A stretch of 64,000 nt of DNA from Bacteroidales bacterium (GTDB taxonomy: Bacteria; Bacteroidota; Bacteroidia; Bacteroidales; UBA10428): positions 1-64,000 of the forward strand of contig JAFGBD010000012.1 of assembly GCA_016933335.1 (NCBI GenBank), given 5' to 3'. How positions within the stretch are numbered: the stretch's first letter is position 1; the number at the start of each line of letters is the position of its first letter. This document shows positions 1 to 64,000 of the stretch, piece after piece. The position numbers and the translations under genes are program-made. The notes beneath the pieces are model-generated. The model saw only the letters and a list, made by a program, of their open reading frames with translations, was not told where the DNA came from and ran no database searches.

Positions 1-168
1 ATTATCCAGCAATCCCAATATGTTTAACAGGGTGGACTTACCGCAGCCTGACGGCCCCATAATTGCAACAAATTCACCTTTTGTTACCTCAAAGTTGACA
101 TCATTCAATGCGGTTGTCTCAACTTCATCTGTCCTGAATATTTTTTTCAGTTGTTCGGTTTGTATCAT
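1..168 (-). CDS. ABC transporter ATP-binding protein, LolD/MacB type (partial, N-terminus only)
   Basis: Only the first 56 codons lie in the window; the gene continues beyond base 1. Read on the minus strand from ATG at 168, the protein begins [17 protein letters not shown] and contains the Walker A motif GPSGCGKST at residues 39-47. The preceding segment ([19 protein letters not shown]) is typical of the LolD/MacB/FtsE-like ATPases that drive lipoprotein or peptide export through inner-membrane partners. The divergent neighbours are an NtrC-type regulator and its kinase, a neighbourhood I associate with MacB-type exporters in Bacteroidota, so control by that two-component system is plausible. 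The exact subfamily cannot be fixed from this fragment. Confidence 0.85.
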
Positions 169-395
169 TTTTGTACGTTTTTATTTATCCTTGTTGATCA
201 TGAAGGATTATTGCATTTATTATGCCATTAATCCTAGTCTATTGAATATTAATTATTTAACAATCAATTAGGGAGGATTTATCAAAATTTATGTTCCATT
301 CTGATACATTTGTTGTGTGAAATTGATACAAGGTTGTTATATTTACTGTAGCACAATATCACAGCAACACCATCCCTTTACGGACGGATTCCTGT

Positions 396-1784
396 ATGTA
401 CTCACAATTTAAAACCATGAAAACCGGCAACCTCCTGATCGTAGATGACAACCAGAGCGTACTGAATTCGCTTGAGCTCTTTCTGAAGCATCATTTCAGC
501 AAAGTGCTGTCCCTGAGATCCCCAAACCAGATTTCCTTTACGCTCAATAAGGAGGATGTGGATGTAGTTCTCCTGGACATGAATTTCACTGCAGGTATCA
601 ATACCGGTAATGAGGGTATTTACTGGCTCAGGAAAATACTTAAACTGGATCCGGCAATGGTTGTTGTGATGATAACAGCCTATGGGGATATTGAGCTTGC
701 TGTGAAAGCCATCAAAGAAGGAGCCACTGATTTTGTGATGAAGCCCTGGGATAATGAAAAACTGCTGGCAACCCTCCGGGCAGCGACAGAATTAAGGAGA
801 TCAAAGAGAGAAGTGAAAACGCTCCGCCTGAAACACAGGCAGCTTCATGATGATCTGGACAGGGATTATTCAAAGATCATAGGAGAATCAAAACCGATGA
901 AGGATCTGATGAAAACAATAAGCAAGATAGCCGCTACCGAAGCCAATGTGTTGATTCTTGGCGAAAACGGAACCGGAAAAGAACTGGTTGCCAGGGAAAT
1001 CCACCGGCAATCCAGGCGCCGGTTTAACGATTTTGTCAGCGTGGATCTTGGTGCACTGAGCGAGACATTATTTGAAAGCGAAATGTTCGGACATATCAAG
1101 GGATCATTTACCGATGCCAAGGAAGACAGGATAGGACGATTTGAGGCGGCTTCCGGTGGTACTTTATTCCTTGATGAAATCGGGAACCTGAATTTTTCTT
1201 TGCAGGCAAAGCTTTTAACCGCCATTGAACAAAAGAAAATCACACCGCTCGGAACAAATAAAGAGATTAAAGTCAATATCAGGCTGATCTCAGCCACCAA
1301 TAAGAATTTACATGAGATGGTCAATGAAAGTCTTTTTCGCGAAGATCTGTATTACCGGCTGAACACTGTGCAGGTCGAAGTCCCTCCGCTGCGTGAACGG
1401 GACGATGATATCTTTCCGCTTGCCGAATATTACCTGCAAATGTATGCTGCCAAATATAAGAAGACGCAAATCAGGTTTAAATCAGATGCCCTGGATAAGC
1501 TAAAGGCATATTCGTGGCCCGGCAATATAAGAGAATTAAGCCATACCATTGAAAAGGCCGTTATACTGTGTGACGCTGATTTCATCACATCACAGAGTTT
1601 TGACTTTTCGTCGCGGGTTCAGCTGGACAAAGGTCTGAAGAAAGGTTTAAGCCTCGAGGAAGGTGAAAAAATAATTATCATCAATGCCCTGAATAACCAT
1701 AACATGAACATCAGTGAAGCTGCCAGGGAACTTGGTATAGGCAGGCAGACCCTGTACCGGAAAATGGAGAAATATAAAATATAA
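396..1784 (+). CDS. Sigma-54-interacting response regulator (NtrC/Fis family)
   Basis: The 462-residue protein has three modules. A receiver domain (about 12-125) carries the acidic pair D17/D18, phospho-acceptor D61, T94 and K116. An AAA+ ATPase domain (about 160-395) has Walker A GENGTGKE at 189-196 and Walker B in GGTLFLDEIG. A C-terminal Fis-type helix-turn-helix (about 437-457) reads ISEAARELGIGRQTLYRKM. It should activate sigma-54 promoters when phosphorylated. The loop that contacts sigma-54, usually GAFTGA, here reads GSFTDA (236-241). The start could also be the ATG at 417 (MKTGNLL), which sits closer to the receiver fold. The kinase partner follows at 1902. Confidence 0.95.
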   Translation: MYSQFKTMKTGNLLIVDDNQSVLNSLELFLKHHFSKVLSLRSPNQISFTLNKEDVDVVLLDMNFTAGINTGNEGIYWLRKILKLDPAMVVVMITAYGDIELAVKAIKEGATDFVMKPWDNEKLLATLRAATELRRSKREVKTLRLKHRQLHDDLDRDYSKIIGESKPMKDLMKTISKIAATEANVLILGENGTGKELVAREIHRQSRRRFNDFVSVDLGALSETLFESEMFGHIKGSFTDAKEDRIGRFEAASGGTLFLDEIGNLNFSLQAKLLTAIEQKKITPLGTNKEIKVNIRLISATNKNLHEMVNESLFREDLYYRLNTVQVEVPPLRERDDDIFPLAEYYLQMYAAKYKKTQIRFKSDALDKLKAYSWPGNIRELSHTIEKAVILCDADFITSQSFDFSSRVQLDKGLKKGLSLEEGEKIIIINALNNHNMNISEAARELGIGRQTLYRKMEKYKI

Positions 1785-1901
1785 AAAAGATTTGCCATGA
1801 AAAGATTGCAGACGGGGCTGAGGATATCATAAAAGTCATTTTATAAAACATGATTCTTGATAATTCGATCAACAACATAATATCCTGATATAATTAAACC
1901 T

Positions 1902-3260
1902 ATGATCTACAAAAGTTTATATATAAACCTGATTGTCAGAATCATATTTATTGCCATTACCTGTTTTATCCTGGCATTCATATATTTTACCCTCAGAGAC
2001 TGGATCATCCTGATCAATATTCTCCTGTTTCTCATCCTGCAGGTGATCCTGCTGATAAGCTATATGAACCGCCTTAATACGGATCTGTTCAATTTCTTTT
2101 CGGCCATTCGCAACGACGACTCATCCATAGTCTACAAACGCATGGCCCCTTCAAAATCGCTGGTCAGACTGTATGAATGCTTTGATGACATCAACAACAG
2201 AATCAGAAGGCTGAAAATTGAAACCGTAAATAAGAATCTTTATCTGCAAAATCTTATTGAACATGTTGCCATCGGACTGATATCTTTTGACAGGGAGGGA
2301 AATGTTGAGCTGATCAACACTGCTGCCCGAAAGCTTTTTAATATTCCATCCATAAGGAATATCAGCCGGCTGAAAAAAACCGATGGCAGCCTGCCTGATA
2401 AACTGATAAAAATGACCCCCGGATCACAGTTGCTGTTAAACCTTAAAGTCAATCAGGAACTGCTCAAAATTGCCGTGAAAGCAACCTTATTCAGGATTGA
2501 GCAAAAAGAAATCAGGCTGCTGTCGTTCCAGAACATAAAAACCGAGCTTGAGGAAAATGAACTTGATTCTTACCATAAGCTTATCAGGATCTTAACACAT
2601 GAGATCATGAATTCTACCGGTCCCATCCTCTCCTCCATAAGCACCATCAAAGAATTATTGACCGAAAAGAGTACAGGCGCCACCAAAAATCTAAACCAGA
2701 TAAGCCAGGAATTGCTGGATGATTCGGTAAAAGGGCTCAACATTGTTGAGGAAAGAAGTACAGGACTGGCAGATTTCGTAGAAAAGTTCAGGAATCTGAC
2801 ATTACTTCCAAAACCTATCTTCAAGAAGATACGTGTTTCGGATCTGCTGAAAGACATTGAACTGCTTATGAAAACCGAATGCAAAAGAAACAACATCAGA
2901 TTTACCGTTGAAGTAACTCCCGGAAACCTAACTGTAAATGCAGATAAAAAACTCATTGAGCAGGTAATCATTAATCTGGTTACGAATTCCATCCAGGCTT
3001 TCAACCATCAAAAAGAGAAAAGAATCATGATCAGGGCTTACAAAAGCACAGATAACAAGGTAGTCATGCAATTGACTGACAATGGCTCAGGCATACCTGA
3101 TGAAGAGATGGATCAGATTTTTATTCCATTTTATACGACCAAGGAGAAAGGCTCAGGTATCGGGTTGAGCCTTTCGCGGCAGATCATGAGATTGCATAAC
3201 GGTACGATTTCGCTAAAGTCGGAGCCAGGCATTGAGACATCTGCCATTCTTGAATTTTAA
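1902..3260 (+). CDS. Membrane sensor histidine kinase, NtrB/NtrY-like
   Basis: The 452-residue protein has two predicted membrane segments near the N-terminus (about 10-30 and 36-54), a PAS-like region (about 115-170) and a kinase core. The phospho-acceptor is H233 in ILTHEIMNS. The N box (QVIINLVTNSIQAF), G1 box (LTDNGSGIPDE), F box (IFIPFYTTKEKG) and G2 (GSGIGLSLS) are all intact, so it should be an active kinase. It lies about 115 bp downstream of the NtrC-type regulator on the same strand and is its likely partner. There is almost no periplasmic loop between the two helices, so the signal is probably sensed in the membrane or through the PAS region. Confidence 0.93.
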   Translation: MIYKSLYINLIVRIIFIAITCFILAFIYFTLRDWIILINILLFLILQVILLISYMNRLNTDLFNFFSAIRNDDSSIVYKRMAPSKSLVRLYECFDDINNRIRRLKIETVNKNLYLQNLIEHVAIGLISFDREGNVELINTAARKLFNIPSIRNISRLKKTDGSLPDKLIKMTPGSQLLLNLKVNQELLKIAVKATLFRIEQKEIRLLSFQNIKTELEENELDSYHKLIRILTHEIMNSTGPILSSISTIKELLTEKSTGATKNLNQISQELLDDSVKGLNIVEERSTGLADFVEKFRNLTLLPKPIFKKIRVSDLLKDIELLMKTECKRNNIRFTVEVTPGNLTVNADKKLIEQVIINLVTNSIQAFNHQKEKRIMIRAYKSTDNKVVMQLTDNGSGIPDEEMDQIFIPFYTTKEKGSGIGLSLSRQIMRLHNGTISLKSEPGIETSAILEF

Positions 3261-3303
3261 CATATGTATTGAATCTTTTCAAATAAGATCGTAACTTACA
3301 TAC

Positions 3304-4245
3304 ATGTATTATTTTTGCAAAAAAATGATTTCACCAAAAAAAGACCTTGTATTTTTGATTATTTTAATCTTGCCAACCAGCTCATACTGTATGAAAACTC
3401 CCTGCGGAAAAACCGGTCTGAACATCCCGGATACACTCCACGGATGGGTGTCAAAAGAAACCCTGCATATGGAGACCAGAGAAGCACTGTATGATTATAT
3501 CGATGGTGGTGCCGAACAGTTCATTTCTTATGGTTATGCCGGCGCTGTCTCAAAAACATTTGAAAAACCTGGGGAGCCTGAAGTAAGAGCTGAGATATTT
3601 GACATGCAGGACTCGAAAAATGCTTACGGCATCTTTTCCAATATCAGGTACGAAGAAAATGCAGGGTACGGACAGGGGGCTCAATATGTCAAAGGAGCAT
3701 TGTTTTTCTGGAAAGATAGGTATTTTATCAATATAACAACCATTGAAGAGACAAATGAGACTGAAAGCTTCATCAGGCAACTAGCGGAATTTATCCAGGA
3801 TCTGATACCTGAACCGGGTGAAAAACCCGGAATACTCAAAGTACTTCCCATACAGGATCTTGACAGGAACGGAATCCTGTATTTTCATCATTATATCTGG
3901 CTGAATGCCTATCACTTTATTTCAAACGACAATCTTTTTTTCATAGATGATGAAACAGATGCCCTGTTAGCCAGATACGGGACTGCGGATGAACGTTCGG
4001 TTCTCCTCGTCATTCATTATAATAATACCGGGGATATGGAAAAGGCATACAATAACTTTATAAGCCAGTATTTCACCGGAGTATTGAACACCAGTATTTT
4101 CCAGACTGAGGACGACAGATGGATGGGCCTTACTGCGGAGAAAGATTTTATTATTGCTGTGTTCAATGGTATAACCGAAAAACAGGTGAGACGGCTTATA
4201 CAGGAAACCACTGAAAGAATCAGGGATCTTTCCGGATCGATATAA
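3304..4245 (+). CDS. DUF6599-family secreted protein
   Basis: The protein has 313 residues from this ATG, or 306 from ATG 3325 (MISPKKDLVF). A hydrophobic stretch at about 15-25 looks like a signal peptide. The core contains ALYDYIDGGAEQFISYGY, then EIFDMQDSKNAYGIFSNIR, a pattern I recognise from the DUF6599 family; its biochemical role is unknown. A TATTTTTG box at 3310-3317 overlaps the upstream start, which favours the 3325 start, though no good -33 element accompanies it. The next gene (Tat-exported DUF362 protein) follows after 42 bp and is probably co-transcribed. Confidence 0.75.
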   Translation: MYYFCKKMISPKKDLVFLIILILPTSSYCMKTPCGKTGLNIPDTLHGWVSKETLHMETREALYDYIDGGAEQFISYGYAGAVSKTFEKPGEPEVRAEIFDMQDSKNAYGIFSNIRYEENAGYGQGAQYVKGALFFWKDRYFINITTIEETNETESFIRQLAEFIQDLIPEPGEKPGILKVLPIQDLDRNGILYFHHYIWLNAYHFISNDNLFFIDDETDALLARYGTADERSVLLVIHYNNTGDMEKAYNNFISQYFTGVLNTSIFQTEDDRWMGLTAEKDFIIAVFNGITEKQVRRLIQETTERIRDLSGSI

Positions 4246-4287
4246 AACATCACAAAATTAATACAGCAATATTTTAAACAATTAAGT

Positions 4288-5184
4288 ATGGCACATCAAA
4301 AGATTACACGGAGAAAAATGATCAAAAACACCACTGCCGCAACAGTGGGTGGAGCATTGTTTCTGAATTCACTTCCCGGAATATGGGGCTCATCTTCTGA
4401 AAAGAAGACCAGGGTTGTCCTGATCAGGGATGAAAGGATCCCGGACTATGGTACTGACCCGGATCAGGATGTTGTACAGGAAATGCTTGACAGGGCAGTT
4501 ATTGAGCTTACCGGCGCAACAAATATCAATGAAGCCTGGGAAAAAATAATCAGGCCTGACGATATTGTCGGGATCAAAACCAATGCATGGAAATACCTGC
4601 CTACCCCGAAAGAGGTTGAAAATGGCTTGAAAAAGAGGATCTTAAAAACCGGGGTGGCCGAAAACAACATCGCGATCAGCGACAGGGGTGTACGAAACAT
4701 GCCGGTGTTTCAGAAAGCCACTGCACTGATAAACACCCGCCCGATGAGGACCCATGCCTGGTCGGGTGTCGGCAGCCTTCTGAAAAACCAGATCATGTTT
4801 GCGGAAAGACCATCTGCATACCATGATGATGCCTGTGCCGATCTGGCCACACTCTGGGAGTTGCCGCAGATAAAAGGAAAAACCAGGCTGAATGTTCTTG
4901 TGATGTTTACCCCGCTTTTCCATGGTGTCGGACCGCATCACTTCAATAAAGAATATGTCTGGTCATACAAAGGTCTGGTTGTCAGTTTCGATCCGGTCGC
5001 TGCAGATTCTGTCGGATTGCAGATCATCCAGGCAAGGCGCCGTGAGTATTTCGGAGAAGACAGACCGCTTAGTCCCCATGCCAAACACATCGAATATGCC
5101 GAAACAAGGCACCGCCTGGGTGTTGCAGATCCTGCCCGGATCGAGCTGGTCAGGCTTGGCTATAAGGAGGGCATGCTTATTTAA
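4288..5184 (+). CDS. Tat-exported DUF362-domain protein
   Basis: The 298-residue protein starts with a twin-arginine signal (TRRKMIKN, R8/R9, then a hydrophobic stretch to about residue 30), so it is exported folded. The body (RVVLIRDERIPDYG, then DDIVGIKTNAW and SDRGV) resembles the DUF362 family, members of which often carry 4Fe-4S ferredoxin domains. I see no CxxCxxC ferredoxin motif here, so this is the bare domain. It probably forms a unit with the DUF6599 gene just upstream. The function is unknown; a cofactor or redox role is only inferred from Tat export. Confidence 0.78.
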   Translation: MAHQKITRRKMIKNTTAATVGGALFLNSLPGIWGSSSEKKTRVVLIRDERIPDYGTDPDQDVVQEMLDRAVIELTGATNINEAWEKIIRPDDIVGIKTNAWKYLPTPKEVENGLKKRILKTGVAENNIAISDRGVRNMPVFQKATALINTRPMRTHAWSGVGSLLKNQIMFAERPSAYHDDACADLATLWELPQIKGKTRLNVLVMFTPLFHGVGPHHFNKEYVWSYKGLVVSFDPVAADSVGLQIIQARRREYFGEDRPLSPHAKHIEYAETRHRLGVADPARIELVRLGYKEGMLI

Positions 5185-5285
5185 AGGATTATATCCAAAC
5201 CGGATGAAGCATGAAAATATTTAAATACCGGCAACCGGTTATTTAAGAATAAAACTTATTAAACGTCCATTTCATTTATTTACTG

Positions 5286-6008
5286 ATGAAAAAATACAAA
5301 ATACCTCTTTTTTCTTTCCTGCTGGCACTGTCCGTTCAGGGTTGCTATATTAATCCTGGCGAAAGTGTTACGGGCAATGGTCATGTAACAGAAGAGACAA
5401 GACACGCCGATGGTTTTCATTCCCTGAAAGTCTCCAGCGGAATAGACGTATTTATTTCCCGGAGCGATGAAGAGTTTTTAAGGGTTGAAGCTGACGAAAA
5501 CCTTCTGGAACATATCAGGACGGAGGTCACAGACAACAAACTGAAAATATACACAGATGTAAACATTCGCATGGCCAGGTCAAAAAAGGTTTACCTGGGA
5601 TATAAAGAACTGAAATCAATTCATATTTCCAGTGCCGGTGATGTTGAAGGTGAAAATACATTGCAGACAGATAATCTCGAGCTCAGGCTCAGCAGTGCCG
5701 GAGAGCTGAAGCTTGATGTTATTGCAGATGAAATAGACCTGGAAATCAGCAGTTCGGGTAATGCAACGCTTTCAGGCAGAACCGGTTACATGCATGCTGG
5801 CCTAAGCAGTGCAGGAAACCTGAATGCATTCGGCCTGGAGGCTTCCAGGGCAGAGGTCTCTGTATCAAGCGCAGGTGACGCCAGGGTATATGTGACCGAC
5901 GAAGCCAGGTTCAGATGCAGCAGTGCTGGTGATATTGTATATAAGGGAGACCCCGAAATCGTTGACATGCATACCTCGAGTGCAGGAAATATCAGGAAGA
6001 AAAACTGA
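5286..6008 (+). CDS. GIN-domain (DUF2807) lipoprotein
   Basis: The 240-residue protein has a lipoprotein signal peptide with the acylated cysteine at C20 (LSVQGC). The rest is built of short beta-strand repeats marked by recurring SSAG/SSGN turns (about eight), typical of the DUF2807 putative auto-transporter adhesin head (GIN) domain, a right-handed beta-helix-like fold common in Bacteroidota. It is probably anchored to the outer membrane. Its role is unknown; adhesin naming is by homology only. It stands alone and converges with the carbamate kinase gene. Confidence 0.85.
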   Translation: MKKYKIPLFSFLLALSVQGCYINPGESVTGNGHVTEETRHADGFHSLKVSSGIDVFISRSDEEFLRVEADENLLEHIRTEVTDNKLKIYTDVNIRMARSKKVYLGYKELKSIHISSAGDVEGENTLQTDNLELRLSSAGELKLDVIADEIDLEISSSGNATLSGRTGYMHAGLSSAGNLNAFGLEASRAEVSVSSAGDARVYVTDEARFRCSSAGDIVYKGDPEIVDMHTSSAGNIRKKN

Positions 6009-6070
6009 CCGGTGTCAGGATTCTCTGTCAGGATCCCGCAAATATTCCGGGAGATGCGGCCATCATCCGG

Positions 6071-7024
6071 TCAATCATAAAACATGGTTATCCTGGAACC
6101 GTATTTTTTATTCTTTAGCCTGGTAGCTTCGGTGATGACACTCTTTTCTCCTCCTCTCTCGATAAAATAAAGAGACGCTTCTATCTTGGGCTTCATGTTG
6201 CCTTCCCCGAACATGTTTTGCTCAAGATACTTCCTTGTGTCATTGTAATCAAGAAATTCGGCAATTTTCTGGTCAGGCGTCTGATAATTCAGATAGACGT
6301 AAGGCACATCCGTTAAAAAATACAGCTCTCGGGCTCCTATGGAGACAGCAAGCAGGGCTGATGCAAAATCTTTGTCAATAACGGCCTCAACAGGCCTCAC
6401 ATTGTTTTTGTTGTCAATATAAACGGGAATACCGCCTCCTCCGGCAGTGATGACAATATTGTCTTTCATTGCCAGCTGTTTGATTGCATCCTTATTCATG
6501 ATATCCACCGGCTCAGGCGAAGGGACCACTCGTCTGAACCCGTTTTCAGCTTTTAATTCAGACTTGAATTTCCATCCCTTGGTCCTTTCAAGTTCCCGGA
6601 TCATATCTTTCGGATAAGATCTTCCAATTCTCTTGGTCGGGTTTTTAAAAGCCTTTCCCTTATGATTGACAATGACCTGGCTGACTATTGTTATCACATT
6701 TCTGTGCAACCCGTGTTTATTCAGAACATTGCGCAGGATGCGCTCAATCATATAGCCGATCTCTCCCTGTGTGCCTGCAACGCAGATGTCCAGAGGCATC
6801 TGCGGTATATTGTAGACCGACTCACCCGCATCATTCTTCAGCAGAATGTCCCCTACCTGCGGACCATTTCCATGGGTGATGACCAGCCTGTAGTTATTCT
6901 CCACAAGAAAAACAAGGTTTTCAAGGGTTTTAAAAGTATTCCTTTCCTGCTCTTCAATGGTTCCCTTCTGGTAATCCCGCTGAAGGGCATTGCCTCCCAA
7001 TGCTACAACTGCAAGTTTTTTCAC
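6071..7024 (-). CDS. arcC: Carbamate kinase
   Basis: The 317-residue protein, of normal family length, begins KKLAVVALGGNALQ and contains ITHGNGPQVGD and the C-terminal GNMKPKIEA, all typical of the amino-acid kinase superfamily carbamate kinases. It interconverts carbamoyl phosphate plus ADP with carbamate (then ammonia and CO2) plus ATP. The start codon is GTG at 7024; no better ATG is in frame. No arginine deiminase or ornithine carbamoyltransferase gene is adjacent, so the substrate route is not shown by context. Confidence 0.95.
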   Translation of the reverse strand: MKKLAVVALGGNALQRDYQKGTIEEQERNTFKTLENLVFLVENNYRLVITHGNGPQVGDILLKNDAGESVYNIPQMPLDICVAGTQGEIGYMIERILRNVLNKHGLHRNVITIVSQVIVNHKGKAFKNPTKRIGRSYPKDMIRELERTKGWKFKSELKAENGFRRVVPSPEPVDIMNKDAIKQLAMKDNIVITAGGGGIPVYIDNKNNVRPVEAVIDKDFASALLAVSIGARELYFLTDVPYVYLNYQTPDQKIAEFLDYNDTRKYLEQNMFGEGNMKPKIEASLYFIERGGEKSVITEATRLKNKKYGSRITMFYD

Positions 7025-7186
7025 CAGTTTATATTTGTATCATACATTCGCTTTGTACCCTGGTTAACAGGAAATCAGATCACTTATCTCCGTAATGAAT
7101 AAATAAATTAAAAGTTAGCGCAAAAAGACTGATTAATCCATGACATCGGTCAATAAATAAAGCAGCCAGCAAAGGTGGGACATATT

Positions 7187-8152
7187 TCAGTGATACCTGC
7201 CCGGAATCAGATACTTAGTGACATATTCATCCACACCTGTTTCAAGATCTGTGAATTCCGCCGTATAACCTGCATTGCGCAGCTTATCCATTTTTGCTTC
7301 CGTAAAATACTGGTATCTGTCCCTGATATCTGCCGGTGTGTCAATAAACTCAATATCAACAGGTTTATTCATCGAACCGAATACCCCATTTACCAGATCT
7401 GTGAATGTCCTTGCCCTGCCGGTCCCCAGATTGTATATGCCTGAAGGCTTCCGGTTTCTCATAAAATAGAATAAGACTCCTGTCACATCCTTCACATAAA
7501 TAAAATCTCTTTTTTGCTCTCCGTCTTTAAAATCAGGACGGTGAGATTTAAACAGCTTCATTTTACCTGTTGACATAATCTGATGACAGGCATGGAAAAC
7601 AACCGATGCCATCCTCCCTTTATGGTATTCATTGGGGCCGTAAACATTAAAAAACTTGAACCCCTGCCATTGCGGAGGGGTGTTATTCTGTCGAAGCACC
7701 CATTTATCAAAATCGTTCTTGGATTCCCCGTAAGGATTCAAAGGTTGCAGCTTTTCCACGATCTCGTGTGAGTCGATATAACCCAGTTCACCAAGTCCGT
7801 ATGTGGCAGCAGAAGAAGCATAGATAAGGGGTATCTGAAATGCAGAGCAAAGCTGCCATACCTTTCTGGAATAACCCAGGTTCAGCCGTTCGAATACGCT
7901 CCTGTCAAATTCAGCAGTGTCTGTCCGTGCTCCCATATGAAAAACACATTTGACATGCCTGTGATTTTCATTCATCCATTTAAAGAATAAATCACGATGG
8001 AGACGGTCGCTGTATTTTTTATCTGAAAGATTTCTGTTTTTGCTTTCATCAGAGAAATCATCAACTGCCATGATTTCATCAATGCCTTCAGAGTTTAGTT
8101 TTTTTATAAGATTACTGCCGATGAAACCGGCTGCTCCTGTAACAATTATCAT
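7187..8152 (-). CDS. hldD: ADP-L-glycero-D-manno-heptose-6-epimerase
   Basis: The 321-residue extended SDR protein has the NADP-binding GAAGFIG motif at residues 6-12 and the catalytic pair Y141/K145 in YGESK. Segments FHMGARTDT and DFIYVKDVT are characteristic of HldD (RfaD/GmhD). It converts ADP-D-glycero-beta-D-manno-heptose to the L-glycero form for the lipopolysaccharide inner core. This ADP-heptose pathway is distinct from the GDP-heptose operon at 27-30.6 kb, although the two normally share GmhA. Confidence 0.95.
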   Translation of the reverse strand: MIIVTGAAGFIGSNLIKKLNSEGIDEIMAVDDFSDESKNRNLSDKKYSDRLHRDLFFKWMNENHRHVKCVFHMGARTDTAEFDRSVFERLNLGYSRKVWQLCSAFQIPLIYASSAATYGLGELGYIDSHEIVEKLQPLNPYGESKNDFDKWVLRQNNTPPQWQGFKFFNVYGPNEYHKGRMASVVFHACHQIMSTGKMKLFKSHRPDFKDGEQKRDFIYVKDVTGVLFYFMRNRKPSGIYNLGTGRARTFTDLVNGVFGSMNKPVDIEFIDTPADIRDRYQYFTEAKMDKLRNAGYTAEFTDLETGVDEYVTKYLIPGRYH

Positions 8153-8232
8153 ATGAAGATATTTAGAATATTACGGTACAAAGAAAACGAAAATATGGAA
8201 ACGGTTAAAAGAAGGTGACAGATTATTTTGCT

Positions 8233-8922
8233 TCAGTCAATCCTGAGCTCATCAAAAACTGCAATGACAGTATCGGTAAGATTATCAATGGCAAGCGGGA
8301 TATTCCAGCTTTCTATCCTTTGTATCTCAACAAAATTTGAAATGGCCCGGATCTGAAGAAATGGTACTTTCTCACTGAGACAGACGTAAAAAAAAGCTGC
8401 TCCGTCCATGGTTTCAATTTCAGGGTTGAATTTCTCTTTAATTCTTTCCATACTTTCCTTTGATCCGTGTAAGGTATTCACCGTAACAGCTTTAACAGGA
8501 ATTAAAGATTCTATTTCTTCTATTTCAAAATTACCAAGACTTCTTAATATCTCATCCGTAAACGGGTAGCTGTTTTCATCCATCATTTCCTTTTCTCCCA
8601 GCGTATAAAACGCTCCCTTCTCTTCAACACCCAGATCGGCAAACTGGTCCTGTACCACATTCACAATGAAACCCTGTTCAAGGAAATAATCGAAACTGCC
8701 TGCAATGCCAATGTTTATAGCTAAATCGTAACTGACAGTCCCAAGAATTTTAGTAAGATGGTAAGCCATGAATACACCGCCTGTTCCTGTAATAAGTATA
8801 TCAATGAGTAAATTTCCATAGCGGTGTGCAGAAAGATATGGGCGGTGCTGTTGTATAAGCTGCAGTCTGTCCTTTAATTTTTTAACATCCCGATGTGTTG
8901 CTGCTACTACTAGTATCTTCAA
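8233..8922 (-). CDS. mqnB: Futalosine hydrolase
   Basis: The 229-residue member of the nucleoside phosphorylase/hydrolase fold carries ITGTGGVFMAYHL, INIGIAGSF and the C-terminal ETMDGAAFFYVCL and IRAISNFVE, which fit futalosine hydrolase better than MTA/SAH nucleosidase. It would release hypoxanthine from futalosine in the Mqn route to menaquinone. The start is TTG at 8922 (LKILVVAATHRDV read as M); no in-frame ATG lies close upstream. It is followed on the same strand by hldD after 80 bp. Confidence 0.88.
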   Translation of the reverse strand: MKILVVAATHRDVKKLKDRLQLIQQHRPYLSAHRYGNLLIDILITGTGGVFMAYHLTKILGTVSYDLAINIGIAGSFDYFLEQGFIVNVVQDQFADLGVEEKGAFYTLGEKEMMDENSYPFTDEILRSLGNFEIEEIESLIPVKAVTVNTLHGSKESMERIKEKFNPEIETMDGAAFFYVCLSEKVPFLQIRAISNFVEIQRIESWNIPLAIDNLTDTVIAVFDELRID

Positions 8923-9141
8923 TATCTGATAATTTTCTGTCCGGTTTTCTAAATAAAAATTAATCTTAACTTTGGCAGCTTATTCTCATCCGTTTTGATC
9001 GCATTTTCAGATTAACCTGTATTTCTCAGGATGATATTAATTGCTTCAATTTATTAAGAATACAGGTTAAAATTAATGTTTTTTTTGATTTTAGTGAACA
9101 ATTAAATAATTTCAGGCCATAAGAATACAAACCAATAAACC

Positions 9142-9783
9142 ATGATATCTGACAATAATGAATACCTCCGGAATAGATCTGAAGACGGGTATGAGCGGGT
9201 GGAAAAATTCGACGAAACAAAGACTAAAAGGCTAACAGAACTTTACAGGGAAGTGCTTAAAAATATCGGCGAAGATCCGGTTCGCGAAGGATTAATGGAC
9301 ACACCCGAAAGAATGGCAAAGTCTATTCAGTTTTTAACACATGGTTACCAGATAGATCCGGCTGAAATACTTAGGTCTGCCAAGTTCCGGGAAGACTACC
9401 GGCAAATGGTGCTGGTCAAGGATATTGAGATCTATTCGCTGTGCGAACACCACATGATCCCCTTTATTGGAAAAGCCCATGTTGCTTACATTCCAAACGG
9501 ATATATTACCGGCCTGAGCAAAATAGCAAGGGTTGTTGATGCATTTGCACGAAGATTGCAGGTACAGGAGAGACTGACCGTTCAGATCAGGGATTGTATC
9601 CAGGAAACCCTTAACCCGTTGGGAGTAGCAGTTGTAATTGAAGCCCTGCACTTATGCATGGCCATGCGTGGTGTTCAGAAGCAAAATTCGGTAACAACGA
9701 CTTCTGCCTTTACAGGCTGTTTCCTGAAAGATTACCGAACCCGTGAGGAATATATCCATCTTATCGGAACAAAGCTGCATTGA
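9142..9783 (+). CDS. folE: GTP cyclohydrolase I
   Basis: The 213-residue protein has normal type I length. Zinc ligands are visible: C101 and H104 in CEHHMIPF and C172 in HLCMAMRG, along with the conserved GLSKIARVV segment. It converts GTP to dihydroneopterin triphosphate, the first step of folate synthesis (and of pterin or queuosine precursors). A TAACTTTG box at 8967-8974 is the nearest promoter-like signal, but it is distant and lacks a good -33 element. Confidence 0.97.
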
Positions 9784-9879
9784 TATTTTAATTGTTTAAT
9801 AATCAATTCAAGGAAGACAGGATTGTTACCAGCATCAGAACATACCTCATATTATTAACCTGAAATAAAAAGTCTGATT

Positions 9880-10761
9880 ATGAAAGCATATGTATTTCCC
9901 GGACAGGGAGCACAATATCCCGGCATGGGAAAAGAACTTTACGACACCTGCGAAACTTGCAGATCCATGTTTGAAACGGCCAATGATCTTCTGGGATTCA
10001 GGATCACCGATCTGATGTTTTCAGGAACAAATGAAGATCTGAAACAAACCAGGGTGACACAACCTTCCATATTTCTCCATTCTGTGATACTTGCCAGAGC
10101 CCTTGGCAACAGGTTCAAACCCGACATGGTTGCAGGACATTCACTTGGAGAGTTTTCAGCACTTGTTGCTGCCGGAGCCATATCATTTGAAAACGGAATC
10201 ATTCTGGTATCCAAACGTGCCATGGCCATGCAGAAAGCATGCGAAAAGACTCCGTCTGCCATGGCAGCAGTAATCGGACTGGATGATGAAACGGTTGAAA
10301 AAGTCTGTACCGGAATAAATGATGTCGTTATTCCGGCCAATTACAACTGTCCGGGACAGCTGGTTATTTCCGGATCACTGAACGGGATTGATCAGGCAAT
10401 TGAAAAACTTGTACAGCTCGGGGCAAAAAGAGCTTTAAAACTGCCTGTCGGAGGCGCATTTCATTCACCCTTTATGGAACCTGCAAGAACTGAACTGGAA
10501 AGTGCAATTGATCAGACACATATTAAGGAACCTGTTTGCCCGGTTTACCAGAACGTTACCGCACAGCCGGTAAAAGATCCACATGTCATTAAAGAAAACC
10601 TGAAAGCACAGTTAACATCTCCTGTTAAATGGACTCAAACAGTTAAAAATATGGTGGCCAACGGTGCCCGTTCTTTTATCGAAGTGGGACCCGGAACCGT
10701 ATTGCAGGGACTTATCAGGAAAGTCGATATTAATCTTGAAGTTAGCAGTGCACAGATGTGA
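9880..10761 (+). CDS. fabD: Malonyl-CoA:ACP transacylase
   Basis: The 293-residue protein begins KAYVFPGQGAQYPGMGKEL, with the nucleophile S88 in GHSLGE and the catalytic H195 in GAFHSPFM. It loads malonyl groups on acyl carrier protein for fatty-acid synthesis. The length and motifs are complete. It stands alone between folE and the threonine operon rather than in a fab cluster. Confidence 0.97.
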   Translation: MKAYVFPGQGAQYPGMGKELYDTCETCRSMFETANDLLGFRITDLMFSGTNEDLKQTRVTQPSIFLHSVILARALGNRFKPDMVAGHSLGEFSALVAAGAISFENGIILVSKRAMAMQKACEKTPSAMAAVIGLDDETVEKVCTGINDVVIPANYNCPGQLVISGSLNGIDQAIEKLVQLGAKRALKLPVGGAFHSPFMEPARTELESAIDQTHIKEPVCPVYQNVTAQPVKDPHVIKENLKAQLTSPVKWTQTVKNMVANGARSFIEVGPGTVLQGLIRKVDINLEVSSAQM

Positions 10762-10866
10762 ACCAGCATCAGGGATCATGTCTGCAATCTGGTTCAGAAA
10801 TCAATCCGCTTTACATGATTACCTATTTCACAAAATTGATTAAATTTATGGTAAATCATTGAGAAC

Positions 10867-13296
10867 ATGAAAGTAATTAAGTTTGGAGGTTCTTCAGTCA
10901 ACAGTCCTGAACGAATAATGGAAGTCAAAAAAATCATTGAAAGCCATGATGACCCTGTAGCAGTAGTTATTTCAGCTTTCAATGATACCACCGACAAATT
11001 GATCAGCCTTTGTCACCTGGCATCGGCAAAAGACCATGATTTCTTCAAGGTATACAATGAGATCGAAGGCATGCATCTTGATTTTATCAGCACACTGTTT
11101 AAAAAAGCAAAGGCAGACCATGTGCTGAATAAAGTCAATTCATTATTAAAGGAGCTGTCAAATATTGTGAACGGAGTATATCTTTTAGGAGATATTACAC
11201 CAAAAATACAGGACAAGGTCACCAGTTTTGGTGAACTATTGTCTTCATTGATAGTCAGTGAGCTCATCGAAGAATGCGAACTTCTGGATGTCAGAAATCT
11301 GATTAAGACAAACAGCGATTTCGGTGCTGCCAAAGTCAATTTTTCCGTGACAAACAGGCTGATAAAATTCAAATTCAAGAACCTGGAAAAAACAGTCCTC
11401 ATTCCCGGATTCATTGCCAGTAATGACAGAAATGAAGCGACCACCCTGGGCAGGGGCGGATCAGATTATACGGCATCCGTATTTGCAGCGGCAATTGATG
11501 CTGAGCGACTGGAAATATGGACTGATGTGGATGGTTTTATGACTGCGGATCCGAAAAAAGTAAGAAAGGCTTTTGCAATAGAATCCCTTAGTTATGCCGA
11601 AGCCATAGAATTATCACATTTCGGAGCCGAAGTAATCTATACTCCCACCATCCAGCCAGTTTATCAGAAAAACATCGGAATCATCATTAAAAACACCCTT
11701 AACCCGCAGGCTAAAGGAACAACCATTACCCAGGTTGACAGAGGAAAACCGGACAGGCTCATTAAGGGCATTTCATCCATCGATGATATCAACCTGGTCA
11801 CACTTCAGGGTTCCGGAATGGTAGGGGTAACTGATATCACCGGCAGACTTTTTAATGTTCTGTCTCACAATAATATCAATATTGTACTGATCACGCAGGG
11901 ATCATCTGAATACGCGGTTACTTTTGCCATCAGTCCGCGCGATACGCAAATGGCTGTCGAAATACTCGAAACAGAATTTGAGCCGGAGATCAAACTGAGA
12001 AAAGAGCTTAATATCCTCATTGAAAAGGAACTTTCGGTCATTGCCATCGTTGGTGAAAGAATGAAAAACACACCGGGTATCGCTGCCAATCTTTTTTCAT
12101 CACTTGGAAGAAATGGTATCAGTGCGATTGCCATCGCACAGGGTTCATCAGAACTGAATATATCTGTGGTGATAAAAAAAGAATCGCTTAAAAAAGCCTT
12201 GAATGTTATTCATGAAGGATTTTTCCTGTCTCATATCAAGGAATTGCATTTATATCTGATGGGAATCGGAACTGTTGGCAGCAGCCTGCTCAAACAGATA
12301 CAGAACCAGAAAGCACAGCTTCTGAAGGACCACAATCTGAACATCAATGTAATCGGAATCAGCAATTCACGTAAAATGCTGATGGCCCAGGATGGTATTG
12401 ATCTGAAAAATTATAGTGAACTACTTGAAAAACAAGGGGAAAGAGCTGATATGGATCTTTTCGTTCAAAAAATGCGTTACCTGAACTACAGGAACAGCGT
12501 GTTTATAGACTGTACAGCCAGTGAAAAAATAGCAGCTACCTATAAGGATATCATGGATTCTTTTATCTCGGTGGTTACGGCAAACAAGATTGCCTGTTCA
12601 TCAGCATATCAGCTTTACAAAACACTTAAACTGACTGCCCAGGACAGGAAGGTGAAATTTATGTACGAAACCAATGTTGGTGCAGGTTTGCCTATTATAA
12701 GCACGTTGAATGATCTGGTACGAAGCGGCGATAAAATCATCAGCCTTGAAGCCGTATTATCAGGCACGCTTAATTTTATCCTGAACGTACTTGATGAGAA
12801 TAATAAACTCAGCAATGCTGTTAAACTGGCCCAGGAAAAGGGATACTCCGAACCTGATCCGCGGATAGACCTTAGTGGTACCGATGTTTTGAGGAAACTT
12901 CTCATCCTGGCACGTGAGGCAGCATACCCGCTTGAAAAAGATGATATAAAAATCAATGCTTTTCTGCCACCGGAACTGTTTAAAGGTCCGATAGATGATT
13001 TCTGGCTGAATATCAGAAAACATGATGGTGAGTTTGAAAACCGGCGAAAAGAAACAGAATCCAGACACAGGAAATTAAGATATGTCGCACTGCTCGATAA
13101 AGGTAAAGCGTCAATCGGACTGCAGGAGGTTGACTCAGACCATCCTGCATATAACCTTGACGACAGCAATAACATTATTGTCATACGGACTGAAAGATAC
13201 CGCGAACAACCAATGGTGATCAGGGGATATGGTGCCGGTTCCGAGGTGACGGCAGCAGGCGTTTTTGCGGAAATAATAAGAGTAGCCAACCTTTAA
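10867..13296 (+). CDS. thrA: Bifunctional aspartokinase / homoserine dehydrogenase
   Basis: The 809-residue protein fuses an aspartokinase (about 1-290, starting KVIKFGGSSV), two ACT-type regulatory segments (about 300-450, with SGMVGVTDITGRLF and then NTPGIAANLFSSL) and homoserine dehydrogenase (about 460-809, NAD(P) motif GIGTVGSSLL, catalytic region YETNVGAGLP). It performs the first and third steps from aspartate to homoserine and is probably feedback-inhibited through the ACT region. The stop codon overlaps the start of the next gene (TAATG), so the two are translationally coupled. Confidence 0.97.
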   Translation: MKVIKFGGSSVNSPERIMEVKKIIESHDDPVAVVISAFNDTTDKLISLCHLASAKDHDFFKVYNEIEGMHLDFISTLFKKAKADHVLNKVNSLLKELSNIVNGVYLLGDITPKIQDKVTSFGELLSSLIVSELIEECELLDVRNLIKTNSDFGAAKVNFSVTNRLIKFKFKNLEKTVLIPGFIASNDRNEATTLGRGGSDYTASVFAAAIDAERLEIWTDVDGFMTADPKKVRKAFAIESLSYAEAIELSHFGAEVIYTPTIQPVYQKNIGIIIKNTLNPQAKGTTITQVDRGKPDRLIKGISSIDDINLVTLQGSGMVGVTDITGRLFNVLSHNNINIVLITQGSSEYAVTFAISPRDTQMAVEILETEFEPEIKLRKELNILIEKELSVIAIVGERMKNTPGIAANLFSSLGRNGISAIAIAQGSSELNISVVIKKESLKKALNVIHEGFFLSHIKELHLYLMGIGTVGSSLLKQIQNQKAQLLKDHNLNINVIGISNSRKMLMAQDGIDLKNYSELLEKQGERADMDLFVQKMRYLNYRNSVFIDCTASEKIAATYKDIMDSFISVVTANKIACSSAYQLYKTLKLTAQDRKVKFMYETNVGAGLPIISTLNDLVRSGDKIISLEAVLSGTLNFILNVLDENNKLSNAVKLAQEKGYSEPDPRIDLSGTDVLRKLLILAREAAYPLEKDDIKINAFLPPELFKGPIDDFWLNIRKHDGEFENRRKETESRHRKLRYVALLDKGKASIGLQEVDSDHPAYNLDDSNNIIVIRTERYREQPMVIRGYGAGSEVTAAGVFAEIIRVANL

Positions 13297-13964
13297 TGCC
13301 GGCCATGATTAACGGGGTTGTCTTTGATCTGGATGGTGTTGTTATTGACTCCGAACCGCTTTGGAAGATTGCCGAGAAAAAAGTATTTAAAACAGTAGGA
13401 ATTGAACTTACGACAGGCATGTGCCGTCAAACCACCGGTCTGGATAACATGAGCACTGTCAGGCACTGGTATTCCTTCAAACCATGGAAAAACAAATCTC
13501 CGGAGCAGGTTGCCTCGGAAATTTCTGACGAAGTGATATCGCTGATCCGTCAGTACGGCAAACCGAAAGACGGAATTATGAACATCATTGATTTTTTCAG
13601 CGATTTAAGCATCCCGCTTGCTGTTGCCTCATCGTCCGGGATTAAAATTATCAATGCTGCTTTGGAAAAAATAAAATTAAAAGATAAGTTTGCAGCCGTT
13701 CATTCGAGTGAATCCGAAGAATTCGGCAAACCACACCCGGCTGTGTATATTTCAGCTGCAGGATTACTTGACCTGAGGCCGGAGGATTGCCTGGCCTTTG
13801 AAGATTCTTTCTTTGGTGCACTGGCAGCAAAATCAGCCATGATGAAAGTTGTGGCGGTGCTTGAAAAACAAGACTATCTTGATTCCAGGTTCGATTTCAC
13901 CGACCTGAAAATAGAATCGCTTGATTCATTCGGAATGCATGAGTTTAATAATTTGAATCAATAA
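13296..13964 (+). CDS. HAD-IA phosphatase/phosphomutase-like protein in the threonine operon
   Basis: The 222-residue HAD protein has the nucleophile motif DLDGVVIDSEPLW (D10, D12), motif II in VASSSG and motif IV in AFEDSFFG. It resembles YniC/HxpB-type sugar-phosphate phosphatases or beta-phosphoglucomutase. Its ATG overlaps the thrA stop codon and it sits exactly where thrB would be expected, between thrA and thrC. HAD enzymes are not known homoserine kinases, and nothing in the sequence proves a threonine role; it may be a metabolite-repair phosphatase. Confidence 0.85.
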   Translation: MPAMINGVVFDLDGVVIDSEPLWKIAEKKVFKTVGIELTTGMCRQTTGLDNMSTVRHWYSFKPWKNKSPEQVASEISDEVISLIRQYGKPKDGIMNIIDFFSDLSIPLAVASSSGIKIINAALEKIKLKDKFAAVHSSESEEFGKPHPAVYISAAGLLDLRPEDCLAFEDSFFGALAAKSAMMKVVAVLEKQDYLDSRFDFTDLKIESLDSFGMHEFNNLNQ

Positions 13965-13990
13965 CAATATATTAGCTCCGGTATAAAAGA

Positions 13991-15361
13991 ATGCTGCAGA
14001 ATATCAAATACTATTCCACCAATTTGCAGGCTGAGAAAGTCTCTTTCAGGGAAGCGCTGTTAAAAGGTCTTGCTCCTGACAGGGGTTTGTATATGCCTGA
14101 CACCATTCCTTTAGTCAGCAGTGAAGAATTGCAGGCCTTTAAAGACCATGAATACTATGAAATAGCATATAAGGTTCTTCGTAAATTTCTGCATCAGGAA
14201 GTGCCGGATCACGATCTTTTAAACATTGCCCGCGATGCGTATGATTTTCATGTCCCTCTTGAAAATGTGTATGAAAGAAAATACATCATGCGGCTTGACC
14301 ATGGACCAACAGCATCGTTTAAAGACTTTGCGGCACGTATGATGGGTCGCCTTATGCAGTATTTTCTGCGTAAGGAAAACAGAAACCTGCTGATTCTTAC
14401 CGCAACCTCGGGTGATACCGGAAGTGCCATAGCCAATGCCTTTTACGGACTCCGCAACATCAAAGCCGTTGTACTGTTTCCTGAAACGGAAGTTACTGAA
14501 AGACAGCGCAAGCAGATGACCACCCTCCATAAGAATATAAAGATCATTTCTGTGAAAGGAAAATTTGATGATTGCCAGGCACTGGTTAAAAGAGCCTTTG
14601 CTGATCCGGAATTGAACCACCTCCGGTTGTCATCTGCAAATTCCATCAATATTGGCAGGTTGTTGCCACAATCGGTATATTATATCTATGCATACAGTAA
14701 ACTCAATAACGGCAAACCGGATGATAAGATTATCTTTTCAGTGCCCTCGGGCAATTTCGGGGATCTGATGGGCGGTCTGATAGCCATGAAAGCAGGCCTC
14801 CCTGTAAAAAGGTTTGTTGTTTCAACGAATGCAAATGACGAGGTACCTGTTTACTGGCAAACAGGCACTTACAATACGATTATTCCATCCGTCAATTGTA
14901 TTTCAAGCGCAATGAATGTAGGACATCCCAGCAATATGGCCCGGATCGTTGCATTGTACGGGGGTGTTATGGACGAAAACGGAGTGATGGTCACAGAACC
15001 CGATATTGAGAAAATGAGAGCTGAGATGTTTGCCGTAAGCATTGATGACAAAGCAACAAAAGAGACAATCAGAACAGCATACGAAAGATTCAACCTTCTT
15101 CTTGAGCCTCACGGTGCTGTCGGATGGGCAGGACTGATGAAAGACTTTGAGGTAAACCAACCCGATGCCGGGCAGGACCAGCTGTCGGTAAGTCTTGAAA
15201 CAGCACATCCTGCCAAATTTCCGGAGGAGATCAGGGGAGTAATCGGAATTGAGCCTGAACTGCCGGAAAGTCTGAAATATCTTGATGAAAAAACAGAAAA
15301 GTTCGATTCCATCGAAAATGACTATCATGTTTTTAAGAATTACCTGAAAGATAATTACTGA
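13991..15361 (+). CDS. thrC: Threonine synthase
   Basis: The 456-residue PLP enzyme carries the Schiff-base lysine K111 in TASFKDFAARM and the phosphate-binding loops TATSGDTGSA and VPSGNFGDLMGG. The N-terminal part (YYSTNLQAEKVSFREALLKG) is that of the long bacterial/yeast-type threonine synthases. It converts O-phosphohomoserine to threonine. It is third in the thrA operon and is followed after only 8 bp by thrH. Confidence 0.96.
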   Translation: MLQNIKYYSTNLQAEKVSFREALLKGLAPDRGLYMPDTIPLVSSEELQAFKDHEYYEIAYKVLRKFLHQEVPDHDLLNIARDAYDFHVPLENVYERKYIMRLDHGPTASFKDFAARMMGRLMQYFLRKENRNLLILTATSGDTGSAIANAFYGLRNIKAVVLFPETEVTERQRKQMTTLHKNIKIISVKGKFDDCQALVKRAFADPELNHLRLSSANSINIGRLLPQSVYYIYAYSKLNNGKPDDKIIFSVPSGNFGDLMGGLIAMKAGLPVKRFVVSTNANDEVPVYWQTGTYNTIIPSVNCISSAMNVGHPSNMARIVALYGGVMDENGVMVTEPDIEKMRAEMFAVSIDDKATKETIRTAYERFNLLLEPHGAVGWAGLMKDFEVNQPDAGQDQLSVSLETAHPAKFPEEIRGVIGIEPELPESLKYLDEKTEKFDSIENDYHVFKNYLKDNY

Positions 15362-15369
15362 TTAAAATT

Positions 15370-15987
15370 ATGATGACTATGCATGCAGTCTGTTCTGATT
15401 TGGAAGGTGTCTGGGTTCCCGAGGTATGGATCAATGTTTCATTGAAAACAGGCATTGAAGATTTAAAATACACCACAAGGGATATCAAAGACTATGATGA
15501 ACTGATGCGATACAGGATTAAGATACTGAAGCAGCATGGTCTTAAGCTTAAGGATATCCAGAATGTAATAGCTACCATCAGACCCCTTGACGGAGCTCCT
15601 GAAATGGTAAGCTGGCTGAAAAAGGTCACACGGTTCATCGTTGTTTCAGATACGTTTGTTGAATTTGCCTCCCCGCTCATACAACAGCTCGACTGGCCAA
15701 CATTGTTCTGCCATTCCCTGGTTGTTGATGAAGAAGGAAACATAACAGGGTATGCACTGAGGCAGAAGGACTCCAAGAAAAAGGTCGTGCAGGCATTACG
15801 AAGTCTTAATTACCAGGTAATTGCGTTTGGCGATTCCTACAACGACATCTCAATGCTCCAGGAGGCAGATAACGCCATTTTATACAATCCGCCTGAAAAC
15901 GTAGTGGATGATTACCCCCAGTTCCCGGTCATCCATGATTATACAGAACTGAAAAAATACCTCCTGCCTCATTTTGGCACAGGTTAG
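15370..15987 (+). CDS. thrH: ThrH-type phosphoserine phosphatase / homoserine phosphotransferase
   Basis: The 205-residue HAD protein matches my memory of Pseudomonas ThrH along its length: DLEGVWVPEVWI at the nucleophile (D10), KTGI, TTRDIKDYDELM, HGLKLKDIQNVIAT, SDTFVEF, the GYALRQKD segment and GDSYND. ThrH is known to dephosphorylate phosphoserine and to transfer its phosphate to homoserine. Here it directly follows thrC, and no ThrB-type homoserine kinase is present, so it is a candidate for supplying O-phosphohomoserine. It ends 3 bp from the convergent lipoprotein gene. Confidence 0.93.
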   Translation: MMTMHAVCSDLEGVWVPEVWINVSLKTGIEDLKYTTRDIKDYDELMRYRIKILKQHGLKLKDIQNVIATIRPLDGAPEMVSWLKKVTRFIVVSDTFVEFASPLIQQLDWPTLFCHSLVVDEEGNITGYALRQKDSKKKVVQALRSLNYQVIAFGDSYNDISMLQEADNAILYNPPENVVDDYPQFPVIHDYTELKKYLLPHFGTG

Positions 15988-15990
15988 AGT

Positions 15991-16542
15991 TCAGTTATCC
16001 GGATGGCATAAAAAGGTGCTCTTTATCTTTTCAAATCCCTTCTTATTTAAGCCTGATTCATCAACCGATTCCTGGAATACAAGCATGAAAGTCATGCCAC
16101 CGCAATAAAAAGAGATTATTTCACCCCTGGATTCAACCCCAAGAATGGTTGCCTTATATACAGATACGTTACAAGGCATATCATTGAAAACAGAATCGAC
16201 AGTCTCTTCAAACTCAACGGTGGCGGCTTTCATAAGGATATTTTTTTCGAACTCGTTCATGTACATACGGATACAGCTATCAAGTTCAGTGATACCGTAA
16301 ATCCATGAGGCCATAAATATACCGCCTGAACCAAAACCTTTTCGCTGGCAGGAAACATGGTATCCGGTGTCTTTAATTATCCTCCGGTCGATTATTTTCC
16401 AGCCTTCCGGAGAAACAAAAGACACTCCGTCTTTTTCAAAAAGGGTTTCAGGCAGACTCCCGGCACAACCATTCAGGACAAAAAATACCGGTATCACCAG
16501 GCCAAAGCTTTTCAATAAAAAATCAATGAATCTGCCAAACAT
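15991..16542 (-). CDS. Putative lipoprotein of unknown function
   Basis: I choose ATG 16542 because the longer reading frame would start with TTG at 16584. From the ATG the 183-residue protein starts MFGRFIDFLLKSFGLVIP and has a lipobox ending in VLNGC (C24), so it should be lipidated and exported. The rest (GVSFVSPEGWKIID, followed by alternating beta-rich segments) resembles small photosystem/PsbP-like or DUF-type lipoproteins, but I do not recognise a family. It lies 60 bp downstream of crtB on the same strand. Confidence 0.72.
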   Translation of the reverse strand: MFGRFIDFLLKSFGLVIPVFFVLNGCAGSLPETLFEKDGVSFVSPEGWKIIDRRIIKDTGYHVSCQRKGFGSGGIFMASWIYGITELDSCIRMYMNEFEKNILMKAATVEFEETVDSVFNDMPCNVSVYKATILGVESRGEIISFYCGGMTFMLVFQESVDESGLNKKGFEKIKSTFLCHPDN

Positions 16543-16602
16543 CCGTTTATTGATAATTGTTGATGATATCCGGTTATGCCACAAATCACAAATCCATACT
16601 TT

Positions 16603-17553
16603 TCAGCCCTGTCCGAATTTCAGGATGGTCTGATAAACCCGTTCTTTAATTGCACCGGGACCAGGATTCAGTTCTTCTCCGGTAAACATACCATTGTCCG
16701 GGTCAATTCTTTCAAAGACCATCAGATACAAATTGAATATGATTTCCAGGCTCAGCTGGTATCTTGGCTCAAGATAAGGTTTGATATTCTCTATTATCCG
16801 GTAAGTCTCCTGCCTGTATTGGTCAGCCAGAACATGATACTCTTTTACCATCGCACGAAACCGGTCATCCACGCTGCCTTTTAAGGCAAACTCCCGGAGT
16901 ATTTTCCTGTCAAGGCCGTATTTCTTAACGAGGTCATCGGCAAAATAATTCAGGTGATTAAGCTGGTCTTTCCGGAAGTCGCGAATAATATGCACCAGGT
17001 AGCTGAATATTGCACATGGTCTTGCTGCTTCCGCAACATCAAATTCAGGCGGATTAAACACACCATTTTGTCTTTTGATCCCGCAAAGATGAACAAAAAT
17101 TGCTGCCGGAGCTACTGATGCTCCTTCTGCATATTCAAGAAATGACCCGAGGGTTGGAAATCCATTGTGATGTATATCATATATCATTGACCTGGCAAAG
17201 TTCTGGAGCGGCCAGACCGGAATCCTGAATTTGTCAAGTGTCCCGGTAAGCCTCTCCTGCATCGGATTACACGGATTCTTTGCTTTAATGGTACCAATCC
17301 AGTAATCGACATCACCCATAAGCCTTTTTTTCTCGCTCTCCGGAATCCCACCGCTGGCCGCCTTACAGTCATCAACCAGGTCGTCAACTGCCCTCATAAA
17401 CTGATAGCATGTCTTTGCGGCACAATACCTTTCCTCATCCCAGAAACTGGCAGCTATCAGAATATTGGGATGATCCTTGATCTTTTCAAAATCAATCCTG
17501 TTGTACAGGTCGATATAATTATACGGTTCGACAGCCATGTCAGATATTTTCAT
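16603..17553 (-). CDS. crtB: Phytoene/squalene synthase family protein
   Basis: The 316-residue protein has both aspartate-rich motifs of head-to-head prenyl synthases: DDLVDD at 57-62 and RDFRKD with D192/D196. It condenses two prenyl diphosphates to phytoene (C40) or a C30 product. Pairing with a crtI-type desaturase gene 85 bp upstream on the same strand supports a carotenoid role. Whether the product is C30 or C40 cannot be read from the sequence. Confidence 0.9.
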   Translation of the reverse strand: MKISDMAVEPYNYIDLYNRIDFEKIKDHPNILIAASFWDEERYCAAKTCYQFMRAVDDLVDDCKAASGGIPESEKKRLMGDVDYWIGTIKAKNPCNPMQERLTGTLDKFRIPVWPLQNFARSMIYDIHHNGFPTLGSFLEYAEGASVAPAAIFVHLCGIKRQNGVFNPPEFDVAEAARPCAIFSYLVHIIRDFRKDQLNHLNYFADDLVKKYGLDRKILREFALKGSVDDRFRAMVKEYHVLADQYRQETYRIIENIKPYLEPRYQLSLEIIFNLYLMVFERIDPDNGMFTGEELNPGPGAIKERVYQTILKFGQG

Positions 17554-17637
17554 AACGTTTTTGATGTTAAGGACTCCAAAAATCAGGCCGAAAATATAAA
17601 CATTTTATCCAATTTCCTCCCCTGACAGCCAACATTT

Positions 17638-19128
17638 TTAATCTCCGGTCATTTTCAGGATTCGTTCCGATGTCAACCGGGCAGACATCAGTACAAGCGG
17701 TACCCCATTCCCCGGGTGGGTACTTCCACCTGCAAAGAACAGGTTACTGTATCGTTTATGCTGATTGTGCGGACGAAAATATCCCATCTGCATAATATTG
17801 TGATTCAGGCTTCCGAAGGTAGCCCCTCTTGACAGGTTAAACATATTCTTCCAGGTACCGGGCAGATAACTGATCTCGAATTTTATGTTTTTCTCGAGAT
17901 CGGTCAATCCTGCCCTGGCCAGTCGTGCTATAACGCTTTTTCTGGCATCATCTTTCAGCTTCACCCAGTCCTGCTCAAACCGACTGTCTATGTGGCCTGC
18001 AGGAATAATCACAGAAAGCGTGTCATGCCCTGCCGGTGCTGCATCCGGATCAGACCTAACCGGAGCATGGACATAAAAGCTTGGCTCGCCTGAAAGCGAC
18101 TTCTTTTTAAATATGAGTATCAGGTTATCGTGGTATTTATCTGACAGGAATACACTATGATGACCTAACTGGGGATAGACCTTTTTAAGTCCCCAGTGAA
18201 ACACGATGGCAGAACAGGTATATCTCATCCTTTCTGCTCTGCGGCTGAATCGTTTATCAGCCAGTAATTCACGGCAAACATACGGAAGATCAGCATTGGC
18301 AACAACAATATCCGCATCTTTCTTTTCACCGTTCTTCAGCACAACCCCTTTTACCTTGTTTTTACCTGTTTCTATCTTTTCAACCGGAAAATTATAGAAA
18401 AATTTTACCCCCAGATCTCCGGCAAGTGAACATAGCTTGCTGACAAGGCCGTACATACCCCCTTTGATAGCCATGGAACCTTCAACCAGCTCGGCTGCAG
18501 GAATCATTATAAACAATGCAGGTGCCTTGAGAGGGTTCTGTCCCACATAAATATTCTGAAAGGTAAAAGCTTTTTTAAGATGATCGTTCTTAAAAAACCT
18601 GCCAGCATATCGTACATGCCTGAGATAGGTCTTTAACTTCAGAAGCAGCAGCACATTCCTGAAACTGGCAAATTCAAAGATATTGTAAAAATTACGGCCG
18701 ATTAAATTGTTGAATGCAAGGGTATATTTCTTATATCCACTGGCTATGTAATTCAAAAACCTGTTGAAACTTCCCGGTTCAATGTCTTCAAGCTGCGACT
18801 GCATCTGATTTAGATTTGTTGTAAAACCGATGCGTGTATCATCTTCAAAATATAAAGTATAGATTGTATGAAGAGGAATGGTCTCAAAGCATTCTTCGAG
18901 TTTTAATCCCCACGAATCAAATATTTTCCTGTAAACATTCGGCATTAAAAAAATGGTAGCTCCCAGATCGAACCGGTGTCCTTCACGTATAAGCTGACCG
19001 CACCGTCCGCCCGGAGTGGCATTTTTTTCATAGACCTCCACTTTAAAACCTTTCTTCGCCAGATACAATGCAGTGGCAATGCCCCCTATACCGGCACCGA
19101 TAATAATGACAGATCTGTCTTTTTTCAT
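17638..19128 (-). CDS. crtI: Phytoene desaturase (CrtI family)
   Basis: From ATG 19128 (MKKDRSVIIIGAG) the protein has 496 residues; a longer frame begins at TTG 19161, but the ATG leads straight into the FAD-binding GAGIGG motif. Typical family segments are TPGGRCGQ, EGHRFDLGATIFLMP and the C-terminal FAGGSTHPGNGVPLVLMSA. It introduces double bonds into phytoene to give coloured carotenoids. The following gene is crtB. I see no lycopene cyclase or hydroxylase gene nearby, so the end product is unknown. Confidence 0.93.
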   Translation of the reverse strand: MKKDRSVIIIGAGIGGIATALYLAKKGFKVEVYEKNATPGGRCGQLIREGHRFDLGATIFLMPNVYRKIFDSWGLKLEECFETIPLHTIYTLYFEDDTRIGFTTNLNQMQSQLEDIEPGSFNRFLNYIASGYKKYTLAFNNLIGRNFYNIFEFASFRNVLLLLKLKTYLRHVRYAGRFFKNDHLKKAFTFQNIYVGQNPLKAPALFIMIPAAELVEGSMAIKGGMYGLVSKLCSLAGDLGVKFFYNFPVEKIETGKNKVKGVVLKNGEKKDADIVVANADLPYVCRELLADKRFSRRAERMRYTCSAIVFHWGLKKVYPQLGHHSVFLSDKYHDNLILIFKKKSLSGEPSFYVHAPVRSDPDAAPAGHDTLSVIIPAGHIDSRFEQDWVKLKDDARKSVIARLARAGLTDLEKNIKFEISYLPGTWKNMFNLSRGATFGSLNHNIMQMGYFRPHNQHKRYSNLFFAGGSTHPGNGVPLVLMSARLTSERILKMTGD

Positions 19129-19307
19129 TTTATAGGTTATAAAACTTTCAATCACTGCCAAAATAACAAATTATTAAAGACTGTAGCAAACAGAAACATA
19201 AAAACGAGATTGACTTTTTTGTTAAAATATCATACATTTAATCTGTCATTCTGTAACTCTTCCTGATATTGTCAGGATTATGACCTTAATTTTTGATTTT
19301 AAAGGAT

Positions 19308-20672
19308 ATGAAAACGAGAAAACAATTAATCATTGCCCTGGTTGCCATTGCTTTACTGGTAATCCTGTATTTCCTTATTGATGAAAATACTTCTTATCAG
19401 ATAGTCAGGCTGAAAGGAGCAAATGTATATTCCAATCTGTCCAAATCATACATGACCTGGATGGTTGGTAATAACAGTGATAGTATATCAGCCTTGCCAT
19501 TGTGCCAAAATGATATGATTTACATGCTTTTTAATGAAGATGAAAAAGAATTCTGCTATCGCTATCAAAGAAAAGACGGAAATATCCTTGAGTTTAAAAG
19601 GGAAGACTTCATGCTGTTATTAAATGACAAATTAATTTCAATTCATATTACTGATAATGTTAACCTTAATAACTGGCTGGAAAACATCAGCTTTATGGCA
19701 GTCAAAGATCTGCGTTCGGTTTTTATCTCCGGTGAAATTCCGGAAGCAAATATCAGGTACTTAACCAGGCTGGCAGAATTAAAGCCGGATGTTGGCGTAT
19801 ATATTGACAGTCCGTCAGGAAAAACAGACCGGGTATTAGAACTGTTCAATCCGTCCTGGCTGATAGATTTTAATAAATCATACAGTACCGAAGCCATACG
19901 TATCATAAACCGATCCCGGAAACTTGATCTGCTGAGAATTGATGCAGATATAAACAGCATGGAGGAATTTGCCAATCTGAACCGACTCAGGATCTTATTC
20001 ATAGAAAATTTCAATCAACCGTCAGCAGGGCAGGAGTTCAAATTTCCCGAACGGTTACGGACATTGATCATCTCTGAATCAGGAATAAGAAATCTGGATT
20101 TCCTGAAGAATTGCAATAATCTCAGGGAACTCGGCTTAATTGACTGCGAATCTCTGACTGATATCAGCGCGCTTAATTCACTGGCCGGACTTACCTCTTT
20201 ACACCTGATAGCCTGTGACAGCCTTCAGTCAGTCAGCGCCGCCGGCCGGATAAAAGGATTGAAATGGATCTCTTTTCCGAACAGGATTGATCAACAGGAA
20301 TTTGATCTTTTTCTTTCAGGTAATCGATCCATTGAGGTAATTGATCTGATCGGATGTGACAGCATAAAGGATTTTACCCGGGTCAGCGGACTTAAAAGGC
20401 TGTCCTGCCTTAGCATTCATGCGATGAACGTCCCTGCGGACACCCTCATACAACTGACCGGTCTCAGATACCTTTCACTTCCCGGTGAGATCATGGAGGA
20501 TTCCTTAAAAGTATCATTGCTGAAGGAAAAGCTGCCCGAAGCAATCATTGTGCCCAGTGCAGGAATATGTCTCGGTACAGGCTGGATATTGCTTTTTATC
20601 CCTGTTCTCCTGATATCGGGTTTGTTCGTTATGCAACTCAGAAAAACAGGGCATGGGAAAAAGAACCTTTAA
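19308..20672 (+). CDS. Membrane-anchored leucine-rich-repeat-like protein
   Basis: From ATG 19308, preceded by AAAGGA, the protein has 454 residues; the longer TTG start at 19293 is less likely. It has an N-terminal membrane helix (about 6-23), a region of irregular LRR-like units (for example NLRELGLIDCESLTDISAL, then GLTSLHLIACDSLQSV) at about 200-400, and a C-terminal helix (GWILLFIPVLLISGLFVM). The two helices would anchor an external or periplasmic LRR surface. Its stop overlaps the CPBP gene by 20 bp, so the two are coupled. The function is unknown. Confidence 0.75.
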   Translation: MKTRKQLIIALVAIALLVILYFLIDENTSYQIVRLKGANVYSNLSKSYMTWMVGNNSDSISALPLCQNDMIYMLFNEDEKEFCYRYQRKDGNILEFKREDFMLLLNDKLISIHITDNVNLNNWLENISFMAVKDLRSVFISGEIPEANIRYLTRLAELKPDVGVYIDSPSGKTDRVLELFNPSWLIDFNKSYSTEAIRIINRSRKLDLLRIDADINSMEEFANLNRLRILFIENFNQPSAGQEFKFPERLRTLIISESGIRNLDFLKNCNNLRELGLIDCESLTDISALNSLAGLTSLHLIACDSLQSVSAAGRIKGLKWISFPNRIDQQEFDLFLSGNRSIEVIDLIGCDSIKDFTRVSGLKRLSCLSIHAMNVPADTLIQLTGLRYLSLPGEIMEDSLKVSLLKEKLPEAIIVPSAGICLGTGWILLFIPVLLISGLFVMQLRKTGHGKKNL

Positions 20673-21303
20673 GTCATCCGCCGGTATCATTAAAACCTTA
20701 CTGTTCGTTGCCGGATTGCTGATATTTGCAGGGTTCTTGCATCAATCCATTCCCCTGATCCTTTTATCTTTTTCAGGTTTGTTGCTCTCTGTCGTTGTGA
20801 TTGTTTCTGAAATTCACAGGCTTAAAGATTTGTGTGTTTTATTTGACTGTCGCAAACTCACCGGAAAGAATATTTTTTATCTGCCTGTCAGTATCATCAT
20901 TGGCCTTGCATTCGGGATCATTTACCGGGATTATTTACATATAAGTATCATTCCTTCAGGCTTAACCGGTTTTGCAGCCACCGCAATGGCTATCGGGTCA
21001 TCCGAAGAAATACTGTTCCGCGGTTACCTCCAATCCCGCATCAGAAAATCTGATGTTGTTCTTTCGGTCGTAATGGCAACTTTTGCCCACTCAGCTTATA
21101 AGCTGTTGCTGTTTATACCTTACCGTTCGGAGCCGGATATCGAAATATCATTCATCCTTCAGTGGACACTGCTGGGAGGGCTTGTATTTGCCATCCTGAA
21201 GGAGTTTTCGAAAAACAGTATCTACCCTGTTATCAGTCATGCACTTTTTGACCTGTGGGTTTACGGAGATGGCACGGTTACTCCCTGGTGGGTGTGGACC
21301 TGA
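20653..21303 (+). CDS. CPBP-family intramembrane glutamic metalloprotease
   Basis: The 216-residue, largely hydrophobic protein has the Abi/CPBP motifs: EEILFRG (E118/E119, R123), a second-motif histidine H146 in ATFAHSAYK, and H196 in ISHALFD. It should be a Rce1-like membrane protease. Its ATG lies inside the end of the LRR-like gene, suggesting that the LRR protein could be its partner or substrate. In other bacteria such proteases are tied to bacteriocin self-immunity or signalling; nothing here decides. Confidence 0.85.
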   Translation: MGKRTFKSSAGIIKTLLFVAGLLIFAGFLHQSIPLILLSFSGLLLSVVVIVSEIHRLKDLCVLFDCRKLTGKNIFYLPVSIIIGLAFGIIYRDYLHISIIPSGLTGFAATAMAIGSSEEILFRGYLQSRIRKSDVVLSVVMATFAHSAYKLLLFIPYRSEPDIEISFILQWTLLGGLVFAILKEFSKNSIYPVISHALFDLWVYGDGTVTPWWVWT

Positions 21304-21377
21304 CAAAGTATCAAACCAGGAAATCAGGTTTCTGAAAACCTGAATGGCCTGTTGATTGTTGTATGTTTTACAGATCA

Positions 21378-21406
21378 TTGCTTGTCATATTTTCTTGGTA
21401 AATTTG
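21378..21406 (+). promoter_or_regulatory. Promoter of aconitase gene
   Basis: TTG at 21378-21380 and TAAATTTG at 21399-21406 are separated by 18 bp, matching the Bacteroidota sigma-A pattern. Transcription would begin near 21413, leaving a leader of about 50 nt before ATG 21466. This also argues against the longer upstream reading frame that would start at 21352. Confidence 0.5.
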
Positions 21407-21465
21407 AATATCGGATACATTGTATTTTATTTGCAGATCATTTGAAACACTTTAACAAAACGGAT

Positions 21466-23739
21466 ATGATTTTTGATCTGGATATGATAAAGGCTGTTTA
21501 TACCACATACAGGCAACGTGTTGATGATGCAAAAAATCTGGCCGGCAGGCCTTTGAGTCTGACAGAAAAAATATTATATGCACATCTCTATGCTTTACCC
21601 GCCAGTAGTGAATATGAGAGGGGGAAAGACTATGTCAGTTTCAAACCAGACCGGGTTGCCATGCAGGATGCGACTGCGCAGATGGCTTTACTCCAGTTTA
21701 TGATGGCCGGCAGGAAAAAGGCAGCAGTGCCTTCAACAGTGCATTGTGATCACCTTATCCTGGCCAGGGCCGGAGCCAGGAAAGATCTCGAGACATCAAA
21801 AGATATCAACATGGAGGTTTATGAATTCCTGTCTGCAGTATCCAGGAAATACGGTATCGGATTCTGGAAACCCGGGGCAGGCATCATTCACCAGGTTGTT
21901 CTTGAAAATTATGCATTCCCGGGAGGTATGATGATTGGCACAGACTCTCACACTGTTAATGCAGGAGGTCTTGGCATGATTGCCATTGGCGTTGGCGGGG
22001 CCGACGCCGTGGATGTCATGTCGGGTATGCCATGGGAACTGAAATTTCCGAAACTGATTGGCGTAAAGTTGTCGGGAAGGCTTAACGGGTGGGCTTCGGC
22101 AAAAGATGTCATACTTAAAGTCGCAGGAATCCTTACTGTCAAAGGAGGAACAGGACACATACTTGAATACTTCGGAGAGGGAGCCGGAAGCATTTCATGT
22201 ACCGGTAAAGGGACCATCTGTAACATGGGCGCCGAAATAGGAGCAACCACATCCGTATTCGGATATGACGGTAAAATGGCAGATTATCTCAGGGGAACAG
22301 GACGAACGGAAGTTGCCGCCATGGCCGAAGATCTTGCATCTTATCTCACGGGAGACCCTGAGGTTTATGACAGGCCGGAAAAATACTTTGACCTGGTTAT
22401 TGAGATCAACCTGTCGGAACTGGAACCCCATATCAACGGTCCTTTCACTCCTGATCTGGCAACACCATTATCTGAATTTGCAATGGCTGTAAAGAAGAAC
22501 GGCTGGCCTGAAAAACTTGACGTGGGATTGATAGGCTCATGTACCAATTCCTCCTATGAAGATCTGACAAGAGCTGCTTCAGTAGCCCGGCAGGCAATTG
22601 ACAAGAACCTCGAAGTCAGGTCAGAATTTACCGTGACACCCGGTTCAGAACAGGTCAGGTATACTGCTGAAAGAGACGGACTATTAAGTAAATTTGAAAA
22701 AATAGGAGGAGTGGTTCTTGCAAATGCATGCGGACCCTGTATCGGGCAGTGGGCAAGATCCGGTACCGAAAAACAGGAAAGAAACGCCATCATGACCTCT
22801 TTCAACCGGAACTTTGCAAAACGAAACGATGGAAATCCCAACACACACAGCTTCGTTGCTTCCCCTGAACTGACGACTGCCTTTGCCATTGCAGGCTCAC
22901 TGACATTTAACCCGGCGAAAGATTTTCTGTTAAGCAGGGATGGTAAAAAGGTCATGCTGGATGAGCCAAAAGGACGGGAAATGCCATTAAAAGGCTTTGA
23001 TGTGAAAGACCTTGGATACCAGGCTCCGGCTGAAGACGGCAGCAATATAGAGGTCATTGTCCATCCCGGTTCCGGCAGGCTGCAACTGCTTTCTCCGTTC
23101 GAACCGTGGGATGGTAAAGAATACAATAACCTCAGGCTGTTAATCAAAGCCAGGGGAAAATGCACAACCGACCATATCTCAATGGCCGGACCATGGCTGA
23201 GGTTCAGGGGGCATCTTGACAATATATCTGACAACATGCTGACAGGGGCAGTAAATGATTTTAACGGCGAAACCAATTCTGTTAAAAACCTTCTGACAGG
23301 TCAGTATGACCATGTTCCCAGGATACAACGGACCTATAAACAGCATGGCATCGGAACAATTGTTGTGGGAGATGAAAACTACGGAGAAGGTTCTTCGCGT
23401 GAGCATGCAGCAATGGAACCAAGACACATGGGTGTAAAAGTTATCCTGGTGCGTTCATTTGCCAGGATACACGAGACCAATCTGAAAAAACAGGGAATGC
23501 TCGCCCTGACATTTGCAGATAAGGATGACTATGACAGGATAAGGGAAGATGACATCATCGATGTCAACGGCCTGACAATATTTGCACCCGGCAGCCAGTT
23601 TACGGTTACCCTCAGGCATTCTGACGGTACAACAGAACAGATAGCTGCCAGTCATTCTTACAATGAAAACCAGATAGAATGGTTTAAGGCCGGATCGGCA
23701 CTTAACCTGATACGCAGGCAACAGATACAAGACCAATAA
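21466..23739 (+). CDS. acn: Aconitate hydratase
   Basis: Starting at ATG 21466 the protein has 757 residues, the normal length for mitochondrial-type aconitases; the 38 extra codons upstream overlap the promoter. The 4Fe-4S ligands are the single Cys in [11 protein letters not shown] and the pair in [10 protein letters not shown]. Substrate segments HCDHLI, GTDSHT and [10 protein letters not shown] are intact. It interconverts citrate and isocitrate in the TCA cycle. miaA follows after 30 bp. Confidence 0.97.
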
Positions 23740-23769
23740 ATTTGCCTGACACGCATAAATCCACTGGAA

Positions 23770-24711
23770 GTGACAAATGCAAAAAGAACACTGATCGTCA
23801 TTGCCGGACCCACAGCAGTGGGTAAAACACATACGGCTGTAAAACTGGCCGGATACCTGGATACGGAAATCATTTCATGCGATTCACGCCAGATATACAA
23901 GGAGCTGAGCATCGGCACGGCCGTCCCTGATATCCGTGAACTTGACGGTATCAGGTGCCATTTTGTCCGTAACAAATCCATCCACCAGTACTACAACGCC
24001 AGCATGTTTGAAAACGAAGTGCTGGAACTGCTCGGGGACCTGTTCAGGATTAAAGATACTGTGATACTGGCCGGCGGATCAGGAATGTACATTGATGCTG
24101 TGTGCAAAGGCATTGATGATCTGCCTTCCGTTGATACTGAGATCAGGCAGCAGCTTCAGGACCAGTATCAGAAAGAAGGAATAGAAAGCATGAGAGCCCT
24201 GCTTAAACGGCTTGATCCTGAATATTACAAAACGGCTGACTTAAGAAATGCCAAACGCATACTTAAGGCAATTGAAGTGACTCTGATGACAGGCAGGGCT
24301 TACTCTGCATTTCTGACCAACCCGGATAAAAGAAGAGCATTTGAGATCCTTAAGATAGGTTTGAATATCCCGCGTGAAGCACTGTATAAGAGAATCAATG
24401 AAAGAGTGGACAGGATGATACGGGAAGGTCTGGTAAACGAGGCAAAGCGATATTTCGAATTCAGGCATCTGAATGCGTTGAATACTTTAGGATACAAGGA
24501 AATATTCAGGTATCTTGAAGGTACACTGACACTTGAGGAAACGATTGACCTCATTAAAAGAAACACCAGGAAATATGCAAGACGGCAATTAACCTGGTTC
24601 AGAAAATACGATGATATGAAATGGTTCGATCCGTCTGAATTATCCGTTATCAAAAACCATATAGAGCAATACCTGAACAGAAGAACAGCATCATCCCAAA
24701 AAAACAGCTGA
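23770..24711 (+). CDS. miaA: tRNA dimethylallyltransferase
   Basis: The 313-residue protein, of normal length, has the P-loop GPTAVGKT at 13-20, the DSRQIY segment and the RNA-contacting C-terminal region (NTRKYARRQLTWFRK). It prenylates A37 of tRNAs that read UNN codons. The start codon is GTG at 23770; there is no in-frame ATG between the aconitase stop and the P-loop. Confidence 0.96.
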   Translation: MTNAKRTLIVIAGPTAVGKTHTAVKLAGYLDTEIISCDSRQIYKELSIGTAVPDIRELDGIRCHFVRNKSIHQYYNASMFENEVLELLGDLFRIKDTVILAGGSGMYIDAVCKGIDDLPSVDTEIRQQLQDQYQKEGIESMRALLKRLDPEYYKTADLRNAKRILKAIEVTLMTGRAYSAFLTNPDKRRAFEILKIGLNIPREALYKRINERVDRMIREGLVNEAKRYFEFRHLNALNTLGYKEIFRYLEGTLTLEETIDLIKRNTRKYARRQLTWFRKYDDMKWFDPSELSVIKNHIEQYLNRRTASSQKNS

Positions 24712-24751
24712 CTTTTAATAACAGGATGCCCTGAGGAAAAGATTGTTTTAA

Positions 24752-24759
24752 TACATTTG
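24752..24759 (+). promoter_or_regulatory. Possible -7 box for the gene at 24791
   Basis: TACATTTG fits the TAnnTTTG consensus and would place transcription start near 24766, inside the first few codons of the longer reading frame. This supports ATG 24791 as the true start. No convincing -33 TTG is found at the right distance. Confidence 0.3.
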
Positions 24760-24790
24760 CTTCATGCAAAGATGTTCTAATCATAAGCCG

Positions 24791-26353
24791 ATGAACACCG
24801 GAAATTTCAAAACATTTAAATGCCTGCTGCTGTTATCATTTTTGCCTTTGACAGCATTGCCACAGCAAATCCAGGTTACGGCCAGCAAACCTGATTTTAA
24901 TTACGGTTCCGCCAGCGTGCATAAAATCATTGGTCACGATGCCGATCATTTTTATGTGGTGAAATTTCACAGCAACCAGTACTATCTTGAAAAACTGGAT
25001 AATGATCTGAACCTGTTACTTGAAGAGCCGGTAAAACTGTTTGAAGGATTAAGGACCTATGAACTCGAGACCGTGGTTCATTTCTATGGCAGGCTTTATA
25101 TCTTTGCCTCAAGAAGAAGATTCAATGACATCACCCTTTATTACCAGGTTATTGATAAAAGCAATCTCCTTCCCGAATCCGATCTGACCGAGCTTACCAA
25201 CATCAAATTTATCAAGGGCAACTGGGCTGATTTTCACTTTGCCCTTTCCAGGCATGAGAAAAAACTCCTGATAGCATGCAGGACAAAATTGCACTGGTCA
25301 AAAGTACAATTCAATGAATATTATGTTTTTGGTGAAGATTTTAAATTGATATGGAAAAGAGAAGATTCATTTGAATTCAGCGGACAGGGCCCGCGTGATA
25401 ACAAATATGTTGTTGATGAAACAGGAAATATCTCCATTCTGAGCCTTCAAAAAAGAGAGTCCATTTTATCTTTATTCAGTGACATTAAGAACGTTTATAC
25501 CATTTACCGTTATACCAATGAAGGAGCAGATTTCAATGAATATCCTGTTACGCTGAGGAACAAGTATATCAGGGGTGTGAAAATCATCGGAGGCGAGCAT
25601 GGTGAGCTTATCTGTGCAGGGCTCTATTCAGAATTGTTCCGGTCAGGTGTAAGGGGGACATATTTCTTTAAAATTCATCCCTATAACGGCAGGATATATG
25701 ACAACTATCTGAATGAATTCAGTGATGCCATGCTTGACCAGCTGTCAGAAACAAAAGAACCGATTATCGAAAATGAAGAGCTGATAAAATATGTAATGAC
25801 CGACCTGGTTTTGCGCGATAATGGTACCATCATACTCATTGCTGAGCAGCTGTTTGAACAGACTTACGATACGTACAACAACCTCATTGTTACCTGCTAT
25901 GATACCATTGGTCAGGTCTACTGGAGCCAGGTTATCGAAAAGAACCAGGATTTCAACATCCATATGCTCGCCAGAACCGGCGTTGAGCCTTCTGATTACC
26001 GTGATTATATCATGGAAACCGGGGCGATCGACCAGACTATTGAAAACTATTGTTCATATGCACTGATGGCCCCACTGGATGAGACCTCTGTTATCATTTT
26101 TTTCAATAACGATTTCAGAAACCTGGATCAGCCTGAAAAGAACAGGAATTTCAATCGCCCGAGAAAATCATACATTAAAGCAGTTGCAATAGATGAATAT
26201 GGGAATATATCAAGCCAGCCAGTATTGAAATGGAAGAAAAAAGCGCTGTTTCCCGAGCCCATCAGATTTTATGACACACTTTACAATACCATTGTCATAC
26301 CTGCTTATAAAGGTCGTAAATTCAATTATTACAAAATAACAGCAAGGTTTTAG
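24791..26353 (+). CDS. Secreted protein of unknown function (beta-propeller-like)
   Basis: From ATG 24791 (MNTGNFKTFKCLLLLSF) the protein has 520 residues and a clear signal peptide ending near ALPQQ; an upstream ATG at 24764 would add nine residues before it. The mature part contains repeated short beta-rich segments (HFYVVKFHSNQYYLEKLD, YIFASRRRFND, NISILSLQKRE, DNGTIILIAEQ), suggesting a beta-propeller-like structure. I do not recognise a family with confidence. It is probably periplasmic or surface-exposed. It stands alone between miaA and the NUDIX gene. Confidence 0.65.
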   Translation: MNTGNFKTFKCLLLLSFLPLTALPQQIQVTASKPDFNYGSASVHKIIGHDADHFYVVKFHSNQYYLEKLDNDLNLLLEEPVKLFEGLRTYELETVVHFYGRLYIFASRRRFNDITLYYQVIDKSNLLPESDLTELTNIKFIKGNWADFHFALSRHEKKLLIACRTKLHWSKVQFNEYYVFGEDFKLIWKREDSFEFSGQGPRDNKYVVDETGNISILSLQKRESILSLFSDIKNVYTIYRYTNEGADFNEYPVTLRNKYIRGVKIIGGEHGELICAGLYSELFRSGVRGTYFFKIHPYNGRIYDNYLNEFSDAMLDQLSETKEPIIENEELIKYVMTDLVLRDNGTIILIAEQLFEQTYDTYNNLIVTCYDTIGQVYWSQVIEKNQDFNIHMLARTGVEPSDYRDYIMETGAIDQTIENYCSYALMAPLDETSVIIFFNNDFRNLDQPEKNRNFNRPRKSYIKAVAIDEYGNISSQPVLKWKKKALFPEPIRFYDTLYNTIVIPAYKGRKFNYYKITARF

Positions 26354-26403
26354 TCCGGCCGGCAAAACGAAAGACCTGCATATTATTAATTTTAACAGAC
26401 CGA

Positions 26404-26880
26404 ATGATACACGATCCGGAAATAAAACATTTTAATATCAGGATTTACGGACTGGTCATCAACGAAGAAAAAGAAGTATTACTGACTGATGAGTTTCAGC
26501 TCGGACAGAAGATGACCAAATTTCCGGGAGGCGGACTCAGGTTTGGTGAAGGACCGGCAGAGTGCATGATGCGTGAAGCCATTGAAGAATTCGGACAGGA
26601 AGTTGAGATTGTCGAACACTTCTATACAACCGATTTTTTTCAGAAGTCATTCTTTTTTAAAGATCACCAGATCATAAGCATCTATTATGTCATCAGGTTT
26701 AAAGAACCCGTCAGGTTCAGGATTTCAGAAAAACCATTTGATTTCCCTGAGATGAAGAACGGCAGCCAGAGTTTCAGGTGGAAAAAAATTACAGGTCTTT
26801 CACCAGGTGACCTGTCCTTACCTATCGACCAGCATGTGGCAGAAATGCTTAAAAAAAGATACGGCTCTTCAGAAATATGA
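26404..26880 (+). CDS. NUDIX hydrolase
   Basis: The 158-residue protein carries the NUDIX box (GGGLRFGEGPAECMMREAIEEFG) with the REAIEEFG metal-binding core. It should hydrolyse a nucleoside diphosphate linked to another group. The substrate is not indicated by motif or context. The ATG is at 26404, about 50 bp after the previous gene. Confidence 0.88.
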   Translation: MIHDPEIKHFNIRIYGLVINEEKEVLLTDEFQLGQKMTKFPGGGLRFGEGPAECMMREAIEEFGQEVEIVEHFYTTDFFQKSFFFKDHQIISIYYVIRFKEPVRFRISEKPFDFPEMKNGSQSFRWKKITGLSPGDLSLPIDQHVAEMLKKRYGSSEI

Positions 26881-26905
26881 TCCTAAAGAATTGATGATCC
26901 TCTAA

Positions 26906-27038
26906 GCTTGCTTCGAAGAACCGGAGTAAAACGCAGCTCGACGGAGGCAATCACCGATCCCTTTAAGGTTTTTTTGCTTGCTTACCCCGCAGTAAAGCTG
27001 CGGGGAACCGGAGCGAGGCGGAGCTCACTGAAAGTAAT
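26906..27038. repeat. Degenerate direct repeat with perfect hairpin in a GC-rich intergenic stretch
   Basis: Two related units (26906-26951 and 26976-27038) both start GCTTGCTT and share GAACCGGAG followed by an AGCTC-containing stretch. The second unit also holds a perfect hairpin, CCCCGCAG-TAAAG-CTGCGGGG, at 26985-27005. Local composition is clearly more GC-rich than the flanking DNA. No ORF of interest is present. This looks like a decayed intergenic repeat element between the NUDIX and GDP-heptose genes. Confidence 0.5.
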
Positions 27039-27161
27039 GCGCTCGCCGGGATTCCTCAGTTAAAGTTTTATGTATCTGTAACAAACAAATAAGTTTTTAA
27101 AAACCTTAATTTTTCATTTTCTTTGCTAAACACAAATGCATATTATTGTACAGGTCAGTCA

Positions 27162-29039
27162 ATGAAAGCAGTTATTTTAGCAGGTGGTAAAGGAACCCGC
27201 CTGGCAGAATATACCAGGGAAATTCCCAAGCCCATGCTCCAGATCGGAGGTAAATCCATCCTTGAATACCAGATTGATATGCTCATTAAATACCAGGTTA
27301 AGGAAATTATCATCCTGGTGAATTATCTTAAAGATATCATCATCAACCATTTTGGTGACGGCAGCACTTATAACATCAGCATCAGGTATTTTGAAGAAGC
27401 CAGGCCACTGGGTACGGCAGGAGGACTGAAGGAGGTGGAAGAATGGCTGGAAGATGATTTCTTTGTGCTCTATGGCGATGTCATGATCAATATGGACCTG
27501 CAGCGGCTGGCAGATTACCATTTACAAAAAAAGAGCCAGTGTACCCTTGTACTGCATCCAAATAACCACCCCTACGACAGCGACCTGGTTGAAACAGATG
27601 CAGACGGCAGGATCATTTCCTTTCATCCTAAACCGCATGAAAACCTCTCGTATTACCATAACCTGGTGAATGCCGGGGTATATGTTTTCTCACCTGATAT
27701 TCTGAATTATCTTGAAAAAGGTACAAAAGCCGACTTCGGCAGGGAAGTTTTTCCGCGAATATTCAATGATCTGAGGATGTATGGCTATATCACTTCCGAA
27801 TACCTTAAAGATATGGGCACACCGGAACGGTGGGAGGAAGTCGGCAGGGATTACAAAACCGGAAAAATCTTTCAGTTCAATTATGAAAATCCGCAAAAAG
27901 CAATATTTCTTGACCGTGACGGTGTGCTGAATGTGGAAAGAAGCTTTATCAGCAGGCCTGAAGAACTTGAATTGTATGATTTCACGCCTGAAGCGATCCG
28001 TAAAATCAATGAATCGCATTATCTGACCGTTGTCGTCACCAACCAGTCGGTTATAGCGCGAAACCTCTGTTCGCTGGAAGAACTGGACCTTATTCATAAA
28101 AAACTGGAGACCGACCTGGGCATGCAGCATGCCTATCTTGACGCCTTGTACTTCTGTCCTCATCACCCCGACAAAGGTTATCCCGAAGAAAGGAAGGAAT
28201 ATAAAATAGACTGTGACTGCCGCAAACCCAGGCCGGGCCTTTTCCTCAGGGCAGCTAAGGACCTCAGTATCAGTCTGAATGAATCATGGATGATCGGAGA
28301 CTCCGAACGTGATATACAGGCCGGTATCAATGCAGGATGCCGGACCATTGGCGTGATGACCGGTTACGGTATTGCTGCTGCCGGTATACAGCCCGATTTT
28401 TTCTTTGCCGACCTGCTTGAAGCCGCCGACTTTATCATTCAGGATCCCTATCAGAAGAATTTTATTGAACTGAAAAAAAAGGTCGAATCGCTAAAAAAAC
28501 GACCGGTTATCTTTTCGGTGGCAGGTAACTCCAGGTCAGGAAAGACCAACTTTGTTTCATACCTGAATCTTTCTTTCAAAAAAAATGGCTACAGGATCCT
28601 GACAATTGATCTTGATAACTGGATCCTTCCGGAATCTGAAAGGAAGAGCTGCAAAAATGTGTATGACAGGTTTCAAAGCAGGAAAATAGAAGAGGATATC
28701 GCAAGACTTCTGGATGGTGAAACAATACAGGTACAAACTTACGTCAATCATCCGGAAAGGATTTCACAACCTGTTGAGTACAGTTTTCAGCAGGAAGATA
28801 TTGTCATCATTGACGGTATTGTTTCACTCGGACTCTATAAGATCCGCCAGATAACCGACATTAAAATATTTATGGACATCGATCTGCAGGTTCTCCGCGA
28901 AAGACTTGATAAATACTATTCATGGAGACAGAAGGGAAAAGATGAGATCGAACAGCTTTTTCAAAAAAGAAAAACCGATGAGTATCTTTTAATAGAAAAA
29001 GACCGTAAATTTGCTGACTTTATCATTAATGCAATTTAA
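27162..29039 (+). CDS. Three-domain fusion: sugar-1-phosphate guanylyltransferase (HddC-like), GmhB-type phosphatase and P-loop kinase
   Basis: From ATG 27162 the protein has 625 residues (a TTG at 27123 would extend it). Residues 1-235 are a nucleotidyltransferase (AVILAGGKGTRL, IPKPMLQIGGKSILEY, YGDVMINMD). Residues about 245-425 are a HAD-IIIA phosphatase like GmhB, with D251/D253 in FLDRDGVLN and zinc ligands in C332-P-H334 and C351-D-C353. Residues about 447-625 form a uridine-kinase-like P-loop domain with Walker A GNSRSGKT (455-462). Together with the next two genes this gives every step of GDP-D-glycero-alpha-D-manno-heptose synthesis; the kinase domain is extra and its substrate is unknown. 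Confidence 0.88.
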   Translation: MKAVILAGGKGTRLAEYTREIPKPMLQIGGKSILEYQIDMLIKYQVKEIIILVNYLKDIIINHFGDGSTYNISIRYFEEARPLGTAGGLKEVEEWLEDDFFVLYGDVMINMDLQRLADYHLQKKSQCTLVLHPNNHPYDSDLVETDADGRIISFHPKPHENLSYYHNLVNAGVYVFSPDILNYLEKGTKADFGREVFPRIFNDLRMYGYITSEYLKDMGTPERWEEVGRDYKTGKIFQFNYENPQKAIFLDRDGVLNVERSFISRPEELELYDFTPEAIRKINESHYLTVVVTNQSVIARNLCSLEELDLIHKKLETDLGMQHAYLDALYFCPHHPDKGYPEERKEYKIDCDCRKPRPGLFLRAAKDLSISLNESWMIGDSERDIQAGINAGCRTIGVMTGYGIAAAGIQPDFFFADLLEAADFIIQDPYQKNFIELKKKVESLKKRPVIFSVAGNSRSGKTNFVSYLNLSFKKNGYRILTIDLDNWILPESERKSCKNVYDRFQSRKIEEDIARLLDGETIQVQTYVNHPERISQPVEYSFQQEDIVIIDGIVSLGLYKIRQITDIKIFMDIDLQVLRERLDKYYSWRQKGKDEIEQLFQKRKTDEYLLIEKDRKFADFIINAI

Positions 29040-29041
29040 GG

Positions 29042-30031
29042 ATGATCATTTCCCGGACACCTTTCAGGATTAGTTTTGTAGGCGGCGGCTCAGACATGGA
29101 AACCTTTTATTCCAGGCACCGCGGGGCTGTCCTGAGCACCTCCATCAACAAATACATGTACATCTCCTCGCACAGGTTCTTCTTCCCGGATAAAATCCGC
29201 ATCAAATATTCACAGACAGAAACAGTGAATTCCGTTCAGGAACTTCAGCATCCCATCCTGCGTGAGACGTTGAAAAAGCTGAATATCCCGGGAGGAACAG
29301 AGATAAGCTCCATTGCTGATATACCTGCCGGAACCGGTATGGGCTCCTCTTCGTCTTTCACGGTCGGACTGCTGCATAATCTTTATGCAGTAAAACGGCA
29401 GTTTGTGACACACGAACAGCTGGCAAGAGAAGCATGTGAGATCGAGATCGGCCTGCTCAAGGAACCGATAGGTAAGCAAGACCAGTATGCTGTTGCTTTC
29501 GGCGGATTAAATGTCATCTCTTTCAATCCCGACGGTAGTGTCGTTGTTGAACCATTGTATATTAAAAATGAAGTTTATGAAGCATTGCAGGAAAACCTGC
29601 TTATGTTTTATACCGGTAATCAGCGCAAAGCTTCTGATATTCTGTCAGAACAGAAAAAAAATGCATCAAGGGAAGATAAGTTCAATATCCTGAAGTCGAT
29701 GGTGACCCTTGTATCTGATCTTAAAGAATGCCTGTACAATGAAAACCTTGATGATTTCGGAAAAATTCTGCATGAGAACTGGATCCTGAAACAAAAACTG
29801 GCAGCACATATCAGCAACAGCGAGATCGGGGAGATGTACAGGACAGGTTTGAAGAATGGTGCCACAGGGGGAAAGTTGCTCGGTGCCGGTGGCGGTGGTT
29901 TTATGTTATTCTACTGTGAAAAAAACAAACAAATGAAACTTACTGAATCGTTGAAACATTGCAGAAAATTTGATTTTGCTTTCGAACGCGACGGTTCAAA
30001 ACTTATTTATTTTGCCGATGAAAAATTCTGA
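29042..30031 (+). CDS. hddA: D-glycero-alpha-D-manno-heptose-7-phosphate kinase
   Basis: The 329-residue GHMP kinase begins MIISRTPFRISFVGGGSDM, with the ATP loop PAGTGMGSSSSF at about 95-106 and a C-terminal GGKLLGAGGGGFMLFY. These are typical of HddA, which phosphorylates C1 of heptose-7-phosphate. It starts 2 bp after the fusion gene's stop codon and overlaps gmhA by 14 bp, so the three genes form one operon. Confidence 0.92.
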   Translation: MIISRTPFRISFVGGGSDMETFYSRHRGAVLSTSINKYMYISSHRFFFPDKIRIKYSQTETVNSVQELQHPILRETLKKLNIPGGTEISSIADIPAGTGMGSSSSFTVGLLHNLYAVKRQFVTHEQLAREACEIEIGLLKEPIGKQDQYAVAFGGLNVISFNPDGSVVVEPLYIKNEVYEALQENLLMFYTGNQRKASDILSEQKKNASREDKFNILKSMVTLVSDLKECLYNENLDDFGKILHENWILKQKLAAHISNSEIGEMYRTGLKNGATGGKLLGAGGGGFMLFYCEKNKQMKLTESLKHCRKFDFAFERDGSKLIYFADEKF

Positions 30032-30626
30032 TTATACTGCCTATTTTGATAAAGTTGCAGCTACGCTTAAAAAGATTGACCAGGATATTCTTGAAAAACT
30101 GGTAAAGGTCATTCTTGAATGCCGCGACAGGGGTAATACCATTTATATCTTCGGAAACGGAGGAAGTGCCGCAACAGCCTCGCATGTCGCCGGTGATTTC
30201 ATGAAAGGTATCTCTTACCAGCTTGAAAAACGTTTCAGGGTAATATGTCTTTGTGATAATATTCCGGGTACATCTGCCATATCCAATGATCTCACCTATG
30301 AGGATGTTTTCATCGAACCCCTGAAAAGTTTTGTGAATAAAAACGATGTTGTGATCGGAATTTCAGGCAGCGGGAACTCGGTCAATGTTATCAGGGCATT
30401 GGAATACGCCGTCGCAAAAGGTGCAACTACTGTTGCCATGGTTGGTTATAAAGGAGGCAAACTCAAAGATACCGCCGACATCGTGGTTCATGTTCCCGTC
30501 GATGATATGGAGGTTGCAGAGGATATCCATCTTATCATTTTTCATGCCATAAAGCAAAGCATTAACCGTCTCTTAAAGGGAGACCATTATTCAATGGGAT
30601 CTAACTATGACCGGCGTGTGAAGTGA
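30018..30626 (+). CDS. gmhA: Sedoheptulose-7-phosphate isomerase
   Basis: From ATG 30018 (MKNSDYTAYF) the protein has 202 residues and overlaps the end of hddA; the longer alternative start inside hddA is unlikely. The SIS domain carries FGNGGSAATASH and GISGSGNSVNV, as in GmhA. It converts sedoheptulose-7-phosphate to D-glycero-D-manno-heptose-7-phosphate, the entry step for both GDP- and ADP-heptose. It ends 51 bp from the convergent family 9 glycosyltransferase gene. Confidence 0.93.
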   Translation: MKNSDYTAYFDKVAATLKKIDQDILEKLVKVILECRDRGNTIYIFGNGGSAATASHVAGDFMKGISYQLEKRFRVICLCDNIPGTSAISNDLTYEDVFIEPLKSFVNKNDVVIGISGSGNSVNVIRALEYAVAKGATTVAMVGYKGGKLKDTADIVVHVPVDDMEVAEDIHLIIFHAIKQSINRLLKGDHYSMGSNYDRRVK

Positions 30627-30677
30627 GCTCAAAACAAGCACTCTTTTATTGTACAGGCTATCTGATCCTGAAAGGTA

Positions 30678-31550
30678 TCACAATATGTTTTTTACCATTG
30701 AATAGATCTCTTCAGGATTAATTCTGGCCATACAATGGTCGGGACCATGAGGGCAGGGCCTTCCGTAAAGCTTACCATCCACATTCTTATCGGAGTCTAT
30801 GCACTCTTCGGTAAAGGGCAGCCGGCATGTACGGTCAGCTATGAGATGATGGTGTTCATCATATCCGTATCTCTCCCTTAATGTGGCACCCCAGAGCACA
30901 ACGGCAGGTTTTTTCAGCATGTGGGCAGCATGCATGACAAGGTTATCCGAGGTAATTACCAGATCGCATCTTCTGAGAACATTGATTAATTGCCGGAGAT
31001 CTGTCAGACCGAGCAATGAATAACTGTTGCGGATATGAACGTCCCTCAGCCTTCCGACCTGGAAGACAAAATAATGATCCATTTTAAGCTTTTCCACGAG
31101 TGCATGCCAGAGAAACGGAGGCATAACTTTCCTCGGGGAATCAGATGCCGGAGCTATGGCTATGCTGATGCTTTTCCAGGGGACAGCGTCTGTGAGTATG
31201 GAATCTTCAACCTCCATATCCGGAAGATAAAGTTTTTCTTCCACAGGGATATCCAGTCCGAAAGCTTTGGCTAATGTCTGGTATGCACGATGCACTCCCG
31301 GGCCCAGAATATCCATGCTCCAGTAGTCTACACTCACTATCTGTTCATCTTTTCCGGGATAGCCGATCTCTGATATGGCGGGATGACCTTTAAACACGGT
31401 CAGGTAATTGGTCCGCCTGATCAGGTTATACTTCCTGGCAGGATCCCGTTCAAGAACCTGTTTTAAAACCCCGGAGAGCATCAGCATGTCTCCAAAGCCA
31501 CCGATCGGATTGATCCAGGGATATGAATCAGGCTGCTTCATTCTTCTCAT
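30678..31550 (-). CDS. Glycosyltransferase family 9 (heptosyltransferase-like), last gene of the radical SAM operon
   Basis: The 290-residue protein has the GT9 start INPIGGFGDMLMLSGVL and the donor-site segment VITSDNLVMHAAHMLKKPAVVLWGAT, so it resembles ADP-heptose:LPS heptosyltransferases. The start may be ATG 31550 or 31541. Either start lies inside the 3' end of the upstream radical SAM gene (overlap 23 or 14 bp), so translation is coupled. LPS heptosyltransferases are not normally embedded in radical SAM operons; here it may glycosylate the Ser/Tyr-rich peptide encoded at the operon's start. Acceptor and donor are inferred, not shown. Confidence 0.87.
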   Translation of the reverse strand: MRRMKQPDSYPWINPIGGFGDMLMLSGVLKQVLERDPARKYNLIRRTNYLTVFKGHPAISEIGYPGKDEQIVSVDYWSMDILGPGVHRAYQTLAKAFGLDIPVEEKLYLPDMEVEDSILTDAVPWKSISIAIAPASDSPRKVMPPFLWHALVEKLKMDHYFVFQVGRLRDVHIRNSYSLLGLTDLRQLINVLRRCDLVITSDNLVMHAAHMLKKPAVVLWGATLRERYGYDEHHHLIADRTCRLPFTEECIDSDKNVDGKLYGRPCPHGPDHCMARINPEEIYSMVKNIL

Positions 31551-32607
31551 TTAAGAAATTTATAAGGAAGTCCTTTACCATACTTATTCGCGCATGACAC
31601 CAATTATCATCGAGCAGTTCATCATTTTGTGAGAAAGCATCCATGATGGTATTCCCAAAACAGGACGACCATAAACTGCAGCTATTGCAGTTCCTCACTT
31701 TACTTATATCATTCAACAGCTGATGATGATACTGGTTTGTTTTATGAACCATCTCTTCCATCGTTTCATTGAACAGGTTACCCAGTGGCATACCTGGTTT
31801 CTTATAATGACGATAGTCTCCTTCGGTGTCAATAACAACCGGTATTTCCTGACGGATATCTCCGGACAGGTTGTTGTTCAGCAATGACCGGGCTGTATCA
31901 GCCAGGCTGCTGTATGGTTCAACGGTGCTGATCCGGTCTTTTATCTGCCACCACAAAGGAAAGGTCTGTTGCAGGAACTCTTTAAAATCTTCCGGTGTAA
32001 TATTCAGATCCTCAAGGGCAGCATCCCTTATCATCACCGGATTTACAGATACAGGGCCGTTCAGGTTGATGTTGGTAAGATAGTAAAACACATCTTCGGG
32101 AAGATCCAATGATTTTTTTGTAACCACGTAATTGATCCCGACATTGATATTCTTCTTCTCAAGAAGCATCAATGCTGCAAATAACTTATTCTTGTAAGCA
32201 TGCCTGTCACCCGGCTTTTTCAGAAGCCTGACCGAATTATCCGGATCGATGCTGGTACCAATATTCTTAAGGTTAAGTGCCGTTAAAACCTGCAAAAAAC
32301 TTTCGGTCAGCAGCGTAAGGTTGCTCTGGAAACTGTGTATGATCCGGTGACTGCACTCAGCACAATACGCTGTCTGGGTTTTTAACACGTTTCTGTAAAA
32401 GTCAATGCCCAATAACAATGGTTCTCCGCCATGCCACTGTATTTCAATAGTCTCATCATGATTGAGTTTGAGATACCGGCCGGCTTTACTGAAAAGATTT
32501 TTTAAGAATGACAGGTTCACCTTTCTGAGTTTTCTCGATTTATCAGTGAAACAATAGATGCAATCAGAATTGCACCGGTTAACCGTTTTCAAAACCAAAA
32601 TGGGCAT
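31528..32607 (-). CDS. Radical SAM protein with eroded SPASM domain
   Basis: The 359-residue protein has the radical SAM cluster motif C12-x3-C16-x2-C19 (RCNSDCIYC) and WHGGEPLL. It is a paralogue of the gene at 32620-33720 (shared WHGGEPLLxG, SxQ(S/T)NLT, GTSxDP, FYxLTN and NPV). The C-terminal SPASM region keeps only C307, C310, C316 and C337. The two cysteines before it are gone (IDTEGDYRHYKK where the paralogue has C255 and C271), and T320 replaces the fourth clustered cysteine. It probably binds fewer auxiliary clusters. It should modify a peptide, presumably the YxSx repeat protein. It begins 12 bp after the upstream gene. Confidence 0.88.
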   Translation of the reverse strand: MPILVLKTVNRCNSDCIYCFTDKSRKLRKVNLSFLKNLFSKAGRYLKLNHDETIEIQWHGGEPLLLGIDFYRNVLKTQTAYCAECSHRIIHSFQSNLTLLTESFLQVLTALNLKNIGTSIDPDNSVRLLKKPGDRHAYKNKLFAALMLLEKKNINVGINYVVTKKSLDLPEDVFYYLTNINLNGPVSVNPVMIRDAALEDLNITPEDFKEFLQQTFPLWWQIKDRISTVEPYSSLADTARSLLNNNLSGDIRQEIPVVIDTEGDYRHYKKPGMPLGNLFNETMEEMVHKTNQYHHQLLNDISKVRNCNSCSLWSSCFGNTIMDAFSQNDELLDDNWCHARISMVKDFLINFLNEKNEAA

Positions 32608-32619
32608 CCGGCAAACTGG

Positions 32620-33720
32620 TTAAGGTTTGAAGATTGAACCGGTGACGGGTTCAAAGTACTTCTCGATAAATCCCTTTTTAGCATAGCACCATTCACTCTT
32701 ATGATTAAAATCCCTGTGTTTGGACCAGGCATCAAGCGGACACCCTCCATGACAGATCTCCCAGAAACGACATCCGGCACATTCCCCTTCCATTAATATC
32801 CTGTTTCTTTTCTCAAGCTGGTCTCTTTCCGGATGCCTGAGTATTTCGCTTATTTTGCTATCCCGGATATTACCATAATCGAGCAATTTCCAGTCAGATG
32901 ATCTTCCGCATTGCGAAGTATCGCCCTCGGGCGAAATGTTTATATGATGGTAGGTGCAGCTGCCTGAATCTACACAGGCCAGGCTTCTGTGACCATGTAT
33001 TATGTTATTCACAAGAGATTTGAATGGCTCTACATCCGGATAACGGTTCCGGTTTTCCCACCAGACCGGAAAAATTGCACCTAAAAACTCAACAAACTGC
33101 ACAGGAGTTACAGACAGGTATTTTCTCTCTTCATCATATATCAGAACAGGATTAAAATTAACACCTCCCGTCAGAAGGAAATTGGTTAAAAAATAAAACA
33201 CTCCCAGGGGATCTTTTAATGACATGCCGGTGACCACATATATCATTCCCCAGCCGATATCATATTTATCAAGTATTTTAAGTGCACGGATGAACTTTTT
33301 ATTATAGGATAATGTGTCAATGTTTTTACCCGGGCCACGCATATGAGGTTCCGGATCGTAACTGGTCCCGACACTTTTGATCCCCATGGCATTAAAAATG
33401 CTCACAAATTCTTCTGTGAAACAGGTAAGGTTTGTCTGGATGGAATGACTAATCCTGTTCCCGGTATCAGGACAATAATTTTTCTGAAAATCAATAATAT
33501 GCTTATAATAAGCTGCTCCCGGCAGCAATGGTTCACCTCCGTGCCACAGAAAATCCAGAGTTTCATCAGGATTATCAAGCAGGTATTCATTGGTTCTTTG
33601 AAACAGCAGCCTGATGATATCCAGTGACATGGTTTTTCCCGTGTTCTCTTTCCGGACGACATCACAATAACGGCAATTGGAATTGCACTTTTCTGTTACT
33701 TTTATAATTATGGTTGCCAT
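32620..33720 (-). CDS. Radical SAM/SPASM peptide-modifying protein
   Basis: The 366-residue protein has the radical SAM motif C12-x3-C16-x2-C19 (KCNSNCRYC), WHGGEPLLPG and a complete SPASM signature: C255-x10-G-x4-C271, then C314-x2-C317-x5-C323-x3-C327 and C345. It should bind one catalytic and two auxiliary 4Fe-4S clusters, as do sulfatase- and peptide-maturing enzymes of this class. Its ATG lies 13 bp inside the pseudo-radical-SAM gene. The lack of a sulfatase gene and the presence of a repeat peptide in the operon favour peptide modification. Confidence 0.93.
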   Translation of the reverse strand: MATIIIKVTEKCNSNCRYCDVVRKENTGKTMSLDIIRLLFQRTNEYLLDNPDETLDFLWHGGEPLLPGAAYYKHIIDFQKNYCPDTGNRISHSIQTNLTCFTEEFVSIFNAMGIKSVGTSYDPEPHMRGPGKNIDTLSYNKKFIRALKILDKYDIGWGMIYVVTGMSLKDPLGVFYFLTNFLLTGGVNFNPVLIYDEERKYLSVTPVQFVEFLGAIFPVWWENRNRYPDVEPFKSLVNNIIHGHRSLACVDSGSCTYHHINISPEGDTSQCGRSSDWKLLDYGNIRDSKISEILRHPERDQLEKRNRILMEGECAGCRFWEICHGGCPLDAWSKHRDFNHKSEWCYAKKGFIEKYFEPVTGSIFKP

Positions 33721-34580
33721 ATGAATTCTTCCTTTGTCGTGTTCTCTCTTTTCTTCAGATGCAGATCCACTGCCTCGAGAAATTCACTGAAAAAATCCCT
33801 GCAACCAGGATTATCTTTAATGGTATCTGCATATTTTCCAAGGCATATCCGCCAGCCTTTGCAGCAGGCACAGGGTGTTGGTTCCAGAAAGAATTCCTGC
33901 CACCGGTATAAATATTCCTTATAGGCTTTTTCCTGTGTAATACGGTCCAGCTTGTCAAGCTCCAGCAGGATACCGTTTACTGAATTCATTTGTTTACGGG
34001 AAAGAGCAAGCATACCCTCCCCGGTCAGATGAATGTATCTTGAAGCATCATCGAAGTACACAGCGCCATAATCAGTCCTGTTCTGCGGATGATAATAGCG
34101 GGTTACGTAACTGAAAGGTAATATCTCCCGGTGATTTACCACATTTAAAAGTGCATATGTCATCAGGTCTGTCAGTTCCTCCCAGTTCACTGTTTTACCA
34201 TTGATGATGACGGCACAATAATAACCCAGTGATGAGAGAATCCTGATATCCCGGTAACAATTCTCATAGTCAGTCCTGAAATAAAACCGGATATTGAGCT
34301 TCTTAATGACGGAAGCCATTTTCAGAAAACTGCTTAACCTGCCCAGCGAAGGAGATACAATGGCAATGGGGAACTTGCTCCATTCAGGTTTATAAATGAT
34401 ATCGGACAATGATTTTTTGGTTTCATATATGACACAGTGAATGTGTATATGATGATCCCTCGCATCAGACTCCAGGTCATACAGCTTCGAAAGACTGTCC
34501 AGAAAAAACACAACAGACCGGTCCCTGATACGTTTAAGAATTTTCGGGTTGTAATCACATACCAAAAAGTGTTCAGCCAT
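33708..34580 (-). CDS. Pseudo-radical-SAM protein (SPASM-like, no CxxxCxxC)
   Basis: From ATG 34580 (MAEHFLVCDYNP) the protein has 290 residues; the longer start at 34589 would be TTG. No CxxxCxxC cluster motif is present at the N-terminus, but the C-terminal part keeps a cysteine knot (C237, C239, C240, C246, C260 in TPCACCKGWRICLG and GCRDFF) like a reduced SPASM domain. I take it to be a non-catalytic partner, similar in concept to the pseudo-rSAM subunits described in Bacteroidales peptide systems. The start overlaps the preceding stop by 8 bp (ATGGCTGA) and its end overlaps the next gene by 13 bp. Confidence 0.75.
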   Translation of the reverse strand: MAEHFLVCDYNPKILKRIRDRSVVFFLDSLSKLYDLESDARDHHIHIHCVIYETKKSLSDIIYKPEWSKFPIAIVSPSLGRLSSFLKMASVIKKLNIRFYFRTDYENCYRDIRILSSLGYYCAVIINGKTVNWEELTDLMTYALLNVVNHREILPFSYVTRYYHPQNRTDYGAVYFDDASRYIHLTGEGMLALSRKQMNSVNGILLELDKLDRITQEKAYKEYLYRWQEFFLEPTPCACCKGWRICLGKYADTIKDNPGCRDFFSEFLEAVDLHLKKRENTTKEEFIWQP

Positions 34581-35595
34581 TTGATGCAAATTGATAGATT
34601 TCTTTCATTCTCACCGGATACTCATTCAGAAAACGGTTCAGGCTGTGCGCCTGGCATCCTCCCTTGCAGAGATCTTCTTCACGGTATTTGCAGTTGTCAC
34701 ATTCCTCATAAATCCCTCCTGATTCAACCCTGATCTTTCTGTGAATGTCTTCATAATAATCAAAAATTTCCCGGATGGAATTGAAGTCAAAGACCGACTT
34801 TTTATGAAAATCAGACAAAGGAAAACATGGCCAGAGGCTCATGTCGGGACCGATATCAATAACCGGGGCACACCCGAAATCATAATGACCCCCGGTATTC
34901 CGGTATAACCAGCCAAGCTGTTCATCGCTGAACCTGCAGAGCGGGAATCCGCAATCAAGACCGGGCTTTATCCTGAGCCGTTCCATCACCGGGACAAAAG
35001 AGTAAAACCTGTCTATGATCTTTTTGATGTCACCAGGCTGAATAAATTTATTCTTCTTCCCGGCAATAGGATGCGCAAGACCAACCCTGATAGTCCTGTT
35101 CAATCCGTATTCGTTTATATATTGAAAGATAAAACTTATATCGAAATCAAGCCTGTAAATATTAAAACCGGGGGTTATGCGTTCGCAGAAAGTACCCAGG
35201 AACCGTTTGATGCTCTCGGTTTCAGAAAGGCTCTGGGGTGTTGATTTCGGCTCGTTAAGATTAATGGTGAAAGATAACCTGTCAGGAGGAATACCGGAAA
35301 AAATGTTGCCTGCCTCACGAAGCTTGTCATCGCTCATAATACCGTTTGTAAAAACATTTATTCCGAAACCCCTTTCAAGAAGATATGCAATCATATCATT
35401 AAAATCGGGATGCAGTGTCGGTTCGCCACCCAGGATCTGAAATCTCTTTTCACCGGAAGTGGTGAAAAAATCAGCAAGATAAATCAGGTTTTCCCAGCTG
35501 ATGATGTCTGAAGGTGCGGAATCTGATAAATGCTTTTTGGCAAAACAATAAGGACATGACCTGTTACAGGTTTGTGTGAACAGAACATTAGGCAT
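34573..35595 (-). CDS. Radical SAM/SPASM protein, first enzyme gene of the peptide operon
   Basis: The 340-residue protein has C10-x3-C14-x2-C17 (TCNRSCPYCFAKK), the LGGEPTLHPDF motif and SPASM-like cysteines: CAPVIDIGPDMSLWPC, then C299-x2-C302-x7-C310-x3-C314 (CDNCKYREEDLCKGGC). It differs from the two downstream radical SAM paralogues (GGEPT rather than WHGGEPLL), so it belongs to a different subgroup. It starts 24 bp after the peptide gene and overlaps the pseudo-radical-SAM gene by 8 bp. The substrate is inferred to be the YxSx repeat protein. Confidence 0.92.
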   Translation of the reverse strand: MPNVLFTQTCNRSCPYCFAKKHLSDSAPSDIISWENLIYLADFFTTSGEKRFQILGGEPTLHPDFNDMIAYLLERGFGINVFTNGIMSDDKLREAGNIFSGIPPDRLSFTINLNEPKSTPQSLSETESIKRFLGTFCERITPGFNIYRLDFDISFIFQYINEYGLNRTIRVGLAHPIAGKKNKFIQPGDIKKIIDRFYSFVPVMERLRIKPGLDCGFPLCRFSDEQLGWLYRNTGGHYDFGCAPVIDIGPDMSLWPCFPLSDFHKKSVFDFNSIREIFDYYEDIHRKIRVESGGIYEECDNCKYREEDLCKGGCQAHSLNRFLNEYPVRMKEIYQFASNG

Positions 35596-35619
35596 TTGAA
35601 AAATTATCAGGTAAAATAA

Positions 35620-36093
35620 CTATTTTCCGCTGGAGTAAGTACTTCCGTAACTACTATACCTTGAAGAACAATAATAACTGTAATAATAAAGACTACCCCG
35701 TCCGCTGCAATACTGGCTGTAGTAACCACTACTATATTTGCTGCTGTACTTGCTGCTGTAACTGCTGCTGTAACTGCTGCTGTAACTGCTGCTGTATCCA
35801 CTGTTGTATCCGCTGTTGTATCCGCTGTTGTAACTGCTGCTGTATCCGCCACTGCTGTAAGCACTGTTATAACCGCTGCTGTAACCGCTTCCATAACCGC
35901 TGTTATAAAGACTGGAGTACTGGTTGCTGGAATACCAGCTTGAATAGTATTCATCCTCATCAGGCTCACACCTGTTAAATACCAGCAGTGCCGTTCCGGA
36001 ACCTGCTGCAATCATCGCCATGCGCCTGATAGCTTCACGTCTTGATGTTTTTTTCTGATTGTTCGCGGATTTGCGTTGTTCTGAGTTTTTCAT
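35620..36093 (-). CDS. Tat-signal protein with Tyr-x-Ser-x tetrapeptide repeats (candidate modified peptide)
   Basis: The 157-residue protein begins with a twin-arginine signal (SRREAIRR, R18/R19) and a hydrophobic stretch to about residue 39, then C42 and an acidic spacer (EPDEDE). Residues 49-157 hold 30 tyrosines. From Y63 to Y79 and from Y84 to Y128 tyrosines recur exactly every four residues (YNSG, YSSG, YSSS, YSSK). C129 and C142 are the only other cysteines. Low complexity is not a translation artefact: the frame has a proper start, signal and stop, and is followed by five tightly packed genes. Three radical SAM enzymes and a GT9 enzyme probably act on it. No database family is recognised. 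Confidence 0.85.
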   Translation of the reverse strand: MKNSEQRKSANNQKKTSRREAIRRMAMIAAGSGTALLVFNRCEPDEDEYYSSWYSSNQYSSLYNSGYGSGYSSGYNSAYSSGGYSSSYNSGYNSGYNSGYSSSYSSSYSSSYSSKYSSKYSSGYYSQYCSGRGSLYYYSYYCSSRYSSYGSTYSSGK

Positions 36094-36221
36094 AACGGTG
36101 GGTATAGGTGGTCAATTATTTTGCAATATAATCAAAATTAAACAATCCCGGATAAGTTTTCGTGTTTTTTTACCTGCCAGCCTGTCTCTGCAGATTCATC
36201 GTGACCAATCCTCCAGCCTGT

Positions 36222-36262
36222 AAGAAAAAAGAATCCTGCCGGTGGCTGGTTATACCGGCAGG
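36222..36262 (-). terminator. Rho-independent terminator after the YtfJ-family gene
   Basis: On the minus strand CCTGCCGGT pairs with ACCGGCAGG (9 bp, 10-nt loop; plus-strand 36235-36262), followed by ATTCTTTTTT. It lies between the YtfJ-type gene (ends 36294) and the repeat peptide gene (starts 36093), so the peptide operon probably has its own promoter in 36094-36220. Confidence 0.85.
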
Positions 36263-36293
36263 GTTGAAAACCAAAAAGATTTACGGTAACCTT

Positions 36294-36695
36294 TTATTCT
36301 TTTCCCTTTTTCTGCTCTTTCTGCTCTCTTTCCTCTCTTTTCTGCTTCATGTCCATCATCTTTTCCATAAGGTCAGGAGCTTTCTCCAGCAATGTCTGTA
36401 AACCTTTCTTCTGGTCAGAAGGGATAAAATAAATCTCATCTCCCTTTGTAACCAGGAATCCCACAGGTGTGATGCCGATGCCTCCGCCTGCACCCACACC
36501 TTTTCCTTTGCCATGATGCCTTTTGTTCTCATCACCTTCTCCGTTACCTCCGCCATATCCCAGTCCGACTTTGATGACCGGCTTGCAGGTGAACTCTCCA
36601 AACTTGAATTCATCACCCAGTACAGTATCGGTTTTGGCAATGCCTTTCAGATTTTCGGATAATTTATCCAGTAACTGTTCAAAATTTGTTTCCAT
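36294..36695 (-). CDS. YtfJ/GerW-family protein
   Basis: The 133-residue protein has the family layout: an N-terminal helical part (FEQLLDKLSENLKG), then VLGDEFKFGEFTCKPVIKVGLGYGGG, a Gly/charge-rich insert (about 50-75), GVGAGGGIGITPVGFLV and a charged C-terminal tail. YtfJ (GerW) is a spore-associated protein in Bacillus, but homologues occur in non-sporulating bacteria, where the role is unclear. The DUF2953-like gene lies 12 bp upstream, repeating the ytfI-ytfJ pairing of Bacillus. Confidence 0.88.
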   Translation of the reverse strand: METNFEQLLDKLSENLKGIAKTDTVLGDEFKFGEFTCKPVIKVGLGYGGGNGEGDENKRHHGKGKGVGAGGGIGITPVGFLVTKGDEIYFIPSDQKKGLQTLLEKAPDLMEKMMDMKQKREEREQKEQKKGKE

Positions 36696-36707
36696 GATTG
36701 TTTGTAT

Positions 36708-37238
36708 TTATCGGTTAAACATAAAATGCCTGATTGTGATATAGATGATCCTTGCCAGATAAGACTGCAGGATAACATACAATTCATTATGATCGTTGAA
36801 ATTCACTGACAGGTTAACACGATCGCTGCTCAGATAACATGCCGCAGGTATCAGTTGCGCGTTGAGCGGGTAATCTCCCGTATCGATGTCCAGCCTGAGT
36901 TTCCTCAGCCGGAAAGCCTTTATAACATTGATTGCAAACAATAAATTATCAATCCCGTATCTTCTCTTCAAAAAGCCTGCGGATGTTCTTGGATGCTTTT
37001 CATCAGTTTTTTTAAGTTGTTTATGAGGCTTGAAGAAAGGAACACTGAACCTGAACAGAAAGATTGAATACCTCATTTTCCAGCCGGTTTCAGCCTTCAG
37101 TACCCTTAAACTAAAAACACCCGGAAGCCTGAGACAGTAGTGGTTTTTATCCGTATCTATCTTGAATGTTACCGGGAAAAATAAAATATACCCGGATACT
37201 GCTATAATGATGATTGATATGATTAGACCGGCACTCAT
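36708..37238 (-). CDS. DUF2953-like (YtfI-type) membrane protein
   Basis: The 176-residue protein has one N-terminal helix (about 3-22, SAGLIISIIIIAVSGYILFF) and a basic soluble region, with RKLRLDIDTGDYPLNAQLIPA matching the conserved part of DUF2953 proteins (usually TGDPALTG-like). Its position 12 bp before the YtfJ-family gene supports this call. The two are probably co-translated and may form a complex at the membrane. Confidence 0.65.
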   Translation of the reverse strand: MSAGLIISIIIIAVSGYILFFPVTFKIDTDKNHYCLRLPGVFSLRVLKAETGWKMRYSIFLFRFSVPFFKPHKQLKKTDEKHPRTSAGFLKRRYGIDNLLFAINVIKAFRLRKLRLDIDTGDYPLNAQLIPAACYLSSDRVNLSVNFNDHNELYVILQSYLARIIYITIRHFMFNR

Positions 37239-37353
37239 TTTTGATCAGCTATCAGTTTTGTGAACAAAAATAAGGTAAGTACATGCATGATAACAGCAGA
37301 AGTAGGCAGGAGGAAGAATAGATAAGGTAAATGACCGGCAGGAACCGGTGAAA

Positions 37354-38355
37354 TTATTCTTTCAGTATTTTCGCTCTCTCAATCTCCTTCTTTCCAAATA
37401 CAATTCGTCTGAAGATATTGTATATCAATCCTGCGCCGTAACAGACCAGAAATCCGTATGCTGCAAAAACGCTCAGGATACCGGCTACAGGGTTCCTGTT
37501 GCGAAAAGATGCATCGGTAAATACGGCAAGGGCGTATAATAAAAGTGTAGCTAAAAACAGTGTAAACAGCATTTTGCTGAAAAAGACAGCCGTGATACCT
37601 GCCAGCAGGTAGATCAGAAAAAACAGAGGAACCAGATAGGTTATTTTCAGTGCTTCCCGGTGCCTCAGGAACAGGTCTGTTCTTGCCTTGCCATACATAA
37701 ACATCTGCACCAGAAACTTATAAAGGCTTGTTTTCCGTTTATGATAGACATAAGCACCGGGAATCAGCGCAGTTTTAAATCCCGCTTTGTAAAACCGCAT
37801 GCTGAGATCGATGTCTTCGGCTACCTTCATGCCACTGTATCCGCCTACGGTATCAAAAGCCTTTCGGGCAACACCCATGTTAAAACTGCGTGGATGGAAC
37901 CTGCCTATTCTTTTTGCTTTGCCCCTGATGCCGCCAGTGGTAAGAAATGAGGTCATTACATAATTAATCGCTTTCTGTGTCGCGGAGAAATCTTCGGATG
38001 CAGCATCCGGTCCGCCAAAAACATCTGGTTTGTTAAGGCTTATATACTTTTCTATTTCGGTAAAATACAAAGGAGGTATGATACAGTCAGAATCAATAAA
38101 TACAACATAATCGCCCTTTGACTTCCCCACCCCGAGGTTACGTGATTCGCTGATTCCCAACCCTTTCTTATAAATGAATTTCAGGTTAAGCTTATCCAGA
38201 TATCTGTCTGTCACCTGTTTGACCGAGTCGTCAGGTGTCGCATCAACCACAATGATCTCGAAATCTTTATACTCCTGTCCGGTAAGGCTGTCAAGAAATT
38301 CTTTCACGTCACCGGGCCGGCCATATGTAGGTAATACAACTGAATAATACACCAA
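37354..38355 (-). CDS. GT2 family glycosyltransferase with C-terminal membrane helices
   Basis: The protein of about 333 residues has a GT-A fold start (YYSVVLPTYGRPGDVKEFLDSL), the DxD-type motif FIDSDC and GGPDAASEDF. The C-terminal third has three hydrophobic segments. The start is TTG 38355 or GTG 38352; there is no ATG. It probably makes a polysaccharide or glycolipid. It follows the next GT2 gene on the same strand by about 30 bp. Confidence 0.85.
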   Translation of the reverse strand: MVYYSVVLPTYGRPGDVKEFLDSLTGQEYKDFEIIVVDATPDDSVKQVTDRYLDKLNLKFIYKKGLGISESRNLGVGKSKGDYVVFIDSDCIIPPLYFTEIEKYISLNKPDVFGGPDAASEDFSATQKAINYVMTSFLTTGGIRGKAKRIGRFHPRSFNMGVARKAFDTVGGYSGMKVAEDIDLSMRFYKAGFKTALIPGAYVYHKRKTSLYKFLVQMFMYGKARTDLFLRHREALKITYLVPLFFLIYLLAGITAVFFSKMLFTLFLATLLLYALAVFTDASFRNRNPVAGILSVFAAYGFLVCYGAGLIYNIFRRIVFGKKEIERAKILKE

Positions 38356-38384
38356 TCAGCTTTGTTTAAAGGTTATGTTAATCT

Positions 38385-39335
38385 TCAGATCTCTTTCTCA
38401 ATCTGGTAAGCATTCCTTTCGGCAGAGCTCCTGGAGACCAGTTCACCCAAAAAGCCGGTCAGAAAAAGCTGTGTGCCCAGGATCATGGTTGTCAGTGCAA
38501 TATAGAAATACGGGCTCTGGGTAACAAGCCTGGCCGGCAGGTTGTGATGAATGGCCACCAGTTTATTGATGCCCAGGTAAGCTGCAAGCACAAAACCGAG
38601 CAGGAACATAATCATTCCCAGAGTGCCGAAAAGATGCAATGGCTGCTTGCCATACCTGGTGATGAACATGACCGATAACAGATCAAGCGGACCGCGGATA
38701 AATCTCCGGATGCCGAATTTGGATGTTCCGTATCTCCGCTCCTGGTGCATGACCTCTTTTTCACCGATTTTATTAAATCCGGCCCATTTTACCAGAACAG
38801 GAATGTACCTGTGCATCTCGCCATATACCTCTATGCTCTTAATAACCCTGCTTTTATATGCCTTCAAACCGCAATTGAAGTCATGCAGCCCGATACCGCT
38901 TATCATCCTGGCAGTCCGGTTATAAAACCTGCTGGGAAGCTTTTTGGTGAATAACGGATCGTGCCTTTTGCGCTTCCAGCCTGAGACCATATCGTAATTC
39001 TCTCCGGATATCATTTTATAAAGAACAGGGATCTCTTCCGGGCTATCCTGCAGGTCGGCATCCATGGTGATGACCACATTGCCGCTGGCTGCCCTGAATC
39101 CGCAATACAAAGCTGCAGACTTTCCATAGTTTCGCCTGAACTTAATCCCCTTGATGTGCGAATTTGCTGAAGCGTGCTGCTCGATGACAGTCCACGAGTC
39201 ATCGGCACTTCCGTCATCTATCAGCAGTATTTCATAACTGAATTTATTCTCGTCCATCACCTTTACAATCCAGCCAATCAGTTCAGGCAGCGATTCTGCT
39301 TCGTTCAGCAAAGGGATTATAACAGATATATCCAT
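38385..39335 (-). CDS. GT2 glycosyltransferase, polyprenyl-phosphate-sugar synthase type
   Basis: The 316-residue protein begins MDISVIIPLLNEAESLPEL, with the DxD motif MDADLQDSPEEI, the FNCGLKAY segment and ERRYGTSKFG, then two C-terminal membrane helices (FGTLGMIMFLLGFVLAAYL and IALTTMILGTQLFL). This matches the DPM1/GtrB/ArnC group, which transfers a sugar to polyprenyl phosphate. It sits between the DUF4199 gene and the other GT2 gene, forming a probable minus-strand operon. Confidence 0.9.
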   Translation of the reverse strand: MDISVIIPLLNEAESLPELIGWIVKVMDENKFSYEILLIDDGSADDSWTVIEQHASANSHIKGIKFRRNYGKSAALYCGFRAASGNVVITMDADLQDSPEEIPVLYKMISGENYDMVSGWKRKRHDPLFTKKLPSRFYNRTARMISGIGLHDFNCGLKAYKSRVIKSIEVYGEMHRYIPVLVKWAGFNKIGEKEVMHQERRYGTSKFGIRRFIRGPLDLLSVMFITRYGKQPLHLFGTLGMIMFLLGFVLAAYLGINKLVAIHHNLPARLVTQSPYFYIALTTMILGTQLFLTGFLGELVSRSSAERNAYQIEKEI

Positions 39336-39358
39336 CAGGTGTATCGGAATTTTATTAA

Positions 39359-39886
39359 TTACTGTTCTGCCTGGAAAGGATTTGGCTCTCTCTTAACAAA
39401 GGCAGCAAGGATCAATGACAGGATTGCACCGAAAATGATTGTCATAATAAATGCCATAACGGAAATCATCGTCGGTGTCATGAATTTGCGCGACATTTCC
39501 ATCGATTGCTCAACCATGTCGTCAGGCATTCCTCTCGATAATAACCTTTCTTCACCTATCTGAACCATTTTATCAATCAGTTCAGGTGAAATAACAGTGA
39601 ATTGAATGTAGGCAAATATGGAAGATATCAATCCGGAAATGATACAGACAAGTAATCCGATTACAAAAGCATTTCCAAAACTCAAGGCCCCCTGGTTAAC
39701 ATTATCACGGTACATTTTCATGGCATAAAAGACAATTACTATGGTTATCAGCCATGAAACATAACCCAGTGCCCTGTTTGTTGAAAGATTTAAAAAATAC
39801 AATATAAGTGTATAAACAATGAGAACGATTCCCAGTATTACACCCCATGTGAGGGAATGATTAAAAAGCGTCGTTTTCTTTTCCAT
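39359..39886 (-). CDS. DUF4199-family membrane protein
   Basis: The 175-residue protein has four hydrophobic segments (about 11-30, 42-57, 72-95 and 140-165), with VNQGALSFGNAFVIGLL in the middle and a cytoplasmic acidic/helical part, the layout of Bacteroidota DUF4199 proteins. No function is known. It is first in the minus-strand group with the two GT2 genes (24 bp spacing). A TATATTTG box (39913-39920, minus strand) lies upstream of it without a clear -33 element. Confidence 0.8.
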   Translation of the reverse strand: MEKKTTLFNHSLTWGVILGIVLIVYTLILYFLNLSTNRALGYVSWLITIVIVFYAMKMYRDNVNQGALSFGNAFVIGLLVCIISGLISSIFAYIQFTVISPELIDKMVQIGEERLLSRGMPDDMVEQSMEMSRKFMTPTMISVMAFIMTIIFGAILSLILAAFVKREPNPFQAEQ

Positions 39887-39957
39887 AATTGGTTTTATTA
39901 AGGTTTAGGCAACAAATATATAAGATTTTTATGACGGGAGGAATAAATAGCCAATCT

Positions 39958-39988
39958 TTTGCAGATAGGATTAGAATTCATAACTTTG
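39958..39988 (+). promoter_or_regulatory. Promoter of SRP RNA gene
   Basis: TTTG (39958-39961), 19 bp spacer, TAACTTTG (39981-39988): a near-perfect Bacteroidota sigma-A promoter. The expected start of transcription coincides with the first base of the SRP RNA helix at 39994. Confidence 0.85.
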
Positions 39989-39993
39989 CCACC

Positions 39994-40090
39994 GGGTAAG
40001 TCTTATACGGCCAGCTCCCGCTGAACTCCCCCAGGTCCGGAAGGAAGCAAGGGTAGGCGGTTGTAGCGGCGCGATATAAGTAGCTTACCC
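39994..40090 (+). ncRNA. ffs: Signal recognition particle RNA (small bacterial type)
   Basis: The ends pair perfectly (GGGTAAG 39994-40000 with CTTACCC 40084-40090). The apical part carries the conserved SRP signature CCAGGTCCGGAAGGAAGCAA with the GGAA tetraloop and the symmetric internal loop that binds Ffh and FtsY. Length is about 97 nt, as in other short 4.5S-type SRP RNAs. It is flanked by a strong promoter and a T-run. Confidence 0.95.
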
Positions 40091-40097
40091 TTTTTTT
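40084..40097 (+). terminator. Terminator of SRP RNA
   Basis: The 3' arm of the RNA's terminal helix (CTTACCC) is followed directly by seven T residues (40091-40097), so the closing helix of the RNA doubles as an intrinsic terminator. Confidence 0.7.
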
Positions 40098-40102
40098 ATG
40101 AC

Positions 40103-40238
40103 TGTTTTTACGAAGCTGTCTCAGAATTAGTGTAAATGTTTTTATGAAACTGTCTCAGAATTAATGTAAATGTTTTTACGAAGCTGTCTCAGAATTAATG
40201 TAAATGTTTTTACGAAGCTGTCTCAGAATTAGTGTATT
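40103..40238. repeat. Four tandem 34-bp repeats
   Basis: Units begin at 40103, 40137, 40171 and 40205, each exactly 34 bp and nearly identical (core GAAGCTGTCTCAGAATTA). A partial fifth unit runs into the dispersed repeat at 40244. The core resembles the terminal repeats of some Bacteroidota insertion sequences, but no transposase gene is present. The array lies in the gene-free stretch 40098-40541, right after the SRP RNA. Confidence 0.9.
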
Positions 40239-40243
40239 TTTAC

Positions 40244-40370
40244 GAGGCTGATATATAAGGTAAAAGCATCCTCTTTTTCTTGATTTTATCCATACCCCCC
40301 AACCGAGAACACCATTAAATTTTCAGTTTTTCAGAGGATAACTGACTTTTTATACATCTCCCCTGTATTT
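40244..40370 (+). repeat. Dispersed intergenic repeat, copy 1
   Basis: This stretch is similar to 62425-62556. Shared blocks are AGGTAAAAGCAxCCTCTTTTT, TTGATTTTATCC, CAGAGGATAA and CTGACTTTTxATACATC, in the same order and spacing. It contains an imperfect hairpin (GAGGCTG with CATCCTC) followed by T residues, so it can act as a terminator. It carries no ORF. Confidence 0.7.
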
Positions 40371-40505
40371 TAAGTAGATTGAATTGCAAAAGCAATATGG
40401 CCAGGTATAAAAATAAATGATTTCTCAAGCTGCAAGTACCCGCACCTGGAACAGCATTCAATGTTAAATTATTCTTAAGTATGGCTGAAATTGGAATGAA
40501 TATGT

Positions 40506-40513
40506 TAAATTTG
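40506..40513 (+). promoter_or_regulatory. Possible -7 box of the CHAD operon
   Basis: TAAATTTG fits TAnnTTTG and lies 28 bp before the TTG start codon at 40542. The expected -33 TTG is not at the usual distance (nearest 12 bp away), so the call is weak. Confidence 0.3.
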
Positions 40514-40541
40514 AGTTAGGTTATAAGTCTTATTTATCATT

Positions 40542-41507
40542 TTGGGGTCACTGTTTGACATAAAAGGCGATCTGCAGGCTGAAATTCAATGTTTATTGAG
40601 TAAATATCTGTCAGTCATTGAACAGAACAGCAGTGTAAACTCCGGGAATATTGAAGAATCTGTTCATAATATCAGAAAAACCATTAAAAAAATACGGGCT
40701 GTTTTTAAATTGATCAGAGATGAGATCGGTTACAGCACTTACCTGAGAGAAAACGATTTTTACCGCGATATTGGCAGACAACTTTCTGAATGCAGGAATC
40801 TGGATGTATATCTCAGTGTGGCCATGCATCTCGATCAAAAATTTACCCTTGAGTTAAATTATAGCTGTTTCAGACATTTGATCTTACAAATCAGGAACCA
40901 GAAAGCAACATATATAAATCAGCTCCTCAGACCCGAAGGTTTTTTTTCTGAAATAACTCAAAAGATGGTCATTGCCAAATCCGGCATTGAAAAAATAAAA
41001 ATCCGGGAGAATTCTTTTGATGCCCTGCTGAACGGATTAAGGAATTCATATAAAAAAAGCAGGAAAGCCCTTGATGGTTGTCTGAATGATCCGATAAAAC
41101 AGAATGCACACCGGCTCAGAAAAACACTTAAAAACATATGGTACCAGGTCCGTATCTTAAATCCGGTCTACCCTCCGGTCTTCGATGCATATGAAAAATC
41201 GCTCAAATCGACAACAGAAATACTCGGCGAAGTAAATGATTTTGCTGAATTTAAGACCTGGTTGAATAATTCCTCTGCCAGAGGCCTGAACCGCAGTAAC
41301 CGTGCAATTATAAATACTATGCTGGATGATCTGCAAAATGAAAGACTGTCAGCTGCATTGCCGGAAATACAGATGGCACTGATTGAAACAACGTCGCAGT
41401 TCATTAAACGGATAGGCGGTTACTGGAATGTTATCCTGAATAATCACCGGAATATAATGTTTGCCGAAGCAGAAAAAGTAAAAACCTTAAATAAATTAAA
41501 TGTATGA
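40542..41507 (+). CDS. CHAD-domain protein
   Basis: The 321-residue helical protein has the CHAD hallmarks: conserved histidines and basic helices in SVHNIRKTIKKIRAVFKLIR (about 41-60) and AHRLRKTLKNIWYQVRIL (about 189-206). CHAD domains bind inorganic polyphosphate and often sit on polyP granules. The start is TTG at 40542, with no usable ATG before the first CHAD motif. The gene overlaps the next by 4 bp (ATGA), so they are translated together. No CYTH or ppk gene is adjacent. Confidence 0.87.
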   Translation: MGSLFDIKGDLQAEIQCLLSKYLSVIEQNSSVNSGNIEESVHNIRKTIKKIRAVFKLIRDEIGYSTYLRENDFYRDIGRQLSECRNLDVYLSVAMHLDQKFTLELNYSCFRHLILQIRNQKATYINQLLRPEGFFSEITQKMVIAKSGIEKIKIRENSFDALLNGLRNSYKKSRKALDGCLNDPIKQNAHRLRKTLKNIWYQVRILNPVYPPVFDAYEKSLKSTTEILGEVNDFAEFKTWLNNSSARGLNRSNRAIINTMLDDLQNERLSAALPEIQMALIETTSQFIKRIGGYWNVILNNHRNIMFAEAEKVKTLNKLNV

Positions 41508-42310
41508 AAGATGATGCATCATTAAAAATGTTTGCAAGGGTAAGCGAAACCCTTGAGAAAAATCTGGTAAAATGGGATGGTATAATTGCCCTCCGGGAAA
41601 TCTATGATGAGTTTATGAAAAATTTTGTTAAGCTTAAAAAATTGTCTGAAAAGCAGATTAAAAGACCGGCCACCCTGCTCAATGAAAAAAACAAACTTCT
41701 GAATCAACTGGCTGAAAAGGTCATACCTGTGGCAAATATACTTGAAGTATACAGAACCGATCATGTGAAAAAAAATATCAGGCCGGTAAAAATAACACGT
41801 AATAAACTGCTGAATTCAAAGGATCCGGTTGTATTAAAAAAATGCGGATATGTACTTAAAAAAAGCAGGAAATTGTTTAACAAAGCCAATAAAAATGCCC
41901 AAAGGATAAACAGTAAAGATGGGAAAACAAATATTTTAAGCTATGGATTGGTTGGAAACATGATTCATGAGCTTGAGGAATCTTATGAAAAGTTCAAAAC
42001 AGAATCAGACTATGTTGGAAGTATCATAAACCAGGAAAAAAAGATCACAGGAAAAATGAAATCCCTGGTCAGTAAGAATAAAAAGCTGTTGTCCAAAAAG
42101 CTTGATAAATTAATGGTATTATTCGAATCGAAAGATCCTGAGTTTCATCAATTGTACAACCAATCGAGAGAAGCACCAACTCCGGAAACTCAAAAACGGC
42201 CGAAAACGGTCGGACGACCAGTAAAAATCCAACCACAACAGGCCCGTCAAAGAAAAACACAAAGCAGGAGAAGGAAACCAACACCAAAAAGAAAACCTGC
42301 AAAACCTTAA
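41504..42310 (+). CDS. Basic coiled-coil protein with histone-like C-terminal tail
   Basis: The 268-residue Lys/Arg-rich protein has no recognised family. Residues 1-215 are predicted helical, with many lysines. The last 50 residues form a Pro/Lys/Arg/Gln tail (TPETQKRPKTVGRPVKI, then RRRKPTPKRKPAKP) resembling histone H1-type tails. It is translationally coupled to the CHAD gene. Since CHAD proteins bind polyphosphate, an anionic polymer, this protein may bind polyphosphate or nucleic acid in the same structure; this is inference. Confidence 0.7.
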   Translation: MKDDASLKMFARVSETLEKNLVKWDGIIALREIYDEFMKNFVKLKKLSEKQIKRPATLLNEKNKLLNQLAEKVIPVANILEVYRTDHVKKNIRPVKITRNKLLNSKDPVVLKKCGYVLKKSRKLFNKANKNAQRINSKDGKTNILSYGLVGNMIHELEESYEKFKTESDYVGSIINQEKKITGKMKSLVSKNKKLLSKKLDKLMVLFESKDPEFHQLYNQSREAPTPETQKRPKTVGRPVKIQPQQARQRKTQSRRRKPTPKRKPAKP

Positions 42311-42360
42311 TTAAAGATCATAAGAAAGGCCGGACTTTTAATTTGGCACAGATGAATGTC

Positions 42361-42376
42361 TTAACATAAAATTAAT
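42361..42376. promoter_or_regulatory. Candidate operator, copy 1 (TTAACATAAAATTAAT)
   Basis: The 16-mer is identical to the one at 43269-43284, with two TTAA half-sites 11 bp apart as in PhoB/PhoP-type direct-repeat sites. It lies in the 117-bp stretch between the convergent ends of the basic protein gene and the PhoB-like gene. Confidence 0.35.
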
Positions 42377-42427
42377 ATGCCGGACCGTCTTCCGGAGGAA
42401 AAGAGAATAAGGTTTCTAAATATCAAA

Positions 42428-43129
42428 TCATTCTTTAAACTTGTAGCCAACGCCTTTTACGGTAGAGATATGCTCATCCCCTATCTTTTCCCTGAGCTTT
42501 CTGATATGTACATCGATTGTCCGGTCACCCACAATCACATCGTCACCCCATACCTGGCTGAAAATATCATCCCGTGTAAAAACTTTGCCAGGCTTTGATG
42601 ATATGAGCAATAATAATTCAAACTCCTTTTTAGGGAGTACCAGGTCCCTGTTATTTACCGAGACAATGTATTTTTCCCTGTCAATAACCAGATTACCTCT
42701 CTTAATCTTACCCGCCTGTTCCTGTGAATCAGGTTCAAGGGTATATTTACCATATCTTTTAAGAAGGGCTCTGATCCGGCTTACCAGTACTTTTGGTTTG
42801 ACCGGTTTGGTAATATAATCATCGCCACCTGCCTCAAAACCTGCAATCTGTGAATAATCCTCTCCTCTGGCGGTCAGAAATGCAATGATTGTTTTGTTGA
42901 GTTTTGGCAGTGCCCTCAACTTTTCACATGTTTCAATCCCATCCATCTCAGGCATCATGATATCGAGCAGGATCAGATGAGGATTGTGTTTTCGTGCAAG
43001 CTCAATGCCTTCGCGGCCATTTAATGCAGAAAATATTTCGTAACCTTCTTTTTTCAGATTGTAGGTAAGAAACTCAATGATATCAGATTCATCATCAATG
43101 ACAAGTATTTTGTATGCATCATCTCTCAT
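42428..43129 (-). CDS. PhoB/OmpR-family response regulator
   Basis: The 233-residue protein has a receiver domain (VIDDESDIIEFL, phospho-acceptor in LLDIMMPEMDG, K in YITKPVKPK) and a winged-helix DNA-binding domain (EFELLLLISSKPGKVFTRDDIFSQVWG, then TIDVHIRKLREKIG). It resembles PhoB-type regulators in Bacteroidota. A kinase partner is not adjacent. It is divergent from a TonB-dependent receptor gene; a shared upstream region holds a TTAACA-type candidate site. A TATATTTG box (43159-43166, minus strand) is a possible promoter. Confidence 0.92.
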   Translation of the reverse strand: MRDDAYKILVIDDESDIIEFLTYNLKKEGYEIFSALNGREGIELARKHNPHLILLDIMMPEMDGIETCEKLRALPKLNKTIIAFLTARGEDYSQIAGFEAGGDDYITKPVKPKVLVSRIRALLKRYGKYTLEPDSQEQAGKIKRGNLVIDREKYIVSVNNRDLVLPKKEFELLLLISSKPGKVFTRDDIFSQVWGDDVIVGDRTIDVHIRKLREKIGDEHISTVKGVGYKFKE

Positions 43130-43158
43130 TTGAACTGATGGTTTTGAGCACCAATTTA

Positions 43159-43166
43159 CAAATATA
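43159..43166 (-). promoter_or_regulatory. Possible -7 box of PhoB-like regulator gene
   Basis: On the minus strand TATATTTG lies 29 bp before the ATG; a weak TTTT stands 19 bp further upstream in place of TTTG. Confidence 0.35.
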
Positions 43167-43268
43167 ACCTGACAATCGATGATAAAAAAACATAATAAAC
43201 TGAACCCGCTTTGCCAATTCCTTCATGTCATCAGATGTTTTCCTATAATGGCTCTTTTCAGACCGGTA

Positions 43269-43284
43269 TTAACATAAAATTAAT
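43269..43284. promoter_or_regulatory. Candidate operator, copy 2, upstream of TonB receptor
   Basis: TTAACATAAAATTAAT, followed by a further TTAATA, lies in the 281-bp region between the divergent PhoB-like gene and the TonB receptor. It is identical to the copy at 42361-42376. Half-site spacing of 11 bp is what a PhoB-type dimer would read. Confidence 0.45.
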
Positions 43285-43410
43285 CTATTAATAATATTCA
43301 GATTACTTCATCCAGACCTTTTTAATCTACTTTTCGGTTTTAAGTTTTTAATGACTTTTTCGATTATAACATATTGATATTTAATCTTTTTCAAAATCAT
43401 TAATATTGAA

Positions 43411-46209
43411 ATGATAAGGATAATTGTTGTTTTTCTGACGTTGGTATTTAGTAATATATTTCATACTTACAGTCAGCAGGGGATATTGATGGGGAAGGTT
43501 ACAGATGCAGAAACCGGCGAGGAATTAATTGGTGCTGCAATTATCATAAAAGGAACCACAAAAGGCACAATCACCGATTTTGATGGTAACTATATTTTGG
43601 ATAATGTATCCTCAGGCAAACAAATCATCCTTTGTTCCTATATCTCATATGAGACAGAAGAAGTTGAAGTTGAGATTGCTGATGATAAAACTGTAAATGT
43701 CAGTTTCGAATTAAGATCTTCCGAGGTAAGCCTTGAAGAAGTGCAGATTATTGGCAGGAAGAACAGGGAATCGGAGAATCTGTTGCTTATTGAGCAAAAA
43801 AAGGCCGCTGTAGCTGTTGAAAGCATCGGGGCAAGGGAACTATCCGCCAAAGGTGCTTCAGATGCCGTCGATGCTGCAACAAAAATCACCGGTATTACCA
43901 AACAGGAAGGAACTAAAACATTAAACATCAGAGGTTTAGGTGACAGGTATAATTCAACAACACTGAACGGACTGCCCATACCTTCCAATAACGCCGAGAC
44001 AAAAAATATTGATTTGAAAATTTTTACGACTGATATCATAGAATACATATCGGTAGAAAAGATATTTACGGCCAATTTATATGCAGATTTTGCAGGTGCC
44101 AATGTGAATATCAGCTCCAGGCAATTTACCGGAAGACCTTTTCTTAATATTGATCTGAAAACAGGTACCAATACAGGTGTCTTTGATGCAGCGCAGTTTT
44201 ACTTGCAGGACGGACCCGGATTCTGGGGATTCAATGATTTTGAGCCAACATACTCTCTTCAGAGATACAGCTTTGAAACCAACTGGAATCCGGTTGAAAG
44301 AAACAGTGCACCAAACCTGGGCTTTGGAATTTCCGGAGGAAGGTCATTTGCATTTCCCGGTTCAAAACTTAATGCTTTCTATACACTCTCATATGACAAT
44401 GAGTACAGTTACAGTGATTATATGGAAAGACGTGTAAACGGAAGCAACCGGATAAGGAAAGACCTTGAAGGAGAACAATACAATTTTGAAACCCAGACCA
44501 CCGGAATGATAAACCTGAACCTGGATATGAGAAAGCATAACCTCTATTACAATTTTGCTTTGCTGAATTCATCCGACCAGGAATTGAAAAACCTCAACGG
44601 TTTTATTCAGGACCTTGCAGAAACAGGAGGTCTGGTAAGAAGGTCAGACTTTGAAAGAACCACTTTAATTATCAACCAGCTTTTAGGCAGGCATGATTTC
44701 AATAAAAACATACTTAAATGGGGTATATCATATAATAATGTAACAAATAAAATTCCGGACAGGAGACATCTGACCCTTTCCAACATTCACAATGGTGTTG
44801 AAAACGAAACGTTCAAGCATTTCACCAATGATAATGAATCGGATTATTTCCGTTACTTCCATGAATTGACAGAAAATGAGTATGCTGCAAATATAAGCCT
44901 GGAAAAATCCTTTGGTCAGGGTTCTGGGGAAAATAATGCAAGCGGACAGTTAACTTTCGGGTATACAGGTAAATATAAAAAACGCAATTTCGAAGCCACT
45001 CAGTTTAATCATGATATCTATCACCAGGCCAGAAAAGATTCTTTTTTCATGAATCAGGATTATTATTGGGTTTATGTTAACATATGGGATATTGATGCTT
45101 TCCTTAATGACGAGAATCTGCAAAACAATGAATTCTATATCAGGACATTCTTTGGCAATACCATAAGGCCGCAAACGTACATAGGCACACAAATTATTAA
45201 CGGTGTCTATGGTTTGCTTGAATACAGCATTGCACCAAGGTTACTGGCAACGTTTGGCTCCAGGTTTGAATATGTTTACCAGTCTGTGGAGTACGTGACA
45301 TCAGAAAATCCAATTGGAGGAAACGGCGACTTTTCAGAACTGAACATACTGCCAGGTTTTTCATTGAAATACATCATAAATGATAAAAACAATTTAAGGC
45401 TTGCAGCCAGCAAAACCTATGTTCTGCCGCAGTTTACCGAGATGGCATTGTTCCTGTTTGAAGGAATCACTGAAACATCTGTTGGCAATCCCAGAATATA
45501 CTTGTCAAAAGTCTATAACCTGGATTTAAAGTGGGAGATGTTTCCGGGACCCGGAGAACTTTTTTCAGCCACCCCGTTTGGCAAATATATCATTGACCCG
45601 ATGAACAAATTTGTGATGACTGGTGCGGCAAACGACTTTACATATGCAAATACCGGTGACTGGGCTTATATATACGGAGCTGAGCTGGAAGCAAAAAAAG
45701 ACATTTTCAATTTCAAAACGACCAATGGCACAGGAAAGCTTTTCGGTTCAGCCAATTTTACCTTAATGAAAACATTGCAGGAACTGGATGAAGAGAAGAT
45801 CGCTACCGAGACAGTAACCTCAGACGGTTATGTTATCAATGCAAATTTTAATACCAAAACCGATGTTTTACAGGGAGCTGCTCCGCTGATCGCAAATGCA
45901 GCTTTCGGTTATAGTTCTGACTGGAATGAAAGAAGAAATTCCTTCACCTCCACCATTGTTTACAATTATGTATCTGACAGGGTTTACCTTATCGGGGCCA
46001 ATAGTTTTGGCAACCAGGTAGATAAAGAAGTGCATACAGTCGATCTTATCATAAAGGCCAGGTTCAGTAATCTGGGAATAGGCCTTTCAGCAAAGAATTT
46101 ACTGGACCCGGATATTCAAAGAATACAGGAAAATGAAACCCGCAGTCTCCTGGTTCGATCCTATAAACGCGGAATAAAGTTCAGCTTTGATATATCCTGT
46201 AAATTCTGA
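43411..46209 (+). CDS. TonB-dependent outer-membrane receptor with N-terminal carboxypeptidase-regulatory-like domain
   Basis: The 932-residue protein has a signal peptide (about 1-20, cut near TYSQQ), a CarboxypepD_reg-like domain (about 25-95, GKVTDAETGEELIGAAIIIKGT), a plug domain (SDAVDAATKITGI, LNIRGLGDRYNSTTLNGLPIP) and a long beta-barrel ending SFDISCKF. It imports a substrate through the outer membrane with TonB energy. There is no SusD-like gene; instead a beta-helix lipoprotein gene follows after 50 bp. With a PhoB-like regulator divergent upstream, phosphate-regulated uptake is a reasonable guess. Confidence 0.93.
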   Translation: MIRIIVVFLTLVFSNIFHTYSQQGILMGKVTDAETGEELIGAAIIIKGTTKGTITDFDGNYILDNVSSGKQIILCSYISYETEEVEVEIADDKTVNVSFELRSSEVSLEEVQIIGRKNRESENLLLIEQKKAAVAVESIGARELSAKGASDAVDAATKITGITKQEGTKTLNIRGLGDRYNSTTLNGLPIPSNNAETKNIDLKIFTTDIIEYISVEKIFTANLYADFAGANVNISSRQFTGRPFLNIDLKTGTNTGVFDAAQFYLQDGPGFWGFNDFEPTYSLQRYSFETNWNPVERNSAPNLGFGISGGRSFAFPGSKLNAFYTLSYDNEYSYSDYMERRVNGSNRIRKDLEGEQYNFETQTTGMINLNLDMRKHNLYYNFALLNSSDQELKNLNGFIQDLAETGGLVRRSDFERTTLIINQLLGRHDFNKNILKWGISYNNVTNKIPDRRHLTLSNIHNGVENETFKHFTNDNESDYFRYFHELTENEYAANISLEKSFGQGSGENNASGQLTFGYTGKYKKRNFEATQFNHDIYHQARKDSFFMNQDYYWVYVNIWDIDAFLNDENLQNNEFYIRTFFGNTIRPQTYIGTQIINGVYGLLEYSIAPRLLATFGSRFEYVYQSVEYVTSENPIGGNGDFSELNILPGFSLKYIINDKNNLRLAASKTYVLPQFTEMALFLFEGITETSVGNPRIYLSKVYNLDLKWEMFPGPGELFSATPFGKYIIDPMNKFVMTGAANDFTYANTGDWAYIYGAELEAKKDIFNFKTTNGTGKLFGSANFTLMKTLQELDEEKIATETVTSDGYVINANFNTKTDVLQGAAPLIANAAFGYSSDWNERRNSFTSTIVYNYVSDRVYLIGANSFGNQVDKEVHTVDLIIKARFSNLGIGLSAKNLLDPDIQRIQENETRSLLVRSYKRGIKFSFDISCKF

Positions 46210-46259
46210 TTTACTTACGAATAAAGAATATTATTAAATGTATAACTAAAATTAATAAA

Positions 46260-47408
46260 ATGAGAAAGAATTATTTGTTTTTGCTGGTTTCAATCCTTAT
46301 GGGATTCAGCTTGATTTTAACTTCATGTGAAAAGGATGATGATCCTGTCATACCTGGTGATGATCCGGAAGATTTTCAGGGAGAAATCACAGGTGCTGTA
46401 ACACTGGATGCTGCTGCCAAATATGTTTTAACAGGAGCACTGGTTGTAAAGGACGGAGGAACTTTAAACATCCCCGCCGGGACAGTTATCGAGGCAGTTG
46501 GTGGTCAGATTGCCTATATTGCCGTTGCACAGGGTGGTAAAATCTATGTGAATGGCACAGCAACGAGTCCGGTGGTGATGACCTGTTCGGACAAAACACC
46601 CGGTTCGTGGGGTGGTCTGGTCATCTGCGGCAAAGCTCCGACAAACAAGGCTGATGCAGGTACTGCCGGTGCTGAGGTCTCAGGGCTTCCTTACGGTGGA
46701 ACTGTCGCTGATGATAACTCCGGATCCATCAAATATTTACGTGTTGAATATACCGGCTTTAACTATAGCGACACCAAACAGTTTAACGGAGTCTCATTTT
46801 TTGGTGTGGGTTCCGGTACTACTGTCGACTATGTTGTTTCATACAATGGAAAGGACGATGGCATTGAATTCTTCGGTGGTACGGTGAATGCTTCTCACCT
46901 TGTATCTGTCGGAAGTGATGATGATGGTATTGACTATGCCGACGGCTGGTCCGGTACCGGTGAATACTGGGTTGCTATCAACTCAACCAAGTCGGGTATT
47001 GAAGGATCCAATAATGGTGATGATGGAGCTGCCACACCAATGACAGATGCTACCCTGAGGAATATTACTGTTTATGGCATGGGTGAGAAACCTTTTTATC
47101 TGAAAGAGGGTGCCGGGAAGGTTAACCTCGATAACATTGTGATCGGTGGTCTGGTTGATACAAAGCAACAGCCTATGTTCTATGCCGATGATGATGATAC
47201 TGATGCACTGGCCAGGATAGCTGCCGGTGATATTGTCATTACAAATGTTAAATTTCTTGATCTTCAGGCCGGTCAGACACAGGCTTATACTGGTCTGACA
47301 TATACAGAAAACGCTGCTGCAACCGGTGCCGGAAATGGTATTAATAAGCCCGGCTGGATGCCGGATGCATTGAATACTGTCGATGCCAGTACCAAAGTGA
47401 TCGATTAA
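46260..47408 (+). CDS. Surface lipoprotein with parallel beta-helix repeats
   Basis: The 382-residue protein has a lipoprotein signal (LILTSC, C23) followed by an acidic stretch (EKDDDPVIPGDDPED), which often marks surface export in Bacteroidota. The rest contains repeated Gly/Asp-rich turns (GSIKYLRVEYTGFNYSD, DYVVSYNGKDDGIEFFGGTV, SVGSDDDGIDYADGW), typical of a right-handed beta-helix. It forms an operon with the TonB receptor and is probably its surface partner, possibly binding the substrate. Confidence 0.8.
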   Translation: MRKNYLFLLVSILMGFSLILTSCEKDDDPVIPGDDPEDFQGEITGAVTLDAAAKYVLTGALVVKDGGTLNIPAGTVIEAVGGQIAYIAVAQGGKIYVNGTATSPVVMTCSDKTPGSWGGLVICGKAPTNKADAGTAGAEVSGLPYGGTVADDNSGSIKYLRVEYTGFNYSDTKQFNGVSFFGVGSGTTVDYVVSYNGKDDGIEFFGGTVNASHLVSVGSDDDGIDYADGWSGTGEYWVAINSTKSGIEGSNNGDDGAATPMTDATLRNITVYGMGEKPFYLKEGAGKVNLDNIVIGGLVDTKQQPMFYADDDDTDALARIAAGDIVITNVKFLDLQAGQTQAYTGLTYTENAAATGAGNGINKPGWMPDALNTVDASTKVID

Positions 47409-47430
47409 TATATTTGTGGATGTCATCATA

Positions 47431-47466
47431 AGCCTTCTCATGACGATTCGATGAGAAGGCTTTTTT
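47431..47466 (+). terminator. Rho-independent terminator after TonB receptor operon
   Basis: AGCCTTCTCAT (47431-47441) and ATGAGAAGGCT (47451-47461) form a perfect 11-bp stem with a 9-nt loop, followed by a run of T residues. Confidence 0.93.
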
Positions 47467-47663
47467 CCCGTTTTAATAATCAATAAACAGGTTCTTAGTA
47501 TCCGTGGTAAAGGTTATTTTCTTTGAATCATATATTGATAAATATGCATAGTCATCAATCTTTCAACTATTTTATGCTATAACTTTTGCTATTTTTGTCA
47601 GATGTATTGTGAATAAACTATTAAGGACAAGACTACGGATCAATGCCTGATTATTAAAATTGA

Positions 47664-48203
47664 ATGAAAAGAATGTCTTCTTTAAATAAGAGTAGGAATA
47701 TGAAATTGAATGATTATTACATGTCTGCCATATTTATCTTATTATTTGTTTCTTTTAATCTGCAGATCAAAGCGCAAATAACAATAAGTGAAGATGGATT
47801 ATACTATGATGAGTCAGAAAGGCTGTTTAACGGGGTTTATGCCGAAGAATACCCTGACGGAACCATAAAGACCCAGATGTCTGTAAGCAACGGCAGAAAA
47901 AACGGGCTGATGAGAATATATTATCCTGACGGATCGATCAATGAGCTTAGAATGTACAAGGATGATATGATGCACGGTACCTGGGTAACGTGGAACACAA
48001 ACGGAATTAAAACAGCTGAAGCGAATTATTGCGATGATAAGAAAAACGGAAAGTGGTATATCTGGGATGAGAATGGAACTCTGAGATATGATATGACCTA
48101 TTTTAATGGCAGCAAAGCCGGCACCTGGAGAATGTGGAACGAAAAGGGTGAGTTGATCTCAACCAGGGAATTTCCTCTTGATACCAGTCCGAAAGAAGAA
48201 TAG
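47664..48203 (+). CDS. Secreted MORN-variant repeat protein (YwqK-like)
   Basis: The protein has 179 residues from ATG 47664. ATG 47700 (MKLNDYYMSAIFILLF) is an equally good start, giving a signal peptide cut near IKAQ. The mature part has four to five MORN_2-type repeats (GVYAEEYPDGTIKTQ, GLMRIYYPDGSINEL, GTWVTWNTNGIKTAE, GKWYIWDENGTLRYD, GTWRMWNEKGELIS). Such repeats occur in the so-called YwqK antitoxin group and in many surface proteins; the toxin link is not supported by any neighbour. A TATTTTTG box lies at 47590-47597. Confidence 0.8.
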   Translation: MKRMSSLNKSRNMKLNDYYMSAIFILLFVSFNLQIKAQITISEDGLYYDESERLFNGVYAEEYPDGTIKTQMSVSNGRKNGLMRIYYPDGSINELRMYKDDMMHGTWVTWNTNGIKTAEANYCDDKKNGKWYIWDENGTLRYDMTYFNGSKAGTWRMWNEKGELISTREFPLDTSPKEE

Positions 48204-48354
48204 AAATCGTGGCTTAAACAGCCCTTCTTCTTTAAAAAGTTACCGGTAAACAAAAAGATGATATAAAGGCAAAAATGGCCGGTGTTACTTCTCAAAAGGA
48301 TTTATGCAAATTTGATGAATTGTCTGATCCAACCTGATTAACATATCAAATACT

Positions 48355-48400
48355 AAAAAATAAAAAGCTGGTGTTCCTGAGAAATAAGATACACCAGCCT
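48355..48400 (-). terminator. Rho-independent terminator after the small CarboxypepD_reg-like gene
   Basis: Minus-strand stem GCTGGTGT/ACACCAGC (plus-strand 48367-48374 and 48391-48398) with a 16-nt loop is followed on the minus strand by TTTTTATTTTTT. It lies 35 bp past the stop codon at 48433. Confidence 0.8.
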
Positions 48401-48432
48401 TGATATTTATATTACTCACCCTAACAGTATCA

Positions 48433-48780
48433 TTATAAGTTTTCAAGCTCAACCTCGATGTTATTGCCGTTACCAGGAGCGAGCTTCACTTTATTGCTGC
48501 TTTGCTTATAAGATATTAACGCTGCTTCAAGCTCATATATACCGGGTATCACATCCTGAATTTCGAATTTGCCCTCAAGATCGGTATAAACCACCTGGCT
48601 GATACCTGAGAATCTGATGGTAACACCGGCAAGCGATTCACCAGTTTCTTTATCAACGACCATTCCAGCAACCGATGTTGTGCTTTTGCTCTTTGGTGCT
48701 GACGGATTTTCCTTTTCAACAGAAAAAGCCACTGAACTGATTAATAAACCTGCAATGACTGATAAAACGATTCGTTTCAT
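48433..48780 (-). CDS. Small secreted carboxypeptidase-regulatory-like domain protein
   Basis: The 115-residue protein has a signal peptide (MKRIVLSVIAGLLISSVAFS) and a single CarboxypepD_reg-like beta-sandwich (VAGMVVDKETGESLAGVTIRF, then YTDLEGKFEIQDVIPGIYEL). It is normally an accessory domain of TonB receptors; here it is free-standing, with its own terminator and a TAAATTTG box (48806-48813, minus strand). It is probably periplasmic; its role is unknown. Confidence 0.8.
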   Translation of the reverse strand: MKRIVLSVIAGLLISSVAFSVEKENPSAPKSKSTTSVAGMVVDKETGESLAGVTIRFSGISQVVYTDLEGKFEIQDVIPGIYELEAALISYKQSSNKVKLAPGNGNNIEVELENL

Positions 48781-48986
48781 ATTTAAAAGTATTATTTGTA
48801 TGGTACAAATTTATATGATCATTTTGACAGGAATGTTAGAATTATGTAATCATTGTGTTAAGTCTACCTTAAGAAAACGTTAAGAAATGTTTACAAATAA
48901 TTAAGATTGCCTTGCTGAAGCATGAAGTGTGTGTTATTGCAAATTTTCAGGGAAGAAACCTACAATAAGAAGATGTAATGGTGATG

Positions 48987-49379
48987 TTAATGAATGGATA
49001 TCGCCTTCTTTGCATCAATATCTCCCAGCCATATCCTGCCGTTTTCTCTTTCAAGGTCTTCCCTGTTTTCAACCTGATATCCTAAACCGGGAAAGCGGAA
49101 ATGTGCATTGTGCTGTCCACCGGGAACGGCATCAAACTGGTCGTAAAACAGGATATACGATTTCTTCTGGTTATGCCTGACAAGGTCCATCCACCCTAAA
49201 TCCCAGCTGTCATAGGGTTCAGGATGTTTTGGTTCGATATGATGTCCATACGACTGGTGATCGATATTATCAAGAATTCTCAATCCGTTTGTGAAATAGT
49301 GGAACAGTCTCTTACCCATTTTATCCGGACTAAGAATATAATAATTAAAGGAATCATCATTTGTAATGGTAACTTTCAA
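48987..49379 (-). CDS. Hypothetical protein, possibly an N-terminally truncated remnant
   Basis: The 130-residue frame has only a TTG start (49379) and lies 27 bp after the DUF5703 gene. Open reading continues upstream in frame to a stop codon right after that gene, so no ATG start exists. The protein (SFNYYILSPDKMGKRLFHYF, GHHIEPKHPEPYDSWDLGWMD, SYILFYDQFDAVPGGQHNAHF) is well-formed and rich in aromatics and histidine, but I do not recognise it. It may be the surviving C-terminal piece of a larger gene. Confidence 0.45.
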   Translation of the reverse strand: MKVTITNDDSFNYYILSPDKMGKRLFHYFTNGLRILDNIDHQSYGHHIEPKHPEPYDSWDLGWMDLVRHNQKKSYILFYDQFDAVPGGQHNAHFRFPGLGYQVENREDLERENGRIWLGDIDAKKAISIH

Positions 49380-49406
49380 GGCCAGACTGCATGATGCGGA
49401 AATTTA

Positions 49407-51776
49407 TCAACGGGAAAGACTGTCAGCTGCTGATAAATCAACGATATCCTTTATTCTTGATTCCGGCGTTACAACAATGCCGGTAAGCTTTCCGTCAATC
49501 AACTGACCTTCAACAACCGTGTTATAAGGTGCATGTAATTTAAAGTCAACGTCCCACTCTTTTGGCCATGCAGGGAACAAATATATTTTTTCCCCGACAG
49601 CCTGCATCAGCATCTCCTGCAGTCCGATCATTCCGCTTCCTCCCCAGTTATGATCGGGCACCCAGTCATGGCCCGGTCCCCAGAATGCCGGGAAACGCCG
49701 GCCGGAATCCGACAGCTTTTTTACGGTTATCTCCTTTGCCTCACCGGTCTGTCCGAGACGCGCACAAAAAATAGCATCCTGGTGCCAGCTGATGAAGTCT
49801 TTCTGCCCGGGCTTTTCATAACCGTATTTCCATGTATTAACCGCAACTTCCATATCAGACCTGCCAATACCATATAATCCATACGGATATACAGGGTACA
49901 GCTGGGGCAGCTCAATGTTGTTGATCCTTTCATACCGATCGGCAGGGGCAATGGTATGGTATCCGTTCATCACCCTGAAACTGACGGGCGGAATGCGTTT
50001 GAGATATTCTTTGTAATAAATCTGCCTTTCTTCAGGCAGGTACTTTTCAGAGATCTGCAGAAGTCTGCTTATCACCGAATTCAAAGCTGTGATTGTAGAA
50101 ACCGGGTTGGTGGCCATTTTATAGGTTTCACATGCGGTGCCGGGATAGATGACCAGGTGGCCGTTTTCATCAAGCGCTTTGGTGGTCCTTTTCATCGACA
50201 GGTACCGGTAATGCTCATCAAAAAAAACCAGGCAGCTTTCGATCAGGGGAATGTATTTGCTGATATCGTTGCCGTTGTATCTCTCATACTCCAGTATCAT
50301 AAAGCAGAATTCCAGGGCCGTGTCCCACTGGTATTCCACCCATGAGTTATACTGAACGCCGGGATCATAGCCGGCAGGACGGTTCCACCCGTATTCAAAG
50401 GCCACCGGGAGGGCAAAGCTTTCGATCTGCTCGGTGAAACTGGCTCCGTTGTGCCCCCAGTAAACCTTTGTACGGAGCTCGGCATTTTTCAATGGCCTCA
50501 GGTAAAAATCAAACTGCGGGAGCATCATGTCGCAATCGCCGCTTTTGAGCATGGGCCAGTAGACCAGCCGCTGGTTCTGGGCCGTAAAGCTTCCACCTCC
50601 CCACCGGCGGTAATCAGCATTGTATTTCATCCTGTCATCCACAAATTCCGGATCATAAGTAAACAAACCTCCGTTGAATTTGGTGGGATATTCCCCGTAT
50701 GCATTGCAACCGAGCTGGTACCTGAAGAGCTGGTAGTTTCTTCCAACGGACCATGCAGTGCTGTCATTGCCGGCTGATGATGGTTTGATGATAATATGGC
50801 TCCTGTTCCAGAAATCCTGCCACCATCTCAGCGTATTTTGTCTCGCATCGACACTGGTCTTTTCATATTCATCTGCCAGGCTGTAAAGACCGCCGAGCCA
50901 GTCTTCAAGGGTTTCAGACTGACCGATATGAAGATATATTTTTATGGAGTGCTTCAGTGAAGGTTCTGCGCTTCTGATCTTCCATGCCATATAATCAGCA
51001 CTGGCATATCTTCCCTGGCCTGTTCCTGCCGGTTCCATGTTTTTTCCACGTACCAGGCATCCGAAAATCAGGTTCTTTGTGGGATTCCACATCTGCTCCT
51101 TTACCCCGGCCAGGCCCTGTTGCTCAAGGCACAGGTCAAATGCATCGGGCATATCACCGTCATTGCGGTGAAAAGAAAGAATATCCCCTGCCCTGAATGC
51201 AGTGGAATCTTTCCTGACCATTGCCTTGACAGGGGCGCCCACAAATGAGCGGTTGTTGTCGGTTTCCCTGCCTGTCATTTCGCGGTTTTTCGTGCGCCAT
51301 GATTCGTAAGCCGCTTCGACGGCTACCGGTTTTCCGCTCTCAATGTTAACATGAATAACCGGATTAAAAACATCCACCCATATTTCCACTTTAGCCGGCT
51401 GTCCGCCTGTTTCGCCGGTTATCTCCACATATCCTTCCCTCAGCTTCAGCGTCTGGCTGAACGGTGCATCAGTTTCAAACGGATTTGGACTGATCCTGAT
51501 CCGCATCCTGCCCGATTTCATGAAACCGTTGTTCTCATCAAATGCCCCGCTTCGCGACATGTAAAAGAGAATATCTCCATCCTCCACCCATACATTGCAC
51601 CCGATATCCCCTCCCCCGACGGGCATTGATCCGGATGAGTTTTCACTCTGGGATGTCCAGGTGATGTTGTACTGGCTGAACCGGTCATTCGTGCTTTGTG
51701 ACTGAATAAAAGAACTGATAATCAAGCTCAACACAAGTAATCGTGTTCGTTGGAGGTATTCTGATATTATTTTCAT
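49407..51776 (-). CDS. DUF5703-type secreted glycoside hydrolase-like protein
   Basis: The 789-residue protein has a signal peptide (cut near FIQSQS). The N-terminal domain (ITWTSQSENSSGSMPVGGGDIGCNVWVEDGDILFYMSRSGAF, about 38-80) is the DUF5703 signature. The central and C-terminal part (NYQLFRYQLGCNAYGEYPTKFNGGLFTYD, WPMLKSGDCDMMLPQFDFY) resembles the alpha/alpha toroid of GH95/GH65-like enzymes. It probably acts on a plant or algal polysaccharide in the periplasm. No SusC/SusD pair is next to it. Confidence 0.83.
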   Translation of the reverse strand: MKIISEYLQRTRLLVLSLIISSFIQSQSTNDRFSQYNITWTSQSENSSGSMPVGGGDIGCNVWVEDGDILFYMSRSGAFDENNGFMKSGRMRIRISPNPFETDAPFSQTLKLREGYVEITGETGGQPAKVEIWVDVFNPVIHVNIESGKPVAVEAAYESWRTKNREMTGRETDNNRSFVGAPVKAMVRKDSTAFRAGDILSFHRNDGDMPDAFDLCLEQQGLAGVKEQMWNPTKNLIFGCLVRGKNMEPAGTGQGRYASADYMAWKIRSAEPSLKHSIKIYLHIGQSETLEDWLGGLYSLADEYEKTSVDARQNTLRWWQDFWNRSHIIIKPSSAGNDSTAWSVGRNYQLFRYQLGCNAYGEYPTKFNGGLFTYDPEFVDDRMKYNADYRRWGGGSFTAQNQRLVYWPMLKSGDCDMMLPQFDFYLRPLKNAELRTKVYWGHNGASFTEQIESFALPVAFEYGWNRPAGYDPGVQYNSWVEYQWDTALEFCFMILEYERYNGNDISKYIPLIESCLVFFDEHYRYLSMKRTTKALDENGHLVIYPGTACETYKMATNPVSTITALNSVISRLLQISEKYLPEERQIYYKEYLKRIPPVSFRVMNGYHTIAPADRYERINNIELPQLYPVYPYGLYGIGRSDMEVAVNTWKYGYEKPGQKDFISWHQDAIFCARLGQTGEAKEITVKKLSDSGRRFPAFWGPGHDWVPDHNWGGSGMIGLQEMLMQAVGEKIYLFPAWPKEWDVDFKLHAPYNTVVEGQLIDGKLTGIVVTPESRIKDIVDLSAADSLSR

Positions 51777-51812
51777 AATTGCACTGACAGGTTGAATTAA
51801 TTATTATCTGAT

Positions 51813-51854
51813 AAATATACGAATAGAAGAGTATTTAAATATACGAATAGAAGA
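51813..51854. repeat. Two 18-bp direct repeats with 24-bp period (possible operator)
   Basis: The motif AAATATACGAATAGAAGA occurs at 51813-51830 and 51837-51854. It lies 37 bp upstream of the DUF5703 gene start (minus strand) and about 165 bp before the alpha/beta hydrolase gene, so it could control the divergent pair. Confidence 0.6.
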
Positions 51855-52017
51855 TTATTAATACATAACGAAATTCCGTTACTCTACCAATTTTAAACCC
51901 GGTTTACCTGAACAAAAAAATACAATACCGGTTGTTCAGTAAGCAAAAGATTAGTTTCTTTGATGTTTTAACCTTGAATACTTATTAATTGTTATTTTTA
52001 AAACAAAAAACACATTC

Positions 52018-52986
52018 ATGAAACAGGTATGGCATTTTCTATTGGTACTGTGTCTTTTTTACAATTTCAATATTACTCAGACATTTGCCGGTAAAGGAGA
52101 GCATTCAGATTCGGTTCAGAACATAAGCAATGGCGAATTCATTACCAGGATTAACGGCCTTAAGCTTTGGTACAAAGTCTCGGGTAACGGGCCCGTATGT
52201 ATCATGCCTTCTGAGGGATGGGGACCTGGCAGCGACATCTATTCTGAAAGCCTTAAAGAGCTTGAAAAAATTTTTACAATGGTTTACCTTGATACACGCG
52301 GATCAGGCCGTTCAGAGGATCCGGAAATGGAACAGTATACCCTTGCCAACTTTGTTTCGGACATCGAAGGAATCCGTAAACATCTCGGTGTAAAAAAAAC
52401 CTGGTTAATGGGACACAGCAGGGCAGGAGTGCTGATACTGGAATATGCATTGACGTACCCTGATAAAACAAACGGGATTATTTTGATCAATTCCGCTGTC
52501 GGTTACATCCTGCCACCACAGGAACTGAAAAGAAGAGTCATGGCAAAGGAAGATGAGCCCTGGTATCAGGAGGCGACCAGCTATATAGGCAAAAAGCCTG
52601 AAAATGCAGAAGATCTGAATAAAGGTATGCAAAAAGTAATGCCTTTCTACTTTCATTCGACAGCAAACTATGAAAAGAACAGGGAATTGTTGAAACAACA
52701 AAAACTGTCTTTCCATGCCTACCTTGGACAACAAAACTGGTGGAATGCGGACAGGGAAGTATCATCCCGCTTATCGGAAATCGAAACACCTGTCCTGATA
52801 GTTGTGGGAATCAATGATTTTATCTGCAGTCTTGATGCCGCACAATACCTGCATCTGGAATTACCCGGTTCAAAATTGCTGGCTATTGAAAATGCCGGCC
52901 ATTTCCCCTGGCTGGAACAGTCTTACAAGTTTTATAAAGGAATTGAGAAATTCCTGCCAAAACTGGGCTATAAGAGTACCGAGTAA
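52018..52986 (+). CDS. Secreted alpha/beta-fold hydrolase (proline iminopeptidase-like)
   Basis: The 322-residue protein has a signal peptide (about 1-24) and an alpha/beta hydrolase fold. The nucleophile elbow is GHSRAG, and the later acid and histidine appear in INDFICSLDA and ENAGHFPWLE. The oxyanion region (DTRGSGRSEDP) resembles proline iminopeptidase-type enzymes. It probably hydrolyses a small peptide or ester in the periplasm. Downstream lie hairpin-forming sequences at 53000-53028 and 53045-53062. Confidence 0.87.
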   Translation: MKQVWHFLLVLCLFYNFNITQTFAGKGEHSDSVQNISNGEFITRINGLKLWYKVSGNGPVCIMPSEGWGPGSDIYSESLKELEKIFTMVYLDTRGSGRSEDPEMEQYTLANFVSDIEGIRKHLGVKKTWLMGHSRAGVLILEYALTYPDKTNGIILINSAVGYILPPQELKRRVMAKEDEPWYQEATSYIGKKPENAEDLNKGMQKVMPFYFHSTANYEKNRELLKQQKLSFHAYLGQQNWWNADREVSSRLSEIETPVLIVVGINDFICSLDAAQYLHLELPGSKLLAIENAGHFPWLEQSYKFYKGIEKFLPKLGYKSTE

Positions 52987-52999
52987 AAAAATTCGGTCA

Positions 53000-53062
53000 A
53001 TACATCGTCGGCAATACTTGCCATGTATCGCAGATAAAAATGAGCTGACAGCTGGCTGTCAG
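53000..53062 (+). other. Two consecutive hairpins after the alpha/beta hydrolase gene
   Basis: The first hairpin is ATACAT/ATGTAT enclosing GGCAA-TAC-TTGCC (53000-53028). The second is CTGACAG-CTGG-CTGTCAG (53045-53062). They may slow or end transcription, but a T-run follows only about 18 bp later (53080-53089), so the terminator call is weak. Confidence 0.35.
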
Positions 53063-53150
53063 ATAACACGTATATATTTATTTTTTTTTGCACGTATCAC
53101 TAATTTTAAATAATTATACACCGAGAAATCAACAGATATTCCGGAGTATT

Positions 53151-53258
53151 ATGAATACCAAACTTACATTGACGATTGAACAGGCAGTTATCGAGAAAGC
53201 CAAAATCGGCGTATTGACACCTGGAAATTACTTAAAATCATTTACCGGCAAGCACTGA
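53151..53258 (+). pseudogene. Remnant of a DUF6364-like antitoxin gene
   Basis: A 35-codon frame reads MNTKLTLTIEQAVIEKAK, then ends NYLKSFTGKH. These are the start and the helix end of small DUF6364-type proteins as I remember them (usually about 80 residues, KLTLTI...VIEKAK... NYLKxLT), with the middle part missing. The most likely explanation is an internal deletion. No toxin gene is next to it. The frame is too short to be sure. Confidence 0.4.
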
Positions 53259-53262
53259 CTTA

Positions 53263-54057
53263 TCATCGGAGTCTGGATTTCATGATATTTTCAAACCTTT
53301 TATTGCTGATCGGGTGATAACTGATAACCTCTCCTTCATGTATGATACAGAATGTTCCAAAGGCACATGGCGTAAGTTGGACAGAATCTGAATCTGCCAG
53401 TTCAACCAGTCTGGCCTGAATATTCATTTTTTTTGCTGTTTCAAGTATCGCATCCACGTTTTTAACCGAATACGGGCATTGGGCCGACCGCATAACGGTT
53501 AGTCCCTCTGAATATTGCACAGGCGACATCTCTTTGAATTTCGGGTTGTCTGCTTCGCGATTAAATTTCAGGACCAGCAATTCAAAGTCGGGTTCAGCTT
53601 TATCCACTACCTCAAATCCTTTCTTAAGAAAAATGTCCTTTTTTGCCATGAATGAGCCGTTTCTTGTGACAACCGCAACACCATCCGTTCCGGCGTCTCT
53701 TGCATCCTTAATGCACGCTTCTATTAAAGAGGAAGCATAACCTTTGCCTTTATACTCCTTTTTAAAACCGACAAAAACGCAATGAACGAACATATATTTT
53801 TCGGCATCAACGGGACGATGTGCATACTTTCCGGGGATGTATTCCAGCATGCCCTGATAGCCACCTTTCTTTGAAAGAATGATCTTTATCCTGAGTCCTC
53901 TGGGATAATACCGGTTGAACCAGTCTATTTTTCTTCTCAGTTCCAGATGCTTATTTGCATCTTTATATCCGCAAACGCCATAGTCGGCAATGTTGTCCGG
54001 AGTAAGATCCATGATTTCAATATCGTTACCGGTGCTTCGATCTGTTTTTAGTTCCAT
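53263..54057 (-). CDS. GNAT acetyltransferase with YoaP-like C-terminal domain
   Basis: The 264-residue protein has a GNAT fold (about 60-155, KKEYKGKGYASSLIEACIKDA acetyl-CoA loop) and a C-terminal thioredoxin-like part (about 180-264) with the Cys motif AQCPY and FGTFCIIHEGEVISYHP. This resembles YoaP-type proteins. The substrate is unknown. It ends 5 bp from the antitoxin remnant. Confidence 0.82.
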   Translation of the reverse strand: MELKTDRSTGNDIEIMDLTPDNIADYGVCGYKDANKHLELRRKIDWFNRYYPRGLRIKIILSKKGGYQGMLEYIPGKYAHRPVDAEKYMFVHCVFVGFKKEYKGKGYASSLIEACIKDARDAGTDGVAVVTRNGSFMAKKDIFLKKGFEVVDKAEPDFELLVLKFNREADNPKFKEMSPVQYSEGLTVMRSAQCPYSVKNVDAILETAKKMNIQARLVELADSDSVQLTPCAFGTFCIIHEGEVISYHPISNKRFENIMKSRLR

Positions 54058-54373
54058 TGTTTTTATCCTGTTTTATAAGAATTGTTACCCGTGGTGTAAA
54101 ATCTTGGAATATACCTGGTATGATCCGCCAGCGGAATTTCTGCAAATATGCTTCATGATCTTTACAGTTTCTTTCCTGTAAATCTGTCAGACCAGACTTT
54201 TTATTTCCCCTTTATGATGATTACTGACTTGAAAGCAAAAAACAATACCTGCCTTTAAAATTACATATTTTCAATTTTATCCAATAACCTTGTTCTTTAA
54301 TTAGTGGTTTTTCTGTTGTCTAACTTTTAAGCATTGTTTAATTTTAAAGAAAAATCCAACAAAGTATCCAATA
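54058..54373. other. Gene-free stretch between divergent genes
   Basis: This 316-bp AT-rich region separates the YoaP-type gene (minus) from the guanylate-kinase-like gene (plus). I see no promoter that meets the local consensus well, no hairpin with T-run and no repeat. Confidence 0.6.
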
Positions 54374-55138
54374 ATGTCCGATAAACAAAACAATCGCCTT
54401 GTTATTCTTGCCGGACCGTCATGCGTGGGAAAGAGCCCCCTGGCAAGGGCACTTGCCAGATTTTATCCCGGATTATACCGGTCACTGCATCCTCTGGTGT
54501 TGTATAACAGCCGTGATGCGCGTCCGGCGGAAAAAGACGGGATTGATTACCATTTCCGCACCCGCCGGCAGATAGAAGACTTAAGGAACAAAGATCATTT
54601 CGTGGTGATAGATGTCAGGGGGGACCTGCAGGCCCTTGACCTGGAGGAATTGTTGCAGTCGCTCACCATAGGTAACGTGTTTTTCGAGGGCAATCCTTTT
54701 GTAGGCAGGATCTTGCAAACCCATGATGCCCTTGCTGGCGTGAACCGTTTAAGCATATTCATGTCTCCGCTTTCCCGTGATGAGATCTTGTTCTTAAAAG
54801 AAGAAAAAAACATTTCTCTTCCCGGCCTCATAACAGACGTGATGAGAAGGAAACTTTTACGGCGTACACGAAAGCAGAAGGGCGAGCTTTCGATCAAAGA
54901 CCTGGAAAATATAGAAAGACGTGCCTCAAGTGCTTTCGGAGAACTGCAGGAAGCACATCATTTCCAGTATGTCATTCCCAATCATGACGGAGAGGACAGT
55001 GAAAACTGGGATGCCTTTTACCATCCCCTCGGCGATGCACGGATGGCATTAACAGCCTTTACTGACCTGCTGAATGGCGAAGTTCCGCCGGCCGCAGAAA
55101 CATGGGAAGAAAATTTACTTTTGAATGAATTGTTTTAA
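54374..55138 (+). CDS. Divergent guanylate-kinase-like P-loop protein
   Basis: The 254-residue protein has Walker A GPSCVGKSPL (14-23) and the guanylate-kinase-like segment YNSRDARPAEKDGIDYHFRT, which corresponds to the GMP-binding stretch of Gmk (SRxxRPGExxGxDYHF). A lid-like basic segment (MRRKLLRRTRKQKG) follows. It is about 50 residues longer than normal Gmk, and P22 replaces the usual Ser/Thr after GKS. It is therefore unlikely to be the housekeeping enzyme; a different nucleotide or phosphate acceptor is possible. Confidence 0.68.
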   Translation: MSDKQNNRLVILAGPSCVGKSPLARALARFYPGLYRSLHPLVLYNSRDARPAEKDGIDYHFRTRRQIEDLRNKDHFVVIDVRGDLQALDLEELLQSLTIGNVFFEGNPFVGRILQTHDALAGVNRLSIFMSPLSRDEILFLKEEKNISLPGLITDVMRRKLLRRTRKQKGELSIKDLENIERRASSAFGELQEAHHFQYVIPNHDGEDSENWDAFYHPLGDARMALTAFTDLLNGEVPPAAETWEENLLLNELF

Positions 55139-55164
55139 TTTTGTTGCTATAATAGATACAGGTA

Positions 55165-56205
55165 ATGGATTCATTAACACAGGCTGTTTTGGGAGCTGCG
55201 GTTGCCGAAGCCACTATTGGCAGAAAAGAAGGGAACAAGTCTGTGCTCCTGGGAGTCATCATCGGAACAATACCTGATCTGGACGTTTTTATTGCCCGTT
55301 TTTTTGATCCTGTACAGAGACTTTTGGTACACCGGGGATTCAGCCATTCAATACTGTTGATTTTATTACTGACACCGCTGATCGGGATATTACTTACAAA
55401 GATATACCCCAGGTCAGGAACCTCTTTACGCCGATGGATCCTGATGGTTTTCCTGGTCCTGGGCACCCATGTATTGCTGGATTTGTTTACAACATACGGG
55501 ACCGGACTATTTGAACCTTTCTCGCATTACAGGGTTGAATGGAGCACCATTGCAATTGTGGATCTGCTTTACACTGTTCCGTTACTGCTGAGCATTTTGC
55601 TTCTGATGTTTTTCAAACGAACCTCAGGTGCCCGCCGTATCATTGGCCGTGCCGGACTCATCATAAGCACTTGCTATCTTCTGCTGACAGTGGTCAATAA
55701 ACAATACATAAACAGTCGTTTCAAGAACCAGCTGTCCGGACAACAGATTGCTTACACCGAGTTAAAAACAATTCCCATGCCACTCACCAATTTCCTCTGG
55801 ATGGGTATTGCCAGACAAAATGATGATTATCATACAGGCTATTATTCAGTTTTTGATGAACATGATACCATCCGGTTTTCATCATTCCGGAGAAATGAGC
55901 TGCTGATACTGCCGTTGCTCAAAGACAAAAGGGTGAAAAACCTGATCAGGTTTACAAAAGGATATTATTCTGCAAGATTTGACAAAGGTGAACTTGTTAT
56001 CAATGATTTGCGTTTTGGCAGGTTCGGACTGGATAATGACTCACCATGGATTTTTGCTTTTCGGATCAGTAGCGATGGAAATAACCTTGAAGTATACGAA
56101 GCAGACAATTCTGAAGCTATGACAGAGGAAGTATTTGCCCGGTTCATCAAACGAATATTTGGTGATACCAGTACCCTGAAAAACAGAAAAACTGTCCTGC
56201 AGTAA
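55165..56205 (+). CDS. YdjM/DUF457-type membrane-bound metal-dependent hydrolase
   Basis: The 346-residue protein begins MDSLTQAVLGAAVAEA, with conserved IPDLDVF, HRGFSHS and GTHVLLDLFTTYG; these histidines and aspartates are the presumed metal ligands. Five or so membrane helices span the first half; the second half (about 190-346) is soluble. Family members are often called inner-membrane hydrolases (YdjM, YbcI, YfhO); the substrate is unknown. It lies 26 bp after the guanylate-kinase-like gene and may be co-transcribed. Confidence 0.88.
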   Translation: MDSLTQAVLGAAVAEATIGRKEGNKSVLLGVIIGTIPDLDVFIARFFDPVQRLLVHRGFSHSILLILLLTPLIGILLTKIYPRSGTSLRRWILMVFLVLGTHVLLDLFTTYGTGLFEPFSHYRVEWSTIAIVDLLYTVPLLLSILLLMFFKRTSGARRIIGRAGLIISTCYLLLTVVNKQYINSRFKNQLSGQQIAYTELKTIPMPLTNFLWMGIARQNDDYHTGYYSVFDEHDTIRFSSFRRNELLILPLLKDKRVKNLIRFTKGYYSARFDKGELVINDLRFGRFGLDNDSPWIFAFRISSDGNNLEVYEADNSEAMTEEVFARFIKRIFGDTSTLKNRKTVLQ

Positions 56206-56274
56206 ATGATGCAGATTATCAATCAGACCATACTTACAATACACATCCCGGAAACTGACAAGATATCCCATCCT

Positions 56275-56306
56275 TTTGACAGCTGAACAATTTTCCATTA
56301 TCTTTG
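56275..56306 (+). promoter_or_regulatory. Promoter of ABC-F gene
   Basis: TTTG (56275-56278), 20 bp spacer, TATCTTTG (56299-56306). Transcription should start near 56313, leaving a 23-nt leader before ATG 56336. The position rules out the longer frame that would start at TTG 56276. Confidence 0.8.
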
Positions 56307-56335
56307 AAAATTTTCAAAACAACAGTCAGGATCCT

Positions 56336-58285
56336 ATGATTTCAGTCAATCAGCTTTCGCTCCGGTTTAACGAAAGGGATATTTTCAAAAACGTGTCCTT
56401 CCTGTTAAATGCAAGGGACAAGGTCGGACTTGTGGGGAAAAACGGCGCCGGAAAGACCACTTTGCTGAGAATCCTGATGCGTATCCAGAAACCGGACAGC
56501 GGTGAAGTTGTGGTTCCCGGAGACATTACTCCCGGATATCTTCCCCAGCAGCTGATCGTCAGGGATACCCGCACCTTGTTTGATGAAGTTTTCACAGCAT
56601 TTGAAAAACTGAATAAGCTGGAAAAAGATATCAGGCAGCTGAATGATGAAATAGCCTCCAGAACCGATTATGAATCAAAGGAATACCTGAACCTGATCGC
56701 AAAACTGACTGAAAAAAATGACCGTTTCCATTTGCTTGAAGGAAAAAATAAAAATGCAGTTGTTGAGAAAACCCTGGCCGGACTGGGTTTTGAAAGAAAA
56801 GATTTTCACAGGCCTACACATGAATTCAGTGGCGGCTGGAGAATGAGAATCGAACTGGCAAAGATCATTCTCCGTTCGCCTGACGTTCTCCTGCTGGACG
56901 AGCCAACCAACCACCTGGATATTGAATCCATACAGTGGTTCGAATACTATCTGAAGAATTTCTCCGGAGCGGTGATACTGATCTCTCATGACAGGGCTTT
57001 TCTTGACAATGTTACTCACCGCACCCTTGAGATATCCATCGGGAAAATCTATGATTACAAAGTACCTTATTCCAGGTTTGTTGAACTCAGAAAAGAGAGG
57101 AGGGAACAACAGCTGGCTGCTTACCATAATCAGCAGAAAATGATTGAAGATACCCTGGCATTCATCGAAAGGTTCAGGTACAAGGCTACAAAGGCAGTTC
57201 AGGTACAATCACGCATCAAACAGCTTGAAAAAACAGATATTATTGAAATTGATGAGGAGGACCTTGCAGAGATAAATATACGCTTTCCGGCTGCTCCAAG
57301 ATCAGGCAGCGTGGTTTTTGAAGCCGTTAATCTTTCAAAAAGCTATGGCAGAAACCAGGTTCTGGATAATGTCAATATGATCATCGGGCGTGGCGAACGC
57401 ATTGCATTTGTGGGGAAAAACGGTGAAGGTAAAACCACACTTCTGAAAATCATGATTGGAGAACTGGATTATACAGGCAGGCGAAAAACAGGATATCATA
57501 TCAACCTTGGTTATTTCGCTCAAAACCAGGATGAGCTGCTCGATGATGAAAAGACTGTTCTTCAAACAATTGATGAAATTGCCACAGGTGATATCCGGTT
57601 TAAAATCAGGGATGTTCTGGGTGCCTTTTTGTTCAGCGGCGAGGATGTTGACAAGAAGGTTAAAGTACTTTCCGGAGGCGAGCGCTCAAGGCTTGCCATT
57701 GCACGTCTGCTTCTCGAACCTTATAATATGCTGGTTCTGGATGAACCTACCAATCACCTGGATATGCGATCAAAAGATATACTGAAAAAAGCCCTGATGC
57801 AGTATGAAGGCACACTGGTCGTTGTTTCTCACGACCGGGAATTTCTCGACGGACTGGTTACCAGAATATTTGAATTCAGGAATAAAAAAATAAAAGAGCA
57901 CCCCGGGGGTATTTACGAATTCCTGGAAAGAAAGAAGATCAGCAGCCTGCGTGAACTTGAAATGAAAGAGAATACCTCGGAACCGGCATCTGTCAGGAAG
58001 GTGTCAGAAAATAAGGCAGATTATAATGCAAGAAAGAAACTTGAAAAAGAAATCAGAAAAACAAGCAACCAGATCCATGAGATTGAAGACAGGATAGAAA
58101 AAATAGAACAACAGTTGGCCGGAATGGAGGCATTGATAGCCAATCAGTCTGAAAACAGCAAAGGGGTAATCAATCCCGGTTTTTTTGATAAATATGAGAT
58201 CCTGAAAAACAAACTTACTGAGGAAATGTGGAATTGGCAGTGGCGTCACGAAGAGCTGGAAGCCTTAAAAAACAAAAGAAATTAA
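56336..58285 (+). CDS. ABC-F family ATPase
   Basis: The 649-residue soluble protein has two ABC domains with Walker A GKNGAGKTT (34-42) and GKNGEGKTT, signatures FSGGWRMR and LSGGERSR, and LLLDEPTNHLD / LVLDEPTNHLD. A charged linker between them and a C-terminal coiled coil (about 565-649) complete the Uup/YdiF-like layout. ABC-F proteins act on the ribosome E site to regulate translation or give resistance; there are no membrane domains. Confidence 0.95.
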   Translation: MISVNQLSLRFNERDIFKNVSFLLNARDKVGLVGKNGAGKTTLLRILMRIQKPDSGEVVVPGDITPGYLPQQLIVRDTRTLFDEVFTAFEKLNKLEKDIRQLNDEIASRTDYESKEYLNLIAKLTEKNDRFHLLEGKNKNAVVEKTLAGLGFERKDFHRPTHEFSGGWRMRIELAKIILRSPDVLLLDEPTNHLDIESIQWFEYYLKNFSGAVILISHDRAFLDNVTHRTLEISIGKIYDYKVPYSRFVELRKERREQQLAAYHNQQKMIEDTLAFIERFRYKATKAVQVQSRIKQLEKTDIIEIDEEDLAEINIRFPAAPRSGSVVFEAVNLSKSYGRNQVLDNVNMIIGRGERIAFVGKNGEGKTTLLKIMIGELDYTGRRKTGYHINLGYFAQNQDELLDDEKTVLQTIDEIATGDIRFKIRDVLGAFLFSGEDVDKKVKVLSGGERSRLAIARLLLEPYNMLVLDEPTNHLDMRSKDILKKALMQYEGTLVVVSHDREFLDGLVTRIFEFRNKKIKEHPGGIYEFLERKKISSLRELEMKENTSEPASVRKVSENKADYNARKKLEKEIRKTSNQIHEIEDRIEKIEQQLAGMEALIANQSENSKGVINPGFFDKYEILKNKLTEEMWNWQWRHEELEALKNKRN

Positions 58286-58314
58286 GTAACTTTATATCAT
58301 CAATTGATCTGTTC

Positions 58315-59592
58315 ATGATTAAATTACAACATAGCATAGCTGTGGTGATGACCGTTATGTTTTTTGGCTGTTCGACACCTGTCAGGCTTCCAAAGGAACG
58401 TAATGTTGCCAAAATATATAATCCTTCGAGCACAAAGATCCATCCTGCTTTCATGGTATATCATGAGAACGGGAATACATCGGTGCTGGTGATCAAGGTA
58501 TTCCCGAAAGAGTTGCTTTACAGCATGGCAAATCCCGAAGGACAGTACAGGGCGACCATCAGAATAAATTTTCAGCTTGTTGATATTGAAAATCCTGAAG
58601 ATAAGACCGTTGCCGACAGCGGGACGTTTACCTTCAGCTTTATCCGTGAAAATGCAGAGCAAAGGGCTATTAAAGAAATACGTGTTAAGGCTGAACAGGG
58701 CAGGATCTACCAGTTGAATATCAAGGCATCTGATATCATCAGGAACGAAGAATTGCTGAAATATATATATGTTGATAAACGTTCAGATGTGTCGCATCAG
58801 AATTATATGGTGTTCAATGAAAAAACACAGATACCTTACTTTCCTCCCTATGTACTTGGGAATGAACGTTTCAGAATAAGGTATAACAACCCGGAAAAAC
58901 ACGACAGCATCTTTGTCTCATACTTTGGATCTGAAATGCCGCTGCCCAAGCCATCATTCACTTTAACCAGGGAACGGGAATTTCTGAGCCAGCCTGACAG
59001 CATCTGGATTTTACCGTATGATCAAAACATCTTATACCAGCTTGCTTATGAAGGCATGTATTTTTTCCGGTTTGATACCTCCCGGGAAGCCGGTCTGACA
59101 TTGCTGAATTATGGCGATGATTTCCCCCGGATAAAGAACCCGTATGACATGATACTGCCGCTCGCTTATCTTACTTCATCCCCTGAATATAATGAGATTA
59201 AAAGTGCCACCAACCAAAAGCTTGCTGTTGATAATTTTTGGCTCAGCTGCGCCGACGATATGGAAAGAGCCAGGGAACTGATACGTATCTATTATAACCG
59301 TGTGTTCTTTTCCAACTATTATTTTACTTCCTTTAAGGAAGGATGGATGACGGACCGGGGAATGATTTTTATTATTTACGGACCTCCCCAGGCAATTTAT
59401 ACAAAGGTTAACGAGGAAAAATGGGTATACTACAGGAAGAATTATTCATCAGCAGTTACTTTTACTTTCTCCAGTATACAATCACCATATGCTGATAATA
59501 ATTTCATTCTTCAGCGGTCTGAAAGTTATGACATGCACTGGAGGCAGGCTGTTAGTACATGGAGAAACGGCCAGGTCTTCCTGCTTGATTAG
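58315..59592 (+). CDS. GWxTD-domain lipoprotein
   Basis: From ATG 58315 (MIKLQHSIAVVM) the protein has 425 residues and a lipobox FFGC; the longer frame would begin inside the ABC-F gene. Near the C-terminus EGWMTDRGMIFIIYGPP is the GWxTD motif of the family that is frequent in Bacteroidota and related phyla. The function is unknown; it is probably anchored on the periplasmic side of the outer membrane. rlmB follows after 174 bp of repeat-rich DNA. Confidence 0.86.
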   Translation: MIKLQHSIAVVMTVMFFGCSTPVRLPKERNVAKIYNPSSTKIHPAFMVYHENGNTSVLVIKVFPKELLYSMANPEGQYRATIRINFQLVDIENPEDKTVADSGTFTFSFIRENAEQRAIKEIRVKAEQGRIYQLNIKASDIIRNEELLKYIYVDKRSDVSHQNYMVFNEKTQIPYFPPYVLGNERFRIRYNNPEKHDSIFVSYFGSEMPLPKPSFTLTREREFLSQPDSIWILPYDQNILYQLAYEGMYFFRFDTSREAGLTLLNYGDDFPRIKNPYDMILPLAYLTSSPEYNEIKSATNQKLAVDNFWLSCADDMERARELIRIYYNRVFFSNYYFTSFKEGWMTDRGMIFIIYGPPQAIYTKVNEEKWVYYRKNYSSAVTFTFSSIQSPYADNNFILQRSESYDMHWRQAVSTWRNGQVFLLD

Positions 59593-59607
59593 TCTGCCGG
59601 TTTACAG

Positions 59608-59744
59608 GGAGCCTGTCCCGGCATTAAGTCTGGAGCCTGTCCCGGCTTACCGGGAAGCAAGCCATAGGGCAGGCATTGCAGGAGCGAACAACCTATCGAA
59701 GCGATCGCATGGGCAGGTTTGTGGGCAGGCATTGCAGGAGCGAA
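59608..59744. repeat. Pair of short GC-rich direct repeats
   Basis: GGAGCCTGTCCCGGC occurs at 59608-59622 and 59632-59646. A 22-bp unit starting GGGCAGGCATTGCAGGAGCG occurs at 59667-59688 and 59723-59744. The stretch also holds CCCGG-CTTA-CCGGG, a small perfect hairpin. It fills the gap between the GWxTD and rlmB genes and is much more GC-rich than its flanks. Confidence 0.75.
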
Positions 59745-59766
59745 TAACGAATGAAAATATACAGTT

Positions 59767-60519
59767 GTGAAACCAAAGAAAGACCTGATTTTCGGGATGC
59801 ATTCAGTCTCCGAGGCTGTCCGTTCAGGAAAAGCAATTGAAAAGGTCCTGGTCAGAAAAGGCCTTACCAGTCCCGTAATGAATGATTTATTCAGACAGTT
59901 CAGATCTTCCGGTACAGTCGTGCAATACGTTCCGGAAGAGAAACTCAACAGGCTGGCAGGTAAGAACCACCAGGGCATCGTTGCTTTGATATCAAAGATC
60001 GAATATTACAGGCTTGAAGAAATAGTGCCATTTGTTTTTGAGAAAGGCAAATCACCGATTATACTCGTGCTGGACAGTATCACTGATGTCAGGAATTTCG
60101 GAGCCATTGCCAGAACAGCAGAATGTGCGGGAGTTGATGCAATACTGGTACCTGTAAAAGGTTCGGCCTCAATAAATGCTGATGCGGTTAAAACTTCGGC
60201 AGGTGCGCTGCATAACATACCTGTATGCCGGACCAGTGATCTGGCATTTTCGCTGGAATTTCTGCAAAACAGCGGACTTCGCCTGATAGGGGCTTCAGAA
60301 AAGGCGGAAAAAACTTATTTCAATACGGATTTTACACTTCCTTTTGCCCTTATCATGGGAGCTGAAGACAGGGGTATCTCGCCACGGATAATGAGAATGA
60401 CGGATTCACTGGTCAGAATACCTGTTTTTGGAATGATTCAATCGTTGAATGTGGGTGTTGCCGCTTCCCTGATTATTTATGAAGCAGTCCGTCAGAGAAC
60501 CCTCCCTGCCGGAAATTAA
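59767..60519 (+). CDS. rlmB: 23S rRNA (guanosine-2'-O-)-methyltransferase RlmB-like (SpoU family)
   Basis: The 250-residue protein begins KPKKDLIFGMHSVSEAV, with SPOUT motifs LDSITDVRNFGAIARTA, IMGAEDRGIS and IPVFGMIQSLNVGVAASL, as in RlmB/TrmH enzymes. It 2'-O-methylates a guanosine of 23S rRNA. The start is GTG at 59767; no in-frame ATG lies near it. Confidence 0.93.
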   Translation: MKPKKDLIFGMHSVSEAVRSGKAIEKVLVRKGLTSPVMNDLFRQFRSSGTVVQYVPEEKLNRLAGKNHQGIVALISKIEYYRLEEIVPFVFEKGKSPIILVLDSITDVRNFGAIARTAECAGVDAILVPVKGSASINADAVKTSAGALHNIPVCRTSDLAFSLEFLQNSGLRLIGASEKAEKTYFNTDFTLPFALIMGAEDRGISPRIMRMTDSLVRIPVFGMIQSLNVGVAASLIIYEAVRQRTLPAGN

Positions 60520-60526
60520 ACCGGGA

Positions 60527-61000
60527 TCACTGCTCTTCCAGTACTGGCAGTTGTCTGTCAACAAGCACATCAAGCGAAATAAATGTCTCTGTTCTTGAAA
60601 TACCTTTGATGGATTGTATTTTATCAGCCAGGACTTTTTTCAGATGTTCATTATCTCTGGTATAGACCTTGATGAACATGGCATACTGGCCTGTTGTATA
60701 ATGACACTGGACAATCTCGGGTATCTTTACCAGATTGGATGAAACTTCTTTGAACAGTCCGGCATGGTCAAGAAATATACCAACATATGCACAGGTATGA
60801 AATCCCAGTTTCCTGGGTTCCAGATTAAACTGGCTTCCTGATATGATCCCCAGCCGTATCAGCCTCTGAACCCGCTGGTGAATGGCAGCCCCTGAGACCC
60901 CGCATTCTCTTGCAACTTCAAGAAAAGGTATTCTTGCATTTTTTATCAGGATAGAGAGTATCTTTCTGTCAAGATTGTCAATTTGAAAGCGATTTTTCAT
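60527..61000 (-). CDS. Lrp/AsnC-family transcriptional regulator
   Basis: The 157-residue protein has an N-terminal helix-turn-helix (DNLDRKILSILIKNARIPFLEVARECGVSGAAIHQRVQRL, about 8-48) and a C-terminal ligand-binding RAM domain (about 65-150). It is divergent from asnA, the same arrangement as asnC-asnA in Escherichia coli, so it probably senses asparagine or another amino acid and controls asnA. The ATG is at 61000. The 3' end lies 7 bp from the rlmB stop. Confidence 0.93.
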   Translation of the reverse strand: MKNRFQIDNLDRKILSILIKNARIPFLEVARECGVSGAAIHQRVQRLIRLGIISGSQFNLEPRKLGFHTCAYVGIFLDHAGLFKEVSSNLVKIPEIVQCHYTTGQYAMFIKVYTRDNEHLKKVLADKIQSIKGISRTETFISLDVLVDRQLPVLEEQ

Positions 61001-61096
61001 TTTTTGATTGAATATTTAATATTATTAATTATTATTTCTATTTTAATTACAATATGAAAGTAAATATAGCATTTATTTAATTAAAATAAAATTTTA

Positions 61097-61128
61097 TTTG
61101 TTGAATATCTATTATATTAATAGATTTG
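61097..61128 (+). promoter_or_regulatory. Promoter upstream of asnA
   Basis: TTTG (61097-61100), 20 bp spacer, TAGATTTG (61121-61128). Transcription from about 61135 would give asnA an unusually long leader of about 225 nt. The very AT-rich stretch 61001-61096 next to it is a natural place for Lrp/AsnC binding. Confidence 0.7.
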
Positions 61129-61140
61129 TGAGGCATCGGG

Positions 61141-61248
61141 ATGGTTTTTTTTGAATGGCTGGTAATTAAGGCTGAAGAAAAACTGTTAAGAACCAGGATG
61201 CATAAGTTTTATTTACTGCCATGCATCTGTACGAGCCCGGACTCTTGA
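61141..61248 (+). CDS. Possible small ORF in the asnA leader
   Basis: A 35-codon frame (MVFFEWLVIKAEEKLL...) starts six bases after the predicted transcription start and ends at TGA 61246-61248. It has no clear ribosome binding site and no asparagine codons, so it does not look like an attenuation peptide. It may be chance; it is noted because it fills half of the long leader. Confidence 0.2.
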   Translation: MVFFEWLVIKAEEKLLRTRMHKFYLLPCICTSPDS

Positions 61249-61360
61249 AGTTTAGGCTCATTATTGAAGATAAAATATATGGCCAGTCCGTTGATTTCTG
61301 TCTTATATTCCATAACCAACGGTTTTAAAAAAAACGACCTATTAATCAAACTCAGAAATT

Positions 61361-62401
61361 ATGAGCAAACCACTTATTATTCCGAAGAATTACAATAGTA
61401 TCCTTAGTCTCAAGGAAACAGAGAAAGCAATCAAACTGGTGAAAGATACCTTTCAGCAGAACCTGTCTGCCGAGCTGAGATTGAGAAGAGTCACTGCGCC
61501 CCTCTTTGTTTTGAAGGGAACCGGTATCAATGATGATCTGAATGGCGTGGAACGTAAAGTCTCATTTAAGGTCAGAGACATGGAAAATGCCGAGGCTGAA
61601 ATTGTGAATTCACTGGCCAAATGGAAAAGAATCGCCCTGGCAGACTACGGTATTGAGAAGGGATATGGTATCTATACCGATATGAATGCAGTACGCCCTG
61701 ACGAAGAGCTGGATAACACCCATTCGCTGTATGTCGACCAGTGGGACTGGGAACTGGTTATCAGCCGGAAGGAAAGAACACTTGAGTTTCTGAAGTATAT
61801 CGTCAGGAAAATTTATGAAGCACTAAAACGCACTGAATTTGTGATTTATGAGAATATCCCGGAACTTGAACCGGTATTGCCTGACGAAATAACATTCATC
61901 CATTCGGAAGAACTGCAGTTATTATATCCAAAGTTAGATCCAAGGGATCGTGAAACTGAAGCTGCAAAAAAATACGGAGCCTTTTTTGTAATCGGCATAG
62001 GCGGTGAACTGGCTGACGGCCGGCCTCACGATGGCCGCGCACCTGACTATGACGACTGGATAACACCAACAAGAACCGGTTATAAAGGCCTGAACGGTGA
62101 TATCATAATCTGGAATCCCATCCTTGAATCGGCTTTTGAAATTTCCTCAATGGGTATCAGGGTTGATAAAGACACATTGATGAAACAACTCGAAATCACA
62201 AATACAACAGACCGGGAAGAGTTATATTTCCATAAACGCCTGATAAACGGAGAATTGCCTCTGTCAATCGGTGGCGGACTAGGACAATCAAGAATCTGCA
62301 TGTATTATCTCAGAAAAGCACATATCGGAGAGATTCAATCCGGAATCTGGCCTGAAAAGATGATACAGGAATGTAAAATAAATAACATTTTCCTGGTCTG
62401 A
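61361..62401 (+). CDS. asnA: Aspartate-ammonia ligase (AsnA-type asparagine synthetase)
   Basis: The 346-residue protein shows AsnA motifs throughout: RRVTAPLFV, GVERKVSFKV, YTDMNAVRPDEELDNTHSLYVDQWDWE, KYGAFFVIGIGG and the C-terminal SIGGGLGQSRICMYYL. It makes asparagine from aspartate, ammonia and ATP. It pairs with a divergent Lrp/AsnC regulator and lies upstream of an ammonium transporter gene, a coherent nitrogen locus. Confidence 0.96.
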   Translation: MSKPLIIPKNYNSILSLKETEKAIKLVKDTFQQNLSAELRLRRVTAPLFVLKGTGINDDLNGVERKVSFKVRDMENAEAEIVNSLAKWKRIALADYGIEKGYGIYTDMNAVRPDEELDNTHSLYVDQWDWELVISRKERTLEFLKYIVRKIYEALKRTEFVIYENIPELEPVLPDEITFIHSEELQLLYPKLDPRDRETEAAKKYGAFFVIGIGGELADGRPHDGRAPDYDDWITPTRTGYKGLNGDIIIWNPILESAFEISSMGIRVDKDTLMKQLEITNTTDREELYFHKRLINGELPLSIGGGLGQSRICMYYLRKAHIGEIQSGIWPEKMIQECKINNIFLV

Positions 62402-62424
62402 TAATAATGCTGTCAAATCATTAA

Positions 62425-62461
62425 AGAGGTTGTCAGACAAGGTAAAAGCAACCTCTTTTTT
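62425..62461 (+). terminator. Terminator of asnA
   Basis: AGAGGTTG (62425-62432) and CAACCTCT (62449-62456) form a perfect 8-bp stem with a 16-nt loop followed by T residues, 23 bp after the stop codon. It is part of dispersed repeat copy 2. Confidence 0.85.
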
Positions 62462-62556
62462 GTTGATTTTATCCGTTCCCTCTGGCATGGCACTTTAAAA
62501 TATTCAATCCTGCAGAGGATAAACTGACTTTTGATACATCCTCTGTTTTGTCTGAA
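62425..62556 (+). repeat. Dispersed intergenic repeat, copy 2
   Basis: This stretch matches 40244-40370 in several blocks: AGGTAAAAGCAACCTCTTTTT, TTGATTTTATCC, CAGAGGATAAACTGACTTTT and ATACATC. Its 5' end forms the asnA terminator. The rest of the gap to the ammonium transporter (62557-62895) is extremely AT-rich. A 63-codon hydrophobic frame at 62685-62876 there is probably chance. Confidence 0.7.
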
Positions 62557-62895
62557 ACAGGTGCTGCCATCAAATATCATCCGGAAATTCAGAACAATCG
62601 ATGCGGATTGGTTTATCCCTGCCGGATTTCAGTTATTCTGTTCATGCGGATGATGTTTGTATTTACCATATATTATTATTCTGAATGAAGATTAAGTTAA
62701 TTATTTTACTTACCCCCTTTTTTATTTATATTTATATTATTTTTATGTATTATTATGATATGTTACCCATGTTTTTATATGGTTTTATAAATTTTATTTG
62801 TATTTTATTTTTTATTAACCCCTTTTTTTATAATTTTATCCCCGTATTTTTAATGAATCCTCAATGTTGTCTTTAACTAATAATTTAAAATTCTC

Positions 62896-64000
62896 ATGAA
62901 TACATTTAAAAGAAAAACTGTTTTGGTGACTGTGTTGTTGCTGTTATTTTCGGCAGCCAGCATCTCAGGTTCAGAAGGGGCAGAGGTTGATACCGGAATC
63001 ACCTCGTGGATGTTGACCTCCACAGCCCTTGTTTTACTAATGATCCCCGGACTGGCAATGTTTTACGGGGGACTGGTCCGTACCAAAAATGTAATGGGTA
63101 CCATGATGCACAGCTTCACGGCAATGGGTGTTATGGCTGTTCTGTGGGTAGTTATCGGCTATGCCATGAGCTTTGGAGAAAATATCCTTGGTGGCTGGTT
63201 TGGATGGAATAAGGATTATTTTCTGCTGAAAGGTATTGATGAGACAATCATGGATGCCAAAGTTCCTGAATATGTTTTCTCCATGTTCCAAGGTAAATTT
63301 GCCATTATCACTCCGGCGCTGATTGCAGGTGCATTTGCCGAAAGGGTAACTTTCAAAGGTTATGTTCTGTTTATTGCCTTATGGGGGATGATTGTTTATA
63401 ATCCTTTGTGCCATTGGGTATGGGCTGGTGACGGATTTCTTTATCAATTGGGTGCAATTGATTTTGCCGGCGGTACAGTGGTGCACATCTCAGCCGGAAT
63501 AAGCGGTTTGGTGGCAGCAATTTATTTAGGCGCCCGCCGCGGACATCCTTCAACAGCCATGCCTCCCAGTAATCTCACCATGACTATGATGGGAGCCGGA
63601 CTTCTCTGGGTTGGCTGGTTTGGTTTTAATGCAGGCAGCAGTGTCAGCAGCGGACTCCTTACCACACAGGCACTTACGGCTACCCAGACAGCAGCTGCTG
63701 CGGGCGCCATCGCATGGATGATCATTGAAGGCATACATCACGGAAAATCCACTGCCCTGGGATTTGCTTCAGGGATTCTGGCCGGACTTGTGGCAGTCAC
63801 TCCTGCCGCAGGAGTTGTTCAGCCCTGGGGCGCACTTATACTGGGTACTGCTGCTGCATCAGTCTGCTATCTTGCAATCATCCTGAAGGACAAACTGGGC
63901 TATGATGACAGCCTTGACGCATTTGGTATTCATGGCATCGGAGGCATAGTGGGTGCTTTGTTGCTGGCTTTCCTTATGCGCGGCAGCCATACCGTACCTG
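62896..64000 (+). CDS. amt: Ammonium transporter (partial, C-terminus outside window)
   Basis: The frame opens with ATG 62896 and stays open to the end of the window (368 codons seen). After a signal-like segment (about 1-24) come the Amt core helices: MLTSTALVLLMIPGLAMFYGGLVR, TPALIAGAFAERV, CHWVWAGDGFLYQLGAIDFAGGTVVHISAG, and later WVGWFGFNAGS, VTPAAGVVQPWGA and DAFGIHGIGGIVG. The conserved H residues of the conduction pore (in VVHIS and GIHG) are present. It imports ammonium, supplying asnA and other nitrogen pathways. A partner glnK, if any, would lie beyond the window. Confidence 0.96.
   Translation, partial: MNTFKRKTVLVTVLLLLFSAASISGSEGAEVDTGITSWMLTSTALVLLMIPGLAMFYGGLVRTKNVMGTMMHSFTAMGVMAVLWVVIGYAMSFGENILGGWFGWNKDYFLLKGIDETIMDAKVPEYVFSMFQGKFAIITPALIAGAFAERVTFKGYVLFIALWGMIVYNPLCHWVWAGDGFLYQLGAIDFAGGTVVHISAGISGLVAAIYLGARRGHPSTAMPPSNLTMTMMGAGLLWVGWFGFNAGSSVSSGLLTTQALTATQTAAAAGAIAWMIIEGIHHGKSTALGFASGILAGLVAVTPAAGVVQPWGALILGTAAASVCYLAIILKDKLGYDDSLDAFGIHGIGGIVGALLLAFLMRGSHTVP

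Follow-up and report, generated by a model that had tools for sequence, protein, structure and literature searches.

Several described systems share single features with the locus analysed here. Triceptide maturases (YxdB, YhhB, MscB, GrrM/OscB and ChlB) are SPASM-bearing radical SAM (rSAM) enzymes that act on aromatic-x-polar motifs: YxdB links Tyr to Asp, YhhB links Tyr to Arg and MscB links Phe to Ser, in all cases from residue i to residue i+2 (PMC11002830). The cassette described below resembles them in both enzyme type and substrate motif. However, its maturase reaches no 3-CyFE model at cut-off, and the cassette additionally holds a constant second rSAM together with a pseudo-rSAM protein, frequently a GT9 glycosyltransferase, Tat export and a long repeat protein. 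The original prediction named His-Xaa-Ser (Hxs) systems as the closest idea, and they are indeed conceptual neighbours, having aromatic-x-Ser repeats and two rSAM proteins, while the HxsA4 model weakly matches one cassette repeat (L043; 22 bits, cut-off 55). Nevertheless, Tyr, not His, heads the repeats in our peptide and its homologues, and the cassette adds a pseudo-rSAM, GT9 and a link to Tat; triceptides stand closer. The HxsB model gives 56 bits against rSAM2 of the cassette (cut-off 370), and HxsC was not among the NCBIfam matches listed for the cassette proteins.

Maturases of dynobactin and darobactin, whose substrates are short non-repeat peptides, align with rSAM2 over nearly its full length (DynA 150 bits, DarE 126 bits), but far under their cut-offs of 450 and 650. 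In regard to the glycosyltransferase, the autotransporter heptosyltransferases TibC/AAH modify repetitive exported proteins, and they have in common with the cassette GT9 a GT9-like fold (TM about 0.70) and four cysteines near the C-terminus; in contrast, the cassette enzyme has no room for a beta-barrel, a different cysteine spacing and no autotransporter substrate. The pairing of a degenerate rSAM with a genuine rSAM peptide maturase in neighbouring genes has its parallel in the GG-Bacteroidales pseudo-rSAM (TIGR04150), whereas the pseudo-rSAM of the cassette matches no family, with no NCBIfam match at E-values up to 10. Pseudo-rSAMs of such kind have been reported in Bacteroidales clusters (PMC10352776). 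No system combining Tat, rSAM enzymes and Tyr repeats was found described in a literature search, in which subscription journals were thinly covered, so an earlier mention is possible.

Organisation and spread of the cassette

The window, i.e. the whole 64,000-nucleotide stretch of DNA that was analysed, contains the predicted run of six minus-strand genes, all recovered as open reading frames. From the ORF list, the operon begins with a 157-aa substrate protein with a Tat signal and Tyr-x-Ser-x repeats (35620..36093), followed by rSAM1 (34573..35595), the pseudo-rSAM (33708..34580), rSAM2 (32620..33720), rSAM3 (31528..32607) and GT9 (30678..31550). The tight packing claimed for them holds at every junction, with gaps of at most 24 bp or overlaps: the substrate gene is separated from rSAM1 by 24 bp and rSAM2 from rSAM3 by 12 bp, while overlaps of 8, 13 and 23 bp join rSAM1/pseudo-rSAM, pseudo-rSAM/rSAM2 and rSAM3/GT9, respectively. 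The terminator proposed upstream of the operon is likewise supported, by a stable hairpin (36218..36266, minus strand; 9-bp stem, 10-nt loop, T run; -17.4 kcal/mol, z -4.5) that would serve as rho-independent terminator of the upstream gene. It was not listed by the consensus terminator scan because of its 10-nt loop.

Radical_SAM (PF04055) exceeded the Pfam cut-off in three operon proteins, as did GT9 (PF01075) in the product of the operon's final gene, whereas SPASM (PF13186) did so in rSAM2 only; of the three rSAM/SPASM proteins originally proposed, all thus have the first domain, but just one has the second by Pfam. rSAM1 carries C10/14/17 and SPASM-like C-terminal cysteines (C215, 220, 242, 257, 299, 302, 310 and 314), but has no Pfam SPASM match. 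rSAM3 duplicates rSAM2 in a degenerate form, with the rSAM cysteines intact and several SPASM cysteines lost. The three-enzyme set is present in the window but is not a general feature, since second rSAM2 copies were found only there and in L024 and L026.

A profile of rSAM1 retrieved 70 loci, spread over about a dozen phyla. When a full cassette is defined as rSAM1, pseudo-rSAM and rSAM2 (n=44, window counted in), a Tyr-repeat protein with a Tat signal lies nearby in 41 of the 44, and the remaining three are all on truncated contigs. The repeat protein therefore co-occurs with the enzymes in other genomes, which is the support originally asked for. None of the five loci holding rSAM1 and pseudo-rSAM without rSAM2 carries such a peptide, which indicates rSAM2 as the repeat-specific enzyme. 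The conserved core consists of the substrate peptide, rSAM1, the pseudo-rSAM and rSAM2, with GT9 as a frequent yet dispensable member. In the NCBIfam search, the rSAM proteins reached no model at cut-off except the generic SPASM domain, and together with the 41/44 co-occurrence this bears out the proposal of a so far unrecognised peptide-modification cassette. As the best explanation of the whole, we slightly favour a mobile cassette producing one exported, post-translationally modified repeat protein.

In a phylum sample of 395 genomes, the pseudo-rSAM was present in only four further genomes, all of one genus. An rSAM1 paralogue (C29) was considered as a second cassette and rejected, because its neighbour shows no homology to the pseudo-rSAM. 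Some cassettes bring their own Tat genes.

Substrate repeats and proposed maturation enzymes

The substrate gene contains a 12-bp tandem array of 13.3 copies (35740-35902), and the Tyr-rich repeat region of the protein (residues 49-157; 35623..35949, minus strand) is its predicted modified part. In the window protein a polar residue stands at Tyr+2 in 87% of cases, every one of them Ser. Across peptides, S/N/D/R/K occupy this position in 73%, vs 41% in shuffles, and among forward offsets +2 ranks first in 42 of 48 peptides, with +3 favoured over +2 in three (L055, L069, L071) and +1 favoured in another three. The tetrad of Tyr-x-Ser-x claimed originally is consequently real in the window, but does not serve as a general rule; the common substrate feature is Tyr-x-[Ser/Asn/Asp/Arg], the tetrad being a local variant.

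According to the mechanism that we propose, the precursor, whose N-terminal [S/T]RR[E/D]ALKR[I/M]A segment acts as Tat signal and probably also as a leader recognised by the enzymes, would be synthesised in the cytoplasm. The SPASM-bearing rSAM2 would then work on each Tyr-x-[Ser/Asn/Asp/Arg] unit, most likely placing a bond between the Tyr ring and C-beta of residue i+2 and thus producing a chain of three-residue cyclophanes. In triceptides a bond of this type runs from an aryl carbon to C-beta and lowers the mass by 2 Da per motif. We infer such cyclophane chemistry on Tyr-x-polar units at roughly even odds. rSAM2 matches ChlB in PDB, and against the cyclophane models of NCBIfam all matches of rSAM2 and its orthologues stay below cut-off (YhhB 95/445, GrrM of GrrM/OscB 80/310, AmcB 76/425, XyeB 69/450, FxsB 69/370; score/cut-off).

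The pseudo-rSAM lacks the CxxxCxxC cluster motif and retains CxxCx5C...C. Its sequence profile compared with those of rSAM1 or rSAM2 gave too weak a signal to establish kinship, and the matter was settled by a fold search: the AF2 model (pLDDT 92.9) matched CteB in Foldseek with E 3e-4 and TM 0.51-0.56, and further matches were PqqE and SuiB, modest scores on a predicted model. By this prediction the protein is a degenerate rSAM/SPASM fold, in line with the pseudo-rSAM identity first assigned to it. As for its role, our guess would be that it works as a pair with rSAM1, either as a further maturation unit or as a partner that binds the substrate.

Tat export, with proposed glycosylation and surface display

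Where present, GT9 would attach a sugar to the substrate, and Ser is a fairly probable site. Ser is the main +2 residue in 16 of 23 cassettes bearing GT9 and in none of 15 without it (Fisher p 2e-5), an association that is not significant after phylogenetic pairing, with five pairs supporting and none opposing. GT9 is also fused to rSAM2 in six loci and to the pseudo-rSAM in three. The fold of its model matches 3tov, WaaF and TibC (TM 0.66-0.71 for the latter), which supports the heptosyltransferase-like character predicted for it. The GT domain begins near residue 12, the N-terminal beta-barrel of TibC, of about 97 residues, being absent, and four conserved C-terminal cysteines are spaced 7-15-6 vs 2-15-11 in the four-Cys iron finger of TibC, in a region of low model confidence. 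Heptose as the sugar transferred is on the doubtful side of even: in G058, where the cassette includes GT9, a search for an HddA-like kinase gave nothing. The convergent neighbour operon (27168..30626, plus strand), encoding a nucleotidyltransferase-GmhB-kinase fusion, an HddA-like kinase and a GmhA-like isomerase, could possibly supply GDP-heptose. It was rejected as a cassette part and treated as a mere neighbour, because it does not adjoin other cassettes and HddA is patchy among cassette genomes, not being found in several.

The Tat signal region of the window protein (residues 17-42, SRREAIRRMAMIAAGSGTALLVFNRC; 35968..36045, minus strand) ends in a lipobox-like Cys42. The signals have a twin-arginine motif with a hydrophobic stretch; RR is present in nearly all homologous peptides, and TIGR01409 is above cut-off in two of them. 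TatC is encoded in the host's own genome, tatC adjoins four cassettes (L051, L060, L067, L070) and TatA also lies beside L070, all of which agrees with the Tat export originally read from the sequence. The stiffened product would exit via Tat, a pathway that transports folded proteins, and then be displayed on the cell surface, in the window likely as a lipoprotein. Just 16 of 49 signals resemble a lipobox, and a few of these are doubtful. In some Chlorobiaceae the repeats link the signal to a C-terminal Lcl_C domain, suggesting a surface stalk and not an antibiotic; we consider the chances of such a stalk function evenly poised.

Alternative explanations and significance

The cross-links could differ in geometry, whether between two Tyr residues, as an ether, or from the Tyr side chain to a carbon of the backbone, and so generate a network instead of i/i+2 rings. 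Adjacent Tyr runs of the YYNYYN type in some lineages would fit, as would the kinship of rSAM2 with DynA and DarE, enzymes that form other link types, among them the ether of DarE. Such geometry is nevertheless unlikely, given that the polar residue at Tyr+2 recurs in tetrad, triad and YY repeat versions alike, with depletion at +3 and +4. It is quite improbable that rSAM2 is instead an oxidase similar to anaerobic sulfatase maturases (anSME), yielding formylglycine or a similar aldehyde from the repeated Ser, with part of these aldehydes then glycosylated or condensed. rSAM2 is at least as near to anSME as to cyclophane enzymes, which speaks against the cyclophane reading, with an anSME as its best PDB relative and the anSME profile TIGR03942 among its two best NCBIfam matches. 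That profile, however, stays below its cut-off in both duplicates (rSAM2 155/349, rSAM3 126/349), Asn or Asp replaces Ser at the conserved position in many homologous substrates, and the sulfatase motif C/S-x-P-x-R is absent from the window peptide. Furthermore, the Cys-Asp of anSME, with Asp277 after the third SPASM cysteine presumably catalytic, aligns with Cys-Gly (Gly272) in rSAM2.

In regard to the fate of the product, the same kinship with DynA and DarE, together with two or three different peptides in single cassettes (L045, L051, L067, L070), could point to a secreted RiPP toxin or antibiotic like darobactin or dynobactin. This is improbable: among the subset of neighbour genes searched there were Tat components but no C39 protease-transporter, and long repeat arrays, lipobox-like signals and the Lcl_C C-termini of some Chlorobiaceae indicate a retained surface protein.

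Returning to the cyclophane-bearing surface protein, its fullest form, which we put forward tentatively, would be an unnamed, horizontally moving system whose rigid poly-cyclophane, Ser-glycosylated protein stalks are completed in the cytoplasm before they leave via Tat, as a structural surface element and not a peptide natural product. Sec could scarcely thread a chain with such cross-links, which would give a physical reason for Tat use. If true, this would be the first rSAM peptide-modification system linked to the Tat pathway, as we know of no earlier one, and cyclophane chemistry would reach from short peptides to long structural surface repeats. The fixed pseudo-rSAM partner also offers a natural setting for studying pseudo-rSAM function. 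Finally, cassette L071, beside which no GT9 was seen, is carried by a culture-collection strain, Pleomorphomonas oryzae DSM 16300, which makes the chemistry directly testable.

Gene layout, co-occurrence and probable transfer of the cassette

The six minus-strand genes of the cassette (30678-36093) were confirmed in position, no junction having a gap or overlap longer than 24 bp, and folding confirmed the terminator ahead of the cassette as a strong hairpin. According to family profile searches, the genes after that of the substrate encode rSAM1, a protein that hit no family, rSAM2, which carries a SPASM domain, rSAM3 and the GT9 glycosyltransferase, and the flanks (aconitase, TonB receptor, homoserine dehydrogenase fusion) resemble ordinary chromosome. 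The third protein is devoid of CxxxCxxC and retains CxxC-x5-C and a later Cys; because its predicted model (pLDDT 92.9) matches CteB, PqqE and SuiB, it is read as a pseudo-rSAM. Among 99 related genomes it was found in four others, with rSAM2 adjoining in each.

Scanning about 85,000 species genomes with an rSAM1 profile gave 70 loci, distributed among Gemmatimonadota, Nitrospirota, Thermodesulfobacteriota, Myxococcota, Ignavibacteriota, Bacteroidota, Armatimonadota, Elusimicrobiota, Spirochaetota, Chlorobiota, Pseudomonadota and others. Full cassettes (rSAM1, pseudo-rSAM and rSAM2) were mapped and counted in 44 cases, the window included. The co-occurrence that would support the original prediction was borne out, as a Tat-signal Tyr-repeat protein accompanies 41 of the 44 (40 counted by script, plus locus L026, added after inspection since its motif, RREALER, had been overlooked), and the contigs of the remaining three end beside the cassette. 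This protein usually adjoins the cassette and lies about 5 kb off in one locus (L073). No Tyr-repeat protein was found near the five loci with rSAM1 and pseudo-rSAM that lack rSAM2 (L049, L050, L052, L053, L065), and no further ORF in the 64-kb window qualified as one. The system, presented at first as not recognised, is real and, as far as our tools reach, unnamed.

In the rSAM1 tree, the window groups (99% support) with Gemmatimonadota, Nitrospirota, Thermodesulfobacteriota and Ignavibacteriota, apart from other Bacteroidota, and its rSAM1 is 65-67% identical to those of the first three phyla, compared to 49-58% within its own order. Horizontal transfer of the cassette is the simplest reading of these relationships, while single loci may have been misplaced by binning errors in metagenome assemblies.

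Substrate proteins and the Tyr+2 spacing

The window's substrate comprises 157 residues and combines a Tat-type motif (SRREAIRRMA), hydrophobic stretch and lipobox-like cysteine with roughly 100 residues made up of Tyr-x-Ser-x repeats. These tetrads are one form of a broader pattern; homologues carry triads (YSDYSD, YANYTN), YYN/YYS/YYD runs or tetrads, mostly with Ser, Asn, Asp or Arg at Tyr+2. S, N, D, R or K follows at this position in 73% of Tyr, whereas shuffled tails give 41% (z about 21, a value that repetition inflates). Among forward offsets, +2 scores best for 42 of 48 peptides. An offset of +3 is preferred by three peptides with GYGVSGDY units (L055 7472-7834; L069 7556-7948; L071 7561-7962), variant substrates whose GYGVSGDYVASG units have the polar residue at Tyr+3 and which adjoin otherwise normal cassettes.

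The same i to i+2 spacing is found in known three-residue cyclophane enzymes, joining Tyr-Asp (YxdB), Tyr-Arg (YhhB) and Phe-Ser (MscB) (PMC11002830). By analogy, the cassette would work like the triceptide systems, extended to long repeats; membership is not claimed, since no maturase model reaches its cut-off and the bond is a proposed one.

Radical SAM enzymes and the sugar

The rSAM2 family retains the three rSAM cysteines and the SPASM set throughout. Its nearest models are sulfatase maturase and DynA, and cyclophane-forming models were matched by all 30 members tested, the window's rSAM2 scoring below cut-off. PDB matches include anSME, whose Asp277 aligns with Gly in the window's rSAM2, and ChlB, termed a multiple cyclophane synthase in the title of a paper. 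rSAM3 is an rSAM2 duplicate with a degraded SPASM domain, and second rSAM2 copies also occur in L024 and L026. Conservation of rSAM1 is high: ten of its cysteines are near-invariant, and about three quarters of members have an eleventh.

Other rSAM1-like sequences were also observed. Another contig of the window's genome (L004, 7492-11076) encodes a second rSAM1-like protein (32% identity). It adjoins an unrelated protein of 318 aa, a small one of 86 aa and an rSAM-like one of 461 aa, and the group is probably a separate peptide-modification cluster. In an acidobacterium (L075, 4994-5530), a short Cys-rich protein followed by YYTYYQTYYQTYYVYY lies near an outlying rSAM1 relative. At a contig end (L087, 2-616), a Tyr/Ser-rich stretch continues directly into the C-terminal half of rSAM1, which may be an assembly join.

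The predicted GT9 model matches 3tov, WaaF and TibC. Its fusion to rSAM2 (L040, L041, L042, L046, L047, L048) or to pseudo-rSAM (L049, L050, L052) ties glycosylation to the same pathway; in the latter three, from Syntrophorhabdus and relatives, the fusion follows rSAM1. Where GT9 could be scored, Ser was the main +2 residue in 16 of 23 cassettes with GT9 and in none of 15 without (Fisher p 2e-5); as this association reflects few independent changes on the tree, Ser as the sugar acceptor is a lead and no proof. Heptose, as originally proposed, is only suggested, by the GT9 fold similarity and by the neighbouring convergent heptose operon (27168-30626, plus strand), where a 623-aa nucleotidyltransferase/GmhB-like phosphatase/uridine-kinase-like fusion precedes HddA-like and GmhA-like genes. 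No HddA-like kinase turned up in G058, a genome with a GT9-bearing cassette, or in several other cassette genomes. A fusion resembling the 623-aa protein occurs in genome G019 (41% identity).

Export and the likely product

The motif [ST]RR[ED]ALKR[IM]A is near-universal among substrates, and two of their signals pass the TIGR01409 cut-off. TatC is encoded in the window's own genome, and tatC adjoins four cassettes, one of them also with tatA. In L060 (11483-13912), tatC is followed by a 566-aa protein with a TatB-like start, as judged by eye, and a C-terminal rSAM1-like radical SAM domain.

In both Chlorobiaceae loci tested, the substrate continues into an Lcl_C domain, named after the Legionella adhesin Lcl, and the repeat region therefore has the look of an envelope protein's stalk or linker. 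Such an Lcl_C-type continuation is seen in L105, L106 and L107. The L105 and L106 proteins have Tyr-x-Ser stretches of different length and sequence but are nearly the same over much of their remaining parts.

Follow-up and report, generated by a model that had tools for sequence, protein, structure and literature searches.

Radical SAM maturation of peptides is known mostly from short substrates carrying a single modified motif or a few of them. Several described systems resemble the locus reported here. The triceptide maturases (XncB, OscB/GrrM, MscB, YxdB and YhhB) are SPASM-type radical SAM enzymes encoded beside precursors with aromatic-x-[D/N/S/R] motifs; according to an excerpt of PMC11002830, YxdB acts on Tyr-x-Asp, joining Tyr C3 to the Asp C-beta, and MscB acts on Phe-x-Ser, joining Phe C4 to the Ser C-beta, in both cases between residues i and i+2. 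His-Xaa-Ser (Hxs) loci combine an aromatic-x-Ser precursor with the paired radical SAM proteins HxsB and HxsC (Haft and Basu, as related in part of PMC9062424). The same partial source describes TvgA/TvgB, in which a single radical SAM enzyme acts again and again on a core of tandem short motifs to give poly-cyclopropylglycine. A search of the PMC literature found no paper on the present system, which may have been mentioned earlier in the triceptide landscape paper (Sugiyama et al. 2022).

The window, which is the whole 64,000-nucleotide stretch analysed here, carries a six-gene operon in the order precursor, rSAM1, pseudo-rSAM, rSAM2a, rSAM2b and GT9 (Table 1). Successive genes are separated by 24, −17, −13, 12 and −23 bp, and the GC content of the operon is 0.431, compared with 0.420 for the window.

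Table 1. Features of the Tyr-array locus, with positions in the window.
Feature	Position	Strand	Basis or remark
Tyr-array precursor, 157 aa, ATG start	35620..36093	minus	ORF and composition
Putative Tat-type leader, residues 17-42, SRREAIRRMAM...VFNRC, ends at Cys42, then acidic residues	35968..36045	minus	motif common to homologous precursors
Tetrad array Tyr-x-Ser-x, residues 59-130	35704..35919	minus	spacing, repeat and shuffle analysis
C-terminal block YYSQYCSGRGSxYYYSYYCSxRYSSYxSTYSSG, two Cys	35623..35724	minus	alignment
rSAM1, radical SAM, 340 aa, C10-x3-C14-x2-C17, Cys-rich C-terminal region	34573..35595	minus	24 bp past precursor
Predicted pseudo-radical-SAM/SPASM protein, 293 aa, without CxxxCxxC	33708..34589	minus	17-bp overlap with rSAM1
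rSAM2a, radical SAM/SPASM, 366 aa, full auxiliary-cluster Cys set	32620..33720	minus	profiles, alignment, model
rSAM2b, divergent second rSAM2 copy, 359 aa	31528..32607	minus	alignment
GT9-family glycosyltransferase, heptosyltransferase-like, 290 aa	30678..31550	minus	PF01075 44 bits, cutoff 22
Heptose-nucleotide genes: nucleotidyltransferase/GmhB-like/kinase fusion, HddA-like kinase, GmhA-like isomerase	27123..30626	plus	convergent with GT9

The precursor consists of a Tat-like leader, a hydrophobic stretch up to Cys42, an acidic patch and a Tyr-rich tail of 109 residues. All 30 of its Tyr lie in this tail, residues 49–157 (at 49, 50, 54, 59, 63, 67, 71, 75, 79, 84, 88 and onwards to 120, then 124, 125, 128, 136–138, 140, 141, 146, 149 and 153). 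A preliminary description of the window had reported about 30 Tyr in 109 residues behind a twin-arginine signal, a four-residue Tyr register from 63 to 79 and from 84 to 128, and Ser at the third place of each tetrad. The count proved exact, and Ser is residue Y+2 at 26 of the 30 Tyr. The spacing of exactly 4 was reproduced from 84 to 128, with an extra Tyr at 125, while the first stretch (to 79) begins at 59 rather than 63. The longest run at this exact spacing comprises 12 Tyr, and 20 pairs of Tyr in the tail lie four residues apart; neither value was matched in 20,000 shuffles of the tail (0/20,000 for either). A twin-arginine leader and a precursor role were likewise supported: SRREAIRR at residues 17–24 is followed by the hydrophobic stretch, and the gene sits in a modification operon.

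As had also been noted, the register appears in the DNA as a 12-bp periodic tract (35740–35902, 13.3 copies, 79% matches; Tandem Repeats Finder). Despite this tandem signal, synonymous codons vary in the tail (TAC 18 and TAT 12 for Tyr; AGC 24, AGT 15 and TCN 6 for Ser), indicating that the array is not merely a recent DNA expansion. Open reading frames on the plus strand and in shifted frames across the tract were dismissed as by-products of the same repeat. In Pfam and NCBIfam no family came near its cutoff with the precursor. The best conserved portion of the tail within the window's subgroup is the two-Cys C-terminal block, which in the alignment is kept in relatives from Gemmatimonadota, Syntrophaceae and Gammaproteobacteria (L016, L018, L081) and partly in L017. 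Elsewhere in the window a 34-bp tandem repeat (3.9 copies at 94%) occupies 40103–40236, and a GerW/YtfJ-like sporulation-family protein (61 bits against a cutoff of 116) adjoins the operon at 36294–36695.

Searching a species-representative genome collection with an rSAM1 profile yielded 70 loci, in which gene presence was scored with profiles built from the first five. rSAM1 was present in 66, rSAM2 in 45 and GT9 in 27; the 49 loci with both rSAM1 and the pseudo-rSAM are referred to as core loci. A leader-bearing tail protein occurs in 44 of the 70 loci and lies beside the enzymes in 41 of the 49 core loci, no precursor being found in the remaining 8 (the L027 precursor, cut by a contig end, was counted as present and left out of the statistics). 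rSAM2 was not found in six core loci (L041, L042, L044, L045, L057 and L047, whose contig ends early). By their record titles the loci are mostly from metagenome bins and span more than 10 phyla: Bacteroidota, Thermodesulfobacteriota, Myxococcota, Nitrospirota, Nitrospinota, Elusimicrobiota, Pseudomonadota, Ignavibacteriota, Chlorobiota, Gemmatimonadota, Spirochaetota, Armatimonadota and others. When ten precursors and six enzymes of the homologous loci were scanned against NCBIfam, no equivalog exceeded its cutoff, and the matches that did were generic (SPASM and one Tat signal).

The rSAM1 tree placed the window apart from other Bacteroidota, in a set supported at 98/97 that also holds one row each from Gemmatimonadota, Nitrospirota, Thermodesulfobacteriota and Ignavibacteriota. 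Within the order, 6 of 393 genomes matched the pseudo-rSAM profile, and within the phylum 5 of 395, the window's own genome being counted in each. The search turned up no close relative that carries the locus, which was absent from the one same-genus genome searched (G001). This rare, patchy, cross-phylum occurrence makes horizontal spread of the gene set likely, although single rows may reflect binning errors. Phage records gave no match, 18 pattern matches on viral contigs included no relative, and plasmids yielded a single distant rSAM1 relative (31.8%).

Other candidates were rejected on inspection. A second Tyr-like match in the window's own genome (C73) was an antisense low-complexity frame in the gene of an S1-domain-like protein; a match in G119 (8e-5) fell within a 666-aa open frame with no other operon gene; and of the split pseudo-rSAM matches in G626, G651 and G767, the one inspected (G651, L105) was a single short frame of 153 aa. 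Another contig of the same genome (C29, L015, 8469–11076) encodes an rSAM1 paralogue (32%) together with a small protein of 86 aa and a SPASM-like protein of 461 aa, and no Tyr-array ORF was found near the paralogue. Distant rSAM1 relatives also lie near other short peptides (L073:131–454, L075:2642–2794, L067:5994–6530) that have a K-rich YTKP-type start or are Cys-rich, some with terminal Tyr clusters; perhaps these are another precursor set for the same enzyme family. In L046 (12155–12868) and L054 (12913–13599) related proteins (35% identity) with no Pfam match directly follow the precursor and may serve as an extra maturation or processing factor.

The preliminary description had proposed each tetrad as one modification unit and had named, as evidence that would speak against this, homologues that share the operon without conserved tetrad spacing. 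Such homologues are what we found. We assembled 49 precursors including that of the window, picked first as Tyr-rich ORFs and then by leader alone, with starts set at the first in-frame ATG, GTG or TTG. Regular Tyr units recur in the set, and the tetrad persists throughout the cross-phylum subgroup of the window (L016, L017, L018), but it is not general: the spacing is 3 in most same-operon homologues, and 5, 6 (L047, L061, L063) or mixed (3/4/5 in L019) in others. The number of Y-x-S units also varies, with 26 in the window, 19 in L016, 12 in L017, 25 in L018, 15 in L081 and 50 in the mixed-spacing L019.

The residue at +2 from Tyr showed a broader regularity. Averaged over the 49 precursors with equal weight, it is S (0.295), N (0.266), Y (0.131) or D (0.128). 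Among the 46 with 8 or more Tyr in the tail (L034, L048 and L049, with fewer, were left out), the S/N/D share at Y+2 exceeded that at Y+1 in 41 and that at Y+3 in 37. We then permuted non-Tyr residues over non-Tyr positions, a pass meaning that at most 20 of 2,000 trials reached the observed count, and 30 of the 46 precursors passed. Many of the 16 that failed are dense-Tyr arrays in which S/N/D fill nearly all non-Tyr positions, and the densest, of the YNYYSY type, are uninformative on +2. L019 carries S at +2 for 50 of 54 Tyr despite its mixed spacing, L066 has N for 19 of 22 and L080 has D or N for 51 of 57. Exceptions are L028, where Arg is commonest at +2, and L047, L061 and L063, where S/N/D stand at +3. 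These three have period-6 arrays (GYGVSGDYVAN) with a four-residue aromatic-x-x-[S/N] motif. Both S versus N/D at +2 (5 changes; shuffled mean 11.8, 0/500 as low) and spacing 3 versus 4 (4 changes; 8.1 when shuffled) track the rSAM2 tree, a clustering that could come from inheritance alone. On this sequence evidence the recurring unit is Tyr-x-[Ser/Asn/Asp], and the fourth residue of the tetrad behaves as a spacer.

These data bear on whether the array is modified at all. It could be a low-complexity segment that stays unmodified and self-associates or acts as an adhesive, with [G/S]Y[G/S] sticker-like motifs, the enzymes acting elsewhere or on nothing but the leader or C-terminal block. The composition of the array is like that of Tyr/Gly/Ser/Asn low-complexity proteins, and the strong conservation of the two-Cys block relative to the rest of the tail in the window's subgroup would fit. 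In two Chlorobi loci, moreover, an Lcl-type domain is attached to the array (L064, 7615–8586, a Tat leader and Tyr array followed by Pfam Lcl_C; L105, 4269–5144, judged by eye), an arrangement in which the array may act as a stalk. However, the presence of enzymes beside the array in so many core loci (41/49) and a +2 residue that differs in step with the rSAM2 clade both argue against an unmodified segment, and we know of no +2 rule that sticker sequences need. We therefore consider an unmodified array improbable.

We then compared the radical SAM enzymes with characterized families. Across the first five loci, rSAM1 shows the highest conservation of the enzymes (mean column identity 69%, compared with 61% for rSAM2). 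rSAM2a passes the Pfam Radical_SAM and SPASM cutoffs. Among its best 25 NCBIfam matches listed, the nearest profiles, all below cutoff, are the anaerobic sulfatase maturase TIGR03942 (155.3 bits, cutoff 349.45), DynA (150 bits) and DarE (126 bits), and the next include the cyclophane maturases YhhB (95 of 445 bits), GrrM/OscB (80 of 310 bits) and AmcB. Since it scores far below the cutoffs of YhhB, GrrM/OscB, AmcB, FxsB and XyeB (best 95 bits), rSAM2a was not filed as a member of these families. Two sequence features of triceptide loci are found here, an adjacent SPASM maturase and an aromatic-x-X3 motif at i/i+2 (exceptions L028, L047, L061 and L063). rSAM2b retains CxxxCxxC and lacks Cys at rSAM2a positions 249, 255, 271 and 327; it sits on a very long branch of the rSAM2 tree (3.05 changes per column), and the second rSAM2 copy of L018 is without two of the same four SPASM Cys.

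The closest solved structure to the rSAM2a model is anSME (Z 34.4; 31.7 for ChlB), with which rSAM2 shares the fold and the cluster Cys pattern. This similarity, TIGR03942 as top NCBIfam match and the Ser at +2 in the window would all be expected if rSAM2 were a sulfatase-maturase-like Ser oxidase that converts the +2 Ser to formylglycine. Many other loci, however, have Asn or Asp at +2, which cannot yield formylglycine. Formylglycine chemistry is further disfavoured by the residue after the auxiliary-cluster Cys, which is Gly in 36 of 39 rSAM2 rows and Asp in anSMEcpe (CDF); this Asp, D277, acts as the catalytic base of anSMEcpe. We regard this assignment as scarcely credible.

Radical SAM modification of the Tyr units is likely, and by analogy with the triceptide maturases a cyclophane is the best single guess for the product. 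Interchange of Ser, Asn and Asp exactly at i+2 from an aromatic residue is the expected trace of cyclophane formation at C-beta. The enzymes, possibly chiefly rSAM1, might install a different modification on Tyr or its neighbours, such as Tyr–Tyr or ether cross-links, Tyr hydroxylation or cleavage, or epimerisation, with the +2 residue as a recognition element only. Homologues with dense Tyr (L021–L023, L037), many of them adjacent or alternate, would suit such chemistry, as would the high conservation of rSAM1 and the ether cross-link made by DarE, one of the families nearest to rSAM2 (excerpt of PMC9055067). By itself, however, this explanation leaves the S/N/D swapping at +2 unaccounted for, and we consider it unlikely, if worth keeping in mind.

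The 293-aa protein encoded between rSAM1 and rSAM2a matched no Pfam or NCBIfam family. Its AlphaFold model (pLDDT 93.1) gave weak Foldseek matches (best E 0.0055, PqqE; none with E <0.001). Realignment gave Z 14.0 with ChlB (9gmc; rmsd 4.4, 266 aligned) and Z 13.7 with anSME, in contrast to ∼5 for unrelated barrels. In a profile comparison, the Cys-rich end of the protein matched the rSAM2 SPASM region with 68% probability. CxxxCxxC is present in 0 of 40 aligned members, and four Cys close to the C terminus are kept in 38–39 of 40. From the modelled structure, the protein is best read as a radical SAM pseudoenzyme that has the fold without CxxxCxxC, and it probably serves as a leader-binding or scaffold subunit.

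The leader motif RRxA[LI]xR is common to the precursors of homologous loci (broader form RRxA[L/I/M/F][K/R]); since the search pattern itself fixes the R and K/R positions, the conservation count is partly built in, and L017, L018 and L051 miss the strict pattern. The window precursor has the RR motif and hydrophobic stretch of a Tat substrate, and its genome encodes TatC on another contig. Of ten homologous precursors scanned with the NCBIfam Tat-signal model, only one matched (L043, 17.0 bits, cutoff 16.7), and the window precursor did not match the model. TatC was the commonest Pfam family among flanking proteins (4 of the 123 scanned from 154 listed ORFs, 31 being excluded by size limits), no other family occurring in more than 3 of the 123. 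In all four loci (L043, L052, L059, L062) TatC sits a short way downstream of the precursor or precursors, and in three (L052, L059, L062) a TatA-family gene lies just ahead of it. The adjoining TatA and TatC genes support export. Several precursors have a lipobox-like Cys (for example LEGC, IPGC, ITGC or LEAC), where the window has FNRC and others have AxA-type ends. A Tat and lipoprotein assignment of the window leader, with Cys42 as lipidation site, is possible, and the product is probably exported and may be located at the cell surface.

All 17 aligned GT9 rows share an invariant Gly-Asp (D21) and Asp (D202). GT9 is fused to rSAM2 in six loci (L032, L033, L034, L038, L039, L040) and to the pseudo-rSAM in three (L041, L042, L044). 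It may glycosylate the array, with a sugar as a possible further decoration. Could the main product be a glycoprotein, with GT9 placing heptose on array Ser or Tyr and the radical enzymes acting on the sugar or as accessories? Of the 49 core loci, 27 have GT9 next to the core genes or fused to them, and the heptose-nucleotide genes adjoin GT9 in the window. GT9 was, however, undetected in the other 22 (some contigs end early), and the heptose genes are not beside other loci: as a conserved part of the system they were rejected, one distant nucleotidyltransferase match being all that was seen. A mainly glycoprotein product thus appears very unlikely.

Our preferred reading, to which we assign a probability of about 0.55, is a maturation system for an exported Tyr-array protein in which rSAM2 would make Tyr-x-[S/N/D] cyclophanes and GT9 might add a sugar. 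The chemistry, the order of steps and the division of labour that follow are our best reading. The maturation enzymes would read the precursor leader, [S/T]RRxA[L/I]KR[I/M]A, with the pseudo-rSAM probably binding it or holding the complex as a scaffold. rSAM2 would join the Tyr ring to the C-beta of the +2 residue (Ser in the window, Asn or Asp in other clades), giving a chain of three-residue cyclophanes, with as many as 26 in the window. Further modifications would come from rSAM1 and the divergent rSAM2b, and GT9 may attach sugar to array hydroxyls. This rigid product would leave via the Tat pathway and remain in the envelope, anchored by lipid in precursors that have a lipobox-like Cys. 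More tentatively, and with rather less confidence than the cyclophane system itself, the whole mature chain might become a continuous string of tens of cyclophane units, a rigid and possibly glycosylated, lipid-anchored rod or stalk of the envelope. This would be a Tat-secreted structural biomaterial found across phyla, as opposed to a small secreted peptide, and in some hosts a dedicated TatAC would export it in folded form.

Provided that the modification is real, the system would provide a genetically encoded, tunable cyclophane polymer with the unit Tyr-x-S/N/D and a variable spacer. It also offers a direct test of the role of a pseudo-radical-SAM protein and of Tat export of radical-SAM-modified products. 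The comparison with known systems shows both kinship and distance. Triceptides share the SPASM enzyme beside an aromatic-x-X motif, here Tyr-x-[S/N/D]. Unlike them, and in contrast to short-peptide maturation in general, the present substrate is a long protein with a Tat leader and, in the window's subgroup, 12–50 units, occurring in more than 10 phyla and mostly in metagenome bins. The enzymes differ too, with two radical SAM kinds, a conserved pseudo-rSAM partner, a glycosyltransferase that some loci carry as a fusion with the core, and Tat genes beside some loci. Compared with Hxs, Tyr takes the place of His, rSAM2a scores 56 bits against the HxsB cutoff of 370, and the HxsA, HxsC and HxsD models were not among the best 25 matches listed per protein for the eight proteins scanned. 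TvgA/TvgB differs in its Val chemistry, motif and operon. DynA and DarE make antibiotic peptides, and rSAM2a falls below their cutoffs (450 and 650 bits). From anSME, rSAM2 is set apart by Gly in place of Asp after the auxiliary-cluster Cys and by the Asn or Asp at +2 in other loci. Taken together, the system is placed as a variant of radical-SAM repeat-peptide systems, and there is a real chance that it forms a new class.
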